Below are positions 1-64,000 of a stretch of 64,000 nt of DNA, piece after piece; position 1 is the first letter of the stretch; every line of letters starts with the position of its first letter. The stretch lies in NCBI RefSeq assembly GCF_014701235.1, contig NZ_AP022873.1:682001-746000 (forward strand), read 5' to 3'. This DNA comes from Dissulfurispira thermophila (GTDB lineage Bacteria; Nitrospirota; Thermodesulfovibrionia; Thermodesulfovibrionales; Dissulfurispiraceae). Made by a program: the position numbers and the translations under genes. The notes under the pieces were generated by a model. It did no database searches, was not told the DNA's origin, and saw only the letters and a program-made list of their open reading frames with translations.

Positions 1-240
1 AAATGCCTCACCTGCTCGATGTATTGTGTCAAGATATATGGCAAAGGCTCTAAAATCAGACAACGACCTCTCCTTGAATTCTTTGAGTTGTTTCCCTGTT
101 GCCTCTATAATATGCCTCGATACTGAACTCGGTGATACTCCAAATGCCTGCGCTGCCTCTATTACTGTCTCAGCATACTTCTGACACGATATGCCCCTTA
201 ATACCCTTCACAACCCCATGTTCCTGTGTTATAAATTGCT
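1..240 (-). pseudogene. IS256-family transposase remnant (internal fragment, frameshifted)
   Basis: Read on the minus strand, about 1-210 encodes RVLRGISCQKYAETVIEA followed by FGVSPSSVSRHIIEATGK and FAIYLDTIHRAGE. This matches the central part of IS256/mutator transposases, where a YAE..EAFGLSPSTVSR helix precedes the first catalytic Asp of the FLDG segment. The preceding homologous residues (EHGVVK) lie in another frame, with the shift near 208-212, so the reading frame is broken. The N-terminal part is missing beyond about 240, where the recombinase gene begins, and the other end leaves the window. It is probably a dead copy. Family assignment rests on motif recall, not a search. Confidence 0.68.
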
Positions 241-241
241 C

Positions 242-1309
242 ATGAATACAGGGGTAATCTTAGGAAGGGATAGTTCTGGCAGGATAACAGCCGCCTTTTC
301 TTACAAGGCTGAATATGTTGAGAAGGTTAAAACCATTCCCGGTCACAGATGGCATCCGAAGGAAAAATACTGGAGCTTTCCTGACACTGATGGCACATTT
401 GAAAAGATTCTAAAGGACCTTGAAGGTGAAGAAATCCATATAGACCCTGCCCTGCAATCCGAACTGCCCGCTGAAGATTTAAAACGTGAACTCCTCTCAA
501 GAAAATACAGCTACAGAACCGTCAAAGGTTATTTATATTACAACAGGGACTTCCTCTGCTTTGTTAAAAAGCAGCCCTCTGAAGTCAACGATAGCGATAT
601 CAAAGATTATCTTGTCCATCTTGCAGAAGAAAAACAATCTGCTACTTTCACATTAAATCAGGCGATAAATGTCTTAAAATTCTACTATGGCTCAATGTTG
701 AAAAAGAAGTTTGTCTATGAAGTCAAAAGACCCCGAAAAGATAAAAAATTATCCATTGTTTTAAGTAAGGAGGAAGTTGCAAAAATCCTTAATTCAGTGG
801 ATAATATCAAACACAAAGCCATCTTAATGCTCGTATATTCAGCAGGCTTAAGGGTAGGAGAGGTTATAAAATTAAAACCAGAAGATATAGACAGCAAAAG
901 GATGCTTATTCATATCAAAGGTTCTAAAGGCAGGAAGGATAGATACACTTTGCTTTCTGAGATGGCTTTAGAAATACTAAGAAAATACTGGAGAGATTAT
1001 AAGCCTGAAAAGTGGCTCTTTGAAGGTGCAAGGAAAGACAGATACATAACAACGAGGACTGTAGATAAAATTATGGAACATGCCTGTGAAAAAGCAGGGA
1101 TTAAAAAGGATGTTTCAGTGCATACTTTAAGACACAGCTTTGCCACCCATCTATTGGAGGGAGGAACTGATCTCAGATATATTCAAGAATTACTTGGCCA
1201 TGCGAGTTCTAAGACAACAGAAATATATACTCATGTCAGCACACAAAGCTTGGGAAAAATAAAGGGTCCTTTGGACGGATTAAATTTAAAAAAGGGAGGT
1301 AATGACTGA
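242..1309 (+). CDS. Xer-like tyrosine recombinase / integrase
   Basis: This is a site-specific tyrosine recombinase of about 355 residues. The catalytic set is complete: Arg in AGLRVGEV, HTLRHSFATHL (H-x-x-R), LLGH and the nucleophile Tyr in EIYTHVS. The first ~80 residues form an extra module (IPGHRWHPKEKYWSFP) before the core-binding domain. The C-terminus KIKGPLDGL resembles the SPLD tail of integron integrases, but I do not see the IntI-specific insertion between the two catalytic boxes, so it is closer to Xer/solitary integrases. An upstream ATG at 191 lies in the IS256 remnant, so I prefer the ATG at 242; no clear Shine-Dalgarno decides. It lies directly before, and in the same direction as, attC-like sites and passenger genes. 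Confidence 0.88.
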   Translation: MNTGVILGRDSSGRITAAFSYKAEYVEKVKTIPGHRWHPKEKYWSFPDTDGTFEKILKDLEGEEIHIDPALQSELPAEDLKRELLSRKYSYRTVKGYLYYNRDFLCFVKKQPSEVNDSDIKDYLVHLAEEKQSATFTLNQAINVLKFYYGSMLKKKFVYEVKRPRKDKKLSIVLSKEEVAKILNSVDNIKHKAILMLVYSAGLRVGEVIKLKPEDIDSKRMLIHIKGSKGRKDRYTLLSEMALEILRKYWRDYKPEKWLFEGARKDRYITTRTVDKIMEHACEKAGIKKDVSVHTLRHSFATHLLEGGTDLRYIQELLGHASSKTTEIYTHVSTQSLGKIKGPLDGLNLKKGGND

Positions 1310-1356
1310 CAATATTTGTCAAAGTTAAGGTTATCTGGTAATTCAGCCAGAGTTGG

Positions 1357-1419
1357 TATATCCGAAATACTTCGGATAGCACCCCGATATGGGGGTATAT
1401 CCGAACCTGTTTCGGATAC
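1357..1419. repeat. nested palindrome downstream of the integrase
   Basis: TATCCGAA and TTCGGATA occur twice as inverted pairs (1359-1366/1371-1378 and 1398-1405/1411-1418), with ACCCC/GGGGT (1381-1385/1391-1395) in the middle. The halves can pair locally as three small hairpins or globally as one 60-nt hairpin with three stacked stems. It lies 7 nt before the first GTTAGCGGAAATTG core. A recombination-site hairpin, integrase binding site or transcription stop are all possible. Confidence 0.7.
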
Positions 1420-1425
1420 AAACAA

Positions 1426-1440
1426 GTTAGCGGAAATTGC
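1426..1440 (+). other. attI-like core site (recombination core 1)
   Basis: GTTAGCGGAAATTGC here is identical over 14 bases (GTTAGCGGAAATTG) to the core that closes the downstream hairpin site at 3240-3253. It lies between the recombinase and the first passenger gene, where an integron attachment site would be. No left-hand partner core (GCTAAC) is seen upstream, as expected for an attI rather than attC site. Function is inferred. Confidence 0.5.
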
Positions 1441-1480
1441 AAGAGCAAAATATAAATTATAAACGTAAAAGGAGGATATT

Positions 1481-3178
1481 ATGGCAATTTGGAAAACACA
1501 TAGAGTATCTGATGTGGTTACAGAAATTGACGAAGAAAAATTTGTTCTTCCTGTTATTCAACGATCACTGGTTTGGGAAGAAGACAAAATGGAACTTCTT
1601 TTTGATACTTTACTTAAAGGAGACAGCTTTGGTGGTATTATGGTTATTGAAGAAGAAAAAGATACCAAGCCATTATTTAATTACAGACCATTTACAAGGG
1701 ACGGTAATTTTATTCCTTCGCGAGAAGTTGAAAAACTAAAGCATCTACAATATTTTGTAATTGATGGACAACAACGCTTACAAACATTTTACATTGGATT
1801 AAAAGGAAGCATTAACGGCAAGGTTTTATACTTTGATTTGTTTAGTGACTATAATATTGAGTATGAATTTAAGTTTGAAAAAGACGAGAATAATTTACCT
1901 AAAATTTCAAAGGAAAACAATGATAGAAAAATAAAAGAGCATTTTTGGTATCCAGTTAAAGTATTATTTAAAAGATTAAAAGATACCAATGATGAAGATC
2001 AGGTTGCTGATGAAATAATTAGGAAAAACAACATAAAAGACGGAGACAGGAAAACACAAATAATAAAAAATATAAAAGCATTTTATAAAAATGTTATAAC
2101 CGCTGAGACTATTGGTATATCAAAAGTGGTAATTAATAAAAGTTTACCTGCACTTGAAAATCGTCAAAGAATAGTTGAGCTATTCAGGCGGTTAAACGAT
2201 GGTGGAACAAAACTATCTCCTTTTGACCTCGTTGCCTCAATTCTTAAGGGATTTTCTTGGGAAATGGAAGGGTTCCTCAATGAAATGCTTGATGAATATG
2301 AAGACATTGGACTTTCACAAGACAATTTAATAAAGTTGATTTTTTTACTTCAAGACAACCATGCCAAAGAAATGGCTTCTATCGAAGCGTCTGATGCAGA
2401 GTTTGCTATTCAAAATAGAGATAGAATTAAAGCTACTCTTAAAGCATTAAAAGATTTCTTAGAATTTTCTAAAACATATGATTATTACAAAGAAGGTAAT
2501 CGTTCATTTATACCGCTATTCTTCATTTCATATCATTTGTTCCATAAGAGAATTGATATTGATGCACTTTTGAATTATTTCAACAATTACGAAACAGGCA
2601 ATCCTGATTATCCATTAATAAAAAAATGGTTATACCATTCCTTAATAAATGGTGTTTTTAGAAGCAAAGGAGTAGGATGGATTCCTTATAAAACTGGAGT
2701 AAGGAAACTTTTAGAAGTAATAAAAAACTTTAAAAACAAAAAATTCCCAACAAATAAATTATTTAAAGTTTATGTTGAGCACCCGATTTCTTTCACGACA
2801 GAATATTCCAGTACCAATTTAGAGCAACTTGATAGTTCATTCATTTTTTATTTAATATACGATAGAAAAAGAACAATAAGAACTAATGATATTGACCATA
2901 TAATGCCTAAAAGTATTCTTGAAGAAAAAGATTTTGATTGGAACCTAATAAATAGTATTGCAAACTTTCAGCTTCTTGATTACGAAACAAATCGTGGAGC
3001 AAAGAATGGTAAGTCATTTAGAGAATGGATTAACGAAGATGTACAAGATAAGTCTAATTATGTAAAAATACATTTAATTCCTTCAGATGAAACACTATGG
3101 GATGAAGCCAAGTTTAAAGAATTCATTGAAGAGAGGTCGAAACTAATTATTGAAAAAATAAACGAATATGTTAAGTAA
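1481..3178 (+). CDS. GmrSD/DUF262-DUF1524 family restriction (defence) protein
   Basis: The 565-residue protein has an N-terminal DUF262 (ParB/Srx-like) domain with the hallmark DGQQR at about residues 95-99 (VIDGQQRLQTF) and a C-terminal DUF1524 HNH-type nuclease with DHIMPK near 471-476 and NFQLLDYETNRGAKNGKS. This is the GmrS-GmrD architecture on one chain. Known members restrict phage DNA carrying modified cytosines, with NTP use by the DUF262 part. The start is set by a strong AAGGAGG 6 bases upstream. The gene is AT-richer than its chromosomal surroundings, and its stop codon is followed immediately by an attC-like site, so it reads as a mobile cassette. The modified-base target cannot be told from sequence. 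Confidence 0.88.
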   Translation: MAIWKTHRVSDVVTEIDEEKFVLPVIQRSLVWEEDKMELLFDTLLKGDSFGGIMVIEEEKDTKPLFNYRPFTRDGNFIPSREVEKLKHLQYFVIDGQQRLQTFYIGLKGSINGKVLYFDLFSDYNIEYEFKFEKDENNLPKISKENNDRKIKEHFWYPVKVLFKRLKDTNDEDQVADEIIRKNNIKDGDRKTQIIKNIKAFYKNVITAETIGISKVVINKSLPALENRQRIVELFRRLNDGGTKLSPFDLVASILKGFSWEMEGFLNEMLDEYEDIGLSQDNLIKLIFLLQDNHAKEMASIEASDAEFAIQNRDRIKATLKALKDFLEFSKTYDYYKEGNRSFIPLFFISYHLFHKRIDIDALLNYFNNYETGNPDYPLIKKWLYHSLINGVFRSKGVGWIPYKTGVRKLLEVIKNFKNKKFPTNKLFKVYVEHPISFTTEYSSTNLEQLDSSFIFYLIYDRKRTIRTNDIDHIMPKSILEEKDFDWNLINSIANFQLLDYETNRGAKNGKSFREWINEDVQDKSNYVKIHLIPSDETLWDEAKFKEFIEERSKLIIEKINEYVK

Positions 3179-3254
3179 TTTGCCCTTGCAACGATCCGCT
3201 AACAGCGGCTATACGCCATTAAAACGGCGCATAGCCGCTGTTAGCGGAAATTGT
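3179..3254 (+). repeat. attC-like cassette-end hairpin (site 2)
   Basis: Starting right after the DUF262 stop codon: TTTGCCC (3179-3185), CAAC (3189-3192), then a left arm 3196-3217 and right arm 3226-3247 that pair over 22 bp with a single mismatch around an 8-base loop, ending in the core GTTAGCGGAAATTG (3240-3253). The order TTTGCCC-CAAC-GCTAACA-hairpin-GTTAnnnGAAATT is repeated at 4712-4802, as expected for integron attC sites. It is more perfectly paired than textbook attC sites, so a simple palindromic repeat or terminator is the alternative. Confidence 0.6.
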
Positions 3255-3278
3255 GGGTAAAAGAAAGGAAGAGAAAAA

Positions 3279-3743
3279 ATATTTAAAAGCAAACTTATTT
3301 TAGCTTTTTCTTTAGTGGTTTTAGCTTTGTTGTCTGGTTGTATGACTGCTGCCCAGCATCAACAAAGTTTGCCCTCAACCAAAGAACGAGAGATGACAGT
3401 GGGCATTGTTCAAAAAGAAATACGTGTTAGAATGTAGCAGGCTGATGTAGCTGTCGCTTTAGGTTCTCCAAACATTGTTACAAGGGATAGCGAGGGCAAG
3501 GAAACATGGATTTACGATAAGATTGCAACAGAAGCATCATATTCCAGAGACAGCGGTGGCATAGGAGGTGGAGCAGGGGCAGGCGGGGTAGCTGGCACAA
3601 CTCTTATTTTGGGTTTGCTTGGCAGTAGTTATTCAAAAGAGGCAGGGGCAGTCAGTACGACCCAAAAAACACTTACGGTAATTATAAAATTCGATAAAGA
3701 TAGTAAAGTAGAATCATTCTCATATCATGCGAGCAAATTTTAG
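3279..3743 (+). pseudogene. BamE/SmpA-like small lipoprotein, broken by a stop codon
   Basis: The frame from 3279 reads a signal peptide with lipobox (LALLSGC), then a BamE/SmpA/OmlA-like segment (VALGSPNIVTRDSEGKETW), a Gly-rich stretch and a C-terminus ending at the TAG at 3741. The position of the expected start codon is ATA (3279-3281), and an in-frame TAG lies at 3435-3437, where relatives have Ser (GMSQADV-type). No intact ORF remains. In known relatives this fold is a small outer-membrane lipoprotein. I infer a decayed passenger gene of the second cassette. Assignment is from motif recall. Confidence 0.62.
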
Positions 3744-3753
3744 GGATGAAGAT

Positions 3754-4255
3754 ATGAAGAAGATTTGGATATTGTGATTTATATTGAGCATCTTTGCTTT
3801 TGGGTGTGCCACAACTGGAGTTACACCTGAAAAAACTCAACTTCAAATTCGTGAATTTCAGACGCGTATCTACGACACAAATGATGTTAAAATGGTTATG
3901 AAGGCAATGCTTAATGTTCTTCAAGATGATGGTTTTATTGTTAAAAAATGCAGTAATGGACTTAGGCCTTTTGTCTGCGGAAAAGACAGTTGATATAGAA
4001 AGCAAAGGAGAGGCTTTCTTAGCAGCTTTTTTCTTAGGAGCACAAGCTACATGGAAAAAAGCATCTGTTATAGAATGTACAGCAAATGTAAGTGAGTATG
4101 GAAATCAATCTCGTGTTCGTGTTAATTTTCAAGTAAAAGTTTTGGATAATAAGGGTGGCATTAGAGAAGTTAAGCAAATCGAGGAAGAAAAATATTATCA
4201 AGATTTTTTCTTAAAGGTTGACAAAGGGATTTTTATCCAAAAGGAAAAGTTATAA
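3754..4255 (+). pseudogene. lipoprotein gene with nonsense codon and frameshift
   Basis: ATG 3754 begins MKKIWIL, followed by an in-frame TGA at 3775-3777 inside the signal peptide; beyond it FILSIFAFGCATTG gives a lipobox Cys. The frame continues to FIVKK near 3950, where a run of six A residues shifts it; the next frame (NAVMDLGLLSAEKTVDIE...) continues the same protein to 4255. Removing one A restores one continuous lipoprotein of about 165 residues. Two lesions make it a pseudogene unless the assembly is wrong. The gene follows the preceding lipoprotein pseudogene by 10 bases, so both were probably one unit. Function unknown. Confidence 0.66.
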
Positions 4256-4278
4256 TAATAAATGAGGAGGTGCAAGAG

Positions 4279-4491
4279 ATGTTTATACGAACCTTTACAG
4301 CCGTTCTTCATAAAGAAGATGACCTTTATGTTGCTGAATGTCCAGAAGTAGGGACTATAAGTCAAGGGTATACAATTGAAGAAGCCATTGCAAACCTAAA
4401 GGAAGCTACTGAATTATATCTTGAAGAGTTTTCGTTAGAAGAAATTTCAAAACCACTGATGACTACATTTGAGGCAGTCGTTAATGCCTAA
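4279..4491 (+). CDS. hicB: HicB-family antitoxin
   Basis: The 70-residue protein FTAVLHKEDDLYVAECPEVG...GYTIEEAIANLKEATELYLEE has the HicB partial-RNase-H fold pattern (beta hairpin with AECPEVG, then a helix beginning TIEEA). HicB neutralises the HicA mRNA interferase and, in many systems, represses the operon. GAGGAGGT at 4264-4271 favours the ATG at 4279 over the GTG at 4270. It overlaps hicA by 8 bases. No separate DNA-binding domain follows, so autoregulation is uncertain. The pair closes the second integron-like cassette; toxin-antitoxin pairs are common passengers of sedentary integron arrays. Confidence 0.85.
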   Translation: MFIRTFTAVLHKEDDLYVAECPEVGTISQGYTIEEAIANLKEATELYLEEFSLEEISKPLMTTFEAVVNA

Positions 4492-4711
4492 GTTGAGAAG
4501 AATCTCCGGAGAAGAAGCAATACGAAGATTGGAAAAACTTGACTTTCAACGAGTTCGTCAGCGTGGTAGTCATGTTGTTTTGAAAAAGCAAACATCTGAA
4601 GGTGAGATTGGCTGTGTTGTTCCTTTGCACAAAGAATTAGCAATTGGCACTTTGCGTGGTATTTTAAAACAGGTAAAACTAACTGTAGAAGAATTTATGG
4701 AAGATTTATAA
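4484..4711 (+). CDS. hicA: HicA-family mRNA interferase toxin
   Basis: The 75-residue protein MPKLRRISGEEAIRRLEKLD... has the dsRBD-like HicA fold with the catalytic-His motif RQRGSHVVLKK and the C-terminal pattern VPLHKELAIGTLRGILKQ...VEEF. HicA cleaves mRNA when freed from HicB. The ATG at 4484 overlaps the end of hicB, indicating translational coupling, and matches the usual family N-terminus better than the TTG at 4469. The stop codon at 4709-4711 abuts the attC-like site that follows. The complete motifs suggest it is functional. Confidence 0.87.
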   Translation: MPKLRRISGEEAIRRLEKLDFQRVRQRGSHVVLKKQTSEGEIGCVVPLHKELAIGTLRGILKQVKLTVEEFMEDL

Positions 4712-4802
4712 TTTTGCCCACAACTTCGGCTAACATGGCACAAAAGACTGACGTCCAAAACCTTTTGGCTTCTTTTGTGCCAAGAACGTTATATGAAATT
4801 CC
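4712..4802 (+). repeat. attC-like cassette-end hairpin (site 3)
   Basis: It begins directly after the hicA stop: TTTGCCC (4713-4719), CAAC (4721-4724), GCTAACA (4729-4735), an 11-bp stem TGGCACAAAAG/CTTTTGTGCCA (4736-4746/4772-4782) around a 25-base variable loop, then the core GTTATATGAAATTCC (4788-4802). Layout and flanking words match site 2 while the internal arms differ, which is the behaviour expected of attC sites. Confidence 0.62.
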
Positions 4803-5038
4803 GAACCCCGCTTTTAAAAGCGAAAAAATATTTAAACCCAAATTGCGAAGGGTATTCCTCAAAAATAAAAAATTTGTCCCTTTATATGCTCAAAGACACC
4901 TTATCCTTTGATAAAAAATTGCCATCAGTAATAAACTGAACATATTTACAGCCTTTCCTTCCATAAAAATCATCCAATTTCCTTTTAACAAAACAGTCTA
5001 CTCCCTTAAAAGGTTTGAGCCTCTCAACTCTCCTGCTG
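4803..5038. other. non-coding stretch between attC-like site 3 and the IS1380 transposase
   Basis: I find no convincing gene here. The short open frame over 4714-4911 starts inside the attC-like hairpin and has no recognisable motif. A 23-base segment at 4831-4853 recurs inverted, with one mismatch, at 6337-6359 on the other side of the transposase. A possible left IS end (CCTTTGATAAAAAATTGCC, about 4905-4923) weakly matches the reversed right side near 6280-6295; the exact element boundaries are not certain. Confidence 0.4.
4831..4853 (+). repeat. 23-bp inverted repeat flanking the IS1380 element, left copy
   Basis: TTTAAACCCAAATTGCGAAG and the following 3 bases are the reverse complement of 6337-6359 with one mismatch. 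The pair brackets the transposase at about 200 and 120 bp from its ends. It may belong to an older element or cassette into which the IS inserted. Confidence 0.6.
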
Positions 5039-6214
5039 TCAAATACTGGCTAATTGTTCCCTCATCTTTAAGTGCCTGTCTTTGTAAATGTAATCCTCTG
5101 CAAGCTTTAATATCCTTTGCCTGCCCCTCTTTATAAGCTTACCAGCTATGTTGATAAACATCTTCCTTATACTCCTTATGCTCATACGCAGTGTCCCCAT
5201 ATCCATTACCTCTGCCTGAAATAACGATACAAGATTGTATGCTATCATCTTAAGCTGGAGTGCTGCATAATTAGCATAAAACTCATCTGTCGGTATCTTG
5301 TCTATCCCAAATCCGTATTTTGCCTCCTTTATCCGATTCTCTACTGTCCCCCTGTTGTTGTAAAATCCATATATATCTTCCTCTGCCCAATTCAGATTCG
5401 TTACAAACGCTGCATAGTTATAGTTGAGTTCATCAAAAAAACTCCCCTGTGTCCCGCCATCATCTTGCCACCTTATGATTACTACACGCCTGCCTTTGCT
5501 CCATCTGCCTGCCTTATATGTGATTGATGCAACCTCTATATCTCGTGAACTGTTCCCAACCTTCCTCCACCTCTTTATCCCAAATATGTTGAGCTTTAAT
5601 GGATTAAAACACCTTACCTTCCCCACATATCCCCAGCCAAGTTCCTCCGCCTCCTTATAGTTTTCTTCTGAATCAAATCCTTCATCAAACCTCGCCAGTA
5701 CCTTGCCCCTCCTCTTGAGTTTTTTGTATCTCTTTACTATTTGCCCCATCTTCTTATCTATCCCCCTCATAAATTCAACACTCCCCGCCGAGGTATGAAC
5801 ATCACTACTCCTTATAAGCCTCATGCCAAATGCCTTCAACCCCTCTATATCGCCTTCGTCTTTGAACCTCTTTAAATCCTTGTTTAGTGTCGTATAATCA
5901 GGAAGTTTTTTCACCCCCAGTTTCTCTTTTATTAGATTCTCCTCTTCAAGTGCCTCAAAATGTTTCGTCCTCTCCATCCCTAAGATGTAACCGTCTATGA
6001 GACACCTCAATATAAAGGAAAATTCATATGTGCACCAATCCGCCTTCTTTATCCCTACGCATTTACCCAGTATTGCCTCTAATCTCTTTGCCTTTATAAA
6101 ATCAGCTATAAGATTGTACCCGCCATATACTGTGGTATTCTTCAGATTGAATTCCTCTTGTATATTTCTTGTTGCATCAGGCCTTCTTTTGTGATATATT
6201 GTATCCATATTCAC
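5039..6214 (-). pseudogene. IS1380-family transposase lacking the first catalytic Asp block
   Basis: The 391-residue protein ends in the IS1380 signature (FYNNRGTVENRIKEAKYGFG...FYANYAALQLKMIAYNL), including the catalytic Glu, and contains the middle block VLARFDEGFDSEEN with an Asp. Full members are usually 430-470 residues. Around residue 134 (near 5812) the protein jumps from LKAFGMRLI straight to RSSDVHTSAGSVEF. The usual intervening LDIDxT...G.NP.K.GR..Y.PL region, which holds the first catalytic Asp, is absent. The gene is otherwise open and has a GGAG before the GTG at 6214. It therefore looks like an internally deleted, probably inactive transposase. Confidence 0.8.
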
Positions 6215-6551
6215 TTTTTTGGTGCTCCTTTCTGTGGTAAGATTTTATATTGCGTAATTTTCTATGCCTCAGAAGGAGCACTTTTTTCAAGGGTTCTTAT
6301 GCAATTGTTTACTGTTTTGCAACATATCAAAAATTAACCCTTCGCAATTTGGATTTAAAAATCTTCCTTCTATTGATAGCGGCGCAATGATAAAAGCCGA
6401 AATATTTAAACGCTACTATACACATGGAGAGATTGATACGACTATTTTTTTAAGGATAAAATATGAATGAAAAAAGCAGATTAAACCTTTATGCAGGTGT
6501 GGATTGTGGAAACATGTTCTGGGAGTAACATCATATCAGGAGGGCTAAGTT
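6215..6551. other. intergenic flank right of the IS1380 transposase
   Basis: Contains an inverted pair GTGCTCCTTTCTG / CAGAAGGAGCAC (about 6222-6234 and 6271-6282) just upstream of the transposase start, likely an IS-end structure or operator, and the inverted partner (6337-6359) of the left flank repeat. A frame to 6470 ends AEIFKRYYTHGEIDTTIFLRI, which looks like the C-terminus of an unidentified protein cut off by the element. No complete gene is seen. Confidence 0.45.
6337..6359 (-). repeat. 23-bp inverted repeat flanking the IS1380 element, right copy
   Basis: ACCCTTCGCAATTTGGATTT plus 3 bases equals the reverse complement of 4831-4853 except for one G/A change. Confidence 0.6.
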
Positions 6552-7190
6552 ATGTTAGAAAGAAAGATTGTAGTTCCGGATCACTATAAGGTCTTAGCGC
6601 AAGAGTTAAAGCCTCTTATAGGGGAAATACAAAATGCATTTGTAAATAGACCGGTGCCGGAGGGGTTGCCGATACAGGATATAGCTCTTTGCAGCGCTAT
6701 GTGGATAAATCCTTTAGAGGGAATATTTAAGAATATAACATCGGATTTAAACAAGCTTGGACAACTGATGATGCCCGGCAAGGAGGCTGTAAGTTCATTA
6801 GATATAAAGATTTATATCAAATCGATTAGGCAATCTATAGACAAGGTAATTGATATTTTTCACAATATATGGAAAAGACCTTTTCCTGTAGAATACGCTG
6901 ACGGGCAGCCGCTATTTTCTGCAGTGCCTGAAATGATTATTAGGAAGTGTTTGACATTGTTTGAACAGATTGTTGACATCGTGGAAAATCATCATGATGT
7001 AATGAAAAAATACGGTTCTTCTACTGTTAGTCTGAATGTAACTTTTGGAGACGAGGAGATTAATCGCCTTGATAGATGGATGAATACTAAAGCTGCTGCT
7101 AATTATGAAATGGTAAGAAAAGATATGCGAAATAGCATCTGGACGCTGGCAGCTGTCTTTTTGCTTGGCTACTTGATTGGTGATGATTAA
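6552..7190 (+). CDS. hypothetical C-terminally membrane-anchored protein
   Basis: The 212-residue protein is of no family I recognise. The body is mostly helical and soluble ([20 protein letters not shown]...), and the last ~20 residues ([15 protein letters not shown]) form one membrane segment, so it is probably tail-anchored. AGGAGG 9 bases upstream fixes the ATG. It overlaps the upstream part of the gatA frame but ends before the true gatA start at 7243, leaving 52 bases between the genes. No promoter is obvious. It is the first chromosomal-looking gene after the mobile region. Confidence 0.6.
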
Positions 7191-7242
7191 GAAAAACAGC
7201 TTGTGTTATAATTACAAGTTTTTCAGATCTGGGAGGAACATC

Positions 7243-8697
7243 TTGAAACTCAACGAATTGACTATCTCTGAATTAAGAAGGCTTCTTGACAACAGGGAAG
7301 TAAAACCTCAGGAAGTCCTTAACGATGTTTATGGACGCATAGATGCAGTAGAAGATAAGGTAAAGTCATATATCACAATTACAAGGGATTCTGCCTATGA
7401 AATGGCAAAGGACGCAGAACAGTCAATTATTGACAATAAGACATCCCTTCTGACAGGAATACCTGTTGCAGTAAAAGACAATATGTGCACAAAAGGAATA
7501 TTGACCACATGTGCATCAAAGATTCTATATAATTTTATCCCTCCATATGAAAGCACTGTTACAGAAAGATTAAAAGAACAAGGATACATACTTACAGGAA
7601 AGACAAACCTTGATGAGTTTGCAATGGGCTCTTCTACAGAAAACTCAGGTTTTCATGCAACAAGAAATCCATGGGATTTAGATCGTGTGCCGGGTGGAAG
7701 CAGCGGGGGGTCAGCGGCGGCTGTTGCGGCTGATGAGTGCATCGCTGCATTAGGCTCAGATACCGGAGGCTCAATAAGGCAGCCTGCTGCACTCTGTGGG
7801 GTAGTTGGTTTAAAGCCAACTTATGGCAGGGTCTCACGATATGGACTTGTTGCATTTGCATCATCTTTGGATCAGATAGGTCCGATTACAAAAAATATTA
7901 CCGATGCTGCAATAATGCTTAATGCAATAGCTGGGCATGATCCTAATGACTCGACATCTGCACCAATAGATGTCCCTGACTTTGTAAAGGTGCTTGGTCA
8001 AGAAATAAAAGGATTGAAGATTGGCATTCCAAAGGAATACTTTATAGATGGAATGGATAGAGATGTAGAAGAGTCTGTGCATTCAGCAATAAAAAAGCTC
8101 GAATCACTGGGAGCAATTCCTGTTGAGGTCTCGATGCCTCATACATCTTATGCAGTTGCCGTATATTATATACTTGCTACATCAGAGGCATCGTCAAACC
8201 TTGCAAGATATGATGGAGTGAAATATGGATTCAGGGCAGATGCAAAGGACCTTCTTGAAATGTATATGAATACGAGGGCACATGGGTTTGGCTCTGAAGT
8301 GAAGAGAAGGATTATGTTAGGCACATATGCCTTGTCTGCTGGATATTATGATGCTTATTACAAAAAAGGGCAGCAAGTGAGGACATTAATAAAACAAGAT
8401 TTTGATAATGCATTTAAAAAAGTAGATGCACTTGTAACACCAACATCACCGACTCCAGCATTTAAGATTGGTGAGAAGGCAACAGACCCACTTCAGATGT
8501 ATTTGTCAGACATCTTTACAATATCTGTCAATCTCGCTGGCGTGCCAGCTATTTCGATACCATGCGGTTTCACACAGGACAACCTCCCCATCGGACTTCA
8601 GATTATAGGTAAATATTTTGATGAAGGCTCAATATTAAAGATTGCTTATGCTTATGAGCAGAGCACAGAGTGGCATTTAAGGAGACCTAATTTGTAG
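7243..8697 (+). CDS. gatA: glutamyl-tRNA(Gln)/aspartyl-tRNA(Asn) amidotransferase subunit A
   Basis: GatA releases ammonia from glutamine for GatB, which amidates misacylated Glu-tRNA(Gln) (and Asp-tRNA(Asn)) in the cytoplasm. The 484-residue protein carries the amidase signature with the full Ser-cisSer-Lys triad: Lys78 in PVAVKDN, Ser153 in PGGSSGGS and nucleophile Ser177 in DTGGSIRQ. The start is TTG 7243 with GGGAGG 6 bases upstream; an upstream GTG at 7177 would add 22 residues not seen in the family. gatB lies 3.7 kb downstream, separated by a MazG-like gene and a restriction-modification gene; gatC is far away at 53920. Confidence 0.95.
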
Positions 8698-8700
8698 GCA

Positions 8701-9039
8701 ATGCAAGGGCTTATCCAGAAATTAAGACACTTTGCTAAAGAAAGGGATTGGGATAAGTTTCACTCTCCGAAGAATCTTGCTATGTCGCTTAGCGTTGAGG
8801 TCTCTGAGATTGTTGAGTTGTTTCAGTGGATGTCAGAGGAGGAAAGCTATAACTTAAATCCTGAGAAGCTCCAGCGCCTTAAGGAAGAGATTGGTGATGT
8901 GATGATTTATCTCGCAAAATTAGCAGATAAATTCGGTATTGACCCCATTGATGCAGCAAAGGAGAAGATTAAGATAAATGAAAAGAAATATCCTGTTAGC
9001 AAGGTGAAGGGAAAAGCAAAAAAGTATAATGAGTATTAA
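8701..9039 (+). CDS. MazG-like nucleotide pyrophosphohydrolase (RS21-C6 type)
   Basis: The 112-residue all-alpha NTP pyrophosphatase has the metal-binding pattern SVEVSEIVELFQW and EEIGDVMIYLAKLAD (E-x-x-E...E-x-x-D). Such enzymes hydrolyse dCTP or other, often modified, NTPs to NMP and PPi, cleaning the nucleotide pool. It starts 3 bases after the gatA stop, which suggests co-transcription, although no clear Shine-Dalgarno precedes it. Substrate unknown. Confidence 0.85.
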   Translation: MQGLIQKLRHFAKERDWDKFHSPKNLAMSLSVEVSEIVELFQWMSEEESYNLNPEKLQRLKEEIGDVMIYLAKLADKFGIDPIDAAKEKIKINEKKYPVSKVKGKAKKYNEY

Positions 9040-9192
9040 GAACGAGAAATCGAGAAATTGTAGATTGGAGTTTGGATATTGGACTCAAAAAATATTTTTT
9101 TCCCTATTCCCTATTTCCTATTTTCCATTCCCAATTTCCTGCCTTATTCTTGTTAAGGGTGTTAAGAGATTCGGTGGCAGTGAGATTTAGAT
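9040..9192. repeat. word-repeat spacer (TTCCCTATT type)
   Basis: Mostly low-complexity: at 9101-9140 the word CCTATT/CCATT/CCAATT recurs about six times in 40 bases. No promoter is evident. This is one of many degenerate short-word arrays in the window. Confidence 0.7.
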
Positions 9193-12100
9193 ATGCTAAG
9201 AGCCTACTTAAAACAACTATTTGAAACAGCTTCACAAGGTGATGCAAGGGAGGAGAGTTTCTATCCATGCCTGACTGACCTTTTAAGGGCATATTCTGAA
9301 TCAGGTGATAAAAAACTCTTTATAACTTCCCTTCCCAAAAAGACAGAGGCAGGGAATCCTGACTTCAGGATTTGGGACGGCAGGCAGAACATTGTGGGCT
9401 ATATTGAGGCAAAGCCTCCTCATCAAGAAGCCCTCTCAAGAATCGAAGATACAGAACAACTAAAGAGATACCTCGAGACATTCCCAAATCTTATACTTAC
9501 CAATTTCTTTGAATTCAGGCTCTACAGAAACGGTGAGCTTATTGATAATGTGAAGATTGCAAGGCCATTTGTAATGCACAGACTCGGCACAATCCCGCCA
9601 CTTGAGAGGGAAAGAGAATTTTTTAGTCTTTTGGATAAATTCCTCTCCTTTTCTCTTCCAAAGACATACACAGCAAGGGCGCTGGCAGAAGAACTTGCAA
9701 AGAGGACGAGGTTTCTCAAGGAGATTATTTATGCAGAGATTAAAGATATTGCTTCACCCCTTCACCAATTCACCCCTTCACCCCTTCACCAGTTTTATGA
9801 TGTCTTTAAAAGATATTTAATCAGTGATTTAACAGAGGAGGATTTTGCAGACCTCTACGCACAGACAATAACCTATGGACTCTTTGCTGCAAGGACACGC
9901 TCAGATAATGGCTTTAACAGAAAACTTGCCTATGATAGGATTCCAAAGACGATTGGTATCTTGAGGGATGTGTTTAAGTTTATATCGCTTGGTGACCTAC
10001 CTCATCAGATGGAATGGATCATTGATGACATATCAGAGGTGCTTGCAATCACGGATGTGGCAAGGATACTTGATGAGTATTTTCATGAGCATAAGGGCAG
10101 TGACCCCATTGTCCATTTTTATGAGACCTTTTTAAGTAAATATGACCCCGAGACAAGGGAAAGGAGGGGTGTTTATTATACCCCTGAGCCTGTTGTCTCT
10201 TATATCGTAAGGAGCATTAATGAGCTTCTTAAGAGCCATTTTGGGAGGACTGCTGGTTTTGCCTCAAGGGGTGTCACGGTCCTTGACCCGGCCGCGGGGA
10301 CACTCACATTCGTTGCAGAATCTGCAAAGATTGCAGTAGAAGAGTTCAGCAAAAGATATGGCACTGGAGGAATAAGCAAGTTCATAAAAGAGCATATCCT
10401 CGAAAACTTCTATGCCTTTGAGCTCATGATGGCACCTTATGCTATAGGTCATTTGAAAATCTCTTTTCTCTTTGAGGAATTAGGATATAAGCTAACAGAT
10501 GAAGACAGATTCATGCTCTATCTCACAAATACCCTTGAGATGGAAGAGCTTGAGCAATCAAGGCTTCCTGGCATGGCATCCCTCTCGGAGGAATCCCATC
10601 TTGCAGGCGAGGTGAAGAAGGAGAAACCAATCCTTGTGATACTCGGCAATCCTCCCTATTCAGGACATTCTTTAAATATTGGTGAATGGATAAGCAGAGA
10701 GATAAAGGAATATTATCAGGTAGATGGCAAGCCTTTAAAGGAGAAGAATCCAAAGTGGCTACAGGATGACTATGTGAAGTTCATACGCTTTGCACAGTGG
10801 AAGATTGATGAGGCGGGTGAAGGAATATTAGGATTTATAACAAATCACAGCTATCTCGACAATCCCACATTTAGGGGTATGAGGCAATCACTAATGAATA
10901 CCTTTGATGAGATATATATCCTGGACCTTCACGGAAACAGTAAGAAAAAGGAGAAATGCCCTGATGGAAGTAAGGATGAGAATGTCTTTGATATACAGCA
11001 GGGAGTTGCGATAGGGATATTTGTAAAGAAAGGTAAAGGAGTGAAGGCAGAGAAGGTATTTCATTCAGAGATATGGGGCTTAAGGGAGAAAAAATATGAA
11101 TGGCTTAATAATCATTCCCTGAATAATACGAGGTGGAAAAGGCTTAGACCAAAATCAGAATTTTATCTCTTTATCCCGAGAGACGAGGGTCTTTTAAAGC
11201 GATATGAGTCTTATCCAAAGATAACAGATATATTCCCTGTAAGCAGTGTGGGTATTGTAACAGCAAGGGATAATCTTACAATAAAATGGACAAAAGAGGA
11301 GATGTGGAAGACCGTCCTGAATTTTTCAAGGCTTGATATAGAGATTGCGAGAAAGGCATACGACCTTGGAAAAGATGTCAGAGACTGGAAGGTTGAACTG
11401 GCTCAAAAAGATTTGAAGGAAAGCGGCATTGACAGGGAGAAGATAATCCCTATTCTTTATCGCCCTTTTGATATACGATATACCTACTATACAGGGAGGT
11501 CGCGCGGGTTTCATTGTATGCCAAGGCCTGAAGTCATGAGGCATATGATGAGAGAAAACATCGGCTTGATACTTGCAAAACGATATTCTGTTGGTGAGTA
11601 TAATTATGCTTTTGTGGGCGATAGCATTATGGAGGGCCATGTTTTATCAGGACAGTTAGGGATTACCTATCTTTTCCCCCTTTACCTATATGAATATACC
11701 AAAAAGCCCAACACCTCTAATCCTTCATCTCACTCAAAGAGTTTCAAAAAGAAGACGCCTCACAGTTACTATATGGATTTACAGGATGATGCACAGGCAT
11801 GGATGCTCTTTGAAGAAGAGGCAGAATATCTCCTGAAAAAGCCGAACATCTCAGAGGATTTTCTTAAAAGACTTACTGAACAATACAGGAAGACCCCTAC
11901 ACCTGAAGAGATACTCTATTACATCTATGCTATCCTTTATTCAAATACCTATCGCAAGAGATATGCAGAGTTTTTAAGGATAGACTTTCCGAGGATCCCA
12001 TTCATAGAGGATTATAAAATCTTCCAAAAATTTGCAAAATATGGAGAGAGGCTTGTCCGTCTACATCTTATGAAAACAGAAGAGATTAATTCTCATGCAC

Positions 12101-12375
12101 GATTTGAGGGCAAAGGCAGCAATAAGGTTGAGAAGGTGGCATATAAAGACAAAAGGCTTTATATTAATGATAGTCAGTTTTTTGATAGTATAGAGCCATC
12201 TCTATATCAATATCAGATTGGTGGCTACAGGGTTTTGGAGAAGTGGCTCAAGGACAGGAGAGACAGGATCCTCTCACTTGACGAAATCAGGCATTACTGC
12301 CAGATTGTGGGAATTATAAAAGAGACCATTATTCTTCAAGGAGAGATTGATAAAAAATTTGAGGAGGATTTATAA
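9193..12375 (+). CDS. single-chain type ISP/IIG-like restriction-modification enzyme
   Basis: The 1060-residue protein has an N-terminal PD-(D/E)xK nuclease (Asp57 in NPDFRIW; Glu72 and Lys74 in GYIEAK), then an N6-adenine methyltransferase with [12 protein letters not shown], motif [10 protein letters not shown] near 364 and motif IV NPPY near 485, and a C-terminal type ISP specificity region. One chain would cut and methylate using one recognition domain. No helicase motor is present, unlike true type ISP. Motif I has Leu where Gly is usual (AGTLTF), which may matter. Residues ~187-200 ([14 protein letters not shown]) are encoded by a word repeat in the linker between nuclease and methylase. 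The gene lies within the gatA-gatB unit. Confidence 0.86.
9752..9791 (+). repeat. in-frame TTCACC word repeat inside the restriction gene
   Basis: CTTCACCCC/TTCACCAA-type words repeat five times in 40 bases. The complement contains GGTGAATTGGTGAAG, which occurs exactly at 16664-16678, showing the same word family at an unrelated locus. Confidence 0.8.
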
Positions 12376-12377
12376 AG

Positions 12378-13802
12378 ATGAGATACGAAGCAGTAATTGG
12401 TCTTGAAGTCCATGCACAGATGCTTACAAATACAAAGATATTTTGCGGATGTTCAACAAGGTTTGGCTCTGAGCCGAATACCCAGACATGCCCTGTGTGT
12501 ATAGGAATGCCCGGAGTGCTTCCCGTGCTTAATAAAAAGGCTGTTGAATTTGCAATAAAGACAGGCATTGCTATGAACTGTAAAATATCTACTTATAGCA
12601 GATTTGCAAGAAAGAATTATTTTTATCCAGATTTGCCAAAAGGTTATCAGATAAGCCAATATGAGCTGCCCATATGCCAAGGAGGGTATATCCAGATTAC
12701 AGTTGATGGCATCACAAAAAAAATAGGAATAACAAGGATACACATGGAGGAAGACGCTGGGAAAAATATACACACAGGTGGTAATTTTAGCCTCGTTGAC
12801 CTTAATAGAGCTGGTGTTCCGCTTATGGAGATAGTCTCTGAGCCAGATATAAGAAGTCCTAAAGAGGCGTCTGAGTATATGAAAAAACTCAGAACTATTT
12901 TGAGGTACCTTGGTGTATGTGATGGCAATATGGAACAAGGTTCTTTAAGATGTGATGCCAATGTCTCTATAAGACCTGTTGGACAAAAAGAATATGGAAC
13001 GAGAACAGAGGTAAAAAATATAAATTCCTTCAAGTTTGTCGAAAAAGCCCTCGAATATGAGATTAAAAGGCAGATAATGGTTGTAGAACAAGGAGGCAAG
13101 GTAATACAGGAAACGAGATTGTGGGATTCAAATAAAGGGATAACCGAGTCCATGAGGGGAAAAGAGGAGGCTCATGACTACCGCTATTTCCCTGAGCCAG
13201 ATCTCGTGCCTATAATTGTGAACCCAGATTGGATTGAGCAAATCAGGGCAGAGATTTTAGAGTTACCTGATGTGAAGAGACAGAGGTTTGTTTCTGAATA
13301 TGACATCCCTGAATATGACGCTGATTTTTTGACTTTTGAGAGGGCAATTGCAGAATGGTTTGAATGTGCAGTAAAGACAGGTGGACAGCCAAAGGCAGTA
13401 TCTAACTGGATAATGGGTGAACTCATGAGGATGCTTAATGAAGAGGGCAAATCTATAGAGGAATGTCCATTAAAACCTGAACAGCTTGCTGGTATGTTGA
13501 AACTAATAGACAACGGAACTATTAGTGGAAAAATAGCAAAGACAGTATTTGAGGAAATGTTCAAAAGCGGAAAAGATGCAGATACAATTGTCAAAGAAAA
13601 GGGTCTTGTCCAGATAAGCGATAATAGAGAGATAGAAAATATCATAGATGAAATCCTTGCAAGGAATCAGAAAGAGGTTGAAAGATATAGGACAGGAGAT
13701 GAAAAACTGATGGGATTCTTTGTTGGTCAGGTTATGAAGGCAACAAGAGGAAAGGCAAACCCGCAGATAGTGAACGAATTATTAAGGAAAAAGATGAGGT
13801 GA
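12378..13802 (+). CDS. gatB: glutamyl-tRNA(Gln)/aspartyl-tRNA(Asn) amidotransferase subunit B
   Basis: GatB binds the misacylated tRNA, activates the acid side chain with ATP and amidates it. The 474-residue protein begins with the family signature [15 protein letters not shown], has the Cys motif CGCSTRFG...CPVCIGMPG, the [17 protein letters not shown] block and the C-terminal YqeY-like tail ([17 protein letters not shown]). The start lies 2 bases after the restriction-gene stop, and its Shine-Dalgarno GAGGAGG lies inside that gene's end, so gatB translation depends on the same transcript or on coupling. Confidence 0.96.
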
Positions 13803-13924
13803 AATACTTGAAAAAAATCTTGGATATATATATATTAATGCTCAGTTGAAGATTCCTTAAAAAAGGAAAAGAATCCTCAAATTTAGAAATACAGAGGATG
13901 AAAATATTTTAAAAATCAAGGCGT
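13803..13924. other. gatB-cytochrome intergenic, weak terminator candidate
   Basis: TTCCTT-AAAA-AAGGAA (13853-13868) can form a short hairpin but lacks a following T run, so termination is uncertain. The rest is AT-rich without recognisable genes. Confidence 0.3.
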
Positions 13925-13953
13925 AACATGCATGGCATGTTAGTTGCTATAAT
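13925..13953 (+). promoter_or_regulatory. promoter with palindrome over the -35 region, for the cytochrome gene
   Basis: A perfect TATAAT lies at 13948-13953. In place of a -35 hexamer there is a palindrome AACATGC-ATG-GCATGTT (13925-13941), which suggests an activator or redox-regulator site. The start codon follows 25 bases downstream with GGGGGTG as ribosome-binding site. Confidence 0.55.
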
Positions 13954-13978
13954 TAAGTAAAAGAAAGGGGGTGAAGAT

Positions 13979-14287
13979 ATGAGGATCTTTGTGGCAATAT
14001 TGGCAATAATGATAGCAGTTGTTTTTGTTGGCAGCGCTATGGCAGTTCCTCCCGGGAAACAAGCTCAGTTTGCTGGTGGTCCAATGGGCAAAGTAACCTT
14101 TGATGGTAAAATTCATGCAGATAAGGGTCTTAAATGTAATGACTGTCATACAAAGATTTTCCAGATGAAGAGAGAGGCTAAGCCAAAGGTAGCAGACCAC
14201 AAGAGCGATAAGTTTTGCTTTGCATGTCATAATGGAAGCAAGGCCTTTGCTACTGATGGAAACTGCGCAAAATGTCATAAGAAATAA
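13979..14287 (+). CDS. periplasmic triheme cytochrome c (c7-like)
   Basis: The 102-residue protein has a signal peptide (MRIFVAILAIMIAVVFVGSAMA, cleaved before VPPG) and exactly three CxxCH sites: CNDCH, CFACH and CAKCH, plus additional His residues (IHADKG, DHKSDK) suited to bis-His ligation. This is the small cytochrome c7/c3-like class used for periplasmic electron transfer in metal- and sulfur-respiring bacteria. It stands alone between its own promoter and a strong terminator, so it is likely monocistronic and separately regulated. Its redox partner is not visible nearby. Confidence 0.9.
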   Translation: MRIFVAILAIMIAVVFVGSAMAVPPGKQAQFAGGPMGKVTFDGKIHADKGLKCNDCHTKIFQMKREAKPKVADHKSDKFCFACHNGSKAFATDGNCAKCHKK

Positions 14288-14300
14288 TTAAGAAAAAAAT

Positions 14301-14329
14301 AAAAAAGGGCGGTTGAACCGCCCTTTTTT
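14301..14329. terminator. bidirectional intrinsic terminator
   Basis: GGGCGGT-TGA-ACCGCCC (14307-14323) is flanked by six A residues on the left and six T residues on the right, giving a strong hairpin with a U tract on both strands. It serves the convergent cytochrome gene (+) and ilvE (-); the ilvE stop codon is in the T run. Confidence 0.93.
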
Positions 14330-15245
14330 ATTTTACATAAGTAATCCATGAGTTGTATTTCTTGTTTCTGCCTTTGACTATGTCGAAGAATATGGATTGT
14401 AATTTTTTCGTAATCTTGCCCCTCTTGCCGTCTCCGATAACCCTGCCATCCAATTCTCTAATAGGTGTGACCTCTGCTGCTGTCCCTGTGAAGAATGCCT
14501 CATCAGCAATATATATCTCATCGCGAGTAAATCTCTCTTCTTTGACATCTATCTTAATGTCTCTTGCAATAGTAATGATGCTGTCCCGTGTGATACCTTC
14601 TAATATTGAGGTCAGGGGTGTTGTCTTTAATACTCCATTTCTTACAATAAAGATGTTTTCACCACTGCCTTCTGATATATATCCTTCTGTATCAAGCAGC
14701 AGTGCCTCATCATAACCACATGATATTGCCTCTTTTTTTGCAATCTGTGAGTTGACATAATATCCAGAAACCTTGCCTCTTGACATATTAGAATTTACAT
14801 GATTTCTTATAAACGACGATACCTTTACCCTTATCCCCTTCTCGATACCTTCCTCTCCCAGATATGCACCCCATGGCCATGCAGCAATAGCAACATTTAT
14901 GGGATTACCTTTTGGATATAGACCCATTGCACCATAACCTATATACACCAGGGGTCTGATATAGCACTCTTTAAGTCCGTTTATTCTAACTGTATTGATG
15001 ATTGCGCTTTTTATCTCATCTTCGGTAAAAGGTATATCCATTAGGAATATGTGTGCTGTCTGAAATAGTCTTTTAACATGTTCATCAAGCTTGAATATAG
15101 CTGGTCCTTTTGGTGTGTTATAACATCGTATTCCCTCAAATGCACCAAGTCCGTAATGCAGTGAATGCGTCATTATATGAATCTTTGCATCGTCCCAGTT
15201 TACGAATTTGCCATCCATCCATATCTTTTCAGTTTTATTAATCAT
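14328..15245 (-). CDS. ilvE: branched-chain amino acid aminotransferase
   Basis: A PLP class IV aminotransferase that transfers the amino group between glutamate and the 2-oxo acids of Val, Leu and Ile. The 305-residue protein has [23 protein letters not shown], the PLP-lysine segment [18 protein letters not shown], and SEGSGENIF with the conserved Glu, then GITRDSI. It is convergent with the cytochrome gene and shares its terminator. No Shine-Dalgarno precedes the ATG, while a consensus promoter ends 9 bases upstream, so a near-leaderless mRNA is likely. Confidence 0.93.
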
Positions 15246-15254
15246 AAGTTATTA

Positions 15255-15284
15255 TTTATAACAGTAGTGTATCAAGCATGTCAA
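15255..15284 (-). promoter_or_regulatory. ilvE promoter (near-leaderless)
   Basis: On the minus strand TTGACA (plus 15279-15284), an 18-base spacer and TATAAA (plus 15255-15260) lie before ilvE. The start codon comes 9 bases after the -10 box, leaving a leader of about 2 bases. Confidence 0.65.
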
Positions 15285-15309
15285 CTTAAATTTACTCTAA
15301 TGTAAGATT

Positions 15310-16632
15310 ATGAAAGAACTGATTATCATAGGTGGTGGCCTTGCTGGATGTGAGGCTGCATGGCAAGCTGCAAGATTTGGCGTTAAGGTTGTGCTTTTTG
15401 AGATGAGACCTAATAGAATGACAGAAGTCCATAAGACCCCTATGTTGTCAGAACTAGTATGTTCTAATTCTCTCAGGTCAAAGGAGGTCATAACCGGCCC
15501 CGGCCTGCTGAAAAAGGAATTAGAAGTTGCAGATTCCCTGATAATGAAGGCAGCTAATGCAGCAGAGGTCTCAGCGGGTTCTGCATTTGCAGTTGACAGG
15601 AATATCTTCTCAAAATTTATAACCCAGACTATAGAGAGTCACCCGAATATAAGGGTTATCAGAAAAGAGATAATTGATATTCCTGACACTATAGCCATTA
15701 TAGCTACAGGACCCCTCACATCTAATGCAATGGCTAATTCCATAAAATCTGTTATAGGGGATGAGCATCTCTATTTTTATGATGCAATAGCACCAATAAT
15801 CGATGCTGAAAGTATCGATTACTCAAAGGTATATTTATCTTCCAGATATGGGAAAGGTGGTGATGATTATGTGAACTGCCCTATGACCCGTGACGAATAC
15901 AATCAATTTTATGATGCCTTAATAGAGGCAGACACCGTCTCTGCAAAGGATTTTGAGGATTTAAAGGTATTTGAAGGCTGCATGCCAATAGAAGTTATGG
16001 GAAAGAGGGGGAGAAATACACTTATCTTTGGACCATTAAAGCCTGTGGGCTTACCTGACCCTTTGACAGGAAAGACACCATATGCAGTTGTGCAATTGAG
16101 GCCTGAAAACAGACAAAAGACTGCTTATAATATGGTTGGCTTTCAGACAAGGCTGAAATGGCCTGAGCAGAAAAGAGTCTTTAGGATGATACCGGGACTT
16201 GAAAATGCAGAATTTCTGCGATTTGGGAGCATACACAGAAACACATTTATAAATTCACCAAGGCATCTTAATGCAGACCTTACACTAAAGGAAAAAAACG
16301 ATATTTATATTGCTGGACAGATCACAGGTGTTGAAGGATATATAGAGTCAACTGCAATGGGTTTGATAGCTGGAATAAATGCGGCAAAGAGGATATTAGG
16401 AAAAGAGATTGTTTATCCACCGAGGGAGTCAGCTCATGGCTCATTGATTGCCCATATCACAGAGTCTGATCCTGAAAACTTTCAGCCAAGCAATATAAAT
16501 TTTGGTCTGCTGCCGGCTGGCGAGGAGGTATTGAAGATAAGAGATAAAAGGGTCAGAAGGCAACGCATTGCAGAGACAGCAATAAAACAATGGCGGAAAT
16601 ATATTGACAAGATTTTGGCTTTTATTATATAA
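15310..16632 (+). CDS. trmFO: methylenetetrahydrofolate-tRNA (uracil-54-C5)-methyltransferase
   Basis: TrmFO uses FAD and 5,10-methylenetetrahydrofolate to make ribothymidine-54 in the tRNA T loop. The 440-residue protein starts with the dinucleotide fold IIGGGLAGCEAAWQAA, followed by EMRP, the conserved LVCSNSLRS and VNCPM cysteines and the C-terminal PRESAHGSLIAHIT. Length and motifs fit the family. It begins a plus-strand run trmFO-xerC-hslV-hslU, a neighbourhood common in Firmicutes and several other phyla. It is divergent from ilvE with only 64 bases between, and no Shine-Dalgarno is visible. Confidence 0.95.
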   Translation: MKELIIIGGGLAGCEAAWQAARFGVKVVLFEMRPNRMTEVHKTPMLSELVCSNSLRSKEVITGPGLLKKELEVADSLIMKAANAAEVSAGSAFAVDRNIFSKFITQTIESHPNIRVIRKEIIDIPDTIAIIATGPLTSNAMANSIKSVIGDEHLYFYDAIAPIIDAESIDYSKVYLSSRYGKGGDDYVNCPMTRDEYNQFYDALIEADTVSAKDFEDLKVFEGCMPIEVMGKRGRNTLIFGPLKPVGLPDPLTGKTPYAVVQLRPENRQKTAYNMVGFQTRLKWPEQKRVFRMIPGLENAEFLRFGSIHRNTFINSPRHLNADLTLKEKNDIYIAGQITGVEGYIESTAMGLIAGINAAKRILGKEIVYPPRESAHGSLIAHITESDPENFQPSNINFGLLPAGEEVLKIRDKRVRRQRIAETAIKQWRKYIDKILAFII

Positions 16633-16852
16633 AGAGCCTTAAATAGAGAACAGACTTTTATTTGGTGAATTGGTGAAGCGGTGAATGGGTGAAGGGGGAA
16701 AAACTTTGACACCTTTAAAGGACAGAGGACAGACTCTAAAATGAATTAGATGCTGAACCAAGTTCAGCATGACAGTAAGACAACAATGTCACCCTGAACC
16801 CTGTAGGGAAGGACAGAGGACAAAGGACAGAGGACAGAGGACGGAGGATGGA
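16633..16852. repeat. trmFO-xerC spacer made of word repeats
   Basis: The spacer holds GGTGAA words (16663-16699), a palindrome ATGCTGAAC-CAA-GTTCAGCAT near 16750-16771, and GGACAGA/GGACAAA/GGACGGA words (16720-16736 and 16807-16850). The last copies end in GGAGG, which sits at the right distance to serve as the xerC ribosome-binding site. It is probably transcribed as part of the operon. Confidence 0.75.
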
Positions 16853-17746
16853 TTGCAAATATATATAGAGAAATTTCTCAAGTATCTTGAGATAGAGAGA
16901 AATGTTTCTGTCCATACGCTTAAGGCATACGAGAGGGATTTGAAAGACTTCTCTGAATACTGTCATGTGCAACCTAAAGATATAGATATGATAGATATAA
17001 GGGGTTTTATTTCTGGATTAATAAATAAAGGGAAATCAAAGACCACTGTGTTAAGAAAACTCGCAACCTTGAGGTCATTTTTTGCTTATCTATATCGAGA
17101 AGGTTATGTAAAAATCAATTATGCCCGACTTGTCCCCACCCCAAAGGCACCAAAGCATCTACCCAATTTTTTATCTGTAGATGATGTCTTTAATCTTGTT
17201 CAGACGCCAGAAGGAATAGGGCTGCTTCCTGTGAGGGATAGGGCAATCCTTGAATTACTTTATTCCAGCGGTCTGAGGGTCAGTGAAATCGAAGGTCTTA
17301 ACATTGATGATTTAAACATGAAGGAATCAATGATAAAAGTAAGAGGTAAGGGTAAAAAAGAAAGGATTGTGCCTGTTGGCAACAAGGCTATGGATGCCTT
17401 AAAAACTTATCTGGTTGAAAGAAGGCTTTATAAGAAAAAGAAAGGAGTTTCTGATAGTAATAATGCACTTTTTTTAAACAGAGACGGTCAAAGGCTTTCA
17501 GACAGACAGATAAGGAGGGTTGTGGTCAAATATGCACGGTTGATGGGTATAAGCGGTCAGATAGGTCCACATACATTGAGGCATACATTTGCAACCCATC
17601 TTCTGATAGGGGGTGCTGATTTGAGGGTGATTCAAGAGCTTTTGGGACATTCTTCACTTTCGACTACTCAGAGATACACACATCTCGATATAGGGCATTT
17701 GATTGATGTTTATGATAAGGCACATCCCTTAGCGGATAAAAAATAG
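16853..17746 (+). CDS. xerC: site-specific tyrosine recombinase XerC-like
   Basis: The 297-residue protein has an N-terminal SAM-like domain ([22 protein letters not shown]) and the catalytic set [12 protein letters not shown] (Arg), [30 protein letters not shown] (Tyr). XerC/D recombinases resolve chromosome dimers at dif. The position between trmFO and hslVU is the classical xerC (codV) locus. An ATG at 16769 would add 28 residues encoded by word repeats; the TTG at 16853 with GGAGG 5 bases upstream gives the normal family length, so I choose it. Confidence 0.9.
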
Positions 17747-17803
17747 GTTAAGGTTAAAGTCAAGGTTAAGAAATAAAAATAAAATTCTTAGCCTCAACCT
17801 TAA
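17745..17803. repeat. AAGGTTAA word repeat with inverted copy before hslV
   Basis: GGTTAAGGTTAAAGTCAAGG (17747 onward) is followed by the complementary CCTCAACCTTAAG (17792-17804), so the spacer can fold back on itself. It starts at the xerC stop codon and ends at the hslV ribosome-binding site. Confidence 0.65.
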
Positions 17804-17816
17804 GACTGGAGGATTT

Positions 17817-18350
17817 ATGTTTCACGGGACAACTATTTTATGTGTAAGACGCAATGCAAGAGTGGCTATTGCAAGCGATGGCCAGGTAACAATGGGCAAC
17901 ACAGTATTAAAGCATAATGCCAAAAAGATAAGAAAGATGTATAATGATAAAATACTCGCAGGTTTTGCTGGGGCTACTGCTGATGCCTTTACCCTTTTCG
18001 AAAAATTCGAATCAAAGCTTGAATCATTCAGGGGAAACATCACAAGGGCTGCTGTTGAACTTGCAAAGGACTGGCGTACAGATAAGATTTTAAGAAGACT
18101 TGAGGCACTGCTTATAGTTGCTGATAATGAACATACACTCATACTTTCAGGCACAGGCGATGTCATAGAACCTGAAGATGGGGTTGCAGCTATTGGTTCA
18201 GGTGGTCCATATGCACAGGCAGCAGCAAGGGCATTGTATGAAAATACAGAGCTTCAGGCAGTAGATATAGTTAAAAAGGCTATGGATATAGCAGCAGATA
18301 TTTGCATTTATACAAATAAAAATATCGTTTTAGAAGAACTAACAAATTAA
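17817..18350 (+). CDS. hslV: ATP-dependent protease peptidase subunit HslV
   Basis: The 177-residue proteasome-beta-like threonine protease begins [12 protein letters not shown]; the first Thr of TTI becomes the N-terminal nucleophile after processing. Other features are [26 protein letters not shown] and [16 protein letters not shown]. HslV dodecamers pair with HslU to degrade misfolded and regulatory proteins in the cytoplasm. GGAGG lies 7 bases upstream. The partner hslU follows 65 bases later. Confidence 0.96.
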
Positions 18351-18415
18351 ATATTTTGAACGGCTTGAACTTCTTGAATGATTTAAACTATTTCTACGGA
18401 GGCAAGAGGATTTAA

Positions 18416-19756
18416 ATGGACAACTTTACACCAAAGAAAATAGTAGGGGAACTTGATAAATATATTATTGGTCAAGATAATGCTAAAAAGGCAGTTGCAA
18501 TAGCTCTCAGAAATAGATGGAGGAGACAGCAGTTACCTGCAGACCTGAAAGATGAAGTATTGCCCAAAAATATCATCATGATAGGGCCAACGGGCGTTGG
18601 TAAGACAGAGATCGCAAGAAGACTTGCAAGACTTGCTAATGCACCATTTCTCAAAATAGAGGCATCGAAGTTTACAGAGGTAGGCTATGTTGGTCGTGAT
18701 GTAGAATCGATGATAAGGGATCTCACCGAGATTTCAATGAATATGGTCAAGACAGAGCACATGGAAAAGGTGCAAGAGAAGGCAAAGATACTTGCTGAAG
18801 ACAGGGTTTTAGACCTTTTATTGCCACCGCCGAGGGCATCGAGGGGGACGATCGATCAGGAGGAAGAAAAAGAAAGTTACAAAGATACAAGGGAAAGGTT
18901 GAGAAAGCAGCTCAAAGAAGGAAAGCTCGATTCAAGGTATGTGGACATTGAAGTCAAAGAAAAAATGATGCCTTTCGGTGTTATATCGAATGTTGGTCTT
19001 GAAGAATTAGAGATTAATCTAAAAGAGATGCTCGGGAGTTTTTTGCCTGAAAAGTCCAAAAGGAAAAAGGTCAAGGTGCCAGAGGCATTGTCTATGCTAA
19101 CACAAGAAGAGGCAAACAAGCTCATAGATATGGAAAAAGTTACAAAAGAGGCAATAGAAAGGGTAGAACAGACAGGAATTGTTTTTATAGATGAGATAGA
19201 CAAGGTTGCCAGCAGAGGACATGCTCATGGCCCTGATGTATCAAGAGAAGGAGTGCAGAGAGACCTGTTACCAATTGTCGAGGGATCTACTGTTGCTACA
19301 AAACATGGGCCTGTAAAAACAGAGCATATACTTTTTATTGCTGCGGGGGCATTTCATATAGCAAAGCCTTCTGATCTTATTCCAGAGCTTCAGGGAAGAT
19401 TTCCAATAAGGGTTGAGCTTGATTCCCTTGGTAAAGACGAGTTTGTGAGAATACTCACAGAACCTCATAATGCCCTGATAAAGCAGTACACTGCACTTTT
19501 GCAAACAGAGGATGTAAAACTCGAATTTACACAAGATGCTATTGATGAGATAGCAGACATTGCAGTCACTGTCAATGAAAAAACAGAGAACATAGGGGCT
19601 CGAAGACTTCATACTGTAATAGAGAAACTCCTTGAAGACATATCTTTTGATGCGCCTGAGATGAAAGGCAAAGAAATCACAATAGACAGACAATATGTAA
19701 GAGAGAAGCTTTCTGATGTAGTGAAAGATGAAGACCTCAGTAGGTATATACTTTAG
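18416..19756 (+). CDS. hslU: ATP-dependent protease ATPase subunit HslU
   Basis: The 446-residue AAA+ unfoldase has Walker A GPTGVGKT at 57-64, the pore loop GYVGRDVES, an intermediate I-domain (~110-245, rich in charge), Walker B VFIDEID near 255 and the sensor/arginine region [12 protein letters not shown]. It unfolds substrates and threads them into HslV. GGAGG precedes the ATG by about 13 bases. Its last 29 bases overlap the start of rlpA. Confidence 0.97.
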
Positions 19757-20534
19757 TGGCGAAAGGCAAAGGGCAAAAGGCAAAGGGCAAAAAGCGAAAA
19801 CCCTTTTACTATTTACCTCTTGCCTCTTACTTCTTGCCTTTTGCCTTGTCTCTTGCAGTGCTGCACGATATGAGACAATCCCTGTGACACCTTCGGTTAC
19901 GCCATCTGAAAAAGCTCAAGACAGAGGTCAGAATTCTCAGGAATTTGAGGCATTCAAAGGAGACAAAAGAAAGGTTGTGGCATCATGGTATGGTCCTGAT
20001 TTTCACGGCAGACCGACATCATCAGGTGAATTATTTAATATGTATGCATTAACCTGTGCGCACAAAGAATATCCATTTGGGACAAAACTAAAGGTTATAA
20101 ATCCACAGAATAACAAGGATGTGGAGTGCATTGTAAATGACAGGGGACCTTTTATTCCAGGCCGTGACCTCGACCTCTCTTATGCAGCAGCAAAAAAAAT
20201 AGATCTCATAGGACCTGGCACGGGCACTGTAGTAATAGAACCTGTTGGAAGGGATTTAAGGTATGTGAAATATGTTAGATATGGGGCATATAGTGGTACG
20301 GTTACGATTCAAGTAGGGTCTTTCAAAGATGAGGACAATGCAAAGAGACTTAAGATGGCGCTTGACTTGAATCATAGGAATGTCTATATAATGGAGGCAA
20401 ATATTGGAGGTGTAAAGTATTACAGGGTAAGGATTGGTAAGTTTAATAACAAGGCTGATGCGCAGAAAATAGGAAATGCACTTGCCAACGAAGGATATAA
20501 TGTGCTGATAACAAAGTTCGAGCAACAGATATGA
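19728..20534 (+). CDS. rlpA: RlpA-like septal ring lytic transglycosylase, lipoprotein
   Basis: The 268-residue protein has a type II signal peptide with lipobox LVSC (Cys43), a double-psi beta-barrel domain ([18 protein letters not shown]...[19 protein letters not shown]) and a C-terminal SPOR domain ([17 protein letters not shown]). RlpA cleaves peptide-free glycan strands at the septum and binds denuded glycan by SPOR. Residues ~11-45, meaning the whole basic n-region and hydrophobic core, are encoded by a word repeat: GGCAAAG words followed by complementary CTTGCC words. The start overlaps hslU and the end overlaps argB by 4 bases. Confidence 0.88.
19757..19858 (+). repeat. GGCAAAG/CTTGCC word repeat encoding the RlpA signal peptide
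   Basis: GGCAAAGGGCAAAAGGCAA-type words (19757-19797) are followed by the complementary words TTGCCTCTTACTTCTTGCC (to about 19855). The two halves can form a long hairpin in the mRNA. The 19-base string GGCAAAGGGCAAAAGGCAA recurs in bioD near 51050. Confidence 0.8.
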
Positions 20535-21424
20535 AAAAACTTATCGAAAAGGCAAATATACTTATTGAAGCATTGCCGTATATTCGTAATTTTTACGGAA
20601 AGACATTTGTCATAAAATACGGCGGGGCTGCGCAGATCGAAGAAGACCTGAAAGATTCATTTGCACAGGATATAGTGCTTCTGAATTTCATAGGCATTAA
20701 ACCTATAATTGTTCACGGCGGAGGTCCTAAAATCAGTGCAACAATGAAGAAGATGGGCAAAGAGCCTGTATTCATTCATGGCCAACGTATAACAGACAGA
20801 GAGACTATGGATATTGTCGAGATGGTGCTCGGAGGGCTTATCAATAAAGAGATTGTTGCCTTGATAAACAATCATGGAGGCAAGGCAGTAGGATTGAGCG
20901 GTAAAGATGGGGGGCTTATAAAGGCAAAGAAGAAAGTCATAAAGAAGGCTACCAATAGAGGAGACGAAGAGATAATAGACATTGGATTGGTTGGTGAGGT
21001 CGAGTCAGTTGATCCTGAAATACTGAATTCACTTCAAAGGGATAGTTTTATACCTGTTATCTCACCTATTGGCGTTGGAAGTAAAGGAGAGGCATTTAAT
21101 ATCAATGCAGATTATGTTGCATCTGCTATTGCCTCTGCTTTGAAGGCAGAAAAGCTCATTCTCCTTACAGATGTGCCGGGGATAAAAGATAAAAATGACA
21201 ATGTAATGTCATCTATTCATAAAAAAGACATCAAAAAGCTAATTGATGACAGCACTATTTCAGGAGGTATGCTTCCAAAGGTTCAGGCATGCACCTGCGC
21301 ATTGGATGGCGGCGTAAAGAAAACTCACATAGTTGACGGCAGAATTTCTCATTGTCTCTTGCTTGAGATATTTACAAAAGAGGGAATAGGGACAGAGATA
21401 GTAGGCTCATGCCTGTCAACATGA
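20531..21424 (+). CDS. argB: acetylglutamate kinase
   Basis: Phosphorylates N-acetylglutamate, the second step of arginine synthesis. The 297-residue amino-acid-kinase-fold protein has FVIKYGGAA, the HGGGP nucleotide loop ([11 protein letters not shown]), [18 protein letters not shown] and LLTDVPGI, with the C-terminal [10 protein letters not shown]. The N-terminal segment is of the type found in arginine-inhibitable hexameric enzymes, an inference. The ATG overlaps the rlpA stop. No other arginine genes are in the window. The 3' end abuts the truncated end of nfo. Confidence 0.96.
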
Positions 21425-22108
21425 GAACTGTGGCCTTTTTTTTGAATCATTAAGATGGATGAGTTTTATATTGTTCAATCCGATATGCTTTTCTATTTCT
21501 TTTATAAGCCCTGATAAACCCTTTTCATCTTTTATGTCATATCCTGCTGCAAAGGCATGGCATGTATCGATTACTACTCCTCCTATAAGAGGACTGCCTG
21601 TCCTGTCTATAATCTCAGCAATGTCTTTTATGTGTGATGATATGTCTCCCCTCTCTCCGGCAGTATTTTCAAGCAGGAGCTTTGATCTCCATTCTTTTCC
21701 CCTTGCAACTCTTTTAAGTGCCTCTATAGCCCTTTTACGGCCGACTTCTTCTGAATCCTGCGATGCACTCCCTGTATGGAGTATCACATAATCAGCATCC
21801 AACAAGTCTGCAATATTCATTTCTTGAATCAACAGACTTATTGATTTTTCGAGTATGCCATTATCCGAAGCAGCCAAATTTATGAGATATGATGTGTGAA
21901 TAAAAACCGGATTTATATCATAGGACTTTCGCCATTCCTTAAATTGCATGATGTAATCGGAAGGTATTTCCCTGATCAGCCACTGCCTCGGATTATGCGA
22001 AAATATCTGGATAGTGTTGCATCCAAGTTCCCTTGCCCTCTCAATGGATAAATGAATCCCGCCTGCTATTGATGTATGAACTCCGAGCCTTCTAATCAAC
22101 TTTGACAT
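21416..22108 (-). pseudogene. nfo: endonuclease IV, C-terminally truncated
   Basis: Endonuclease IV is a trinuclear-zinc AP endonuclease of base-excision repair, usually 275-285 residues. Here 230 residues match well (GVHTSIAGGIHLSIERA, FIHTSYLINLAA, VILHTGSA, LLLENTAGE, VVIDTCHAFAAGYD, IKLIHLNDSKK) but the protein then ends in RPQFSC*. The normal continuation with DRHEHIG and the final Glu, which supplies zinc ligands, is missing. The end overlaps the argB 3' end by 9 bases, so a deletion joined the two genes. Probably inactive. Confidence 0.85.
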
Positions 22109-22141
22109 ATGCTAATATACAATAAACAAAAACGGACTTTC

Positions 22142-22441
22142 ATGGAAAACTCTATGAAGACATGGACACATCCAGGAGGCAAGCTCAGGGAACTCGGCGC
22201 TGAATCATTGACCGATGCAGAGCTTTTATCAATTCTTATTTCAACAGGCACAAAAGGCAAGTCAGCAGAAGAAATTGCAAAGGAAATACTTGATAAGTTC
22301 GGCTCTTTCAAAGGAATGGCAAACCAGCCATTAGAGAAGTTTCTTCAGTTCAAAGGGCTTGGAGATGTAAAGATTATCAGGATTGCAGCGGCATTTGAGA
22401 TCGCAAGAAGGATTGTAAAGCAGGTGATAGAGGAAAAATGA
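22142..22441 (+). pseudogene. radC: RadC N-terminal domain stub (UPF0758)
   Basis: The ~100 residues match only the helix-hairpin-helix N-terminal part of RadC/UPF0758 (LRELGAESLTDAELLSILISTGTKGKSAEEIAKEIL...FKGLGDVKIIRIAAAFEIARR). The C-terminal MPN/JAB metalloprotease-like domain (HxHPSG) is absent. The last codons overlap the start of the adjacent restriction-modification gene (ATGA). Either the RM gene replaced the rest of radC, or the stub is a free-standing helical protein translated with it. The start is ambiguous: ATG 22142, 22154 or an upstream codon at 22109. Confidence 0.7.
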
Positions 22442-25242
22442 AGAAATCCAAACTCACAGAAAAATCTATCAGAGTCGCAAGTCCTTTCGATATCGCATCT
22501 CACAAGACCGAGCGCACTGCCAACCAGAAGCTGGTTGAGTGGATAAACCAGATAATCAAAGACAGACATTTGCCTCTTGGAATCGCCGAACAGGAAACCG
22601 TAGGCGTTGACAGAAAACAGCCTGATATTATTATCTATGAAAGTTTAAGAAGCGAGAAAGTATTATGTGTCATTGAATTGAAACCACCTTATTTCAGTGC
22701 CTTTGACGAAGCTGAATTAAAGAAGCCAGCATGGGAAAAGGCAAACAAAAGAAAGGCAAGATATTTTGCGACCTCTAATTTCCAATGGCTCATCTGGTTC
22801 AGCACAGAAAAGACAAATAAAATGGAGCCGGAAGAAAGGCAGGTTATTGATAAATTCCATCTCTCCAGCATTGAAAATCTTGACGACATTGAAGATGTAA
22901 GGTTTAAAAACCCCATAATTAAAGGTATCGAGAGATTTCTTGAAGAACTTGTCAATGTCCACACAGGGATAAAGCCTGAGCCTTTATTGCCGATTGATGA
23001 TTTCCTGATATTCAGACTTCAGGAAAAGATTTATCGCCTATCGAGGTATTACAAGCCAATCATAAGAGACGAAACCCATAAGGATGTAAAGTTCTCTCAT
23101 CGTTTTAAGAAATGGTTTATTGAGCAACAGTGGGCCTTTACTTATTCTGACAGTGATTTTGAGAAGGCAGCAAGACAGACAGCATACCTGCTTGTAAACA
23201 AAATCCTGTTTTATAACCTTCTCCAGTCCAAAAGGCCGGGAGAGCTTGATCCTATCTCTATTCCAGATGACCTTACAAAAGGAGGGCTTCTTCAGGTAAA
23301 TCTTCAGGCATATTTTGATTATGTCCTGAAAAACATAGATTATGAGACAATCTACAGCACTGACTTTATTGACCAGATAGCCTTCCCTGATAACAGGGCT
23401 GTTGTCGAGGAGATAAAAGAACTTATAAAGATTCTCAAAAGGTATGACTTCTCAAAGATAGGTTTTGACATTATAGGAAGGATTTTTGAGAGATTAATAC
23501 CGCAGGAAGAAAGACATAACTTAGGTCAATATTTCACAAGCTCTGATATTGTAGACCTCATCCTCGGCTTTTGCATTAGACACGAAAATGACACTGTTCT
23601 TGACCCCTCATGCGGTGCAGGGACTTTTCTTGTAAGGGCATACCAGCATAAAAAACTGATGAACCTCCGCAAGCCCCATCAGGAAATCTTGAAGACACTC
23701 TGGGGTGTAGATATTGCAAAATTCCCGACCCATCTTGCGACAATAAACCTTGCTGTGAATGACCTTTCAGTGGATGAGAACTATCCTCAGATAATCAATG
23801 ATGATTTCTTCAACCTATCCCCAATAGAAAAAATTGGCGGTGAGGAAGTTCGGAAAAAGGAGCTTTCAACTCTCAGCGGCAAAAAGGTTCTAATACCTTA
23901 TCCGAAAACAGTTGACTGCATCGTCGGAAATCCCCCGTACACAAGGCAGGAAGAGATCGCGGAGATTTCAGGACTTGAGGCTTATAAGGAAAATCTTATA
24001 GAAAAAGCCCTCTATGATGAAAGAAGAAAGCTTGCTGATATATCAAAGAGGGCTGGTATTCACGCGTATTTCTTTGTGCACGGGACAAAGTTTTTGAAAG
24101 AAGGCGGGCGCTTCGGTTTTATTGTTTCAAACTCATGGATGGATGTTGACTATGGAAAAGGGCTTCAAGAGTTATTTTTAAGGCATTATAAAATCATCGC
24201 AATAATTGAATCAAAAGTTGAACGGTGGTTTGAAGATGCCGATGTAAATACCTGCATTATTATCCTTGAAAAATGCAAAGACCAGAAAGAAAGAGATGAA
24301 AGCCTTGTGAGGTTTGTATATCTTTTTAAACCCTTGCGCCATTTTATTCCGCCTGCCCATGATATGTGGGAAAAACAGAAGAGACGGTTTGACGCCATAG
24401 ATAATCTTAAAAAGACAATTCTCTATCACAATGACTTTTACCAGAATGATGAACTCAGGATTTATCCCAAAAAACAGAGCGAACTATGGGAAGAAGGTTT
24501 TGATGTAGAATCAGGCAAATACACAGGCTCTAAATGGGGCAAGTATCTGAGAGCACCAGAGATATTTTTTAAGATACTTGAAAAAGGCAAGGATAAACTT
24601 GTGCCTTTGAAAGAGATAGCTGATATAAGGAGAGGCTTTACGACAGGGGCAGATGAGTTTTTTTATTTAACAGAAACTGAGATAAAACAAAGAGGAATTG
24701 AGAAGCAATTCTGGACACATAAAGATATAGATGGCAAAATAGTTCCGAATAGAATAATAATCGGACCAAGAGATGCCGATAGTATTGTAATTAACCCAGA
24801 AAAACTAAAGAAAATAGTTTTATTAATAAATGCTGACAAATCTGAACTAAAGAGCAAAAAAATTCTTTCTTACATAAGGCACGGAGAACGGCGAGGCTTT
24901 CATGTAAGGTCAACCTGTAGCTCAAGGGCGTTGTGGTATCAACTTGAATATAGAGAGCCATGGCCAATATTGTTTCCAAAGATTCATTTCGACAGACAAA
25001 CAGTAATCGCAAATAAATATGGCGTTCAGGTTAATTGCAATCTTTACGAATTAAAACCTAAGAAGAAAAGGAACAACTTAGCCCTCTTATGTTTTCTGTT
25101 ATCTACTCCATGTGTTTTGTTTAAGGAACTTTTAGGTCGTGTAAATCTTGGAGAAGGAGCTTTAAAAACAGAAATTATAGATATTGAAAAATTGTATATA
25201 CCAAAAGATTTCTCAAAAGATATTTTGAAGTCTCTCAGAAAA

Positions 25243-25248
25243 CTTGCT
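25243..25248 (+). repeat. IS21 target-site duplication, left copy
   Basis: CTTGCT immediately precedes the IS end TGTAGAT and is repeated immediately after the other end at 27702-27707. Confidence 0.92.
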
Positions 25249-25358
25249 TGTAGATCGTAAAATACAATTGACCCCTGATCGGCATATAAAAATGACCCCC
25301 TGCAATACTATAATCTCCTTTCAAATAAACAGGGAAAGGAGAAGAAGGGGTGATAAGC

Positions 25359-26843
25359 ATGTATAAGTGGCAGCAGGTAAGGGTATTAAGGCAGAAGGGT
25401 GAGACCATTAAGGGGATAGCGAGGCAGTTGAAGCTATCGAGGAACACGGTGAGGAAGTATCTGAGGAAGGATGAACCTCCGCAATTCAAAGCAAGGCAGT
25501 ATGAAAGGCTACTTGACCCTTATGAGGAAGTGATAAAGGAAATGCTCAAAAAGGGCTTCATTGGCACGAGGATATACAATGAGCTCAAGGAACAGGGCTA
25601 CGGAGGCTCTCTTTCCTCTGTGCATCGTTATCTGTCAGGGATAAGGGAAGGAGAACGGGTCAAGACCCTGGCAACAACGAGGGTAGAGACCTCCCCTGGC
25701 AAACAGATGCAGTATGACTGGAAGGAATGGATGCTTCCTGTAAATGGCAGACCTGTAAAGGTCTACATCCATGAGATAATCTTAAGCTACAGCAGGAAGA
25801 AATATTATTGCAGTTCCTTAAGCATCACCACAGCGGATATAATCAGGGCGATAGCGAGTGCAATAGAGTATTTTGGGGGCATTGCTGAAGAGATTGTTAT
25901 AGACAATCCCAGACAGATGGTCATTGCTCACAACAACAACGGTGTTATTCGGTATAACGATGAGTTTTTGAGGTTCTGCGGACTTTATGGTATTGATACA
26001 GTCCCGTGCAGACCCTATCGGGCAAGGACAAAGGGGAAGGTAGAGAGGCCCTTTTATTACATTCAGGAGCATCTTCTCAAGGGACTTGAGGTAGAAGGCA
26101 TTGCACGGTTTGATGGGCTTCTGTATGACTTTACAGAAAGATACAATAAAAGGACACACAGTGACCTCGGAGAGAGCCCTGAAGAGAGGTTCATGCGTGA
26201 TGAAAAACCTCTTCTAAGACCGATACCTGAGGTAGAGCCTGCTGAAATCTTCCCGAAGGAGATACGGAGCGTAACGAATGACGGCTACATAAGCTGGGCT
26301 GGTGCATTATACCCTGTGCCCATGAAGCATTGTCTCAGGCAGGTAAAGATAGAGACCCTTTTTGGAAAGACCCTTAAGGTCTATTCAATGGATGGCAGTA
26401 TCATAGCAGAACATGACATAAGGGTAAGTGACAGGCACAAAAGGCCTGTACATCCAGAACATGAACAGCTCAACAGGGAATATAGGGAGAGGAAAGGGGC
26501 ATACAGGTCTGAAACTCTTAAAAGATTCAAAGAGGCATTCAAACAGCAGGGAGAGGTCTTCATAGAAGGCTTAAAGAAGACAGTCAGTGCCAACATGTAC
26601 TGGCATATAGAAGAGATACTGAAACTCACAGAGATTTACACTGCCGAGGACATAACAGCCGCCATGAAGGAGTGCATTGAATGCGGCTCATACCACAAAA
26701 ACAGCATAAAGAGGCTTCTTAAAAGCAAGACCCCTGGAGAACCTCTAATAGAGAACATAAACAACCCCTGTATTGCACGCTCCATTAACATAACGAGACC
26801 CCTTTCAGCATACAGGGTTATGGAAAAGGAGGTTCTGGCATGA
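25359..26843 (+). CDS. istA: IS21 transposase IstA
   Basis: About 494 residues. An N-terminal helix-turn-helix (LRQKGETIKGIARQLKLSRNTVRKYL) binds the IS ends. A DDE integrase core follows: first Asp in MQYDWKEW (~residue 120), second in EEIVIDNPRQMV, Glu in KGKVERPFYYIQEHL. It joins IS ends to target DNA with help of IstB. GGGGTG lies 6 bases before ATG 25359; a GTG at 25350 is the alternative start. The stop overlaps the istB start, so the two are translationally coupled. Confidence 0.93.
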   Translation: MYKWQQVRVLRQKGETIKGIARQLKLSRNTVRKYLRKDEPPQFKARQYERLLDPYEEVIKEMLKKGFIGTRIYNELKEQGYGGSLSSVHRYLSGIREGERVKTLATTRVETSPGKQMQYDWKEWMLPVNGRPVKVYIHEIILSYSRKKYYCSSLSITTADIIRAIASAIEYFGGIAEEIVIDNPRQMVIAHNNNGVIRYNDEFLRFCGLYGIDTVPCRPYRARTKGKVERPFYYIQEHLLKGLEVEGIARFDGLLYDFTERYNKRTHSDLGESPEERFMRDEKPLLRPIPEVEPAEIFPKEIRSVTNDGYISWAGALYPVPMKHCLRQVKIETLFGKTLKVYSMDGSIIAEHDIRVSDRHKRPVHPEHEQLNREYRERKGAYRSETLKRFKEAFKQQGEVFIEGLKKTVSANMYWHIEEILKLTEIYTAEDITAAMKECIECGSYHKNSIKRLLKSKTPGEPLIENINNPCIARSINITRPLSAYRVMEKEVLA

Positions 26844-27589
26844 CAGAGCTGAACAGACAGATAGAGAGTCACATGAGGTCATTGAAGCTCAAAGGCATGA
26901 TAACTGCCTACAGAGACCTCTCAGAGAGGGCATCAAAGAGCAACCTCAGATATGAAGAATACCTTGCCCTGTTACTTGAGGCAGAGGTAAAGAGGAAGAC
27001 AGAAAGCTCAATAAAGGCAAAGATGGCAAAGAGCAGACTTCCCTACATAAAGACCATTGAGGAATTTGACTTCAGCTTCCAGCCGGGCCTCAGAGACAAA
27101 GAAGTAATAAAGCTCAGCAGCCTTGAATTCATAGCTCAAAAGGCAAATGTGATATTCCTCGGTCCTCCCGGGGTAGGCAAAACCCATCTCTCCGTAGGGC
27201 TTGCCATAAAGGCATGCACAGCAAGGCTCAGGGTGCTCTTTATGACAGCCCAGGGACTCATAGAAGACCTCATGCTCTCAAAGAGACAGGGAAACCTTGT
27301 AGAAAGACTCCTCTTTTACTCAAGGCTCCACCTGCTGATAATAGATGAACTGGGCTACATGCCGATAACGAGAGAGCAGGCAAATCTCCTGTTTCAACTC
27401 ATCTCAATGAGATACGAAAAAGGCTCAATAATCCTTACAAGCAACTACAACTTTGACGAATGGGGAAAGGTATTTGAAGACCCTGTTGTAGCCTCAGCCA
27501 TAATAGACAGAGTTGTGCATCATGCAAGCATATTCTATATAAGTGGAGAAAGCTACAGACTGAAGAACAAATTGAAGAAGGCAAATTGA
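26840..27589 (+). CDS. istB: IS21 helper ATPase IstB
   Basis: The 249-residue DnaA/DnaC-like AAA+ ATPase has Walker A GPPGVGKTH and Walker B LLIIDELGYMP, with an N-terminal helical segment (MRSLKLKGMITAYRDLSERA). It assembles on target DNA and stimulates IstA. ATG overlaps the istA stop by 4 bases. Confidence 0.95.
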   Translation: MTELNRQIESHMRSLKLKGMITAYRDLSERASKSNLRYEEYLALLLEAEVKRKTESSIKAKMAKSRLPYIKTIEEFDFSFQPGLRDKEVIKLSSLEFIAQKANVIFLGPPGVGKTHLSVGLAIKACTARLRVLFMTAQGLIEDLMLSKRQGNLVERLLFYSRLHLLIIDELGYMPITREQANLLFQLISMRYEKGSIILTSNYNFDEWGKVFEDPVVASAIIDRVVHHASIFYISGESYRLKNKLKKAN

Positions 27590-27701
27590 ATGGATTGGAA
27601 GAAGGGCAGAAAAGTTAAGAAATCAAATAGTGCCGTTTTTAACGGCAAAAGGGGGTCAATTTTATTTGCATAAAAGGGGTCAAATGTGTTGACAATCTAC
27701 A

Positions 27702-27707
27702 CTTGCT
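27702..27707 (+). repeat. IS21 target-site duplication, right copy
   Basis: CTTGCT follows the right end ...CTACA and re-enters the interrupted restriction-gene frame (L-A-K-K-Y-E-D). Confidence 0.92.
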
Positions 27708-28468
27708 AAAAAATATGAAGATGCACCTATAAAATCTATCTTTGAAGAATTAAATGCAAGGCATCCTGACGAAGTTGCTCTTGAAAAAGTTAATCCAGCC
27801 CGCCGTGAGCTGGACAAGATAATAATGGGAGATATTCTCGGCTTAAAAGAAGATGAGCAGCTTGAGGTTTACAGGGCTGTTGTTGATCTTGTGAAGTCAA
27901 GGATTGAAAAAGCAAAAAGCATCGCTAAAAAAGGAAAGACAAAGGAAGGGCTTGATATTGAGCTTCTGACAAAAACAATCAAAGAAAAACTTGGCGATAA
28001 GCTCCTCGGACATTTCTATACAGAAAAGATCCTCAGTCAGAAAAATTTAAAAACAGTTAAGCTTTTTCATCCGACAAAAGACATTCATATTAAAAATGAA
28101 CTGTTTGGCTGGCGTCTATCTTCCGGCAAAGACCATATAGACTGCCAGAGTGAAGCCGAAGCAGAGTATCTGAAGATATGGCTTGAATCGGGACTTGAGG
28201 AGGTAAAAGTCCCAAAAGATGAATCTTATCTAATAAAAATTCTTCCAGAACTTAAAGCCCTTAAAGAAAAAATAGACCGGATAATCTCAGAGCACATCTC
28301 CACAATCACAAGCCAGAAATTGCAGAAAAAGATTTTACAGAAATTGCAGGGGGAGTTGTTTGAATGAAAATGAGGGGAATTGAGGGATCGTCTTTGCCCC
28401 CTTTTAACCTGACTGCAATGCTTGGTGTAAAGAAAACCTAATAAACCAAAAGATCGTAGCCACTTTCC

Positions 28469-28498
28469 TTGACAATAAAACTCCTTTAGTGGTAATTT
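28469..28498 (+). promoter_or_regulatory. ileS promoter, apparently leaderless
   Basis: TTGACA (28469-28474), an 18-base spacer and TAATTT (28493-28498). The ATG at 28506 follows 7 bases later, which is where transcription would begin. No Shine-Dalgarno is present between. The upstream 28368-28468 shows nothing else recognisable. Confidence 0.6.
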
Positions 28499-28505
28499 TT
28501 CTGTT

Positions 28506-31331
28506 ATGCCGATTGATTACAAAGATACACTCAATTTGCCGCAGACAGATTTTCCGATGAAGGCTAATCTTAATCAGAAGGAGCCTGAAATACTGGAGTT
28601 CTGGGAAAATAAGAGGATATATCAGAAGATTCAGGAGAAGAATAAAGGCAATAAGAGTTTTATCCTTCACGACGGGCCGCCTTATGCAAACGGCAATATC
28701 CATATAGGGCATGCGTTAAACAAGATTCTCAAAGACATTATCGTCAAATACAAATCTATGCAAGGATATTATTCACCTTATGTGCCCGGATGGGACTGCC
28801 ACGGTCTTCCTATAGAACTACAGGTGGATAAAGAAATCTCAAAACTCAAGGCTCAAAGTTCAAAAGTGGAAGGCTCTGAACTGATTTTACAAAAAAGACA
28901 ATTCTGCAGAGAATATGCCGATAAGTTCGTAAATATCCAGAGACAGGAGTTTAAAAGACTTGGTGTATTTGGTGATTGGCAAAAGCCATATCTCACAATG
29001 TCATATGATTATGAGGCATCTATTGTGAGAGAGTTTTTTAAATTCGTAAAAAATGGCTCTGTTTATAAAGGAAAGAAACCCGTGCATTGGTGCCCTTCGT
29101 GTGTTACTGCTCTTGCAGAGGCAGAGGTGGAGTATGCAGAGAAGGAATCACCTTCGATATTTGTAAGATTTCAGATTGTAGAGGATGACATTTTAAAGTA
29201 CCTTCCACAATTAATGGGCAAGAAAGTATATATCGTCATCTGGACAACCACTCCTTGGACACTCCCGGCAAATCTTGCACTTGCAGTGCATCCCGAGCTT
29301 GTCTATGCTGCCATTGAAGATGGTGAAGTAATACATATAGTTGCAGAGGATAATCTTACTAATCTCAAGGGAAAAGGCATTATCAAAGGAGATGTCATCT
29401 TGAAAATTTCTGGCGACAAACTCCAGGGCATAAGGACAAAACATCCTTTTATAGAAAGGCAATCAAATGTTGTTCTTGGAGATTTCGTTACTGTTGGTGA
29501 AGGTTCTGGTATTGTTCATATTGCTCCAGGTCATGGCGAGGATGACTATGAGGTAGGGCTTAAATACGGACTTGATATATATGCACCTGTGGATGACAAG
29601 GGTAAATTCACAAAACATGTTCCTGAGTTTGAGGGACAATTTGTATTTAAGGCAAATGAAGGGATTATAGAATTATTGAAAGAAAAAGGCGCTCTTTTGA
29701 ATGTTGATAAAATCAAGCATTCATATCCTCACTGCTGGAGATGTAAAAAGCCTGTGATATTCAGGGCAACTGCTCAGTGGTTTATATCAATGCAAAAGAG
29801 GAATCTCAGGCAGAAGTGCCTGAAGGAGATAGAGAGGGTTGAATGGATTCCTTCATGGGGCAAGGAGAGAATATATACAATGCTCTTAAACAGGCCTGAC
29901 TGGTGTGTTTCGAGACAGAGGTCATGGGGAGTGCCTATTACTCTTATCACATGCGAAGATTGTGGGGCATTTATCGAGGATGAAGAATTGTTTGATAAAA
30001 TAGTGAAACTCATAGGGCAGCAAGGTGCTGATGTTTGGTTTAAGACAGATATTGGAGATTTGCTTAGAGATGGATATAGATGCAAGTGCGGCAGCACATC
30101 TTTTAAAAAGGAAATGGATATTCTCGATGTTTGGTTTGATTCAGGAGTTAGCCATGCTGCTGTTTTAGAAAGGGATGAGAGACTTTCATGGCCAGCGGAA
30201 ATGTATCTTGAAGGCAGTGATCAGCACAGAGGTTGGTTTCAGAGTTCGCTCCTTGTGTCTGTTGGCACGAGGGACAGGGCGCCTTATAACATTGTCCTTA
30301 CACATGGATTCACTGTTGATGGACAGGGTAAGAAGATGTCAAAGTCTCTTGGAAATGTTATAGCTCCTGATGAGGTGATAAAGGCAAATGGTGCAGACAT
30401 TCTCAGGTTGTGGGTATCTGCAGAGGATTATCGTGATGATGTAAGACTTTCAAAGGAGATAATAAATAGACTTACAGAGGCATACAGAAAGATAAGAAAT
30501 ACTGAAAGATTCCTTCTGGGCAATATCTATGACTATGATAGAAAGGACTATAGTAAAGACCTTCTTGAGATAGACAGATGGGCAATGAGCAGGCTTCAAA
30601 ATTTAATTCGAAAGGTCACAGAGGCTTATGAAGACTTTAATTTTCATGAGGTATTTCATTTGCTGTATAACTTTTGCATTGTTGATATGAGTTCTTTTTA
30701 TCTCGATATTCTGAAAGATCGTCTTTATACATTCAGAGCAGATTCTAAAGAAAGAAGAGCTGCCCAATGGGTTATGTATCAGATACTTATTGATATGACA
30801 AGGCTCACAGCTCCTATACTGTCGTTTACAGCAGAAGAGATATGGCAGACTCTACAGAAGACAGAAGACAGAAGACAGGGAATAGAATTTTTAGAAGAGA
30901 GTGTTTTTCTATCTGATTTTCCAACTGTGAGGGAGGAGTTTGTTGATAAGGAATTAGAGAGGAGATGGGAAAGGCTTATAAAGATCAGGGATGAGGCAAA
31001 TAAGGCACTTGAGATAAAGAGGAAGGATAAATTTATAGGCAATTCCCTCGAGGCAAGGCTTGTTTTTTATTTGCCGGCTGATGAGTTAAAACTTCTTGAA
31101 AATTACAGAGACTTTCTTGCTACCCTTTTTATTGTATCTGAAGCAGAGATTTATCCATCTGAACAAAAAAGGGGTGATGTTTATGAAAGTGCAGAGATTA
31201 AAAATATGTTTATAAGTGTAGAAAAGGCATCTGGAGCAAAGTGCGAGAGGTGCTGGAACTGGAGTGAATCAGTGGGTAAATTCGAAGACTATCCACAAAT
31301 CTGTAAGAGATGCTACAGCGCAATTAGATGA
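28506..31331 (+). CDS. ileS: isoleucyl-tRNA synthetase
   Basis: Class I synthetase of 941 residues that charges tRNA(Ile) with isoleucine and edits valine. The start MPIDYKDTLNLPQTDFPMKA matches the family N-terminus. HIGH is at 66-69 (NGNIHIGHALN), KMSKS at about 610 (GKKMSKSLGNV), with a CP1 editing domain between, and a C-terminal zinc finger CERCWNW...CKRC. Two stretches are word repeats inserted in frame at surface-like positions: KLKAQSSKVEG (28837-28869) and KTEDRRQG (30853-30880). The gene overlaps the possible start region of lspA, so both are probably one transcript. Confidence 0.97.
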   Translation: MPIDYKDTLNLPQTDFPMKANLNQKEPEILEFWENKRIYQKIQEKNKGNKSFILHDGPPYANGNIHIGHALNKILKDIIVKYKSMQGYYSPYVPGWDCHGLPIELQVDKEISKLKAQSSKVEGSELILQKRQFCREYADKFVNIQRQEFKRLGVFGDWQKPYLTMSYDYEASIVREFFKFVKNGSVYKGKKPVHWCPSCVTALAEAEVEYAEKESPSIFVRFQIVEDDILKYLPQLMGKKVYIVIWTTTPWTLPANLALAVHPELVYAAIEDGEVIHIVAEDNLTNLKGKGIIKGDVILKISGDKLQGIRTKHPFIERQSNVVLGDFVTVGEGSGIVHIAPGHGEDDYEVGLKYGLDIYAPVDDKGKFTKHVPEFEGQFVFKANEGIIELLKEKGALLNVDKIKHSYPHCWRCKKPVIFRATAQWFISMQKRNLRQKCLKEIERVEWIPSWGKERIYTMLLNRPDWCVSRQRSWGVPITLITCEDCGAFIEDEELFDKIVKLIGQQGADVWFKTDIGDLLRDGYRCKCGSTSFKKEMDILDVWFDSGVSHAAVLERDERLSWPAEMYLEGSDQHRGWFQSSLLVSVGTRDRAPYNIVLTHGFTVDGQGKKMSKSLGNVIAPDEVIKANGADILRLWVSAEDYRDDVRLSKEIINRLTEAYRKIRNTERFLLGNIYDYDRKDYSKDLLEIDRWAMSRLQNLIRKVTEAYEDFNFHEVFHLLYNFCIVDMSSFYLDILKDRLYTFRADSKERRAAQWVMYQILIDMTRLTAPILSFTAEEIWQTLQKTEDRRQGIEFLEESVFLSDFPTVREEFVDKELERRWERLIKIRDEANKALEIKRKDKFIGNSLEARLVFYLPADELKLLENYRDFLATLFIVSEAEIYPSEQKRGDVYESAEIKNMFISVEKASGAKCERCWNWSESVGKFEDYPQICKRCYSAIR
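28837..28869 (+). repeat. in-frame CTCAAAG word repeat in ileS
   Basis: AATCTCAAAACTCAAGGCTC continuing AAAGTTCAAAAG is a chain of about four degenerate CTCAA(A)G words, encoding ISKLKAQSSK. Confidence 0.65.
30853..30880 (+). repeat. in-frame CAGAAGA word repeat in ileS
   Basis: CTACAGAAGACAGAAGACAG continuing AAGACAGG is three tandem copies of ACAGAAG, encoding LQKTEDRRQG. The same word occurs just after ileS at 31331. Confidence 0.8.
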
Positions 31332-31475
31332 CAGAAGACAGATGACATACTTTCAGGAAACGGTGAAGAGGTTATTAGGTGAAGTGGTGAAGAGTTCCAC
31401 TTCACCACTTCACCGCTTCACTGATTCACCAAATAAAAGTCTGACTTCTGAAAGTCTGTTTTCTGGCTTCTGTCC
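31331..31475 (+). repeat. composite word repeat spanning the ileS-lspA junction
   Basis: Three word types follow each other: ACAGAAGA (31331-31347), GGTGAAG (31362-31396) with its complement TTCACCACTTCACCGCTTCA (31400-31430), and ACTTCTGAAAGTCTG (31437-31475). The two middle halves are inverted and can pair over about 20 bases. The array runs into the lspA coding region. Confidence 0.8.
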
Positions 31476-31914
31476 TTTTATAATTGCTCTATTTGTCTTT
31501 ATCCTTGATCAGTTTACTAAGTACCTTGTAAAGAGCTATGTTAGTCCACATGAGATTATAAGGGTGCTGTCTTTTTTCAATATTGTCTATGTTGAAAATA
31601 TTGGCTCTGCATTTGGAATGTTTAAGAGTCTTGGCAATATTTTCTTTATAATAGTTGCGATATTAGCTGTGGTTTTCGTATCAATCTTTATTATTAAAGA
31701 TGAAGGCAATAGACTGGGTTTTTCTCTTATACTTGGCGGTGCTATAGGGAATCTTACGGACAGGATTGTTCACGGCTATGTTATAGATTTTCTGGATTTT
31801 TATGTAGGCAGATTACACTGGCCAGCATTCAATATTGCTGATTCAGCATTGACGGTCGGGATTTTTATATTGATGATAAATTTACTTAAAGGGACTACGT
31901 CCCTCAAAGCTTAA
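31384..31914 (+). CDS. lspA: lipoprotein signal peptidase (signal peptidase II)
   Basis: An inner-membrane aspartyl protease that cleaves prolipoprotein signal peptides after lipidation. Four membrane helices and both conserved catalytic blocks are present: NIGSAFGMF, GGAIGNLTDRIVHGYVIDF and WPAFNIADSAL (catalytic Asp residues in the last two). The true start is unclear: the frame is open back to 31264 and the region before the first helix (FCPFIIALFVFILDQFTKYL) is word repeat, with GTG at 31381/31384 and ATG at 31342 possible. I give 31384 as a minimal plausible start. The C-terminus KGTTSLKA is encoded by a GGGAC palindromic repeat. Confidence 0.88.
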   Translation: MVKSSTSPLHRFTDSPNKSLTSESLFSGFCPFIIALFVFILDQFTKYLVKSYVSPHEIIRVLSFFNIVYVENIGSAFGMFKSLGNIFFIIVAILAVVFVSIFIIKDEGNRLGFSLILGGAIGNLTDRIVHGYVIDFLDFYVGRLHWPAFNIADSALTVGIFILMINLLKGTTSLKA

Positions 31915-31928
31915 AGGGACAGAGTCCC
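31891..31928. repeat. two tandem GGGACnnnGTCCC palindromes
   Basis: GGGACTACGTCCC (31891-31903) and GGGACAGAGTCCC (31916-31928), each preceded by AAA and followed by TCA. The same element occurs at 37533-37555. The first copy codes for the end of LspA; together they lie between lspA and pdhA, where they may attenuate transcription, but there is no T run. Confidence 0.7.
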
Positions 31929-31938
31929 TCAGAGTATT

Positions 31939-32994
31939 ATGCCTGAAGAAATAATAGAATCTCTAAATGTAAGATATATCAACATACTCAATGAGAATGG
32001 GGATGTGGATGAATCCCTCATGCCTTCCCTATCACAATCTGAGATAAAAAAGATATATGAGTTACTTATCCTATCAAGAACCTTTGACCGCTATGCCTTA
32101 AACCTTCAAAGAGAAGGCCGCATAGGTACATATGCATCAATTTTGGGACAGGAGGCATCGCAGATCGGAAGTGCATTTGCGATTGAGAAATCTGATTGGG
32201 TATTTCCATCATTCAGGGAGATGGGTGTCTATATAACTCTGGGATATCCCGTCTATATGCTTTTTCAATACTGGTCAGGGGATGAAAGGGGCATGCAAAC
32301 ACCTGAAGGCTTGAATATATTTCCTCTTTGTGTACCTGTGGGAACGCAGGTTCCTCATGCAGTAGGTGCCGCGATGGCTGCAAAATATAAAGGCGATAAG
32401 ATAGCTGTCATCTGTTATTTCGGTGATGGAGGCACATCAAAAGGTGATTTTCATGAGGGATTCAATATGGCAGGTGTATTCAAGCTGCCTGTAGTCTTTA
32501 TCTGCCAGAATAACCAGTGGGCAATATCTGTTCCGCGAAGCAGACAGACTGCATCAAAGACCCTTGCACAAAAGGCATTTGCCTATGGATTTGAGGGTAT
32601 TCAGGTTGATGGAAATGATGTATTTGCTGTTTATAAAGTTGTAAGAGAGGCATTAGATAAGGCAAAAGACGGTGGAGGCCCCACATTTATAGAATGTGTT
32701 ACTTATAGGATGGGAGACCACACGACCGCAGATGATGCATCGAGGTATCGTTCAAAAGATGAGGTCGAGGCATGGAGGTCAAAAGACCCAATTGCGAGAC
32801 TTAAATTATTTATGGAGAAAAATATGCTATGGACAGATGAGTATCAAAAAGAGATTGAGGGAAAAGCAAAGGATATGAACGATGAAGCTGTTAAGATGGC
32901 GGAATCAGTAGAAAAGCAGCATTTTGAGGAGATGTTTAAATACACTTATGAAAGACTTACATTTAGGCAGATAAAGGAGATGAAGGATTTCTAA
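31939..32994 (+). CDS. pdhA: 2-oxoacid (pyruvate-type) dehydrogenase E1 component, alpha subunit
   Basis: The 351-residue thiamine-diphosphate enzyme subunit has the TPP/Mg motif FGDGGTSKGDFHEGFN...CQNNQWAISVP, the QEASQIGSA segment and the phospho-loop region RMGDHTTADDASRYR. With the beta subunit it decarboxylates a 2-oxo acid and acylates the lipoyl arm of E2. It is followed after 1 base by the beta subunit. Pyruvate versus branched-chain substrates cannot be told by eye; the sequence is of the bacterial acetoin/pyruvate E1 type. No lipoamide dehydrogenase is in the window. Confidence 0.92.
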   Translation: MPEEIIESLNVRYINILNENGDVDESLMPSLSQSEIKKIYELLILSRTFDRYALNLQREGRIGTYASILGQEASQIGSAFAIEKSDWVFPSFREMGVYITLGYPVYMLFQYWSGDERGMQTPEGLNIFPLCVPVGTQVPHAVGAAMAAKYKGDKIAVICYFGDGGTSKGDFHEGFNMAGVFKLPVVFICQNNQWAISVPRSRQTASKTLAQKAFAYGFEGIQVDGNDVFAVYKVVREALDKAKDGGGPTFIECVTYRMGDHTTADDASRYRSKDEVEAWRSKDPIARLKLFMEKNMLWTDEYQKEIEGKAKDMNDEAVKMAESVEKQHFEEMFKYTYERLTFRQIKEMKDF

Positions 32995-32995
32995 T

Positions 32996-33970
32996 ATGCC
33001 CCAAAACTCAAAAAAACTTAATATGGTTCAAGCAATAAATCTTGCATTAAAAGAAGAGATGCAGAGGGATAAGGATGTTGTTATTCTTGGTGAGGATGTT
33101 GGGAGGGATGGGGGTGTATTCAGAGTTACAGAGGGATTGCTGGAGCTTTTTGGAGAACAAAGGGTTATTGATACACCGCTTGCGGAGTCAGGCATTGTTG
33201 GTGTTGCTATAGGGATGGCTGCATATGGTTTAAAACCTATTGCAGAAATACAGTTTATGGGTTTTATCTATTCTGCAATAGACCAGATATTTTCTCATGC
33301 ATCAAGGATTCGTAATCGCACAAGGGGTAGATTTACATGTCCCCTTGTAATAAGGATTCCATATGGTGCGGGAATAAAGGCGCCTGACCTTCATTCAGAA
33401 AGCACAGAGGCATTATTCTGCCATATGCCGGGAGTGAAGGTTGTTGTGCCGTCATCGCCATATAATGCAAAGGGATTGCTTATTTCATCTATCAGAGATC
33501 CTGACCCTGTGATATTTCTTGAGTCAACAAGGCTTTACCGCCTTATAAAAGAAGAAGTCCCTGAAGGAGAATATACTATTCCGCTTGGAAGGGCAAGGAT
33601 AGTTCAGGAAGGAAGGGATGTTACTATCATTGCATGGGGAAGTATGCTACATAGAGCAATTCAGGCAGTTGAGGGGTTTGATGCAGAGGTAATAGATTTG
33701 ATGACACTCGTTCCTTTTGATGAAGAGGCTATATTTAAGTCAGTGAAAAAGACAGGTCGTGTTGTTATTATCCATGAGGCGCCAAAGACCTGTGGATTTG
33801 GTGCAGAGATTTCTGCAACGATCTCAGAGGATGCGATGCTTTATTTAAAGGCACCGATTATAAGGGTTGCAGGATATGATGTTGTTATGCCTCTTCCAAA
33901 ACTTGAGGACTATTACATGCCTACTGAGGGGAGGATAAGAAAGGCAATGGAAGAGGTAATGAAATATTAA
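32996..33970 (+). CDS. pdhB: 2-oxoacid dehydrogenase E1 component, beta subunit
   Basis: The 324-residue subunit has VVILGEDVGRDGGVFRVT, TPLAESGIVGVAIGMA, EIQFMGFI (with catalytic Glu region) and VVPSSPYNAKGLL, then the C-terminal transketolase fold (VTIIAWGSML, VIDLMTLVPFDEEAI). It completes the alpha2beta2 E1. Start is one base after pdhA. The 3' end overlaps the convergent TraB/GumN gene by 4 bases, and E2 continues beyond that gene. Confidence 0.93.
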   Translation: MPQNSKKLNMVQAINLALKEEMQRDKDVVILGEDVGRDGGVFRVTEGLLELFGEQRVIDTPLAESGIVGVAIGMAAYGLKPIAEIQFMGFIYSAIDQIFSHASRIRNRTRGRFTCPLVIRIPYGAGIKAPDLHSESTEALFCHMPGVKVVVPSSPYNAKGLLISSIRDPDPVIFLESTRLYRLIKEEVPEGEYTIPLGRARIVQEGRDVTIIAWGSMLHRAIQAVEGFDAEVIDLMTLVPFDEEAIFKSVKKTGRVVIIHEAPKTCGFGAEISATISEDAMLYLKAPIIRVAGYDVVMPLPKLEDYYMPTEGRIRKAMEEVMKY

Positions 33971-34857
33971 TGCTGCTTTATAGAATATCCTTTCCCTTTA
34001 AGTGCATTGATTATTCCACTATCTCCAATAAGATGTGCAGCACCAATGACCACAAAATATGTTTCATTTGTTTTTAGAAACTGTTCTATCTGTGATGTCA
34101 TGCGACTGTTTCTTTCATATATCATTTTTTCATAGATAGGGTATAATTGCATGTTGTTTCCTTTATATATTATTGCCTCCATTGTTTTTACATCTCCATT
34201 TCTCCATGCACTCATCAATGTATTCATGTCTTCTCGAGTGGTCTTCAGGTCTTTTAATGTATAAAGCAGAAATAGTTCTTGTTCATAATCTGAAAATGAT
34301 GAGATAAGCCTCATTTGATAATTCACGCCTTCGAGTTCTACTATTTTTTTGTTTTCTGCCCTTGAAAGAAAGTGTATATCAATGCCATCATTTGGCATGA
34401 ATCCGAGTTTCATGAGTTCTAATGATGACAGAGTCAGTGCAATAATCCAGGGTTTTTGTTTGTTAATCATCTGTATTGGAATGCCAATTCGTTCAGTCTC
34501 TCTTTTTAAAAGTTCATATGTATCTCTTGAGATGTGCTTATCGAGTGTATCGTCACCGCGATAATAGGCATTAGCCATGAGTCTCTGGACATCAGCCTTT
34601 GCTGCGTCATTGATATTTGCCTCTACTACAAGGATACTGGATTTTTTGAATGCATCTTCGATTTTATTGTCTAATGGATAGGCATCTTTTTTCATAAAAT
34701 GCACAGAGCCAAGCAAATAAACAGTAGCTGTGTCTGATTTGATTTCCCATAGAAAATTCTTTTTGTCCTGTGAGATGGCATCAGGTATATGGATAAAGAG
34801 ATTGAGGAAGAATATGATTAAGACTGTATGTAAATATCTATTTATGAATTTTTTCAT
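33967..34857 (-). CDS. TraB/GumN family exported protein
   Basis: The 296-residue protein has an N-terminal hydrophobic signal or anchor (YLHTVLIIFFLNLFIHIPDA), then the TraB/PrgY/GumN fold with GSVHF at the start and GAAHL near the end, the two GxxH motifs proposed to be catalytic in TIKI-like metalloproteases. GGAG 6 bases upstream selects ATG 34857 over an upstream start. It sits on the opposite strand between E1beta and E2 genes. Likely periplasmic; substrate unknown. It is a plausible late insertion into the dehydrogenase operon. Confidence 0.85.
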   Translation of the reverse strand: MKKFINRYLHTVLIIFFLNLFIHIPDAISQDKKNFLWEIKSDTATVYLLGSVHFMKKDAYPLDNKIEDAFKKSSILVVEANINDAAKADVQRLMANAYYRGDDTLDKHISRDTYELLKRETERIGIPIQMINKQKPWIIALTLSSLELMKLGFMPNDGIDIHFLSRAENKKIVELEGVNYQMRLISSFSDYEQELFLLYTLKDLKTTREDMNTLMSAWRNGDVKTMEAIIYKGNNMQLYPIYEKMIYERNSRMTSQIEQFLKTNETYFVVIGAAHLIGDSGIINALKGKGYSIKQH

Positions 34858-35004
34858 ATAAACTCCTTTCACGTCTTTTAAAAGTATAACATAATCTACA
34901 AACATATTTATTTTTTAATTTTGCCCATAATGAGTACGGATTTAGGTTTTGCTTTTTTTTATGTTATTTTTTAATATTAAAAAGCAGATGAGAAAGGAGA
35001 CATT

Positions 35005-36180
35005 ATGCCATTTGATTTTGCATTGCCTGATTTGGGTGAGGGTATAACAGAGGGTGAAATAAGGAAATGGCTTGTTAAAGAAGGTGATGCCATAGAAGAA
35101 CACCAGAGCGTTTTAGAAATAGAGACTGACAAGGCAATTGCGGAAGTGCCTTCTCCAAAAAAAGGTAGGGTGTTGAAGATTAATAAAGATATTGGCGATG
35201 TAGCAAAGGTTGGGGAGATATTAATGACTATTATTGAAGAGGGGGAGGTTGCAGAAGAAAAACCAATACATGAGGAAAGACCAAAATCTGTCTCTGTTGT
35301 TGGTGTTTTGCCAGAGGAGGAAGAGGAAATTCTTGCAGCACCAGCAGTAAGGGCACTTGCAAAAGAACTTGGTGTTAGGCTTGAGACAATTAAGGGTTCA
35401 GGTCCCGGCGGAAGCATTACAAAAGAAGATGTTATAGAGGCATCTGAAAAGGCTAAAAAGGCAGAAGACCAATACGGAGTTATAGAGAGGATGCCTGTTA
35501 AGGGTTTAAGGAGAACTATAGCAAAAAATCTCATATTGTCACAGAAAACAACTGCCTTTGTAACAGGTATGGAGGAAGCTGATATTACAGAGTTGTGGAA
35601 TTTGCGTGACCGTGAAAAAAAATCGCTGCTTGATAAAGGCATCTATCTTACTTTTTTGCCTTTTTTCATAAAGGCTGTGCATCATGCCCTTGTAGAGCAT
35701 CCATTGCTCAATGCCTCTGTGGATGAGGAAAAAGAAGAGATTATCATTAAAAAATATTACAACATAGGCATCGCAGTTGACACGCCCGATGGTCTCATGG
35801 TTCCTGTGATAAAAGATGTCGATAAAAAGACGATCCTCGAGCTTGCAAAGGAGATACAGGATTTGAGCCAAAAGGCGAGGGAGAGAAAGATAAAGCTCGA
35901 GGAAATGCGAGGAAGCACATTTACTATAACAAATTATGGACATTTTGGAGGGACATTTGCAACACCTATTATTAACTATCCTGATGTTGCAATATTAGGC
36001 ACTGGAAAGATTTCTGATAAGCCATGGATTAAGAATGGGCAGATAGTGATAAGAAAGATACTTCCTTTATCTCTCACATTTGACCACAGGGTAACAGATG
36101 GCGTTGATTCAGCAAAGTTTTTGTCAAAGGTGATTCAATACCTCGAAGACCCAGCACTGCTGTTTATAGAAAGCGCATGA
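35005..36180 (+). CDS. pdhC: 2-oxoacid dehydrogenase E2 (dihydrolipoyl acyltransferase)
   Basis: The 391-residue protein has one N-terminal lipoyl domain with lipoyl-lysine Lys43 (IETDKAIAEVPSP), an E1/E3-binding domain (AAPAVRALAKELGVRLETIKG, GPGGSITKEDV) and the catalytic domain ending with DHRVTDGVD (His-x3-Asp-Gly). E2 passes the acyl group from the lipoyl arm to CoA. AAAGGAG precedes ATG. It is separated from pdhAB by the minus-strand TraB/GumN gene, so it needs its own promoter in the 34860-35004 gap. It is followed after 14 bases by an ADP-forming acyl-CoA ligase subunit. Confidence 0.93.
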   Translation: MPFDFALPDLGEGITEGEIRKWLVKEGDAIEEHQSVLEIETDKAIAEVPSPKKGRVLKINKDIGDVAKVGEILMTIIEEGEVAEEKPIHEERPKSVSVVGVLPEEEEEILAAPAVRALAKELGVRLETIKGSGPGGSITKEDVIEASEKAKKAEDQYGVIERMPVKGLRRTIAKNLILSQKTTAFVTGMEEADITELWNLRDREKKSLLDKGIYLTFLPFFIKAVHHALVEHPLLNASVDEEKEEIIIKKYYNIGIAVDTPDGLMVPVIKDVDKKTILELAKEIQDLSQKARERKIKLEEMRGSTFTITNYGHFGGTFATPIINYPDVAILGTGKISDKPWIKNGQIVIRKILPLSLTFDHRVTDGVDSAKFLSKVIQYLEDPALLFIESA

Positions 36181-36194
36181 GGTATGGTAGATAA

Positions 36195-37529
36195 ATGAGC
36201 CTTGATTGTCTTTTTAATCCTGAATCTATTGCTCTTGTCGGTGCTGCACATAGTGAGGAAAAGTTGGGAGGGGTAATACTCAAAAATCTGCTTAAATTCA
36301 GAGGCAGGGTTTATCCAGTAAACCCAAATTATACAGAACTCATGGGCTTGAAGACTTATCCTTCTGCTAAAGATATTTCCGAGTCTATTGATTTGACAAT
36401 AATCATAAGGCCCGCATCAGAAGTTCCAGAAATACTCAAAGAACTTCAAGATAAAACTAAGTGTGTAATTATTGCCAGTTCAGGTTTTGCAGAGATTGGA
36501 CAAAAGAAACTTCAGGATGAGGTAAAAAAGATAGGAAAAGAAATTGGTGTTAGAATTTTAGGGCCTAACTGTATGGGATTGTATAATCCATATCAAAGGC
36601 TCGATACATTTTTTCTCCCATATGAGAGGTTAAGGAGGCCTAAAAAAGGCAATGCATCTGTTGTATCACAAAGCGGTGCGATTTTAAGCTGTCTTCTTGC
36701 TGCTTTAAGGAAGGCAAATACAGGCATATCAAAGGCAATTGGTTATGGCAATGCTATAGATATAGATGAGTCTGACATATATGAATATCTTTGTGAGGAT
36801 AAAGATACACAGGTTGTAATCTCCTATATCGAATCAGTTGGTGATGGGAGAAAATTCATAGAAAAGGCAAAGATGGTATCAGAAAAAAAGCCTTTTATTA
36901 TCCTCAAGGCAGGGAAGGGTTTGAGCGGTGAGAAAGCAGCATTTTCACATACAGGTAGGCTTGCAGGTAAATATGAGATTTTTCATTCGATTATCAAACA
37001 GTTTGGGATAAAGGAGGCAATGGATTTTGATGAATTGATTGATGCTGCAAAGGCGCTTTCGTATCAGAGACCATCAAAAGGTAGTCGAGTTTGTATTATT
37101 ACAAATGGTGGCGGTTCAGGGGTTCTATCTGCTGATGAATGCATGCGCTATGGTCTTGATGTTGCAAAATTACCTGATGATAAGGCAGAAAGGCTTGGGC
37201 ATTTATTTCCATATTTCTATGGGATCAATAATCCCATTGACCTGACTGCGCAAGTAAGAGATGAAGATTATATTACAGCACTGAATGAACTCAAAGATGA
37301 TTATGATGGCTTTATAATTATTGCCTTGCCGAATGTTATGGGTATAACAAAGAGACTGCCAGAGATGATTAAAAATGCAATAACAGATATGAATAAACCT
37401 GTAGTCTTTCATATCCCTGTAAACGGTGTTGCAAAAAGGCTTATCTCTCACCTTGAGAAGATGAAAATACCTGTCTATCCATCACCAGAAAGGGCAGTGC
37501 GAGGTTTAAAGGCATTATTGATGTTTTAA
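36195..37529 (+). CDS. ADP-forming acyl-CoA (acetate-CoA) ligase, alpha subunit
   Basis: The 444-residue protein has an N-terminal CoA-binding Rossmann domain (ESIALVGAAHSEEKLGG, GRVYPVNP, GPNCMGLYNP), then the succinyl-CoA-synthetase-like ligase domain with VSQSGAILSCLLAA and the phosphohistidine loop FSHTGRLAG. Such enzymes convert acyl-CoA, ADP and Pi to acid, CoA and ATP. The ATP-grasp beta subunit is encoded at 40223-40906, after an oppositely oriented ABC importer. Placement right after E2 suggests the acyl-CoA made by the dehydrogenase is cashed in for ATP here. Confidence 0.9.
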   Translation: MSLDCLFNPESIALVGAAHSEEKLGGVILKNLLKFRGRVYPVNPNYTELMGLKTYPSAKDISESIDLTIIIRPASEVPEILKELQDKTKCVIIASSGFAEIGQKKLQDEVKKIGKEIGVRILGPNCMGLYNPYQRLDTFFLPYERLRRPKKGNASVVSQSGAILSCLLAALRKANTGISKAIGYGNAIDIDESDIYEYLCEDKDTQVVISYIESVGDGRKFIEKAKMVSEKKPFIILKAGKGLSGEKAAFSHTGRLAGKYEIFHSIIKQFGIKEAMDFDELIDAAKALSYQRPSKGSRVCIITNGGGSGVLSADECMRYGLDVAKLPDDKAERLGHLFPYFYGINNPIDLTAQVRDEDYITALNELKDDYDGFIIIALPNVMGITKRLPEMIKNAITDMNKPVVFHIPVNGVAKRLISHLEKMKIPVYPSPERAVRGLKALLMF

Positions 37530-37532
37530 AGT

Positions 37533-37555
37533 TTTGAGGGACTTTGTCCCTCAAA
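37533..37555. repeat. GGGACtttGTCCC palindrome (possible terminator)
   Basis: TTTGAGGGAC-TTT-GTCCCTCAAA is a 10-bp stem between two convergent genes. No T run follows. It is the third copy of the palindrome seen twice at 31891-31928. Confidence 0.6.
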
Positions 37556-37576
37556 CTCCCTAAATAAAAATTGAAA

Positions 37577-37633
37577 TCCCTTCACCATAAGTCCATAGAC
37601 CATAGACCATGGAATGTGGACGAATTTTTTAAT
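37577..37633 (+). repeat. dispersed ~55-bp repeat, copy A
   Basis: Begins CCCTTCACCATAAGTCCATA, continues with GACCATAGACCATGG words and ends CGAATTTTTTAAT. An inverted copy lies at 53440-53494 with only a few differences. Confidence 0.85.
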
Positions 37634-37650
37634 TATTGAACTCCTTTTTA

Positions 37651-38424
37651 TCAGGGTTTTAAAGGGACTGCATTCCTTTGAGTTCTGTTTAAAAATATTT
37701 TTGTCCTTTCTATTTTTGGATTTGTAAATATCTCATCAGGAGTCCCTATTTCTATTATATCTCCTTTATCAAAGACAACTATTCTGTCTGCAACTTCTTT
37801 TGCAAAATCCATCTCATGAGTTGCTATCAGAGCTGTCATTCCTTCTTCCACAAGGTCTTTAATTACAGCGAGCACTTCTCCGACCATCTCTGGATCAAGG
37901 GATGATGTTGGCTCGTCAAAGAGCATTGCCTCGGGCCTCATTGCAAGTGCCCTTGCTATTGCTGCTCTCTGTTGTTCTCCACCAGAAAGTTCGTCGGGAT
38001 ATGAGTTTGCCTTTTCCTCGATGTTTATTCTTCTTAAGAGCATGTTGGCATTTTCTATAGCCTCATTTTTATTCATGCCAAGCACTCTTGTTGGAGCCTC
38101 GATGATATTTTCCATGACAGTCATATGAGGAAATAGATTGAATTGCTGAAACACCATTCCCACCTTGAGCCTGATTTTCCTTATGGCTTCTATGTCCTTT
38201 TTGTTTGGTCTTAATCTATTTATGGAGTGCAGTGCAACATCATCTACATCTATCTCGCCATCTTGAAAATATTCGAGTCCATTTATGCATCTCAAAAATG
38301 TGCTCTTACCACTTCCAGAAGGGCCAATGAATACTACGACCTCACCCTTTTGTATATCAAGGTTGATTCCTTTGAAGAGATGGTATTGTCCGTAGTATTT
38401 ATGAAGATTTTTTACTTTTATCAT
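37651..38424 (-). CDS. glnQ: polar amino acid ABC transporter, ATP-binding protein
   Basis: The 257-residue ATPase has Walker [11 protein letters not shown]-loop VFQQFNLF, signature LSGGEQQR, Walker [14 protein letters not shown] and the switch His (ATHEM). It is of the GlnQ/HisP class and energises amino acid uptake. The start overlaps the stop of the upstream fused binding-protein/permease gene by 4 bases. The importer lies between the two subunit genes of the acyl-CoA ligase. The glnQ name denotes the subfamily; the actual amino acid is not known. Confidence 0.92.
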
Positions 38425-39920
38425 CTCTTTGACCTTTTGAGTTTTTCCTCAAGTCTTCTTGCAAGCAGAGATAGAGGGTAGCTCATTACAAAATACAGAA
38501 AGGCGACAATGAGTCCGAGTTCGAAGAATTTCAAGGTGGTTGCAGCAAGGATGTTGTATGTCTTTGTTAGCTCCACCATTGCAATCACAGACACAAGAGA
38601 TGAGTCTTTAAAAAGTGCAATGAAGTCATTCGTAACTCCAGGAAGGGCTATCCTCACTGCCTGAGGCATTATAATCCTTCTTATTGTAAGAGATTGTGTC
38701 ATACCGAGCGAGAGGGCAGCCTCTATCTGTCCTTTTGGCACAGCACTTATTCCAGCCCTGTAAAGCTCTGCTTCATATGCAGCATAATTCATTCCAAGAC
38801 CTATGAATGCAGCCATTAGAGGACTCAATGATACGCCTATATTGGGAAGACCATAATAAAGGATATAGAGCTGAATAAGGAGAGGGGTCCCCCTGTAGAT
38901 TTCTATATATGCAGTCGCTGCTGTGCTTAAAGGAGGTCTGCTGTAAAGTCTGATGATTGTAAGGATAATGCCAAGAACTATTGCAAGTGCCATTGAGGAA
39001 ACAGAAATCAGGATTGTTATTCCAGCACCCTTTAAGAGATTTGGAAAGAATGTATATATAGGGGCTTTTTTTGTTTCTTCGAGGGTTACATAATTCCTTG
39101 ATTCCTTTATTGCCTTAAAGAGTTTTTCTTGCGTCTCATTCCACATATCCCATTTCTCATATATCTTTTTTAGCTCGCCATTTTTCAGGAGTTTCACAAG
39201 GATTTCATCTATTTTCTTTTTTAGTTCATCATCGCCTTTTCTTATGGCTATTCCATAAAATCCCTCTCCAACAGGATTGCCTGTATATTTAAGCTTTGGA
39301 TTTGGTTTTGCATAATATGCTGCAATTGGAAGGTCTAAGAGTACTGCATCAAGACGGCCAAGTGCAAGGTCTTCATAAGGCTCCACTTGCCCTGAGTAAA
39401 TCTTTACATACACACCGCCCAACTTTGTGAGAATATCTTGTGCAACTGCTCCTGAGAGTGTTCCAACTTTTTTCCCTTTGAGGTCATTGATGTCTTTTAT
39501 CTCTGTTTCATCTTTTCTAATAACAAGCTGCTCAGTGTAGATATAATATGGATAGGAAAAAAGTATCTCTGTCTGTCGTTGCGGTGTTATTTCAATGCCA
39601 TTCATTGCGATATCAAAATCCCCTCTTTTGAGTGCTGGGATAAGGCTGTCCCATGCATTCTGCGATTGCCTTGCCTTGACGCCGAGTTCTCTTGCAATGG
39701 CATTTGCAATGTCAACCTCAAATCCGATAAGACTTGAAGGGTCATTTGGGTCTGGGAATACATAAGGTGCACCCCCCTCGGCATCAGAACCCCAGAGGAG
39801 ATAGCCTTGTTTTTTTATCTTTTCGAGGGTGCTGATGGTATTAGATTGTGAGGGTATTGTCCAATAAGATAAAGTTAACAGGCAGATTATGAATGAAAAG
39901 ATTTTCAGGAATTTTTTCAT
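38421..39920 (-). CDS. fused amino acid-binding protein and permease of ABC importer
   Basis: The 499-residue protein has an N-terminal signal/anchor ([17 protein letters not shown]), a SBP_bac_3 domain (~30-275: [17 protein letters not shown]...[29 protein letters not shown]) and a C-terminal BPD_transp_1 permease (~300-495: [47 protein letters not shown] motif in [13 protein letters not shown]). In most bacteria these are separate proteins. The fusion tethers the receptor to the translocator. Specificity is not readable; the EIYRGTPLL pattern is of polar amino acid permeases. Confidence 0.92.
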
Positions 39921-40115
39921 CTAAAGACCCTCAAAGGATACGATATATCAAAAGCTTATCATGGGTCAAGGGATTAGCGGAAAGTAAATATTTTACCATA
40001 TGCCTTGTTTAAAGCCTTTTCGCAGCATCTGTCATCTAATTAAATTTTGAATTTTGAATCTTAAATCGCCGAAGGCGGGAGGCGGTAGCCTAATCTTCAG
40101 CCTATCGCCTATTTG

Positions 40116-40146
40116 AATTAGAAATTTTCATTACGGATTATGGATT
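40116..40146 (+). repeat. dispersed ~31-bp repeat, copy A
   Basis: AATTAGAAATTTTCATTACG plus 11 bases is the reverse complement of 53391-53421 with about two differences. Confidence 0.75.
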
Positions 40147-40181
40147 TTACTGAAAAATAGTCTATAATGAAATTCAACATG

Positions 40182-40214
40182 GTTCAACATTGTTTAAATA
40201 GTTCAATGTTGAAC
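40182..40214. repeat. perfect 11-bp inverted repeat upstream of the ligase beta gene
   Basis: GTTCAACATTG (40182-40192) and CAATGTTGAAC (40204-40214) around an 11-base loop, downstream of TATAAT at 40163-40168 and 8 bases before the ATG at 40223. It may be an operator or a leader hairpin that controls translation, since no Shine-Dalgarno is seen. Confidence 0.6.
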
Positions 40215-40222
40215 GATTTGAA

Positions 40223-40906
40223 ATGAGTGCAGAGATGCTGAAAGAATTTATTGAAAAAAATAGAGACAAGAAAGCCTTTCTTGAATACGAAGTAAAGGGG
40301 TTGTTTAAAACTATGGGCTTTTCTGTGCCTGATGGAGTATTTATACCTAAAGACACCCATCTTTCAGCCTTTAGTCTTCAGCTTTCAGCCCTTTCTTATC
40401 CTCTTGTTGCAAAAGTATCGTCACAAAAAATAACATCGAAGAGCGATGTAAGAGGTATAAGACTCGGCATAAGAAATGAGGATGAATTAAATAATGCAAT
40501 TTCAGAATTAATGCATATTGAAAATGCTGAAGGTGTCCTTGTTGAGGAAATGGCTTCTCATGGGCTTGAGGTTATTATTGGCGGAGTAATTGACGAACAA
40601 TTCGGACCTATTGTTATGTTCGGACTTGGGGGAGTGTTTGTTGAAGTGTTTAAAGATATTGCCTTTGGACTTGCACCTCTCAAGAAAGATGAAGCCCTCT
40701 GGCTTATCAGACAGATTAAAGGTTACAGGCTTTTAGAAGGCTATCGTGGAGATTTGCCTGTAGATTTTGATGCGCTGATTAATATAATCGTTTCTGTCTC
40801 GGAAATGATGGCGACCAATTTAATCAAAGAGATTGACCTTAATCCAGTTGCTCTCTATCCAAAAGGGGCAATGATACTGGATGCTAAGATGAAGATTATT
40901 TTATAA
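40223..40906 (+). CDS. ADP-forming acyl-CoA (acetate-CoA) ligase, beta subunit (ATP-grasp)
   Basis: The 227-residue ATP-grasp_5 domain (AFLEYEVKGLFKTMGFSVPDG, YPLVAKVSSQKITSKSDVRGIRLG, VEEMASHGLEVIIGGVIDEQFGPIVMFGLGG, EIDLNPVALYP) binds ADP/ATP and takes phosphate from the alpha-subunit phosphohistidine. Separate short beta subunits are the archaeal-type organisation. Residues ~47-58 (LSAFSLQLSALS) come from a TTTCAGCC word repeat not expected in the family. The 3' end overlaps thyX by 11 bases. Its alpha partner is at 36195. Confidence 0.88.
   Translation: MSAEMLKEFIEKNRDKKAFLEYEVKGLFKTMGFSVPDGVFIPKDTHLSAFSLQLSALSYPLVAKVSSQKITSKSDVRGIRLGIRNEDELNNAISELMHIENAEGVLVEEMASHGLEVIIGGVIDEQFGPIVMFGLGGVFVEVFKDIAFGLAPLKKDEALWLIRQIKGYRLLEGYRGDLPVDFDALINIIVSVSEMMATNLIKEIDLNPVALYPKGAMILDAKMKIIL
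40361..40395 (+). repeat. in-frame CTTTCAGCC word repeat in the ligase beta gene
   Basis: CTTTCAGCCTTTAGTCTTCA continues with GCTTTCAGCCCTTT: three to four degenerate copies of a 9-base word, encoding LSAFSLQLSAL. Confidence 0.75.
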
Positions 40907-41627
40907 CCCTGTATTTCTTCCTTACTTCTACAATCTTTCCGCATGTATATTCACCTTCAGGGCAAGGTGCATAGAGGCAGCCTGGACCAGCTTTCTGGAA
41001 TATAACAGGTGAGGCTTTTTTTACGAGCTTTAGCATTTCATCAGCCATTTGCCTTATCTCCCACTGCGCACGGTTGCAGCATCGCATCCTGAAGAAATGC
41101 AGTAGTTCTCTTGCATTCATGGTTACTATTATCTTTGTCTCTGCTGCATTTGGAAGGACGAATCGGGCATCCTGATTTGCTGACTCGCCTTTTATGCCTT
41201 TTTCATTGAGTTTTTTTACAATATGGTTGTATGCCTTTTGGGCTTCTGACATGAAGTCTTGAAAATATTTTTTAAGTTCTTTGTCTTGTTTAATGATTGG
41301 TGGGATTATATAATCAAATCCTATTTCTTCGCTTACATATCTTTGCGATTGCTGGCTGTATGATGCAAGCCTGTGCCTTACGAGTTGATGACTGCATGCC
41401 CTTGATATGCCTTCGATTGCAAAGGTGAATGAGGCATGCTCTATTGGGCTCATGTGCCCCATTTTCATAAGTTTTTCGACAAATGCCTTCTGGTCTCTTG
41501 CCTGTATCTTTTCTTTTAGTGATTCTATATCTGAAGGACTGTAGCAGAGTTTTGCAGCCATTGCCACAATCTCTTCTGGATTTATCGTGTGCTTAAGAAG
41601 TATTACTTTTAGTTTTGCCTCTGACAT
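40896..41627 (-). CDS. thyX: FAD-dependent thymidylate synthase
   Basis: ThyX methylates dUMP to dTMP with methylenetetrahydrofolate and NAD(P)H. The 243-residue protein has the signature RHRLASYSQQS at residues 84-94 and later RFVLPNAAETKIIVTMNARELLHFFRMRCC. It is the last gene of a minus-strand unit hisC-hisB-peptidase-thyX (gaps of 12 bases or less). No thyA is in the window. Confidence 0.96.
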   Translation of the reverse strand: MSEAKLKVILLKHTINPEEIVAMAAKLCYSPSDIESLKEKIQARDQKAFVEKLMKMGHMSPIEHASFTFAIEGISRACSHQLVRHRLASYSQQSQRYVSEEIGFDYIIPPIIKQDKELKKYFQDFMSEAQKAYNHIVKKLNEKGIKGESANQDARFVLPNAAETKIIVTMNARELLHFFRMRCCNRAQWEIRQMADEMLKLVKKASPVIFQKAGPGCLYAPCPEGEYTCGKIVEVRKKYRVIK

Positions 41628-41639
41628 TCTTCCTCCTCA

Positions 41640-42755
41640 CTATCTGCCCATGATCTGAACATATCTTGCTATGCCATTTCTTGTTATAAGTCCGGTTACG
41701 CCTTCTTTGTCTGTTACCACTAATCTCCCCTTGTCTTCCATTATCATCAATTCGAGGGCTTTTATGACATCATCATCTTCAGAAATCTCCCATTTTTTGT
41801 TGTGGGGCACAAATATTTCTGATATTTTGACGTCTCCCCAGTTTTCTCTTGGCACATCTTTTATTTCTTTTAGAGTAATGAATCCAAGGAATCTTCCGTT
41901 ATCAACTACAGGGAATCCTCCGTAACCGTATTTCAGAAAGTATTCATTGACTGCTCTATCTACTGTTATATTTGACGGCATGGTTACAATATCTTTTACC
42001 ATTATATTTCTGACTTTGATTCCATTGAGTGTTTGTTGAAGACTTGCTTGCTGATAGCTTGCCTGTGATGCAGAATATAGAAACCAGCCTATGAGCATCA
42101 GCCATAATCCACCCGGGAATCCTACGAATATCGAGAATATGCCGAAAATTATAAAAAACATTGCAATCTTTTGCCCATAAGAAGACGCCTTTTGGGTTGC
42201 ATAAAAGAAGTCATTTGTCTTTTTCCATAGAAATGCCCTCACAACTCTTCCACCGTCCATTGGGAATCCGGGTATCAGATTGAATGCACCGAGTATGAGG
42301 TTAAGCTGTGCAAGATATGAAAAGAGCGCCTTTGTAACCTGTGTTGCTGCTGTATTATAGGCAATGGCAAAGATCAATGACAGGAAGAAGCTGGACAAAG
42401 GTCCAGCAATGGCTATTCTGAATTCAGCCTTTGGACTTGGAGGTTCTCCTTTCATTTGAGCAACCCCGCCGAAAATGAAAAGAGTTATATTGATTATCGA
42501 TAATTTATATTTAATTGCAACAAATGAGTGCGACAACTCATGGAATGCAACTGAAACAAAAAGCAGCAAGGCTGCAACTGCTCCATTAATCCAGTAAGAT
42601 GCTGTAGGCAGTTGTGGTGCAGCCTTTGGAAAATAAAATGTTGATAACGACCATGTTATTAGGCCAAATATAATCAGCCACGAGAAATGGACCCGTATGG
42701 GTATACCCATGATCGTTATTATTTTTAGTGAGCCTGTCTGCAATGGTGTATTCAT
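41640..42755 (-). CDS. site-2 protease family (M50) membrane metalloprotease with CBS domains
   Basis: The 371-residue protein has about six membrane segments, the zinc motif HELSH at 72-76 (FHELSHSFVA) and NLIPGFPMDGGRVVRAF, followed by a CBS pair (~245-365: VRNIMVKDIVTMPSNITVDRAV, GGFPVVDNGRFLGFITL). The SpoIVFB-like class cleaves proteins within the membrane; the CBS pair is thought to sense adenine nucleotides. Starts 3 bases after hisB. Its substrate is unknown. Confidence 0.92.
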   Translation of the reverse strand: MNTPLQTGSLKIITIMGIPIRVHFSWLIIFGLITWSLSTFYFPKAAPQLPTASYWINGAVAALLLFVSVAFHELSHSFVAIKYKLSIINITLFIFGGVAQMKGEPPSPKAEFRIAIAGPLSSFFLSLIFAIAYNTAATQVTKALFSYLAQLNLILGAFNLIPGFPMDGGRVVRAFLWKKTNDFFYATQKASSYGQKIAMFFIIFGIFSIFVGFPGGLWLMLIGWFLYSASQASYQQASLQQTLNGIKVRNIMVKDIVTMPSNITVDRAVNEYFLKYGYGGFPVVDNGRFLGFITLKEIKDVPRENWGDVKISEIFVPHNKKWEISEDDDVIKALELMIMEDKGRLVVTDKEGVTGLITRNGIARYVQIMGR

Positions 42756-42758
42756 GGT

Positions 42759-43346
42759 TTACAGTTTCCCCTTTGTTGTGGGCAGGCCTTTTATTTTAGA
42801 ATCAATAGTTACAGCCTGTCGTAATGCCCGTCCCAATCCTTTGAATATTGCCTCGATTATGTGATGGGTATTTCTGCCATAAAGGACATTGATATGAAGT
42901 GTAATGCCACTGTTACTCACAAGTGCCTGAAGAAAGTCCTCTATAAGGTCAGGGTCAAAATCTTTTAGTTTGCTTTTTTTGGGAAATTCGACTTTATATA
43001 CAAGATAAGGTCTGCCGCTGATGTCAAGGCTTACTAATGCAAGTGCCTCATCCATTGGTAAAGATGCCTGTCCATATCTCGATATCCCTTCCATGTCTCC
43101 AAGTGCTTGTTTGATCGCTTTGCCAATGACTATTCCCACATCCTCGACAGTGTGATGATAGTCAATCTCTATGTCACCCTTTGCCTTTAATTTTATGTCG
43201 AATAATCCATGCTTGCACATCAAAGAAAGCATATGGTCTAAAAAAGGAATAGATGTATTTATAGAGTATTTGCCGCTTCCATCGAGATTTATTTCAACTG
43301 CTATATCTGTTTCTTTAGTTTTTCTTGTAATATTAGCTTTTCTCAC
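42759..43346 (-). CDS. hisB: imidazoleglycerol-phosphate dehydratase
   Basis: The 195-residue monofunctional enzyme of histidine synthesis has [25 protein letters not shown] and ...[14 protein letters not shown] with the two HHxxE manganese motifs (HHTVE and HHIIE). It overlaps the hisC stop by 4 bases, so the two are coupled. These two steps are adjacent in the pathway only via HisC acting on the HisB product. Confidence 0.96.
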
Positions 43347-44392
43347 GCCTTTCCTCCGATGGATTTTTTTAATGCCTTTATAAAAAAGTTATTTTCTCCA
43401 TGTGTTCCGATTGTTACTCTTAAGGAGTCTTTGACAACACTGCTTAAGTTTCTGACCAAAACACCATTTTTTATAAGCTTCTTAAAAACTATATCTGCAT
43501 TTTTTGTTTTGAACAATATGAAATTTGCCTCAGAAGGATAGGGCGATACATTATTGATTCTACTTAATTCTTCAAACAATCTTTCCCTTTCTGAAGTGAT
43601 ATTTTTTATCTGTGATTCTATGAGCCTCTTGTTTTTGAATGCCTCTAATGCTACTGCCTGTGATAGTGCATTTAGATTAAATGGAAGCCTTACCTTGTTG
43701 ACTTCGTTGATCAGGTCTTTATCTGCTAATAGGAAACCAACTCTTAATCCCGCAAAACCTATTTTACTTAAAGTCCTTAGTATTGCAAGATTTCTGTAAT
43801 CTTTCAGTAATGGTAAAAAGCCTTTGTCGCTCGAGAATGGCTGATATGCCTCATCTGCAATTACAATGCCTTTAGATGTCTCTATGATTTTCAATATTCG
43901 TTCAGCAGAAAAACAGTTTCCTGTCGGATTATTTGGCGAGCTTAAAAATATGAGTTTGGGGTTGTATTTTTTTATAGCAGCAAGCATGTTATCTATATCG
44001 AGGTCAAAATCTTCATTTAGAGGGATCTCAATATTTTTCTCTCCCAATGCCTGTGAGATGATGCCATACATAGAGAATGTGGGTATGGGATAAAGCACAG
44101 GCCCGCCAAATGCTGTAATTAAATAATAGATTAATTCATCAGAGCCATTCCCTAAAAGTATATTGGCAGAATTAACCTTAAGTGCCATTGAAATAGCTTT
44201 TTTTAATTTCACGGCTTCAGGGTCAGGATAGCGGTTAATCCTCTGGAGGATTTTTTTGTCAGGCGTAATATCAATGCAATACGGGCTTTCATTGGCATCA
44301 AGCTTTACTCTGCATGGGATCTCTTTTGTCTCATATGGTCTGAGAGAGCGTATGTTTGATTTTACAAGCTTTAAGAAATCAATGTCTTTCAT
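43343..44392 (-). CDS. hisC: histidinol-phosphate aminotransferase
   Basis: A PLP fold-type I aminotransferase of ~349 residues converting imidazole-acetol phosphate to histidinol phosphate. Visible features are [47 protein letters not shown] and [16 protein letters not shown] with the PLP-lysine. ATG 44392 gives the usual N-terminus ([21 protein letters not shown]); a start at 44470 would run through the divergent promoter. No Shine-Dalgarno is seen and the -10 box ends 7 bases before the ATG, so the mRNA is probably leaderless. Confidence 0.94.
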
Positions 44393-44399
44393 GCTTTTT

Positions 44400-44450
44400 A
44401 TAATAAATGGACAGGAGATTGTTGTCAATGTCTTGCTCGTGGGGTATAAT
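44400..44450. promoter_or_regulatory. divergent hisC / IMPase promoters sharing one -35
   Basis: Rightward: TTGTCA 44422-44427, 17-base spacer, TATAAT 44445-44450, ATG 44456. Leftward: TTGACA (plus 44423-44428), 17-base spacer, TATTAT (plus 44400-44405), ATG 44392. The two -35 hexamers overlap by 5 bases, and both start codons lie 5-7 bases beyond their -10 boxes, with no Shine-Dalgarno on either side. Confidence 0.7.
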
Positions 44451-44455
44451 GAATC

Positions 44456-45244
44456 ATGAAGGTTGAACATTTAAGACATATTGGCAAACAGCTTTTTGCT
44501 GAAATAGGTAAAACAAGGCTGAAGCCATTTACCTCTGAATCGCTTGGAAAAGGTGCTGGTGGGGACAGGACATTTCCTATTGATAAAAAGGCTGAAGACA
44601 TTATTATATCTTCACTCCAGTCCCTCAATGAACCATTAAGCATAATTTCTGAAGAGGCGGGACTTGAGGAGATAAAAGGCGGTGGCAGAAAAGTATTGAT
44701 AGACCCGATAGACGGTAGCAAAAACGCTATCACAGGAATACCATTTTACTGCACATCAATTGCAGTTAGTGATGGCGATAGCATTGGCAGCATCTTTATG
44801 GGATATGTAATAAATCTTCTTACTGGTGACGAATTCTGGGCAGAAAAGGGTAAGGGTGCATTTTTTAATGGTGAAAGGATTTATACACAGAAGGATGATA
44901 TTTTTTATCTCATAGCATATGAGGCTCAGAGTCCTAAGAACGATATTCCGAAGATTATGAAACTACTTGCAGAGGCATGGAGAACAAGGTGTTGGGGAGC
45001 AATGGCATTGGATATTTCATATCTCGCATATGGTGCTGTAAGTGTATTCGTTACGCCTTCTTTATCACGGAGTTTTGATTTTGCATCAGGCTATTTGCTC
45101 GTGGAAGAGGCTGGAGGTGTATTTACTGATATAAACGGTAAATCGATAGATAGTGTCGAAATAGGGCTTAAAAGAAGCGCTCCACTCCTCGCATCAGGAA
45201 ATAAGCAGCTTCATGAAAAGGCATTGAAGTTGCTCAATATGTAA
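44456..45244 (+). CDS. inositol-monophosphatase-like phosphatase
   Basis: The 262-residue protein has the IMPase metal motifs: IISEEAGLEE and DPIDGSKNAITGIPFYCTSIAV (D-P-I-D-G-S), and WGAMALDISYLAYGAVSVFV in place of the usual WDxAAG block, with FASGYLLVEEAGGVFTD later. Family members remove phosphate from inositol phosphates, fructose-1,6-bisphosphate, PAP or histidinol phosphate. Because it is divergent from hisC with a shared promoter region and no histidinol phosphatase is in view, a HisN role is a reasonable but untested idea. Archaeal-type FBPase/IMPase is the alternative. Confidence 0.85.
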   Translation: MKVEHLRHIGKQLFAEIGKTRLKPFTSESLGKGAGGDRTFPIDKKAEDIIISSLQSLNEPLSIISEEAGLEEIKGGGRKVLIDPIDGSKNAITGIPFYCTSIAVSDGDSIGSIFMGYVINLLTGDEFWAEKGKGAFFNGERIYTQKDDIFYLIAYEAQSPKNDIPKIMKLLAEAWRTRCWGAMALDISYLAYGAVSVFVTPSLSRSFDFASGYLLVEEAGGVFTDINGKSIDSVEIGLKRSAPLLASGNKQLHEKALKLLNM

Positions 45245-45250
45245 AGAAAA

Positions 45251-47848
45251 ATGGATGCTATCCCCTCAATTTTCTGCTCTTCTGTAGAAAAAAATAAGAA
45301 TCGAATTGTATTCAATTATTTTGAAGACTCATGGAAGGCGATGACTTATGGCGAGTTTTACGCCCTTGCAAATAACATCGCCTCTTTCCTTATCAGCAAT
45401 GGGATATACAAAGGTGACAGGATTGCCATAGTTTCAGAAAACAGACCTGAATGGTGTGCATCATATATGGCAATACTCATGTGCGGAGGAATTGCAATCC
45501 CAATAGATATGCAGTTGGGCAGTGATGAGATTAAAAATCTGCTTGTTGATTCAGAAACTAAGATCATATTTTATAGTTCCATGACCGGGGCGAATGTTTT
45601 GAAGGCAATAGAGGGAATTGATATAAAAGGAATAAATCTTGATACCACTCCCTTTACTCACTCACACATTCACTCATTTGTCTGTTCATCTGCTAGTCCT
45701 GATGATATTGCCTCTATCATTTATACATCAGGCACGACAGGCAAACCAAAGGGAGTGATGCTCACACATAAGAATTTCTGCTCTAATGCTGATGCTGTCA
45801 TTCAGGCAAAGGTGGTCACGCATGATGATAATGTCCTTTCAATACTTCCGCTTCACCATACATATCCTTTTATGTGTACATTTCTTGTTCCTCTTTTTGC
45901 AGGTGCTGCCATTACTTTTACGCCAGGTCTAAAGGCAGCAGACCTTGTATCTGCTATAAAAGACAAGAATGTGACTATTGTGGTTGCTGTGCCAAGACTT
46001 CTTGAGATAATAAGGGATGGGATTTTTTTGAAGATAAAGGGAAAAAAGATTTTCTCGAGGATTATTTTATGGATGATGAAATTGTGTGGAATTGCGAGGA
46101 TGAAGTTTGGCATTAACATGGGAAAAGCTGTATTCAAATCCATACATGAGAGATTTGGCAAATTGAAATTTTTTGCAAGTGGAGGTGCAAGGCTTGAGCC
46201 ATCTGTGATGAAAGACCTCGAGGCTATCGGCTTTACAGTTTTAGAAGGGTATGGTCTTACAGAGACATCTCCTATTGTTACATTCAATCCACCTGACAAA
46301 AGAAAGATAGGATCTACAGGAAGACCATTATTTAATGTTGATATAAAGATAGGTGATGACGGCGAGATAATGGTTAGAGGACCCATGGTTATGAAGGGCT
46401 ATTACAGGAATCAGACTGCTACCGCTGATGCTATAAGAGATGGATGGCTTTTGACAGGCGATACAGGGTATCTTGATAAAGACGGCTATCTATTTATAAC
46501 AGGACGAAAAAAAGAGGTAATAGTTTTGAGTTCAGGGAAAAATGTTTATCCAGAGGATGTAGAGGCTTTTTATACATCTATTCCTCTTATAAAAGAGATA
46601 TGTATTACAGAATTAGAAGGACAACTCCATGCAGTGGTAGTCCCTGATTTTGAATATGCCAGAAAATATTTGATAGGCAATATATCAGAGGCATTAAAGT
46701 GGGAAATAAATGAGGTTTCCATGAAACTGCCTGAATATATGAGAATCAAGGGCTATACTGTTTATTCTGGACAGTTGCCTCGCACTGCACTTGGTAAAAT
46801 CAAGAGGTTTGTAATAAAGGACATATTAAAGACTGAAGTTAAGGAGAGAGAAAGGGGTGAAGATAAGACTCTATTAAAAGACGAAGTCAGCAGAAGGATT
46901 GTTGATTGCATAAAGGCAGTTATGACCGAGCCTATTATGATTCAATCATCTGATAACCTCGAGCTTGATCTTGGATTTGATTCATTAAAAAGGATAGAAC
47001 TTATATCATCGCTTGAATCTGCTTTTTCTGTCAGCCTCCCAGAGACATTTGCAGCAGAAGTTCAGACAGTAGATGATATAATCATAAGGCTTAAAGAACT
47101 GGTATCAAGGGAAGGAATAAGGGGGGGTGGTCTTGTATCGTGGAAAGACATACTCGAAAAAGAGCTGCTCAAGGAAGACAGAGAAAAGATTGGTTTTTAT
47201 TATAATAAGTGGGAGCTTTTAATAACATATATCGTTCGCCTTATACAGGTAATTTTATTTAAGCTTATCTTTAAGCTTCAAGTGTATGGGAAAGAGCATA
47301 TCCCTGATAAATGTCCTTTTATCATAGCACCGAATCATGTGAGCTTTCTCGATGGCTTTGTGATTGCATCTTCTGTTCCTTATAAGACATTTAATGACCT
47401 CTATTTTTTGGGTTTTCAGAAATATTTTACAGGAAGATTCAGGTCATGGTTTGCAAAGATAGCTCATGTCATTCCAATAGACCCTGAGATATATCTAAAC
47501 AAGGCTATGCAGATGTCAGCACATGTTTTAAAGAATAAAAAGGCATTGTGCATATTTCCTGAGGGTGGCCGTTCATTTGATGGAAGGCTGATGGAATTCA
47601 AAAAGGGCATAGGGGTGCTTGCTGTAGAAATGGGCATATCTGTTGTGCCTGTATTTATAAAAGGGACATTTAAGGCACTGCCGCGAGGTGCTAAATTTAT
47701 AAGGCCGTCTAAAATAAATGTAACTTTTGGGCATCCATTGAATGTATCAGATATCAATATGCAGAGGAGACCTGATGGCGTTGATGAATATCAGTATTTT
47801 GCACAGGAACTGAGAAAGAGGGTGATTATGCTATCAGAAAATAGCTAA
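45251..47848 (+). CDS. acyl-activating enzyme - acyl carrier protein - acyltransferase fusion
   Basis: The 865-residue protein has three parts: an AMP-binding long-chain acyl-CoA/ACP synthetase domain (~1-530; P-loop YTSGTTGKPKG near 157, GYGLTETSP, TGDTGYLDKDGYLFITGRKK); a phosphopantetheine carrier domain (~550-620; LDLGFDSLKRIEL, Ser near 575); and a PlsC-type acyltransferase (~660-865; PNHVSFLDGF with H-x4-D, FPEGGRSFDG). It could activate a fatty acid, hold it on its own carrier and transfer it to a lysophospholipid or glycerol phosphate, like Aas with a built-in ACP. It starts 6 bases after the IMPase stop. Confidence 0.9.
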   Translation: MDAIPSIFCSSVEKNKNRIVFNYFEDSWKAMTYGEFYALANNIASFLISNGIYKGDRIAIVSENRPEWCASYMAILMCGGIAIPIDMQLGSDEIKNLLVDSETKIIFYSSMTGANVLKAIEGIDIKGINLDTTPFTHSHIHSFVCSSASPDDIASIIYTSGTTGKPKGVMLTHKNFCSNADAVIQAKVVTHDDNVLSILPLHHTYPFMCTFLVPLFAGAAITFTPGLKAADLVSAIKDKNVTIVVAVPRLLEIIRDGIFLKIKGKKIFSRIILWMMKLCGIARMKFGINMGKAVFKSIHERFGKLKFFASGGARLEPSVMKDLEAIGFTVLEGYGLTETSPIVTFNPPDKRKIGSTGRPLFNVDIKIGDDGEIMVRGPMVMKGYYRNQTATADAIRDGWLLTGDTGYLDKDGYLFITGRKKEVIVLSSGKNVYPEDVEAFYTSIPLIKEICITELEGQLHAVVVPDFEYARKYLIGNISEALKWEINEVSMKLPEYMRIKGYTVYSGQLPRTALGKIKRFVIKDILKTEVKERERGEDKTLLKDEVSRRIVDCIKAVMTEPIMIQSSDNLELDLGFDSLKRIELISSLESAFSVSLPETFAAEVQTVDDIIIRLKELVSREGIRGGGLVSWKDILEKELLKEDREKIGFYYNKWELLITYIVRLIQVILFKLIFKLQVYGKEHIPDKCPFIIAPNHVSFLDGFVIASSVPYKTFNDLYFLGFQKYFTGRFRSWFAKIAHVIPIDPEIYLNKAMQMSAHVLKNKKALCIFPEGGRSFDGRLMEFKKGIGVLAVEMGISVVPVFIKGTFKALPRGAKFIRPSKINVTFGHPLNVSDINMQRRPDGVDEYQYFAQELRKRVIMLSENS

Positions 47849-47899
47849 AATTATGCTGGATGTGTTAAATTTAATAAATTTGAAAAGAGAGGGGTTTTT

Positions 47900-48250
47900 A
47901 TGGCTGATTTTGTGTATAAAGAATATTCAGAAGAAGAAGACAGGATTTATAATGAGGCAATAGCAAAGATAAGGGAAGCTATTAAGAATGGTTTGAATTT
48001 TAATGAGGCGTGCAGCATCATAAATGTGGATAATGAATTAAAGAAATTCATTGTGGATGATGCACTCAAGATAATGATTGCTGAGATGCATTATGCAAAT
48101 GGAATGTCGTTGAAGCAGGTTGCTGATGCGCTAAAGATCCCGATAAGGGCAGTGGATATTGCCAATATGGAGATGCTTGAAGATGTCGGTATAACAGCAG
48201 CAGAAATTTACAGGAAAAGCAACCCCGGCAGCCCTATGGGGAATGCATAA
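47900..48250 (+). CDS. hypothetical protein with HTH-like segment
   Basis: The 116-residue acidic protein is of no family I recognise. The sequence is helical; GMSLKQVADALKIPIRAVDIANMEML resembles a helix-turn-helix, so DNA binding is possible. GAGAGG lies about 8 bases before ATG. Codon use resembles its neighbours. It is followed 26 bases later by another unknown small gene, probably in the same transcript. Confidence 0.65.
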   Translation: MADFVYKEYSEEEDRIYNEAIAKIREAIKNGLNFNEACSIINVDNELKKFIVDDALKIMIAEMHYANGMSLKQVADALKIPIRAVDIANMEMLEDVGITAAEIYRKSNPGSPMGNA

Positions 48251-48276
48251 AGTAGTTAAATGGAGGTTTTTGATTT

Positions 48277-48648
48277 ATGATGTTCAATAAGGTTTTGTCA
48301 TTAGAAGATATAAAAAAAGAGCCATTTGTCATAGAACATATAAGATGGGACCTTCAACCAAAGGATTTGATGGAGCCGAGGTGTCTGATAACAGACGAGG
48401 GGATAAAGAAAAGGGAACCTATAAAAGGGTATGTTTTTTATATAGATACGATGGATAAAAAACCAATTCTTTTTTTGATGAGGCACACTGCAGCTGATTA
48501 TGCAGAGACACTTGCACAGATAGATGAAATCCCCCAAGAGCTTTTAATTGAGGCTGTAGAAGAAAATAAAGATAAGGCATACTTTGGTATGTATCCGATT
48601 AATAAAAAAATTGAAGACTGGCTTAAGAAAGAGTTAAAAGTTCTTTAA
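48277..48648 (+). CDS. hypothetical protein
   Basis: The 123-residue protein contains predicted beta strands (PIKGYVFYIDTMDKKPILFLMRHT) and a helical C-terminus (IEDWLKKELKVL). No family recognised. GGAGG is 11 bases upstream of ATG 48277. The 3' end overlaps the convergent HAD phosphatase gene by 26 bases. Start could also be the second Met. Confidence 0.65.
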   Translation: MMFNKVLSLEDIKKEPFVIEHIRWDLQPKDLMEPRCLITDEGIKKREPIKGYVFYIDTMDKKPILFLMRHTAADYAETLAQIDEIPQELLIEAVEENKDKAYFGMYPINKKIEDWLKKELKVL

Positions 48649-49279
48649 AGTCCTTTAAAATTGGAAAGTCATTTATTGGTTTATCTATCTTTTTTGAATT
48701 TGCCCTTGTCTTTAAAAGAAGATATTTTATCCCAAATGTCTTTGCTGTTTTTAAAATATCAGGCGTATCATCTATAAAAAGTGTTTTTTGCTTATCGAGT
48801 TTTAATATCTTCTCTGTCTTTTCCCAGAACTCTATCATCTCTTTGGGATAGCCTATTTCAAAGGATGTAATACACCTGTCAAAGTATTTACCTATCTCTG
48901 TTTTTTTTAATTTTATGTCCAAAACCTTGTAATGGGCATTGGTGACCATGTACACCTTTTTCTTGTGCCTTTTCAACATCTTTAGGAAGTCTTCCACATG
49001 TGGATGTATTTCAATGAGATGCTTTATTTGTTCTTTGAGTGCCGGAATGTCAAGTTTGAGTTCTCTTGACCAGAAATCTATGTCCGTCCAGTTAAGTGTA
49101 CCTTCATGGGCTTTGTATTTTAAAAGAAGGTCTTCCTTTGCTTTTCCAAATGTGATATGGTGCTTTTCTGCATATTTTTCAGGAACGAGGTGTTCCCAGA
49201 AATAATCATCGAAATATTTATCAAGCAGTGTCCCATCCATATCAAGAAGGACAAATTTAATATCCCTCAGCGGTATCAT
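48623..49279 (-). CDS. HAD-superfamily hydrolase (YrfG/YjjG-like nucleotidase)
   Basis: The 218-residue protein has HAD motif I LLDMDGTLLDKYFDDYFW, motif II region VYMVTNAHYKVLD, motif III Lys (GYPKEMIEFW) and motif IV LFIDDTPDILKTA. The long cap and EHLVPEKYAEKH resemble GMP/IMP nucleotidase YrfG. The ATG at 49279 overlaps the upstream stop (ATGA) with GGAGAGG before it, so I prefer it to a start at 49300. Substrate is unproven. Confidence 0.88.
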   Translation of the reverse strand: MIPLRDIKFVLLDMDGTLLDKYFDDYFWEHLVPEKYAEKHHITFGKAKEDLLLKYKAHEGTLNWTDIDFWSRELKLDIPALKEQIKHLIEIHPHVEDFLKMLKRHKKKVYMVTNAHYKVLDIKLKKTEIGKYFDRCITSFEIGYPKEMIEFWEKTEKILKLDKQKTLFIDDTPDILKTAKTFGIKYLLLKTRANSKKIDKPINDFPILKDFKELLTLS

Positions 49280-49836
49280 TGTTCCTCTCCGCCATACCAT
49301 GATTGGTCTATGTAATTTTCTGTCCTTTCATATATTAATTCCATCATATCTTTTAATTCCTGAAATATATCGTCAAAGAGTTCACTGTCTTTTGTATCTT
49401 CTATATCAATACCATAGCTGTAATGTATTTCGTATTCCCTGAAAGGCTCATCACCTCCTACGATTTCCTTGATTGTCAGGATTGGTTCTGTATCAGGATA
49501 TTCCTCGTTTATTTCATCAAGCAGTAGTTCTATATCAGGATAATCTTTCATGAATGGAAGTTTTACGGTGAATTCCAGTTCTACTGAGGTATCAACATCA
49601 CTATTTTCATCTGGTTCATTATCCTCATATAGTGTCATTCCTGTCTGAAATGCATCATACACGAAAGACACGGTTGCAGATACAGGGAATGGCTGCTCCA
49701 TATTTGGCAGGGTCAGAAAAAATTTGCCCTCTCTGTCAAGAGTAAACTGTTCTATAAGAACTTGCATATTGAATATATCGAGATAATTTTTTGCAGACTC
49801 TGCTATTGTCATCTGTAGTTCTTCAAATCTTGCCAT
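49276..49836 (-). CDS. hypothetical acidic protein
   Basis: The 186-residue, very acidic protein (DNEPDENSDVDTSVELEF, PDIELLLDEINEEYPDTEP) is without a family I recognise. It is predicted to be alternating beta strands and helices, has no signal peptide and is probably cytoplasmic. GGAGG lies 6 bases before ATG. It is translationally coupled to the HAD gene downstream. Function unknown. Confidence 0.7.
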   Translation of the reverse strand: MARFEELQMTIAESAKNYLDIFNMQVLIEQFTLDREGKFFLTLPNMEQPFPVSATVSFVYDAFQTGMTLYEDNEPDENSDVDTSVELEFTVKLPFMKDYPDIELLLDEINEEYPDTEPILTIKEIVGGDEPFREYEIHYSYGIDIEDTKDSELFDDIFQELKDMMELIYERTENYIDQSWYGGEEQ

Positions 49837-49911
49837 GCTTCCTCCGATATGCTTAAAATATTTACAAATAGGCTAAAAAAGATTAAATAGTATAACATTA
49901 ACAACAAAATT

Positions 49912-50634
49912 ATGGCGAATCGTAATGCAGTAATAACCGGCGGCAGCGGCGGGCTGGGTATGGAAATTGCGTATGCGTTTTCAGAACATGGTTATAATAT
50001 TGTGATAAACTATCTCCAATCCGACCGTACAGCACTAAAAGTTATCAAAGCGATCTCTAAGACAACTGGGAACAAGGCAGTTGCCGTTAGGGCTGATGTC
50101 AGTAGTTTCTATGATGTCTCTGAAATGGTGGAATTCGTCAAAAAAAAATTCGGCAGAGTTGATGTGTTTGTAAATAATGCTGGAATAACTAAAGATGCCT
50201 TATTGATAAAGCAGACAGAGGAAGAATGGGACAGGATAATGGATGTAAATCTAAAAGGTGCTTTTAATTGCATAAAGGCATTTGCACTGCTTATGAAAAA
50301 TGGCGGACATATTATCAATATATCGTCATATTCAGGATTGAAGGGCAAAGAAGGGCAGGTTGCATACAGCGCCTCAAAGGCTGCATTGTTTGGGCTTACA
50401 AAGACAGCGGCTATTGAGCTTGCAAAATACAATATAAGGGTTAACGCTGTCTTGCCCGGATATATGCCGACAAAAATGGGTATTGCTGCAAAAACCGCAT
50501 TACAAAAGGCAAAGAATGACAGCATCTTGAATACACTTTCAGATCCAAAAGAAGTAGCGAGATTTATCGTTTATCTTGCAGGCACGGAAAATATAACTGG
50601 ACAGATATTCTGCCTTGAGAGCAGGATTATTTAA
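49912..50634 (+). CDS. short-chain dehydrogenase (FabG-like 3-oxoacyl-ACP reductase)
   Basis: The 240-residue SDR has the NADP-binding GGSGGLGMEIA, NNAGITKD, catalytic Ser in IINISSYSG, and YSASK (Tyr-x3-Lys). It most likely reduces 3-oxoacyl groups. It is followed 12 bases later by bioD, which suggests a role in the pimeloyl part of biotin synthesis rather than bulk fatty acid synthesis, but this is inference. TATAAC at 49891-49896 is a possible -10; no Shine-Dalgarno is evident. Confidence 0.88.
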   Translation: MANRNAVITGGSGGLGMEIAYAFSEHGYNIVINYLQSDRTALKVIKAISKTTGNKAVAVRADVSSFYDVSEMVEFVKKKFGRVDVFVNNAGITKDALLIKQTEEEWDRIMDVNLKGAFNCIKAFALLMKNGGHIINISSYSGLKGKEGQVAYSASKAALFGLTKTAAIELAKYNIRVNAVLPGYMPTKMGIAAKTALQKAKNDSILNTLSDPKEVARFIVYLAGTENITGQIFCLESRII

Positions 50635-50646
50635 GGAGATTAAAAA

Positions 50647-51411
50647 TTGTCAAAAGGCATTTTCATAACAGGCACTGATACCGGTGTCGGCAAGACCATT
50701 GTCTCTGCTGCGATAATCAGGGCATTGATGAACAAGGGCATTAAAGTTGGCGCTATGAAGCCGTTGGAGACAGGGTGTAAAAAGTCAGCAGTCAAAGAAG
50801 AAAAAGAGATATTAATACCATCTGACGGCATGTTTTTAATAGAAATGGCGGAGATGGATGATTCTATTGATTTGATTACACCGATAAGGTTTGAGCAGCC
50901 GCTTGCGCCAATGGTCGCTTCTGACTTAGAAAAGACGCCTGTTGATCTCAACAAGATTTTCAGAGCTTATGAAACGCTCTCGCAAAAATATGAATTCATG
51001 GTCGTTGAGGGCGCAGGAGGCTTGCTTGTGCCGATTGCTAAGGGGCAAAGGGCAAAGGGCAAAAGGCAAGCGGCTTATTTTGTCTCTGATCTGATAAAGG
51101 ACTTAAAACTTCCTGTAATTATTGTAGCAAGGCCGGGTCTTGGCACTGTAAATCACACACTCCTGACAGTTAATCATGCCTTGCGAGAAGGGATTGAGGT
51201 GTTGGGCGTGATTATAAATTACAGCAGACCCCCTGAAAACGATATTGCTGAAAAGACAAATCCAGATGCATTGAGACAATTATGTCCTGTGCCTGTAATT
51301 GACGTGATACCATATATTGAAAAGATTGGTGTTACCTATATTGAAAACATCTCACAGACGCTCAAATTTACGATGTTTGAACAACTTCAAAAAATATTCA
51401 CATTGCCTTGA
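50647..51411 (+). CDS. bioD: dethiobiotin synthetase
   Basis: Makes the ureido ring of dethiobiotin from DAPA, CO2 and ATP. The 254-residue protein has the P-loop GTDTGVGKT, KPLETGC and VEGAGGLLVPIA. Start is TTG 50647 with AAGGAG 7 bases upstream. Residues ~132-143 (KGQRAKGKRQAA), between GGLLVPIA and the next strand, are encoded by a GGGCAAA word repeat sharing 19 bases with the rlpA leader. Other biotin genes (bioA, bioB, bioF) are not in the window. Confidence 0.93.
   Translation: MSKGIFITGTDTGVGKTIVSAAIIRALMNKGIKVGAMKPLETGCKKSAVKEEKEILIPSDGMFLIEMAEMDDSIDLITPIRFEQPLAPMVASDLEKTPVDLNKIFRAYETLSQKYEFMVVEGAGGLLVPIAKGQRAKGKRQAAYFVSDLIKDLKLPVIIVARPGLGTVNHTLLTVNHALREGIEVLGVIINYSRPPENDIAEKTNPDALRQLCPVPVIDVIPYIEKIGVTYIENISQTLKFTMFEQLQKIFTLP
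51041..51073 (+). repeat. in-frame GGGCAAA word repeat in bioD
   Basis: AGGGGCAAAGGGCAAAGGGC followed by AAAAGGCAAGCGG, about four 7-8-base words, matching the words at 19757-19797. Confidence 0.8.
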
Positions 51412-51470
51412 TAGTGTAAGCATTAAAATGATACTATTTAAAAAACTATGCGGGTAATAAGTCTCTTAAT

Positions 51471-51674
51471 TTGTATCTATATTTTCATGCATATTATCAG
51501 GATTACAAAGCAATTATAAACATTCATACATGTGAAATAATAGAAGGTGTATTGCCGCCAAAACAAATGAAACTTGTTCTGGCCTGGACTGAAATTCACA
51601 AAGATGAGCTTTTAGCTGATTGGCAATTAGCATCGAGGGGTGAATTGCCTTTTCAGATTGAACCTTTGAAGTGA
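51471..51674 (+). pseudogene. DUF4160 protein, N-terminally truncated
   Basis: The ~67 residues FHAYYQDYKAIINIHTCEIIEGVLPPKQMKLVLAWTEIHKDELLADWQLA...FQIEPL match the DUF4160 family, usually partnered with DUF2442. The expected start (MPTIS-type, then IRMY..HxPPHFH) is missing; only an upstream TTG in poor context opens the frame, and the HxPPHFH part is reduced to FHAYY. No partner gene follows. I regard it as a 5'-truncated remnant. Confidence 0.6.
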
Positions 51675-51889
51675 AAGGAGGCATGAAGGGGGTGATGAAG
51701 CTTATAGAAGATACAAAAATCGCATCCCCCAGAACAAAGGTGATGGTGCTTACGGCTCATCTTGAAGATGAAATGAAGCAGGCTGCCGAGATGGGCAGCA
51801 TCGATGTCTTCTGTACAAAGCCTTTCGAATTATCAGAAATACGAAGAATTGTAAATAACCTTATGAGAGAAGAAAAAATCATGGTTTAA
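51671..51889 (+). pseudogene. response-regulator receiver domain, C-terminal half
   Basis: The ~72 residues SPRTKVMVLTAHLEDEMKQAAEMGSIDVFCTKPFELSEIRRIV are the second half of a CheY-like receiver (Thr in VLTAH, Lys in TKPFE). The first half with the phospho-acceptor Asp is absent; the frame opens directly after the DUF4160 remnant. It cannot be phosphorylated and is probably debris, unless read as part of an unknown small protein. Confidence 0.65.
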
Positions 51890-51904
51890 AAAGGAGGTCC
51901 TAAA

Positions 51905-52042
51905 ATGCGAAAGAAATATGTTGTGCTGCTACTTGTTATAGGTATGTTTCTGCTGTTTTACAGCAGCATGTCTTTTAGCAAGGAAGAAAAAGGCAGCTAT
52001 GTTGGCGTAGAAACATGTTCCCAACACCCCCACGTGAAGTGA
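51905..52042 (+). pseudogene. multiheme cytochrome c, truncated after the signal peptide
   Basis: Behind a good AAAGGAGG, 45 codons encode a signal peptide (MRKKYVVLLLVIGMFLLFYSSMSFS) and then GSYVGVETCSQHPHVK*. YVGxETCxxCH is the usual first heme site of multiheme cytochromes; here the CH is lost and the frame ends 5 codons later at a terminator. A deletion has removed the rest. Confidence 0.7.
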
Positions 52043-52073
52043 GTGAGGGGACGCAAGTCCCCTCACTTATTTT
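52042..52073 (+). terminator. intrinsic terminator
   Basis: AGTGAGGGGAC-GCAA-GTCCCCTCACT (52042-52067) followed by TATTTTTTT. The hairpin is 11 bp with a U tract, ending the transcript of the truncated genes upstream. Confidence 0.92.
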
Positions 52074-52081
52074 TTTATTCA

Positions 52082-52315
52082 GCCTTTATTATCTCAGAAA
52101 TATACTGACGATAATAGCTATTAATGAGCCGATGGAGCTTGTAGGGGTGGCTATTATAAGATAGAAAAGTTTGTCAATCCTCCCATTTGCAGCATCGATT
52201 CGTTTATTGAGGCTATCGTTTAAAGAACTAATTCTGTTATTTAGGCTGTCGTTGATGTTGTCAATTATTTGGTTGATAGAATTGCTTAATGAGTTGATAA
52301 TTTTGATAAATCAGG
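52082..52315 (-). pseudogene. remnant of small coiled-coil, tail-anchored protein
   Basis: On the minus strand a frame without a start codon reads INSLSNSINQIIDNINDSLN, RISSLNDSLNKRIDAANGRID and a hydrophobic C-terminus (LIAIIVSIFLR*). The ~11-residue periodicity of SLN..I/R suggests a coiled coil with one membrane helix. A TGA precedes the frame, so the N-terminus is lost. Low certainty that it was ever a gene. Confidence 0.4.
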
Positions 52316-52384
52316 GTATAGAATGCGTCAACGAGAAAAGTTCAAAACAATATCGCATATATAGTCTGTAGCAAATTCCCCATT

Positions 52385-52422
52385 TTGACAAAAGGAAATA
52401 TGATTATATATGATTATATCAT
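52385..52422 (+). promoter_or_regulatory. promoter/operator of the RHH-RelE toxin-antitoxin pair
   Basis: TTGACA (52385-52390), an 18-base spacer and TATGAT (52409-52414). A palindrome ATGAT-TAT-ATCAT (52410-52422) overlaps the -10, with a related ATATGATTATAT half just upstream, the arrangement expected for autorepression by a ribbon-helix-helix antitoxin. Confidence 0.65.
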
Positions 52423-52449
52423 CTAATATAATATATACGAGGTAAATAT

Positions 52450-52677
52450 ATGGTAAGAAAAACTGTTTTAATAGACGACGATATTGTCCAGCAGTTGAAT
52501 CTGCTTGCCAAAAAAGAAGATAGGGATTTTTCCAGCAGTATAAGGTACGTTTTGAGGATTGGACTTATAGCTATTCAGAATCCAGAATTAACAGCAGAGG
52601 AAATCAAAGACATATTAGAGGCCAAAGCAGAGTTTGAAACAGGCATGGTTGAGGAGTTAAGTCTTGAAAGTCTATGA
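52450..52677 (+). CDS. ribbon-helix-helix (CopG-like) antitoxin
   Basis: The 75-residue protein has an N-terminal RHH fold (RKTVLIDDDIVQQLNLLAKKEDRDFSSSIRYVLRIGL) for DNA binding and an acidic C-terminal tail (LEAKAEFETGMVEELSLESL) likely to wrap the toxin. It would repress its own promoter, where a palindrome overlaps the -10. GAGGT precedes ATG by 7 bases. It overlaps the toxin gene by 14 bases. Confidence 0.82.
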   Translation: MVRKTVLIDDDIVQQLNLLAKKEDRDFSSSIRYVLRIGLIAIQNPELTAEEIKDILEAKAEFETGMVEELSLESL

Positions 52678-52921
52678 AACCCAGAAATTCAGGAGATTAA
52701 GAGAAAAGTTAAAAAGCAATACCGAAAAAGATGCATTAAAAAACGCCATCGTAGAGGTTGTAAAAAATCCTTTGGCATATAAAAAACTTAAAGGTGAATT
52801 TAAAGATATGAGGCGGTATAAATATACTATAGACGGACAGGAAAGAAGACTTATCTTTAAGATTGAAGGAGATATTTTGTATCTTGTTTCTTTTGGCCCC
52901 CGAGAGGGGATTTATAAATAA
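52664..52921 (+). CDS. RelE/ParE-superfamily toxin
   Basis: The 85-residue protein KVYETQKFRRLREKL...NPLAYKKLKGEFKDMRRYKYTIDGQERRLIFKIEGDILYLVSFGPREGIY has the RelE fold pattern: two N-terminal helices and a sheet with LKG...RRYKY..DGQERRLIF. It probably cuts mRNA at the ribosome or poisons gyrase (ParE); the subtype cannot be told. The start is TTG 52664, inside the antitoxin gene, implying translational coupling. Confidence 0.82.
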   Translation: MKVYETQKFRRLREKLKSNTEKDALKNAIVEVVKNPLAYKKLKGEFKDMRRYKYTIDGQERRLIFKIEGDILYLVSFGPREGIYK

Positions 52922-53184
52922 TAAAGCGAGGGTAATTAACAAAACCTCAAATTCCTCCCTATCAAATATTTTCTCGTAAAAAAACAGAAATATTAGATAT
53001 AAGCGAAAAACTCAATTTAAAATTTTAATCTTATCTCCCCTGATTTTTTTTCTGCTTTCTTATATATAAGTAAGAAATTATTTTTACGGAGGTTTTATAT
53101 GATGAGGTTTTTGATGGTTTTGGTGCCGGTGGTAGTGGTAATGGCAATAAATGGACTTTTTGTTCCTGAAGAATGGTTTGAAAC
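52922..53184. other. AT-rich non-coding stretch
   Basis: No intact gene. A short frame from 53101 ends at 53220 without a recognised motif. The segment 53101-53184 precedes a HicA remnant and may be the mutated beginning of that gene. Confidence 0.35.
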
Positions 53185-53316
53185 ATTTTTGGTGACAGAA
53201 ATGGTTTCTTTGCACAGATAGTTGTTCCTAACCACAAAGAATTGGATAGAGGAACATGACGAGCTATAATCAGACAGACAGGTTTTAGTGTGGATGAGTT
53301 TATTAAGCTGCTATAG
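53185..53316 (+). pseudogene. HicA toxin remnant with in-frame TGA
   Basis: The frame reads IFGDRNGFFAQIVVPNHKELDRGT, a TGA at 53257-53259, then RAIIRQTGFSVDEFIKLL and TAG. This is the HicA C-terminal pattern (VPxHKEL..GTLRAI.RQ.G...EF) with Leu replaced by stop. The N-terminal helix and RxRGSH motif are not recognisable upstream. A dead second hicA, unlike the intact one at 4484. Confidence 0.65.
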
Positions 53317-53390
53317 AATGACGTTTTAATGGGCAGTGCCGAAGCATGATTGCAGTGACATAAAACAAATTTAACAGAGCTACTTTGGGA

Positions 53391-53421
53391 ATCCAAAATC
53401 CGTAATGAAAATTTCTAAATT
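53391..53421 (-). repeat. dispersed ~31-bp repeat, copy B
   Basis: Reverse complement of 40116-40146 (AATCCGTAATGAAAATTTC core shared) with about two differences. Confidence 0.75.
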
Positions 53422-53439
53422 AAAAAATTCCCTCTCCCT

Positions 53440-53494
53440 ATTAAAAAATTCGTCACAGTCCATGGTCTATAGTCTATGGACTTATGGTGAAGGG
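53440..53494 (-). repeat. dispersed ~55-bp repeat, copy B
   Basis: Inverted copy of 37577-37633. Its end runs into panD, giving that gene its last codons and stop. Confidence 0.85.
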
Positions 53495-53847
53495 ATAGGG
53501 GAGATGGGATTGTTCTTTTCATCTAGTTTGATGATTTTGGGCTTAAAGTCTTTTACCTCGCCATCTTCCATATAGCAATAAGCAAAAATGATAATCTTGT
53601 CGCCGACCACTCCCTTTCTCGCTGTAGGACCATTCAGGCAGAACTCTTTGGAGCCTGGTTTTCCGGGAATAACATAGGTCTCAAACCTTTCGCCGTTATT
53701 TAGATTGCTTATCATAACCTGTTCGTAAGGGAGTATATCCACCATATCCATTAGTTCTTTATCAATGGTAATACTTCCCTCATAGGCGAGGTTTGACTCG
53801 GTGACAGTTGCCATATGTATTTTTGACCTTAAAAAACATCTTAGCAT
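53482..53847 (-). CDS. panD: aspartate 1-decarboxylase
   Basis: A pyruvoyl enzyme making beta-alanine for pantothenate. The 121-residue protein has the self-cleavage site YEGSITID (Ser25 becomes the pyruvoyl group), ATVTESNLAY, NGERFETYVI and LNGPTARKGVVGDKIIIFAYC. The final residues NNPISPIPSP and the stop are encoded by a dispersed repeat and differ from the normal family end, so the native C-terminus may have been replaced. No other pantothenate genes are nearby. It is the last gene of the minus-strand run. Confidence 0.94.
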   Translation of the reverse strand: MLRCFLRSKIHMATVTESNLAYEGSITIDKELMDMVDILPYEQVMISNLNNGERFETYVIPGKPGSKEFCLNGPTARKGVVGDKIIIFAYCYMEDGEVKDFKPKIIKLDEKNNPISPIPSP

Positions 53848-53919
53848 ATAAGTCTCCTCTTGTCAGGTTCTGTAAAACAGTGTCTGTTTATAGATAGTTC
53901 ATTGCCTCATGCCTATTGC

Positions 53920-54207
53920 CTATTCTATTATCTTCGGGACCCTGTAGAATTTTTCTGTAGAGTCAGGTGCATTCTTTATCGCATCCCCCACGGATAGGGA
54001 GACAGACGGTATGTCGTCTCTCATGACATTGTTTAGTGGTATTACATGGGATGTCGGCTCTATATTGTCTGTATCGAGGCTATTAAGTTGTTCAACATAC
54101 TCTATTATTGAACTTAGCTGTCCGCTGAATGTTTCTATTTCATCATCAGAAAGATAGAGTCTTGAAAGACGAGCAATGTGCTTTACATCTTCGGTTGTTA
54201 TTTTCAT
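53920..54207 (-). CDS. gatC: glutamyl-tRNA(Gln) amidotransferase subunit C
   Basis: The 95-residue GatC wraps GatA and GatB together. The pattern KITTEDVKHIARLSRLYLSDDEIETF, QLSSIIEYVEQLNSLDTDNIEP and RDDIP...APDSTEKFYRVPKIIE is complete. It lies 46 kb from gatA and 40 kb from gatB, following pcrA, a dispersed arrangement. It starts 16 bases after the pcrA stop, so it is probably co-transcribed with it. Confidence 0.95.
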   Translation of the reverse strand: MKITTEDVKHIARLSRLYLSDDEIETFSGQLSSIIEYVEQLNSLDTDNIEPTSHVIPLNNVMRDDIPSVSLSVGDAIKNAPDSTEKFYRVPKIIE

Positions 54208-54223
54208 CTTAAAATACTCCTAT

Positions 54224-56326
54224 TTATATTCTCTCAAGGTTTGCATATTTTGCAACAAGGCGCTTGATCCCAATACCTGGAAAATTGACGGTCAGTTTAG
54301 TATTGCTTCCTTCTTCGCAGCAGTCCCTTACTACACCTATGCCCCATGCCGGGTGTTTTACCCTACATCCAACAGTATATGCTGACGCACGCTTTTTAGG
54401 GGGTAGTTTTGCTGGTTCTGGTATAACTTCTGTTTTCTGTTGTACTTTCTCTATCCAGTTGCAGCATTCTTTGGGGATGTCTTGCAGAAATCTCGAAGGT
54501 TCTTGCTCCTGTACTTTCGAATAAAGCCTCCTTTTTTTTGCTGCTGTAAGACATAGAATATCTTTTGCCCTTGTCATACCAACATAGAAGAGCCTTCTTT
54601 CTTCTTGCATTTCAGAGGCGTCATCAATAGCCTTGAAATACGGTAGGATGCCTTCTTCTACACCAGTGACAAATACCACAGGGAATTCAAGCCCTTTTGC
54701 ACTATGAAGTGTCATGAGAGATACAGATGCCTTTTTGGGCTCATCATCAGTTGTTGATACAAGGGCTACTCTATCTGCAAAGTCCTTAATAGGTATGTTT
54801 TCTGCTGAGGATACCAGTTCCAGTATGTTTTGCAGTCTCTCTTCTTCAATATCTTCTATATAGCCTGTTTTTTCTACAATATCTTTTAACATGTCAGCAG
54901 CAGTTTTGTGATGGGTTGATGATATTTTTTCTATAATTTTTACAAATTCACTTATTTTGTCTTTAATGGATGATGTTATATTGTTTGATTTTAACATCAG
55001 CTTTATAGCAGCAAATAGGCTGACAGAATTTTTCTTTGCCTCGTGTTCTATTTTTGATAATGTAGATGCACCTATGCCTCGCGGCGGACTGTTTATTATT
55101 CTTCTTAAACTCACATTGTCATCAGTGTTAAGTGCTAACTTCATATAAGAGATAATATCTTTTATCTCTCGTCTGTGGTAAAAGCTTACTCCGCTTATCA
55201 CATGATATGGAATGACTTCTTCTCTTAATGCATCTTCTATTGCCCTTGCTTGTAGATTTATTCTATAAAGAATTGCAAAGTGGCTATATTCATAATTACC
55301 TTTCAGATAGAGGTCTTTTATATTGCGTGCAATGTATCTTGCCTCTTCTTCTTCTGTGTTAAGTCTGCAGTAAATGACTTTTTCTCCGCATCCCTTTTCT
55401 GTCCAGAGTTTTTTTGGTTTCCTTTGCGGATTCTTTGCTATTACTGCACCAGAAACATCAAGGATGTTTTGTGTTGACCTGTAATTTTGTTCGAGCTTTA
55501 TAATCATTGCGTCTGGAAAGTCTTTTTCAAAATTCAGGATATTACTTACATCTGCACCTCTGAATTTATATATACTCTGGTCATCATCTCCAACAGCACA
55601 GATGTTTTTGTGTCTTGCCATTAGTTGTAGCAATCTGTACTGCGCATGGTTTGTGTCTTGAAACTCATCTACAAGGATATATGGAAACATTTCTTGATAT
55701 TTTGAGAGTAGTTTGGGGTTTTCTTCGAATAATCTTACGGTGAGCATTATAAGGTCATCAAAGTCAAGTGCATTGCATCTTTTGAGTTCATCCTGATATT
55801 TAAGATACACCCTTCCGAGTTTTTCGTCAAAACTAAAGCCATCTCCCTGAGATAGAAATTCTTCTGGAGAAATCAGGGATGCTTTTAAGATGCTTATCCT
55901 TGAGGCAACACCTTTATAAAGTGCTTCATATATCTTTAATTCTTTAAGTATATGCCTTATGAGATTACACTGGTCATCATCATCATATATGGAGAAGTCT
56001 GGTTTATATCCCAGTGCCTTTATTTCTCTTCTGAGTATCTTATTACACTGAGAATGGAATGTGCCTATCCATGACTGCCTCATATCAGAACCTACAAAGC
56101 GTGCTATTCTTTCTTTCATTTCGTTTGCAGCCTTGTTAGTAAATGTGACAGTGAATATAGATGACGGATGGTATTTCTTTTTTTTCGTGAGGTAGGCAAA
56201 TTTGTGGGTTATTACTCTTGTCTTACCGCTGCCAGCACCCGCAAGCACAAGGAGAGGTCCTTTTGAATACAATATAGCCTCTTTTTGCTGGGGGTTGAGT
56301 TCTTCTAATAAGACATCTTTTGCCAT
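54224..56326 (-). CDS. pcrA: UvrD/PcrA-family DNA helicase
   Basis: The 700-residue SF1 3'-5' helicase has Walker A AGAGSGKTRV, TFTNKAANEMKERI, Walker B ILVDEFQDTN, GDDDQSIYKFRGA, LEQNYRSTQNIL, LMTLHSAKGLEFPVVF and EERRLFYVGMTRA. The C-terminus (CRVKHPAWGIGVV...INFPGIG-type) is the Tudor-like RNA-polymerase-binding domain. It acts in nucleotide excision repair and removal of stalled complexes. GGAG precedes ATG. It leads directly into gatC. Confidence 0.95.
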   Translation of the reverse strand: MAKDVLLEELNPQQKEAILYSKGPLLVLAGAGSGKTRVITHKFAYLTKKKKYHPSSIFTVTFTNKAANEMKERIARFVGSDMRQSWIGTFHSQCNKILRREIKALGYKPDFSIYDDDDQCNLIRHILKELKIYEALYKGVASRISILKASLISPEEFLSQGDGFSFDEKLGRVYLKYQDELKRCNALDFDDLIMLTVRLFEENPKLLSKYQEMFPYILVDEFQDTNHAQYRLLQLMARHKNICAVGDDDQSIYKFRGADVSNILNFEKDFPDAMIIKLEQNYRSTQNILDVSGAVIAKNPQRKPKKLWTEKGCGEKVIYCRLNTEEEEARYIARNIKDLYLKGNYEYSHFAILYRINLQARAIEDALREEVIPYHVISGVSFYHRREIKDIISYMKLALNTDDNVSLRRIINSPPRGIGASTLSKIEHEAKKNSVSLFAAIKLMLKSNNITSSIKDKISEFVKIIEKISSTHHKTAADMLKDIVEKTGYIEDIEEERLQNILELVSSAENIPIKDFADRVALVSTTDDEPKKASVSLMTLHSAKGLEFPVVFVTGVEEGILPYFKAIDDASEMQEERRLFYVGMTRAKDILCLTAAKKRRLYSKVQEQEPSRFLQDIPKECCNWIEKVQQKTEVIPEPAKLPPKKRASAYTVGCRVKHPAWGIGVVRDCCEEGSNTKLTVNFPGIGIKRLVAKYANLERI

Positions 56327-56364
56327 TTTTTCTCCTTTTTATTATAACATAGTTTAGCTATGAG

Positions 56365-58191
56365 TTACTCCACTGTTACGCTTTTGGCAAGGTTTCTTGG
56401 CTGATCAACATCACATCCCCTTAAGACTGCAATATGATACGCAAGGAGTTGAAGGGGGATTGTGAGCAGCACTGCGTTTAAATAGTCATTGATCCCATGA
56501 ATAGATATGGAATATGTTGATAATCTTTTTGCTGACTCTCCGTCTGAAGAAGTAATTGCTATCAAAGTGCCTCCTCTGCTTTTCACTTCCTCCATATTGG
56601 ATAGAATCTTTTCATAAAGTCTTCCTGAAGGGGCAAGGACAACAACAGGCACTTCCTCATCAATAAGTGCAATAGGTCCGTGCTTCATTTCACCTGCCGG
56701 GTAGCCTTCCGCATGAATGTATGATATCTCTTTTAGTTTTAAAGCGCCCTCCAGTGCTATCGGGTAATTTATACCTCTGCCAAGATATAGGAAATCTTTT
56801 GCTTTAAATAGTTCTTTTGCTATATTATTTATTTCGTTATCCAGTTCCAGTGAGTTCTCAACGCTTGCAGGCAAATGGAGTAGATCTTCTATAAGCATTG
56901 ATATGGTCCTGTCATCTAAGCACCCTCTGATCTTGCCAAATGCTATAGACAAAAGGTATAAGGCTATAATCTGGGTTGTAAATGCTTTTGTGGATGCTAC
57001 TCCGATTTCTGGTCCTGAGTGTGTATAAAAGACAAAATCAGATTCACGAGATGCAGTGCTGCCTATAACATTACAGATGGTCATGACCTTTGCACCAAGT
57101 GACCTGGCTTGTCTTATTGCAGCGAGTGTGTCTGCTGTCTCTCCAGATTGGGTTATTGCTATAAAGAGAGTGCTCTGGGTTATTATTGGATTTCTGTATC
57201 TGAATTCAGATGCTATATCAACCTCGACTGGTATCCTTGTGAGTTCTTCTATCATGTATTTGCCTACAATCCCGGCATGATAGGATGTGCCGCATGCAAC
57301 GATGAATATTCTGTCTATAGATGTGATGTCTTTTTCACTCAGACCAAATTCCTCAATGACTACTTCTGAACTTTCGGGCATTACTCTTCCACGGATTGTA
57401 TCTGCTATTGCCCTTGGCTGTTCGTATATTTCTTTTAACATGAAATGGCGATAACCGCCTTTTTCAGCCATAGAAGGACTCCATGATATGGTAATGACAT
57501 TTTTGTTCAAGAGGTTTCCTTCTATGTCCGTTATGATTACGCCATCTCTATGCATTACTGCCATTTCATTATTTTCCAGGAATATGACCTCTTTTGAATG
57601 GCTTAGAAATGCAGGGACATCAGATGCAAGGAAGTACTCCCCATCACCGAATCCTATTACAAGGGGGCTTTCTTTTCTTACTGCAACTATTTTGTCAGGT
57701 TCTTTCTCACTTATAACAGCAAATGCATATGCACCTCTGACCCCTTTTAGAGCTATTCTCACTGCCTCTTCGATAGGATTGTTTTTTGAATATTTGTTTA
57801 TAAGATGGCATAGAACCTCAGTGTCTGTCTCTGATGTGAAATTAAAACCTTCTGATTGGAGTTCATGCTTTAGTTGCACATAGTTTTCTATTATTCCATT
57901 ATGAACAATAACTATTCCGTCTGATCTGTGAGGATGGGCATTCTCATCGGATGGTCTGCCATGAGTTGCCCATCTCGTATGACCTATTGCAAGATTGCTC
58001 GATATATTGCATTTGCTGACAATTGATTCAAGATCATGGATTTTGCCTTTACGTCGCTTAATCTCTATTTTATTATCAGTAAAATATGCAATGCCAGCAG
58101 AATCATAGCCTCTATATTCGAGCCGTTTCAGCCCATCCATTACTACAGATATGGCATTTTTATTGCCTATATATCCAATTATTCCACACAT
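56365..58191 (-). CDS. glmS: glutamine-fructose-6-phosphate aminotransferase (isomerizing)
   Basis: Makes glucosamine-6-phosphate from fructose-6-phosphate and glutamine, the first step toward UDP-GlcNAc. The 608-residue protein has N-terminal Cys2 (MCGIIGYIG), HTRWATHG, NGIIENY, two SIS domains (ACGTSYHAG, ITQSGETADT, LGRGINYPIALEGALKLKEISYIHAEGYPAGE) and the C-terminal DQPRNLAKSVTVE. It starts 7 bases after glmU. I see no glmS ribozyme in the 7-base gap; its level may follow glmU. Confidence 0.97.
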   Translation of the reverse strand: MCGIIGYIGNKNAISVVMDGLKRLEYRGYDSAGIAYFTDNKIEIKRRKGKIHDLESIVSKCNISSNLAIGHTRWATHGRPSDENAHPHRSDGIVIVHNGIIENYVQLKHELQSEGFNFTSETDTEVLCHLINKYSKNNPIEEAVRIALKGVRGAYAFAVISEKEPDKIVAVRKESPLVIGFGDGEYFLASDVPAFLSHSKEVIFLENNEMAVMHRDGVIITDIEGNLLNKNVITISWSPSMAEKGGYRHFMLKEIYEQPRAIADTIRGRVMPESSEVVIEEFGLSEKDITSIDRIFIVACGTSYHAGIVGKYMIEELTRIPVEVDIASEFRYRNPIITQSTLFIAITQSGETADTLAAIRQARSLGAKVMTICNVIGSTASRESDFVFYTHSGPEIGVASTKAFTTQIIALYLLSIAFGKIRGCLDDRTISMLIEDLLHLPASVENSLELDNEINNIAKELFKAKDFLYLGRGINYPIALEGALKLKEISYIHAEGYPAGEMKHGPIALIDEEVPVVVLAPSGRLYEKILSNMEEVKSRGGTLIAITSSDGESAKRLSTYSISIHGINDYLNAVLLTIPLQLLAYHIAVLRGCDVDQPRNLAKSVTVE

Positions 58192-58198
58192 ATGTCTA

Positions 58199-59632
58199 CT
58201 ACCTCTTGCTCTTTTTGTCTTTTTTCATTTCTAACTTCTCTTTTTTGATTTGTTTTCTTGTTGTCCATTGCTCTATATGTCTTTGTTTTACCCTACTTAT
58301 TGCAAGTGAAAGCGGTGGCACATCTTGTGTGATAGTGGAGCCAGCACCAATGTATGCACCTTTGCCTATTCTCACAGGTGCAATGAGTTGGGAGTCGCTC
58401 CCTATGAAGGAGTCATCTTCTATTATTGTTTTATTTTTCTTTTTGCCATCGTAATTGCAGGTTATTGCCCCAGCCCCTATGTTCACATTTTTTCCTATCT
58501 GTGCATCTCCAAGATAACTGAGGTGAGATGCCTTTGTCCCTTCTCCTATGATAGAATTTTTTATCTCTACAAAATTACCTATTTTTGATGAACTGCCTAT
58601 TATAGAACCTGGTCTTAGGTGGGCAAATGGTCCTATAACTGCATTTTTCTTTATAAGAGATGATTCGATTACTGTGGAGTCCTTTATAGTGACATTGTCT
58701 TCAATGATGCTATCGGTTATTCTTACATTTGGATATATTGTGCATCCTTTTCCTATAATGGTTCTGCCTTCTATATGAATATTTGAATAAATAATTGTAT
58801 CTATGCCTATTTTTACATCAGGATGAATGAAGACAGATGGTTTGTCAATGAATGAAATACCACTATTTATCCATTTTGAAATGATCCTGTCTCTGAGATA
58901 ATGGAGGGCATTGTGAAGGTCTTGTCTAGTATTTATGCCTGTTAGTTCTGTCTCATTGCTAATAATGTGTGCACCAACCTTATAGCCTTTTCTTACAGCA
59001 ATATCTACAATGTCTGTAAGATAATATTCTCCTTTTGCCTTGTTTATCTTTATTTCATTCAGGAGTTTTAGCATGTGCGATTTTATTGCGTATATACCAC
59101 TATTTACTTCTTTTATTTTTTTTTGCTCATTATTGACATCCCTATCTTCTATTATTGCCTTCACTTGTTTCCCTTCTCTTATTATTCTGCCGTAAGAATG
59201 GTTTCCCTCTGCAATGAATGAAATAATGGATATATCTTCTTTGTTTTGTCTGTGAAGTCTCAAAAATTTCTGCAAGGTTATAGTGCTTATAAGTGGGGTG
59301 TCACCACTCAATATAAGTACAGTGCCATTAAATCCTTTGAGTTTATTAATGGCTACTTTTAGTGCATCGCCTGTGCCTTTAGGTTCTTTTTGAATTGCGA
59401 ATGTAACAAGATTTTTTTTGTAGTGCTTATTAATAGTGTTTTTTATCTCTCTGCCCTCTGAACCTATGACAATTATGTTATTTTCAGATTTGAGAGGTTT
59501 TATTGAATCTATAACATAATGAATTATTGGCTTGCCATATATTTTATGTAGAACCTTCGGGACAGATGACTTCATTCTTGTGCCGAGCCCAGCCGCAAGG
59601 ACGACTGTTGTTAGGGGATGTGATGATTTCAT
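58199..59632 (-). CDS. glmU: bifunctional UDP-GlcNAc pyrophosphorylase / GlcN-1-P acetyltransferase
   Basis: The 477-residue protein has an N-terminal uridyltransferase domain (VVLAAGLGTRMKSSVPKVLHK, QKEPKGTGDALKVA, LSGDTPLI) and a C-terminal left-handed beta-helix of hexapeptide repeats with GPFAHLRPG, NFVEIKNS and HLSYLGDA acetyltransferase motifs. It supplies UDP-GlcNAc for peptidoglycan and lipid A. The start overlaps the DUF502 stop by 4 bases, and glmS follows. Confidence 0.97.
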   Translation of the reverse strand: MKSSHPLTTVVLAAGLGTRMKSSVPKVLHKIYGKPIIHYVIDSIKPLKSENNIIVIGSEGREIKNTINKHYKKNLVTFAIQKEPKGTGDALKVAINKLKGFNGTVLILSGDTPLISTITLQKFLRLHRQNKEDISIISFIAEGNHSYGRIIREGKQVKAIIEDRDVNNEQKKIKEVNSGIYAIKSHMLKLLNEIKINKAKGEYYLTDIVDIAVRKGYKVGAHIISNETELTGINTRQDLHNALHYLRDRIISKWINSGISFIDKPSVFIHPDVKIGIDTIIYSNIHIEGRTIIGKGCTIYPNVRITDSIIEDNVTIKDSTVIESSLIKKNAVIGPFAHLRPGSIIGSSSKIGNFVEIKNSIIGEGTKASHLSYLGDAQIGKNVNIGAGAITCNYDGKKKNKTIIEDDSFIGSDSQLIAPVRIGKGAYIGAGSTITQDVPPLSLAISRVKQRHIEQWTTRKQIKKEKLEMKKDKKSKR

Positions 59633-60252
59633 TTTCCTGATTCTCCTGTTGTCACTGGTATTTTTGAAGGAGCAGCTATTCCGCCTGAAAGGATAATCTT
59701 AATGCCCTCTTCTATTGATATATCAGTGTAGGTTATGCTTTTGTCATCAAGGAGAACGATTTCTCCAAGATAGAGATTGTTCGTAGGGATATATACAGCC
59801 TTCAGAGGTATTTCTTTCTTATGTGATTCGACTACACATTCTTTTGTCAGAAATCCAAAGGCATAGGCACCGGGTCTGGGGTATTCAACTATTACGAATT
59901 TTTTGAAAGAGCTTTTATTTTCAGGGGAAAAAGCATCTACGAGTTGTTTTATTGCTGTGTATATGCTCTTGAAAACAGGGATGTTCAGAAAAATCTTTTC
60001 TATAACACCAAGCACCTTCTTTCCAAGCACATTTGTTGAGATTATACCGATAAGAAATATAATAATGACAGCAGAGATAAAGCCTAATCCAGCTATGTGC
60101 TCGCCAAGAAAGAAGTCAAAAAATGGACCTAATATACCATCAACAAACTTGAATATACCGACAAGGACAAAGATCGTTATAACTGCCGGGATGGTGACTA
60201 TAAGTCCTGCCAAAAATTTTCTTTTGAAGGTAATATGTATGGATTCCACCAT
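59629..60252 (-). CDS. DUF502 family membrane protein
   Basis: The 207-residue protein has two N-terminal membrane helices (FLAGLIVTIPAVITIFVLVGIF and LGFISAVIIIFLIGIISTNVLG) and a soluble domain (NIPVFKSIYTAIKQLVDAFSPENKSSFKKFVIVEYPRPGAYAFGFLT, VYIPTNNLYLGEIVLL). This is DUF502, whose role in bacteria is unknown. Start immediately follows yebC and its stop overlaps glmU, so it belongs to this operon. Confidence 0.92.
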   Translation of the reverse strand: MVESIHITFKRKFLAGLIVTIPAVITIFVLVGIFKFVDGILGPFFDFFLGEHIAGLGFISAVIIIFLIGIISTNVLGKKVLGVIEKIFLNIPVFKSIYTAIKQLVDAFSPENKSSFKKFVIVEYPRPGAYAFGFLTKECVVESHKKEIPLKAVYIPTNNLYLGEIVLLDDKSITYTDISIEEGIKIILSGGIAAPSKIPVTTGESGK

Positions 60253-61002
60253 CTACTTTAACGCCATTGCTTCTTCGGGTATATCGAAATTGGCATATAC
60301 ATTCTGGACATCATCGTTATCCTCGAGTGCATCAACGAGTCTGACCATTTGATCTGCTGTACTGCCTTCTATGGTTACATAGCTTTTTGGCAGCATGGTT
60401 ATTTCAGATAACGAAATAGGGATATTTTGTCTTTCTATTGCCTCTTTCACTTTGTTAAGATTTTCTGGAGATGTTATTATTTCGTAGTTGTCTTCATTAG
60501 GGTCGTTTTTCATATCATCTGCTCCAGCATCAAGGACGATGGACATTAATGTGTCTTCATCTACCTTTGTTTTTTCTACGAGGATGTAACCTTTCTTCTC
60601 AAAAATCCATGAGACACATCCAGTCTCTCCCAGGTTTCCACCGTTTTTTGATAGTATATGCCTTATCTCAGAGACTGTTCTGTTTTTGTTATCTGTGAGG
60701 GTTTCTATGAGTATCGCTACACCCCCGGGCCCATATCCTTCATATATAATCTCTTCATAGGTTGTTCCTGGTAGTTCTCCTGTGCCTTTCATTATCGCCC
60801 TTTTTATGTTATCAGATGGCATATTAACTTCCTTTGCCTTTTCTATGGCACTTCTCAATCTTGGGTTGTTCTCAGGATCTCCACCACCGAGTCTTGCAGC
60901 AACAGATATCTCTTTTACAATCTTTGTGAATATCTTGCCTTTTTTTGCATCAGTATGTGCTTTTTTATGTTTTATCTGAGCCCATTTGGAATGGCCTGCC
61001 AT
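60253..61002 (-). CDS. yebC: YebC/PmpR-family protein (TACO1 homologue)
   Basis: The 249-residue protein begins [28 protein letters not shown], the family hallmark, followed by [31 protein letters not shown] and [18 protein letters not shown]. Members bind DNA as regulators or, by recent work on homologues, help ribosomes on proline stretches; which applies here is unknown. It heads the run yebC-DUF502-glmU-glmS. Confidence 0.96.
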
Positions 61003-61081
61003 GTTGAACCTCCAGAAATTTTTAGAACATTTTATGATAATAGGATTAAGTAAATAGTGTCAAGGAGTTAAGGGAGAAAGG

Positions 61082-61867
61082 TTAACATCTTGCATCTTTT
61101 AGAGCATCTTTGCACGGGCAGTTGCGCTCAATTGTAATGTGCTTGATAACCTCTTTGACTAAAGACTTTATATTGTTTATAGAATTTTTCATTGTTTCAA
61201 CAACCTCAGTGGCTGTAAGTTTCTTATCAGAGATTCCCGCAGCATAGTTGGTTACAACAGATATACCACAAATACACATTTCAAGCTCTCTTGCGAGTGA
61301 TGCCTCTGGCATTGCTGTCATGCCAACAACATCAGCACCTATCATGGAAAAGAATTGTATTTCTTTTGCTGTTTCAAGCCTTGGTCCATTGACGCAGATA
61401 TATGTTCCCGAGGGTTTCACCGGAAGCTTGATATTGTGAGAGGCTTTAATAATAAAATCCCTCATTTCTGGACAGTATGGATCAGTGAAGTCAATATGAA
61501 TTACACTTTCTTTATCATAAAATGTGGATTCTCTTGCCCCATATGTCATATCTATTATCTGGTCGAGAAGGACGATGTGACCCGGAAAGAAGTCTTTATT
61601 TATTCCGCCCACAGCACTTACAGAGATAATCCTGTCAACATCAAGAGACTTAAATCCCCATATGTTTGCTCTGTAATTTATCTTATGCGGAGGAATGGTG
61701 TGTGGTGTCCCATGCCTTGGTAGGAAGACTATTTCTTTGTCATCAATTGTTCCTATTTTGTAAACAGAAGATGGATTGCCGTATGGGGTAGATATGGAGA
61801 CCTCGTTTGTTATCTCCAGCCCTTCAATCTCATAAAGCCCACTTCCACCTATCAAGCCGATTCTCAT
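61082..61867 (-). CDS. mtnP: 5'-methylthioadenosine phosphorylase
   Basis: Splits methylthioadenosine into adenine and methylthioribose-1-phosphate in methionine salvage. The 261-residue protein has IGGSGLYEIEGL, PRHGTPHTIPPHKINYRANI, VNGPRLETAKEIQFFSMIGADVVGMTAMPEASLARE and a C-terminal CPCKDA, the CxC tail known from archaeal-type enzymes. A -10-like TAAAAT ends 6 bases before the ATG and no Shine-Dalgarno is seen. It is divergent from tldD. Confidence 0.92.
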   Translation of the reverse strand: MRIGLIGGSGLYEIEGLEITNEVSISTPYGNPSSVYKIGTIDDKEIVFLPRHGTPHTIPPHKINYRANIWGFKSLDVDRIISVSAVGGINKDFFPGHIVLLDQIIDMTYGARESTFYDKESVIHIDFTDPYCPEMRDFIIKASHNIKLPVKPSGTYICVNGPRLETAKEIQFFSMIGADVVGMTAMPEASLARELEMCICGISVVTNYAAGISDKKLTATEVVETMKNSINNIKSLVKEVIKHITIERNCPCKDALKDARC

Positions 61868-61873
61868 AGGTTT

Positions 61874-61903
61874 ATTTTATGGCATCGAGGATTTTTAGTG
61901 CAA
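61874..61903 (-). promoter_or_regulatory. possible mtnP promoter (leaderless candidate)
   Basis: Minus strand: TTGCAC (plus 61898-61903), 18-base spacer, TAAAAT (plus 61874-61879), 6 bases, ATG. The -35 is weak (3 of 6). Confidence 0.35.
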
Positions 61904-61961
61904 GGGAAAATGGCAAGAGTCTTTTATGTTAAAATACTTAAATTGAATTCATTGGAGGATT

Positions 61962-63359
61962 TTGATGGTAGATGATACGATTTTACAAAAACTTATAAAA
62001 AAGGCACTTTCCAATGGTGGTGAATATGCTGATATATTTATAGAACACAGAAAATCTACAGCTATTCAACTTGAGGATGACAAGATAGAAAAGGTTATCG
62101 CGGGTTCTATTGTAGGTATCGGCATCAGACTTATATACAAAGCCAAGACTGCTTATGCATACAGCAATGATCTTTCTGAAAGTGTGCTTATGGATATTGC
62201 TGACACAGTTAGTAAAGCAGCGGCAGATGCTGAGAGGGATATTGTTGTGAATATGAAGAGGAGATACCCTGAAACTACATTTATTATAAAGAAGTATCCT
62301 GAAACAGTCCCTGTATCAGAGAAAATTGCCCTTGTTAAGATTGGAAATGATACTGCAAGAAAGTTCGATCCAAAAATTAAACAGGTTAATATAATGTACA
62401 AAGATTCTATGCAGAAGATTAAGATATATACATCAGAGGGCTTTGTGTCTGAAGACGAAAGGGTCTACACACTGGGAGTAGTGCAAGTGATTGCTGCAGA
62501 TGGAGAGATAATTCAGACAGGGTATGAGCCTGTCAGTGGACTGATGGGTTACGAACTCTTTGATGAAAATCCTATTGATATGGTTGCTCTTAAGGCTGCA
62601 CAAAGGGCAGTGATGATGCTCAGAGCAAAAAGGGCACCCGGCGGGAGGATGTCTGTTGTTATTTCCTCCGAGGCAGGAGGTACCATGGTTCATGAGGCAA
62701 TCGGGCATGGACTTGAGGCTGACTTAGCCCAACAAGGGCTTTCTGTATATTCAAGAAAGGTCGGTCAACAGGTAGCTTCTGCTGCAGTTACAGTTATAGA
62801 TGACGCAACCCTTCCTAACAAAAGGGGGTCTTTTTCTTTTGATGACGAAGGAACTCCATCCAGAAGGAATATTCTCGTAAAGGAAGGAATATTGCAAGGC
62901 TATATGTATGATAAGTACACAGCCATGATTGACGGGACTTTGTCCACAGGTAATGGCAGGAGAGAATCTTACGAGCATAAACCTGTCCCAAGAATGACTA
63001 ATACATTTATAGCTCCGGGAAAGCTCTCTTGCGATGAGATTATTGCATCAGTGAACAAGGGCTTGATGGTCAAAAAAATGGGTGGGGGACAGGTAAATAC
63101 AGTGACAGGTGATTTTGTATTTGAGGTTCAAGAAGGATATATTATCGAAAATGGAATGGTCGGTGAACCTGTAAGAGGTGCAACCCTTATTGGTAACGGT
63201 CCTGAGATTTTAATGTCTATAGATATGGTTGCATCTGATATCGGATTCTCTGTGGGCACTTGCGGAAAGGATGGACAAGGCGTGCCTGTATCTGATGCCA
63301 TGCCTACCATTAGAATTCCAGAAATGGTAGTAGGAGGTGAGATTAGCTCAATATCTTAA
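61962..63359 (+). CDS. tldD: TldD metalloprotease
   Basis: The 465-residue protein of the TldD/PmbA family has the zinc motif HEAIGHGLEAD near residue 243, with the third ligand in the C-terminal GTCGKDGQGVPVSDA region. TldD pairs with TldE (PmbA) to degrade unfolded peptides and mature some RiPPs. Here tldE is not adjacent. GGAGG lies about 8 bases upstream; the start could be ATG 61965. The Leu-rich N-terminal domain (DIFIEHRKSTAIQLEDDKIEKV) is typical. Confidence 0.94.
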   Translation: MMVDDTILQKLIKKALSNGGEYADIFIEHRKSTAIQLEDDKIEKVIAGSIVGIGIRLIYKAKTAYAYSNDLSESVLMDIADTVSKAAADAERDIVVNMKRRYPETTFIIKKYPETVPVSEKIALVKIGNDTARKFDPKIKQVNIMYKDSMQKIKIYTSEGFVSEDERVYTLGVVQVIAADGEIIQTGYEPVSGLMGYELFDENPIDMVALKAAQRAVMMLRAKRAPGGRMSVVISSEAGGTMVHEAIGHGLEADLAQQGLSVYSRKVGQQVASAAVTVIDDATLPNKRGSFSFDDEGTPSRRNILVKEGILQGYMYDKYTAMIDGTLSTGNGRRESYEHKPVPRMTNTFIAPGKLSCDEIIASVNKGLMVKKMGGGQVNTVTGDFVFEVQEGYIIENGMVGEPVRGATLIGNGPEILMSIDMVASDIGFSVGTCGKDGQGVPVSDAMPTIRIPEMVVGGEISSIS

Positions 63360-63497
63360 CATTAGCCTTAACCTACCTTTATTTGGTGTGGTAAATATTA
63401 CACACAATTGAAATTAATCAACACCTTTAATTTTCTATCCTTTTGTTTTGTATAAGTATTTATAATGGCATGTTATTTGCAAGCATTAAAATCCATA
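63360..63497. other. tldD-lpxC intergenic with candidate -10
   Basis: AGCCTTAACCT (63364 on) resembles the AAGGTTAA words at 17745. TATAAT at 63461-63466 lies 31 bases before the lpxC ATG, but no convincing -35 lies at the right distance. No terminator hairpin is seen. Confidence 0.35.
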
Positions 63498-64000
63498 ATG
63501 AGACTCCAGAGGACAATAAAAAAAGAGACTACCTTCTATGGTATTGGTCTGCATACAGGCAAGTACGCAACAGTGAAGCTGAAACCTGCCTCCAGAGATA
63601 CAGGCATAATTTTCTACCGAGTAGATAAGGGTGCAATAATTCGAGCAAATATAGGTTCTGTTATTGACACGGCTTTTGCTACAACAATAGGTTTTGTTAA
63701 TGGTTCTGATGTGGTAAAGATAAAGACAGTAGAGCATCTGCTTGCTGCTATAGCTGGTCTTGGGATAGATAACCTTATTGTTGAAGTTGACGGACCTGAA
63801 ATTCCGATACTGGATGGAAGTTCTACACAGCTTGTTGGAATTATATTAGATGCAGGTATAGCAAAACAAGGTAAGAAGATGCCCTATATAAAGATAAAAA
63901 AACCTATTGTTTATGAGGATGCATATTCAAGGATTATAGTATTGCCATACGACGGCGTAAGAATATCGTACTGTATAAACTTCGGGCACCGAATACTAGG
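63498..64000 (+). CDS. lpxC: UDP-3-O-acyl-N-acetylglucosamine deacetylase (partial)
   Basis: Catalyses the committed step of lipid A synthesis. The visible ~167 residues have RTIKKETTFYGIGLHTGK, AFATTIGF, KTVEHLLAAIAGLGIDNLIVE (zinc-binding His in VEHLLAA) and GPEIPILDGSS. The gene runs off the right end of the window. No Shine-Dalgarno is evident; TATAAT at 63461-63466 is a candidate -10. It is good evidence for a lipopolysaccharide outer membrane. Confidence 0.95.
   Translation, partial: MRLQRTIKKETTFYGIGLHTGKYATVKLKPASRDTGIIFYRVDKGAIIRANIGSVIDTAFATTIGFVNGSDVVKIKTVEHLLAAIAGLGIDNLIVEVDGPEIPILDGSSTQLVGIILDAGIAKQGKKMPYIKIKKPIVYEDAYSRIIVLPYDGVRISYCINFGHRIL

What the first reader, a model, noticed from the sequence alone, without database searches (positions are those of the whole stretch)
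44392..44458. hisC and the IMPase gene driven by mirror-image promoters sharing one -35 and with leaderless starts
TTGTCAA reads as TTGTCA rightward and TTGACA leftward; both 17-base spacers lead to TATAAT and TATTAT, and both ATGs lie where transcription should begin. Only one polymerase could bind at a time, linking histidine aminotransfer to a phosphatase that might be the missing histidinol phosphatase.
Basis: partly seen in the sequence, partly recalled or inferred. Interest (0 to 1): 0.6.

Follow-up and report, generated by a model that had tools for sequence, protein, structure and literature searches.

The report
Two back-to-back promoters sharing one -35
In a group of uncultured Nitrospirota bacteria, a histidine-making gene and a sugar-phosphatase-like gene point away from each other and appear to be switched on from one shared, mirror-image docking site for RNA polymerase, an arrangement kept in two families; the idea that the phosphatase is the missing histidine-pathway enzyme is not supported.

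Summary
The promoter observation is right; the metabolic interpretation is not supported. TTGTCAA (44422-44428) serves as -35 in both directions, with 17-nt spacers to TATAAT (rightward) and TATTAT (leftward). They are the two best sigma70 matches in 10 kb (11/12 each) and the only shared -35 with both sides at 10/12 or better in 464 kb of this genome (0-2 in simulations; none at 11/12). In relatives, all 16 hisC/IMPase pairs with short gaps, from two Nitrospirota families (IMPase identity down to 45%), hold exactly one TTGTCAA, a perfect TATAAT 17-18 nt to the right, and a -10 on the left. Both starts look leaderless. Where the pair is broken, hisC keeps TTGACAA plus its -10 (9/9), so the -35 belongs to hisC and IMPase borrows its back side. 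The IMPase is probably not the missing histidinol phosphatase: it lacks HisN motif 5, falls far below the HisN cut-off and resembles archaeal class IV FBPase/IMPase. Three near-complete relatives have hisC but no IMPase, and a PHP-type candidate occurs in 72 of 80 relatives, those three included. No transcription start has been mapped.

The parts
44422..44428 (.). TTGTCAA, shared -35: TTGTCA for the rightward and TTGACA for the leftward promoter (the two hexamers overlap by 5 bp)
   Evidence: exactly one copy in 16 of 16 short-gap hisC/IMPase pairs from two families
44445..44450 (+). -10 of the IMPase promoter, TATAAT, 17-nt spacer, 5 nt before ATG
   Evidence: TATAAT at 17-18 nt in 16 of 16 pairs
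44400..44405 (-). -10 of the hisC promoter, TATTAT, 17-nt spacer, 7 nt before ATG
   Evidence: TATTAT, TATCAT, TATGAT or TAATAT in relatives; kept in 9 of 9 hisC loci without an IMPase neighbour
44390..44392 (-). predicted leaderless start codon of hisC
   Evidence: conserved N-terminus and position relative to the -10 in relatives; no Shine-Dalgarno
44456..44458 (+). predicted leaderless start codon of the IMPase gene (in-frame stop at 44450-44452 excludes an earlier start)
   Evidence: -10 at 4-10 nt in 11 of 11 paired and 39 of 63 unpaired orthologues, SD-like in 0 and 3
43343..44392 (-). hisC, histidinol-phosphate aminotransferase (349 aa)
   Evidence: TIGR01141 340 bits, cut-off 277
42759..43346 (-). 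hisB, imidazoleglycerol-phosphate dehydratase, without a phosphatase domain; overlaps the hisC stop, so probably one transcript with hisC
   Evidence: NF002115 292 bits, cut-off 289
44456..45244 (+). IMPase-family phosphatase (262 aa), nearest characterised group: archaeal FBPase/IMPase (class IV)
   Evidence: PF00459 119 bits; NF009321 193 bits, cut-off 264; PDB relatives AF2372, PH1897, MJ0109
45251..47848 (+). AMP-binding / acyl-carrier / acyltransferase protein, 6 nt after the IMPase stop; probably co-transcribed from the rightward promoter
   Evidence: Pfam PF00501, PF00550, PF01553; directly downstream of IMPase in many relatives, also where hisC is not adjacent

Best explanation
This is a real bidirectional sigma70-type promoter in which the near-palindromic 7-mer TTGWCAA acts as one -35 element for two divergent genes, each read from a -10 placed directly before its start codon, so both mRNAs are leaderless. 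hisC owns the site: TTGACA faces hisC with a 5/6 -10 (TATTAT), and the IMPase gene uses the reverse face (TTGTCA) with a perfect TATAAT, so that the two promoters balance at 11/12 each. Sigma region 4 can occupy the shared -35 in only one orientation at a time, so binding of one polymerase excludes the other (inferred). The most likely role is compact constitutive expression of two housekeeping operons, hisC-hisB and IMPase-acyltransferase, with modest competition, rather than a dedicated metabolic switch. The phosphatase is most likely a sugar- or inositol-phosphate phosphatase of the FBPase/IMPase (class IV) type. Shown by sequence: the elements, their spacing, their conservation and the broken-pair contrasts. 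Inferred: transcription starts, leaderless translation, mutual exclusion, enzyme substrate.
For: Elements and uniqueness. Conservation in 16 of 16 short-gap pairs chosen by gene distance, not by motif, with all seven bases of TTGTCAA invariant and TATAAT at 17-18 nt in all. The pairs span families f1 and f10, which group together in the HisC tree (88/86), consistent with one ancestral origin and several losses. Broken pairs: hisC without an IMPase neighbour keeps TTGACAA and its -10 in 9 of 9 loci, while the back side has lost the -10 in 8 of 9; in L125/L128 the sequence departs from the paired form inside the IMPase spacer, and in L143/L066 the spacer is 13 nt and IMPase lies 175 nt away with another TATAAT. 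Leaderless: -10 directly before IMPase in 11/11 paired and 39/63 unpaired orthologues, SD-like in 0 and 3; weak genome-wide excess of -10 motifs 5-6 nt before starts. Enzyme; none of four other FBPase families in the genome.
Against: No transcript data exist here; consensus matches are not proof of function. The seventh base that creates the mirror is kept in hisC promoters without a partner (9/9), so the symmetry may be a property of this clade's hisC -35 rather than selected for bidirectionality. In four relatives (L049, L050, L054, L060) the left -10 at 17 nt is the weaker TAATAT, with a better match only at 15 nt. The genome also has a probable PPi-dependent phosphofructokinase (L164) that could replace an FBPase, and the IMPase is below the NF009321 cut-off (193 against 264).
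Confidence: 0.8

Rival explanations
1. The symmetric 7-mer and its flanks are mainly an operator for a dimeric regulator lying between two promoters; the -35 reading is secondary.
For: An 11-bp near-palindrome CATTGTCAATG is present in several relatives (L044, L046, L053, L054, L060).
Against: The symmetry does not hold beyond the 7-mer: the window has TGTTGTCAATG, L045 and L059 CGTTGTCAATG, L094 CGTTGTCAATC, and outside TTGTCAA conservation drops except at the -10s. Exactly the seven bases needed for two overlapping -35 hexamers are invariant. In unpaired hisC loci the flanks vary further while TTGACAA stays.
Confidence: 0.1
2. The IMPase-family protein is the missing histidinol phosphatase of the histidine pathway, and the shared promoter co-regulates two consecutive steps.
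For: hisB here lacks the phosphatase domain and the genome has no HAD HisB-type hit except a WaaF-GmhB fusion; no PHP protein reaches the TIGR01856 cut-off; the hisC-IMPase neighbourhood is kept in two families. The lysine after DPIDGS occurs at the HisN-preferred position.
Against: HisN motif 5 absent in all 79 scored orthologues; TIGR02067 99.7 bits against 275; solved HisN structures rank far below archaeal FBPase/IMPase; G042, G050 and G071 have hisC but no IMPase-family match; a PHP protein over the NF004981 cut-off is present in 72 of 80 relatives including these three and lies near hisC in G078 and G042; most IMPase orthologues of the order are not near hisC.
Confidence: 0.1
3. The two promoters are a chance arrangement with no functional link; each gene just has a near-consensus promoter in a short gap.
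For: Loose shared -35s occur at chance frequency; TTGACAA in hisC promoters gives a 5/6 mirror hexamer automatically.
Against: 17-18 nt spacing to TATAAT kept in 16 of 16 pairs over two families; the -10 on the back side is lost when IMPase is not there (8 of 9).
Confidence: 0.07

Closest known systems
Bidirectional promoters of bacteria (Warman et al. 2021; PMC10268837; PMC12825309)
   Same: Near-symmetry of a sigma70 element lets RNA polymerase bind in either orientation; steric competition possible
   Different: There the shared element is the -10 and start sites lie 7-25 bp apart; here the shared element is the -35 and the predicted starts are about 64 bp apart, both giving mRNAs of housekeeping genes
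Leaderless (TA-led) genes with a -10 motif directly before the start codon (PMC3160421, PMC12340547)
   Same: TANNNT about 10-13 bp before the start codon, no Shine-Dalgarno
   Different: Here with a strong -35 at 17 nt and in both directions from one site; the two papers' main texts do not mention Nitrospirota
Archaeal FBPase/IMPase, class IV (AF2372, MJ0109, PH1897; model NF009321)
   Same: Best-scoring characterised relatives in model and PDB searches; DPIDG motif and metal-binding acidic residues present
   Different: Below the model's cut-off (193 against 264 bits); substrate untested
IMPase-like histidinol phosphatase HisN (TIGR02067; PMC5516325)
   Same: Same superfamily and catalytic core
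   Different: Lacks motif 5 (Gly-Asp-aromatic) and scores 99.7 against a cut-off of 275 bits

Membership tests
Bidirectional promoter (Warman/Grainger definition) | divergent start sites 7-25 bp apart with reciprocally overlapping -10 elements | tested here: not met
   predicted starts about 64 bp apart; the -35, not the -10, is shared (definition)
Bidirectional promoter (Warman/Grainger definition) | one symmetric promoter element recognised in both orientations | tested here: met
   TTGTCAA reads TTGTCA and TTGACA, by sequence only
Leaderless (TA-led) genes | -10 (TANNNT) about 10-13 bp before the start codon and no SD | tested here: met
   first T of the -10 is 11 bp (IMPase) and 13 bp (hisC) before the ATG; conserved
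Leaderless (TA-led) genes | mapped 5' end at the start codon | not testable with these tools
   no RNA data
HisN (IMPase-type histidinol phosphatase) | TIGR02067 score over the curated cut-off | tested here: not met
   99.7 against 275.15 bits
HisN (IMPase-type histidinol phosphatase) | motif 5: Gly followed by Asp (or Glu) and aromatic residues | tested here: not met
   A, S or T follows the Gly in 79 of 79 scored sequences; no G[DE]-aromatic motif in any (criterion)
HisN (IMPase-type histidinol phosphatase) | activity on histidinol phosphate | not testable with these tools
   needs enzyme assay
FBPase/IMPase class IV | NF009321 score over the curated cut-off | tested here: not met
   192.9 against 264 bits, although it is the best-scoring model
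FBPase/IMPase class IV | catalytic motifs (EE, DPIDG[ST], distal Asp) and closest similarity to AF2372/MJ0109 | tested here: met
   invariant E66 E67, D83 P84 D86 G87 S88, D208; PDB ranking
FBPase/IMPase class IV | activity on fructose 1,6-bisphosphate and inositol 1-phosphate | not testable with these tools
   needs enzyme assay; the genome lacks four other FBPase families and inositol-1-phosphate synthase

The most novel reading that the evidence does not exclude
A distinct class of bidirectional promoter exists in which a near-palindromic -35 (TTGWCAA), rather than the -10, is shared, and in this clade it has been kept since the common ancestor of two families as a polymerase-exclusion link between histidine synthesis and a sugar-phosphatase/lipid operon, both expressed as leaderless mRNAs; the free back side of the hisC -35 can also be recruited by other genes (possibly rpsU in G007).
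Probability: 0.25. Interest if true: 0.6.

Novelty: new variant of a known kind. Interest (0 to 1): 0.42.

Why it matters
Known bacterial bidirectional promoters have been defined by shared -10 elements. A conserved case with a shared -35 shows a second geometry, made possible because TTGACAA is nearly its own reverse complement: any promoter with that -35 needs only a -10 about 17 bp behind it to fire backwards. With both start codons at the predicted start sites, a 63-bp gap holds two complete expression signals with no leader. The relatives supply natural promoter dissections (paired, broken inside the spacer, perhaps re-paired with another gene) that make the competition question testable. 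It also corrects a tempting but weak assignment of a histidinol phosphatase, the most common low-confidence step together with homoserine kinase in pathway annotation (28% of 148 prokaryotes in PMC7311316).

Tried and rejected
Operator-only reading: rejected because symmetry stops at the 7-mer. HAD histidinol phosphatase elsewhere: the single TIGR01656 hit over the cut-off is the GmhB part of a WaaF-GmhB fusion. HisJ: no PHP protein reaches TIGR01856. An inositol pathway for the IMPase: no inositol-1-phosphate synthase found. The IMPase as an indispensable FBPase: weakened by a probable PPi-dependent phosphofructokinase. A leader RNA element: no Rfam match at its family's gathering score in 44000-45000, only one chance-level hit. 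A recurrent shared -35 architecture in this genome: not found, loose cases are at chance level. Literature searches for a shared -35 in divergent promoters found no matching paper in the held library; from memory, overlapping -35 regions are known in divergent promoters next to LysR-type regulators, so I do not claim that the geometry is unprecedented.

Full report
Check of the observation. The stretch 44380-44470 reads as described. TTGTCAA at 44422-44428 gives TTGTCA to the right and TTGACA to the left; the spacers are 17 nt each; the -10s are TATAAT (44445-44450) and TATTAT (44405-44400); ATG follows after 5 nt (IMPase, 44456) and 7 nt (hisC, 44392). A consensus scan finds the same two sites as the best of 35 in 10 kb, 11 of 12 matches each, although the total number of sites equals the shuffled expectation (33). 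I sampled 20 stretches of this genome plus the window (464 kb). Overlapping -35 pairs at 9/12 each occur 20 times, within the range of six first-order Markov simulations (9-21); at 10/12 or better there is only this one (0-2 simulated), and at 11/12 none was simulated.

Organism. The window lies in a single 2.37-Mb contig, 100% complete; named relatives are uncultured Nitrospirota, many labelled Thermodesulfovibrionales.

Conservation. I took every relative in hand in which hisC and the IMPase gene diverge with a short gap, chosen by gene distance and not by motif. All 16 (the window included) hold exactly one TTGTCAA; all have a perfect TATAAT 17 (11 cases) or 18 nt (5 cases) to the right; 12 have a 5/6 -10 17-18 nt to the left (TATTAT, TATCAT, TATGAT), and four have TAATAT at 17 nt with a better match at 15 nt. 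IMPase identity to the window falls to about 45% in family f10. In the column statistics of an ungapped alignment only the seven bases of TTGTCAA and one -10 base are invariant; the two -10 regions are next best, and most of the spacer positions are variable. The HisC tree groups f1 and f10 (88/86, moderate support), which fits one origin and several losses; the IMPase tree leaves f10 unresolved on a long branch.

Broken pairs. In nine loci where hisC has no IMPase neighbour in reach, TTGACAA, the leftward -10 and the leaderless spacing remain, while the rightward -10 is gone in eight. In L125 and L128 the sequence departs from that of their paired sister within the IMPase spacer. In L143/L066 the distance from TTGTCA to TATAAT is 13 nt and the IMPase gene lies 175 nt away behind another TATAAT; in L056 a longer gap separates the two promoters. 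In G007 (L139/L202) the back side carries TATACT at 17 nt upstream of an rpsU-like gene, so the free face may have been used by another gene. The -35 therefore belongs to hisC and the IMPase promoter is the guest. Because the seventh base is kept without a partner, the mirror symmetry may have pre-existed the pairing.

Leaderless starts. The IMPase orthologues carry a -10 4-10 nt before the start in 11 of 11 paired and 39 of 63 unpaired loci; SD-like sequences are seen in 0 and 3. Many unpaired orthologues have their own promoter of the form TTGCC...cgTAAAATA directly before the start. In the sampled genome, -10 motifs are in excess at 5-6 nt before starts (25 against a background of roughly 12 for the two positions). 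This supports leaderless expression in the clade; 5' ends are not mapped.

Mechanism. Sigma region 4 can read the 7-mer in one orientation at a time, and the polymerase footprints would overlap strongly, so exclusion is expected (inference). In E. coli bidirectional promoters, weakening one direction had little effect on the other, but strengthening one -35 greatly reduced the opposite transcript (PMC12825309). The present promoters are near consensus, so competition is more likely than in those natural E. coli cases, but its size is unknown, and I see no evidence for a dedicated switch.

The phosphatase. It is the only PF00459 protein of the genome. The best model is NF009321, bifunctional FBPase/IMPase (193 bits, cut-off 264); TIGR02067 HisN gives 99.7 against 275. 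The closest solved structures are AF2372, PH1897 and MJ0109; HisN structures 5yht and 5eq7 score less than half as many bits. The HisN-specific motif 5 (PMC5516325) is absent in all 79 scored orthologues. Three near-complete relatives (G042, G050, G071) have hisC but no IMPase-family match. A PHP protein over the cut-off of NF004981, 'histidinol phosphate phosphatase domain-containing protein', is present in this genome (G000 2204227-2204868) and in 72 of 80 relatives, including those three, and lies within a few kb of hisC in G078 and G042. Its function is a name, not a test. No FBPase of PF00316, PF01950, PF03320 or PF06874 was found, which favours an FBPase role for the IMPase protein, but a probable PPi-dependent phosphofructokinase is present (L164). 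The downstream acyl-ligase/acyltransferase gene is a frequent neighbour of IMPase in family f1 whether or not hisC is there.

Verdict. The promoter finding is real by sequence and conservation, and is a variant of bidirectional promoters with the -35 shared in place of the -10. The metabolic link to a missing histidinol phosphatase is not supported.

Noticed in passing
L169 (G000:C1:480001-500000), 5974 (-) and 6011 (+): Another divergent pair in the same genome in which both ATGs directly follow a -10 (TAAAAT and TATAAT), with start codons only 37 bp apart, so the two promoters would overlap face to face.
   Followed up: no
L202 (G007:C9), back side of the hisC -35: TTGTCA-17-TATACT points at an rpsU-like gene with its own leader, as if the free face of the hisC -35 had been recruited by a different gene.
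   Followed up: partly
L038 (G000:C1:1902498-1902905 and surroundings): Heptosyltransferase (WaaF-like) fused to a GmhB-like phosphatase domain in one 511-aa frame.
   Followed up: partly
L067-L082 and others, upstream of IMPase: A different, highly similar leaderless promoter (TTGCC, about 17 nt, cgTAAAATA, 4-6 nt, start) precedes the IMPase gene in many relatives without hisC next door.
   Followed up: partly
window 45251-47848: Fusion of AMP-binding, phosphopantetheine-binding and acyltransferase domains, 6 nt after the IMPase gene; this neighbourhood also occurs in relatives where hisC is not next to IMPase.
   Followed up: partly
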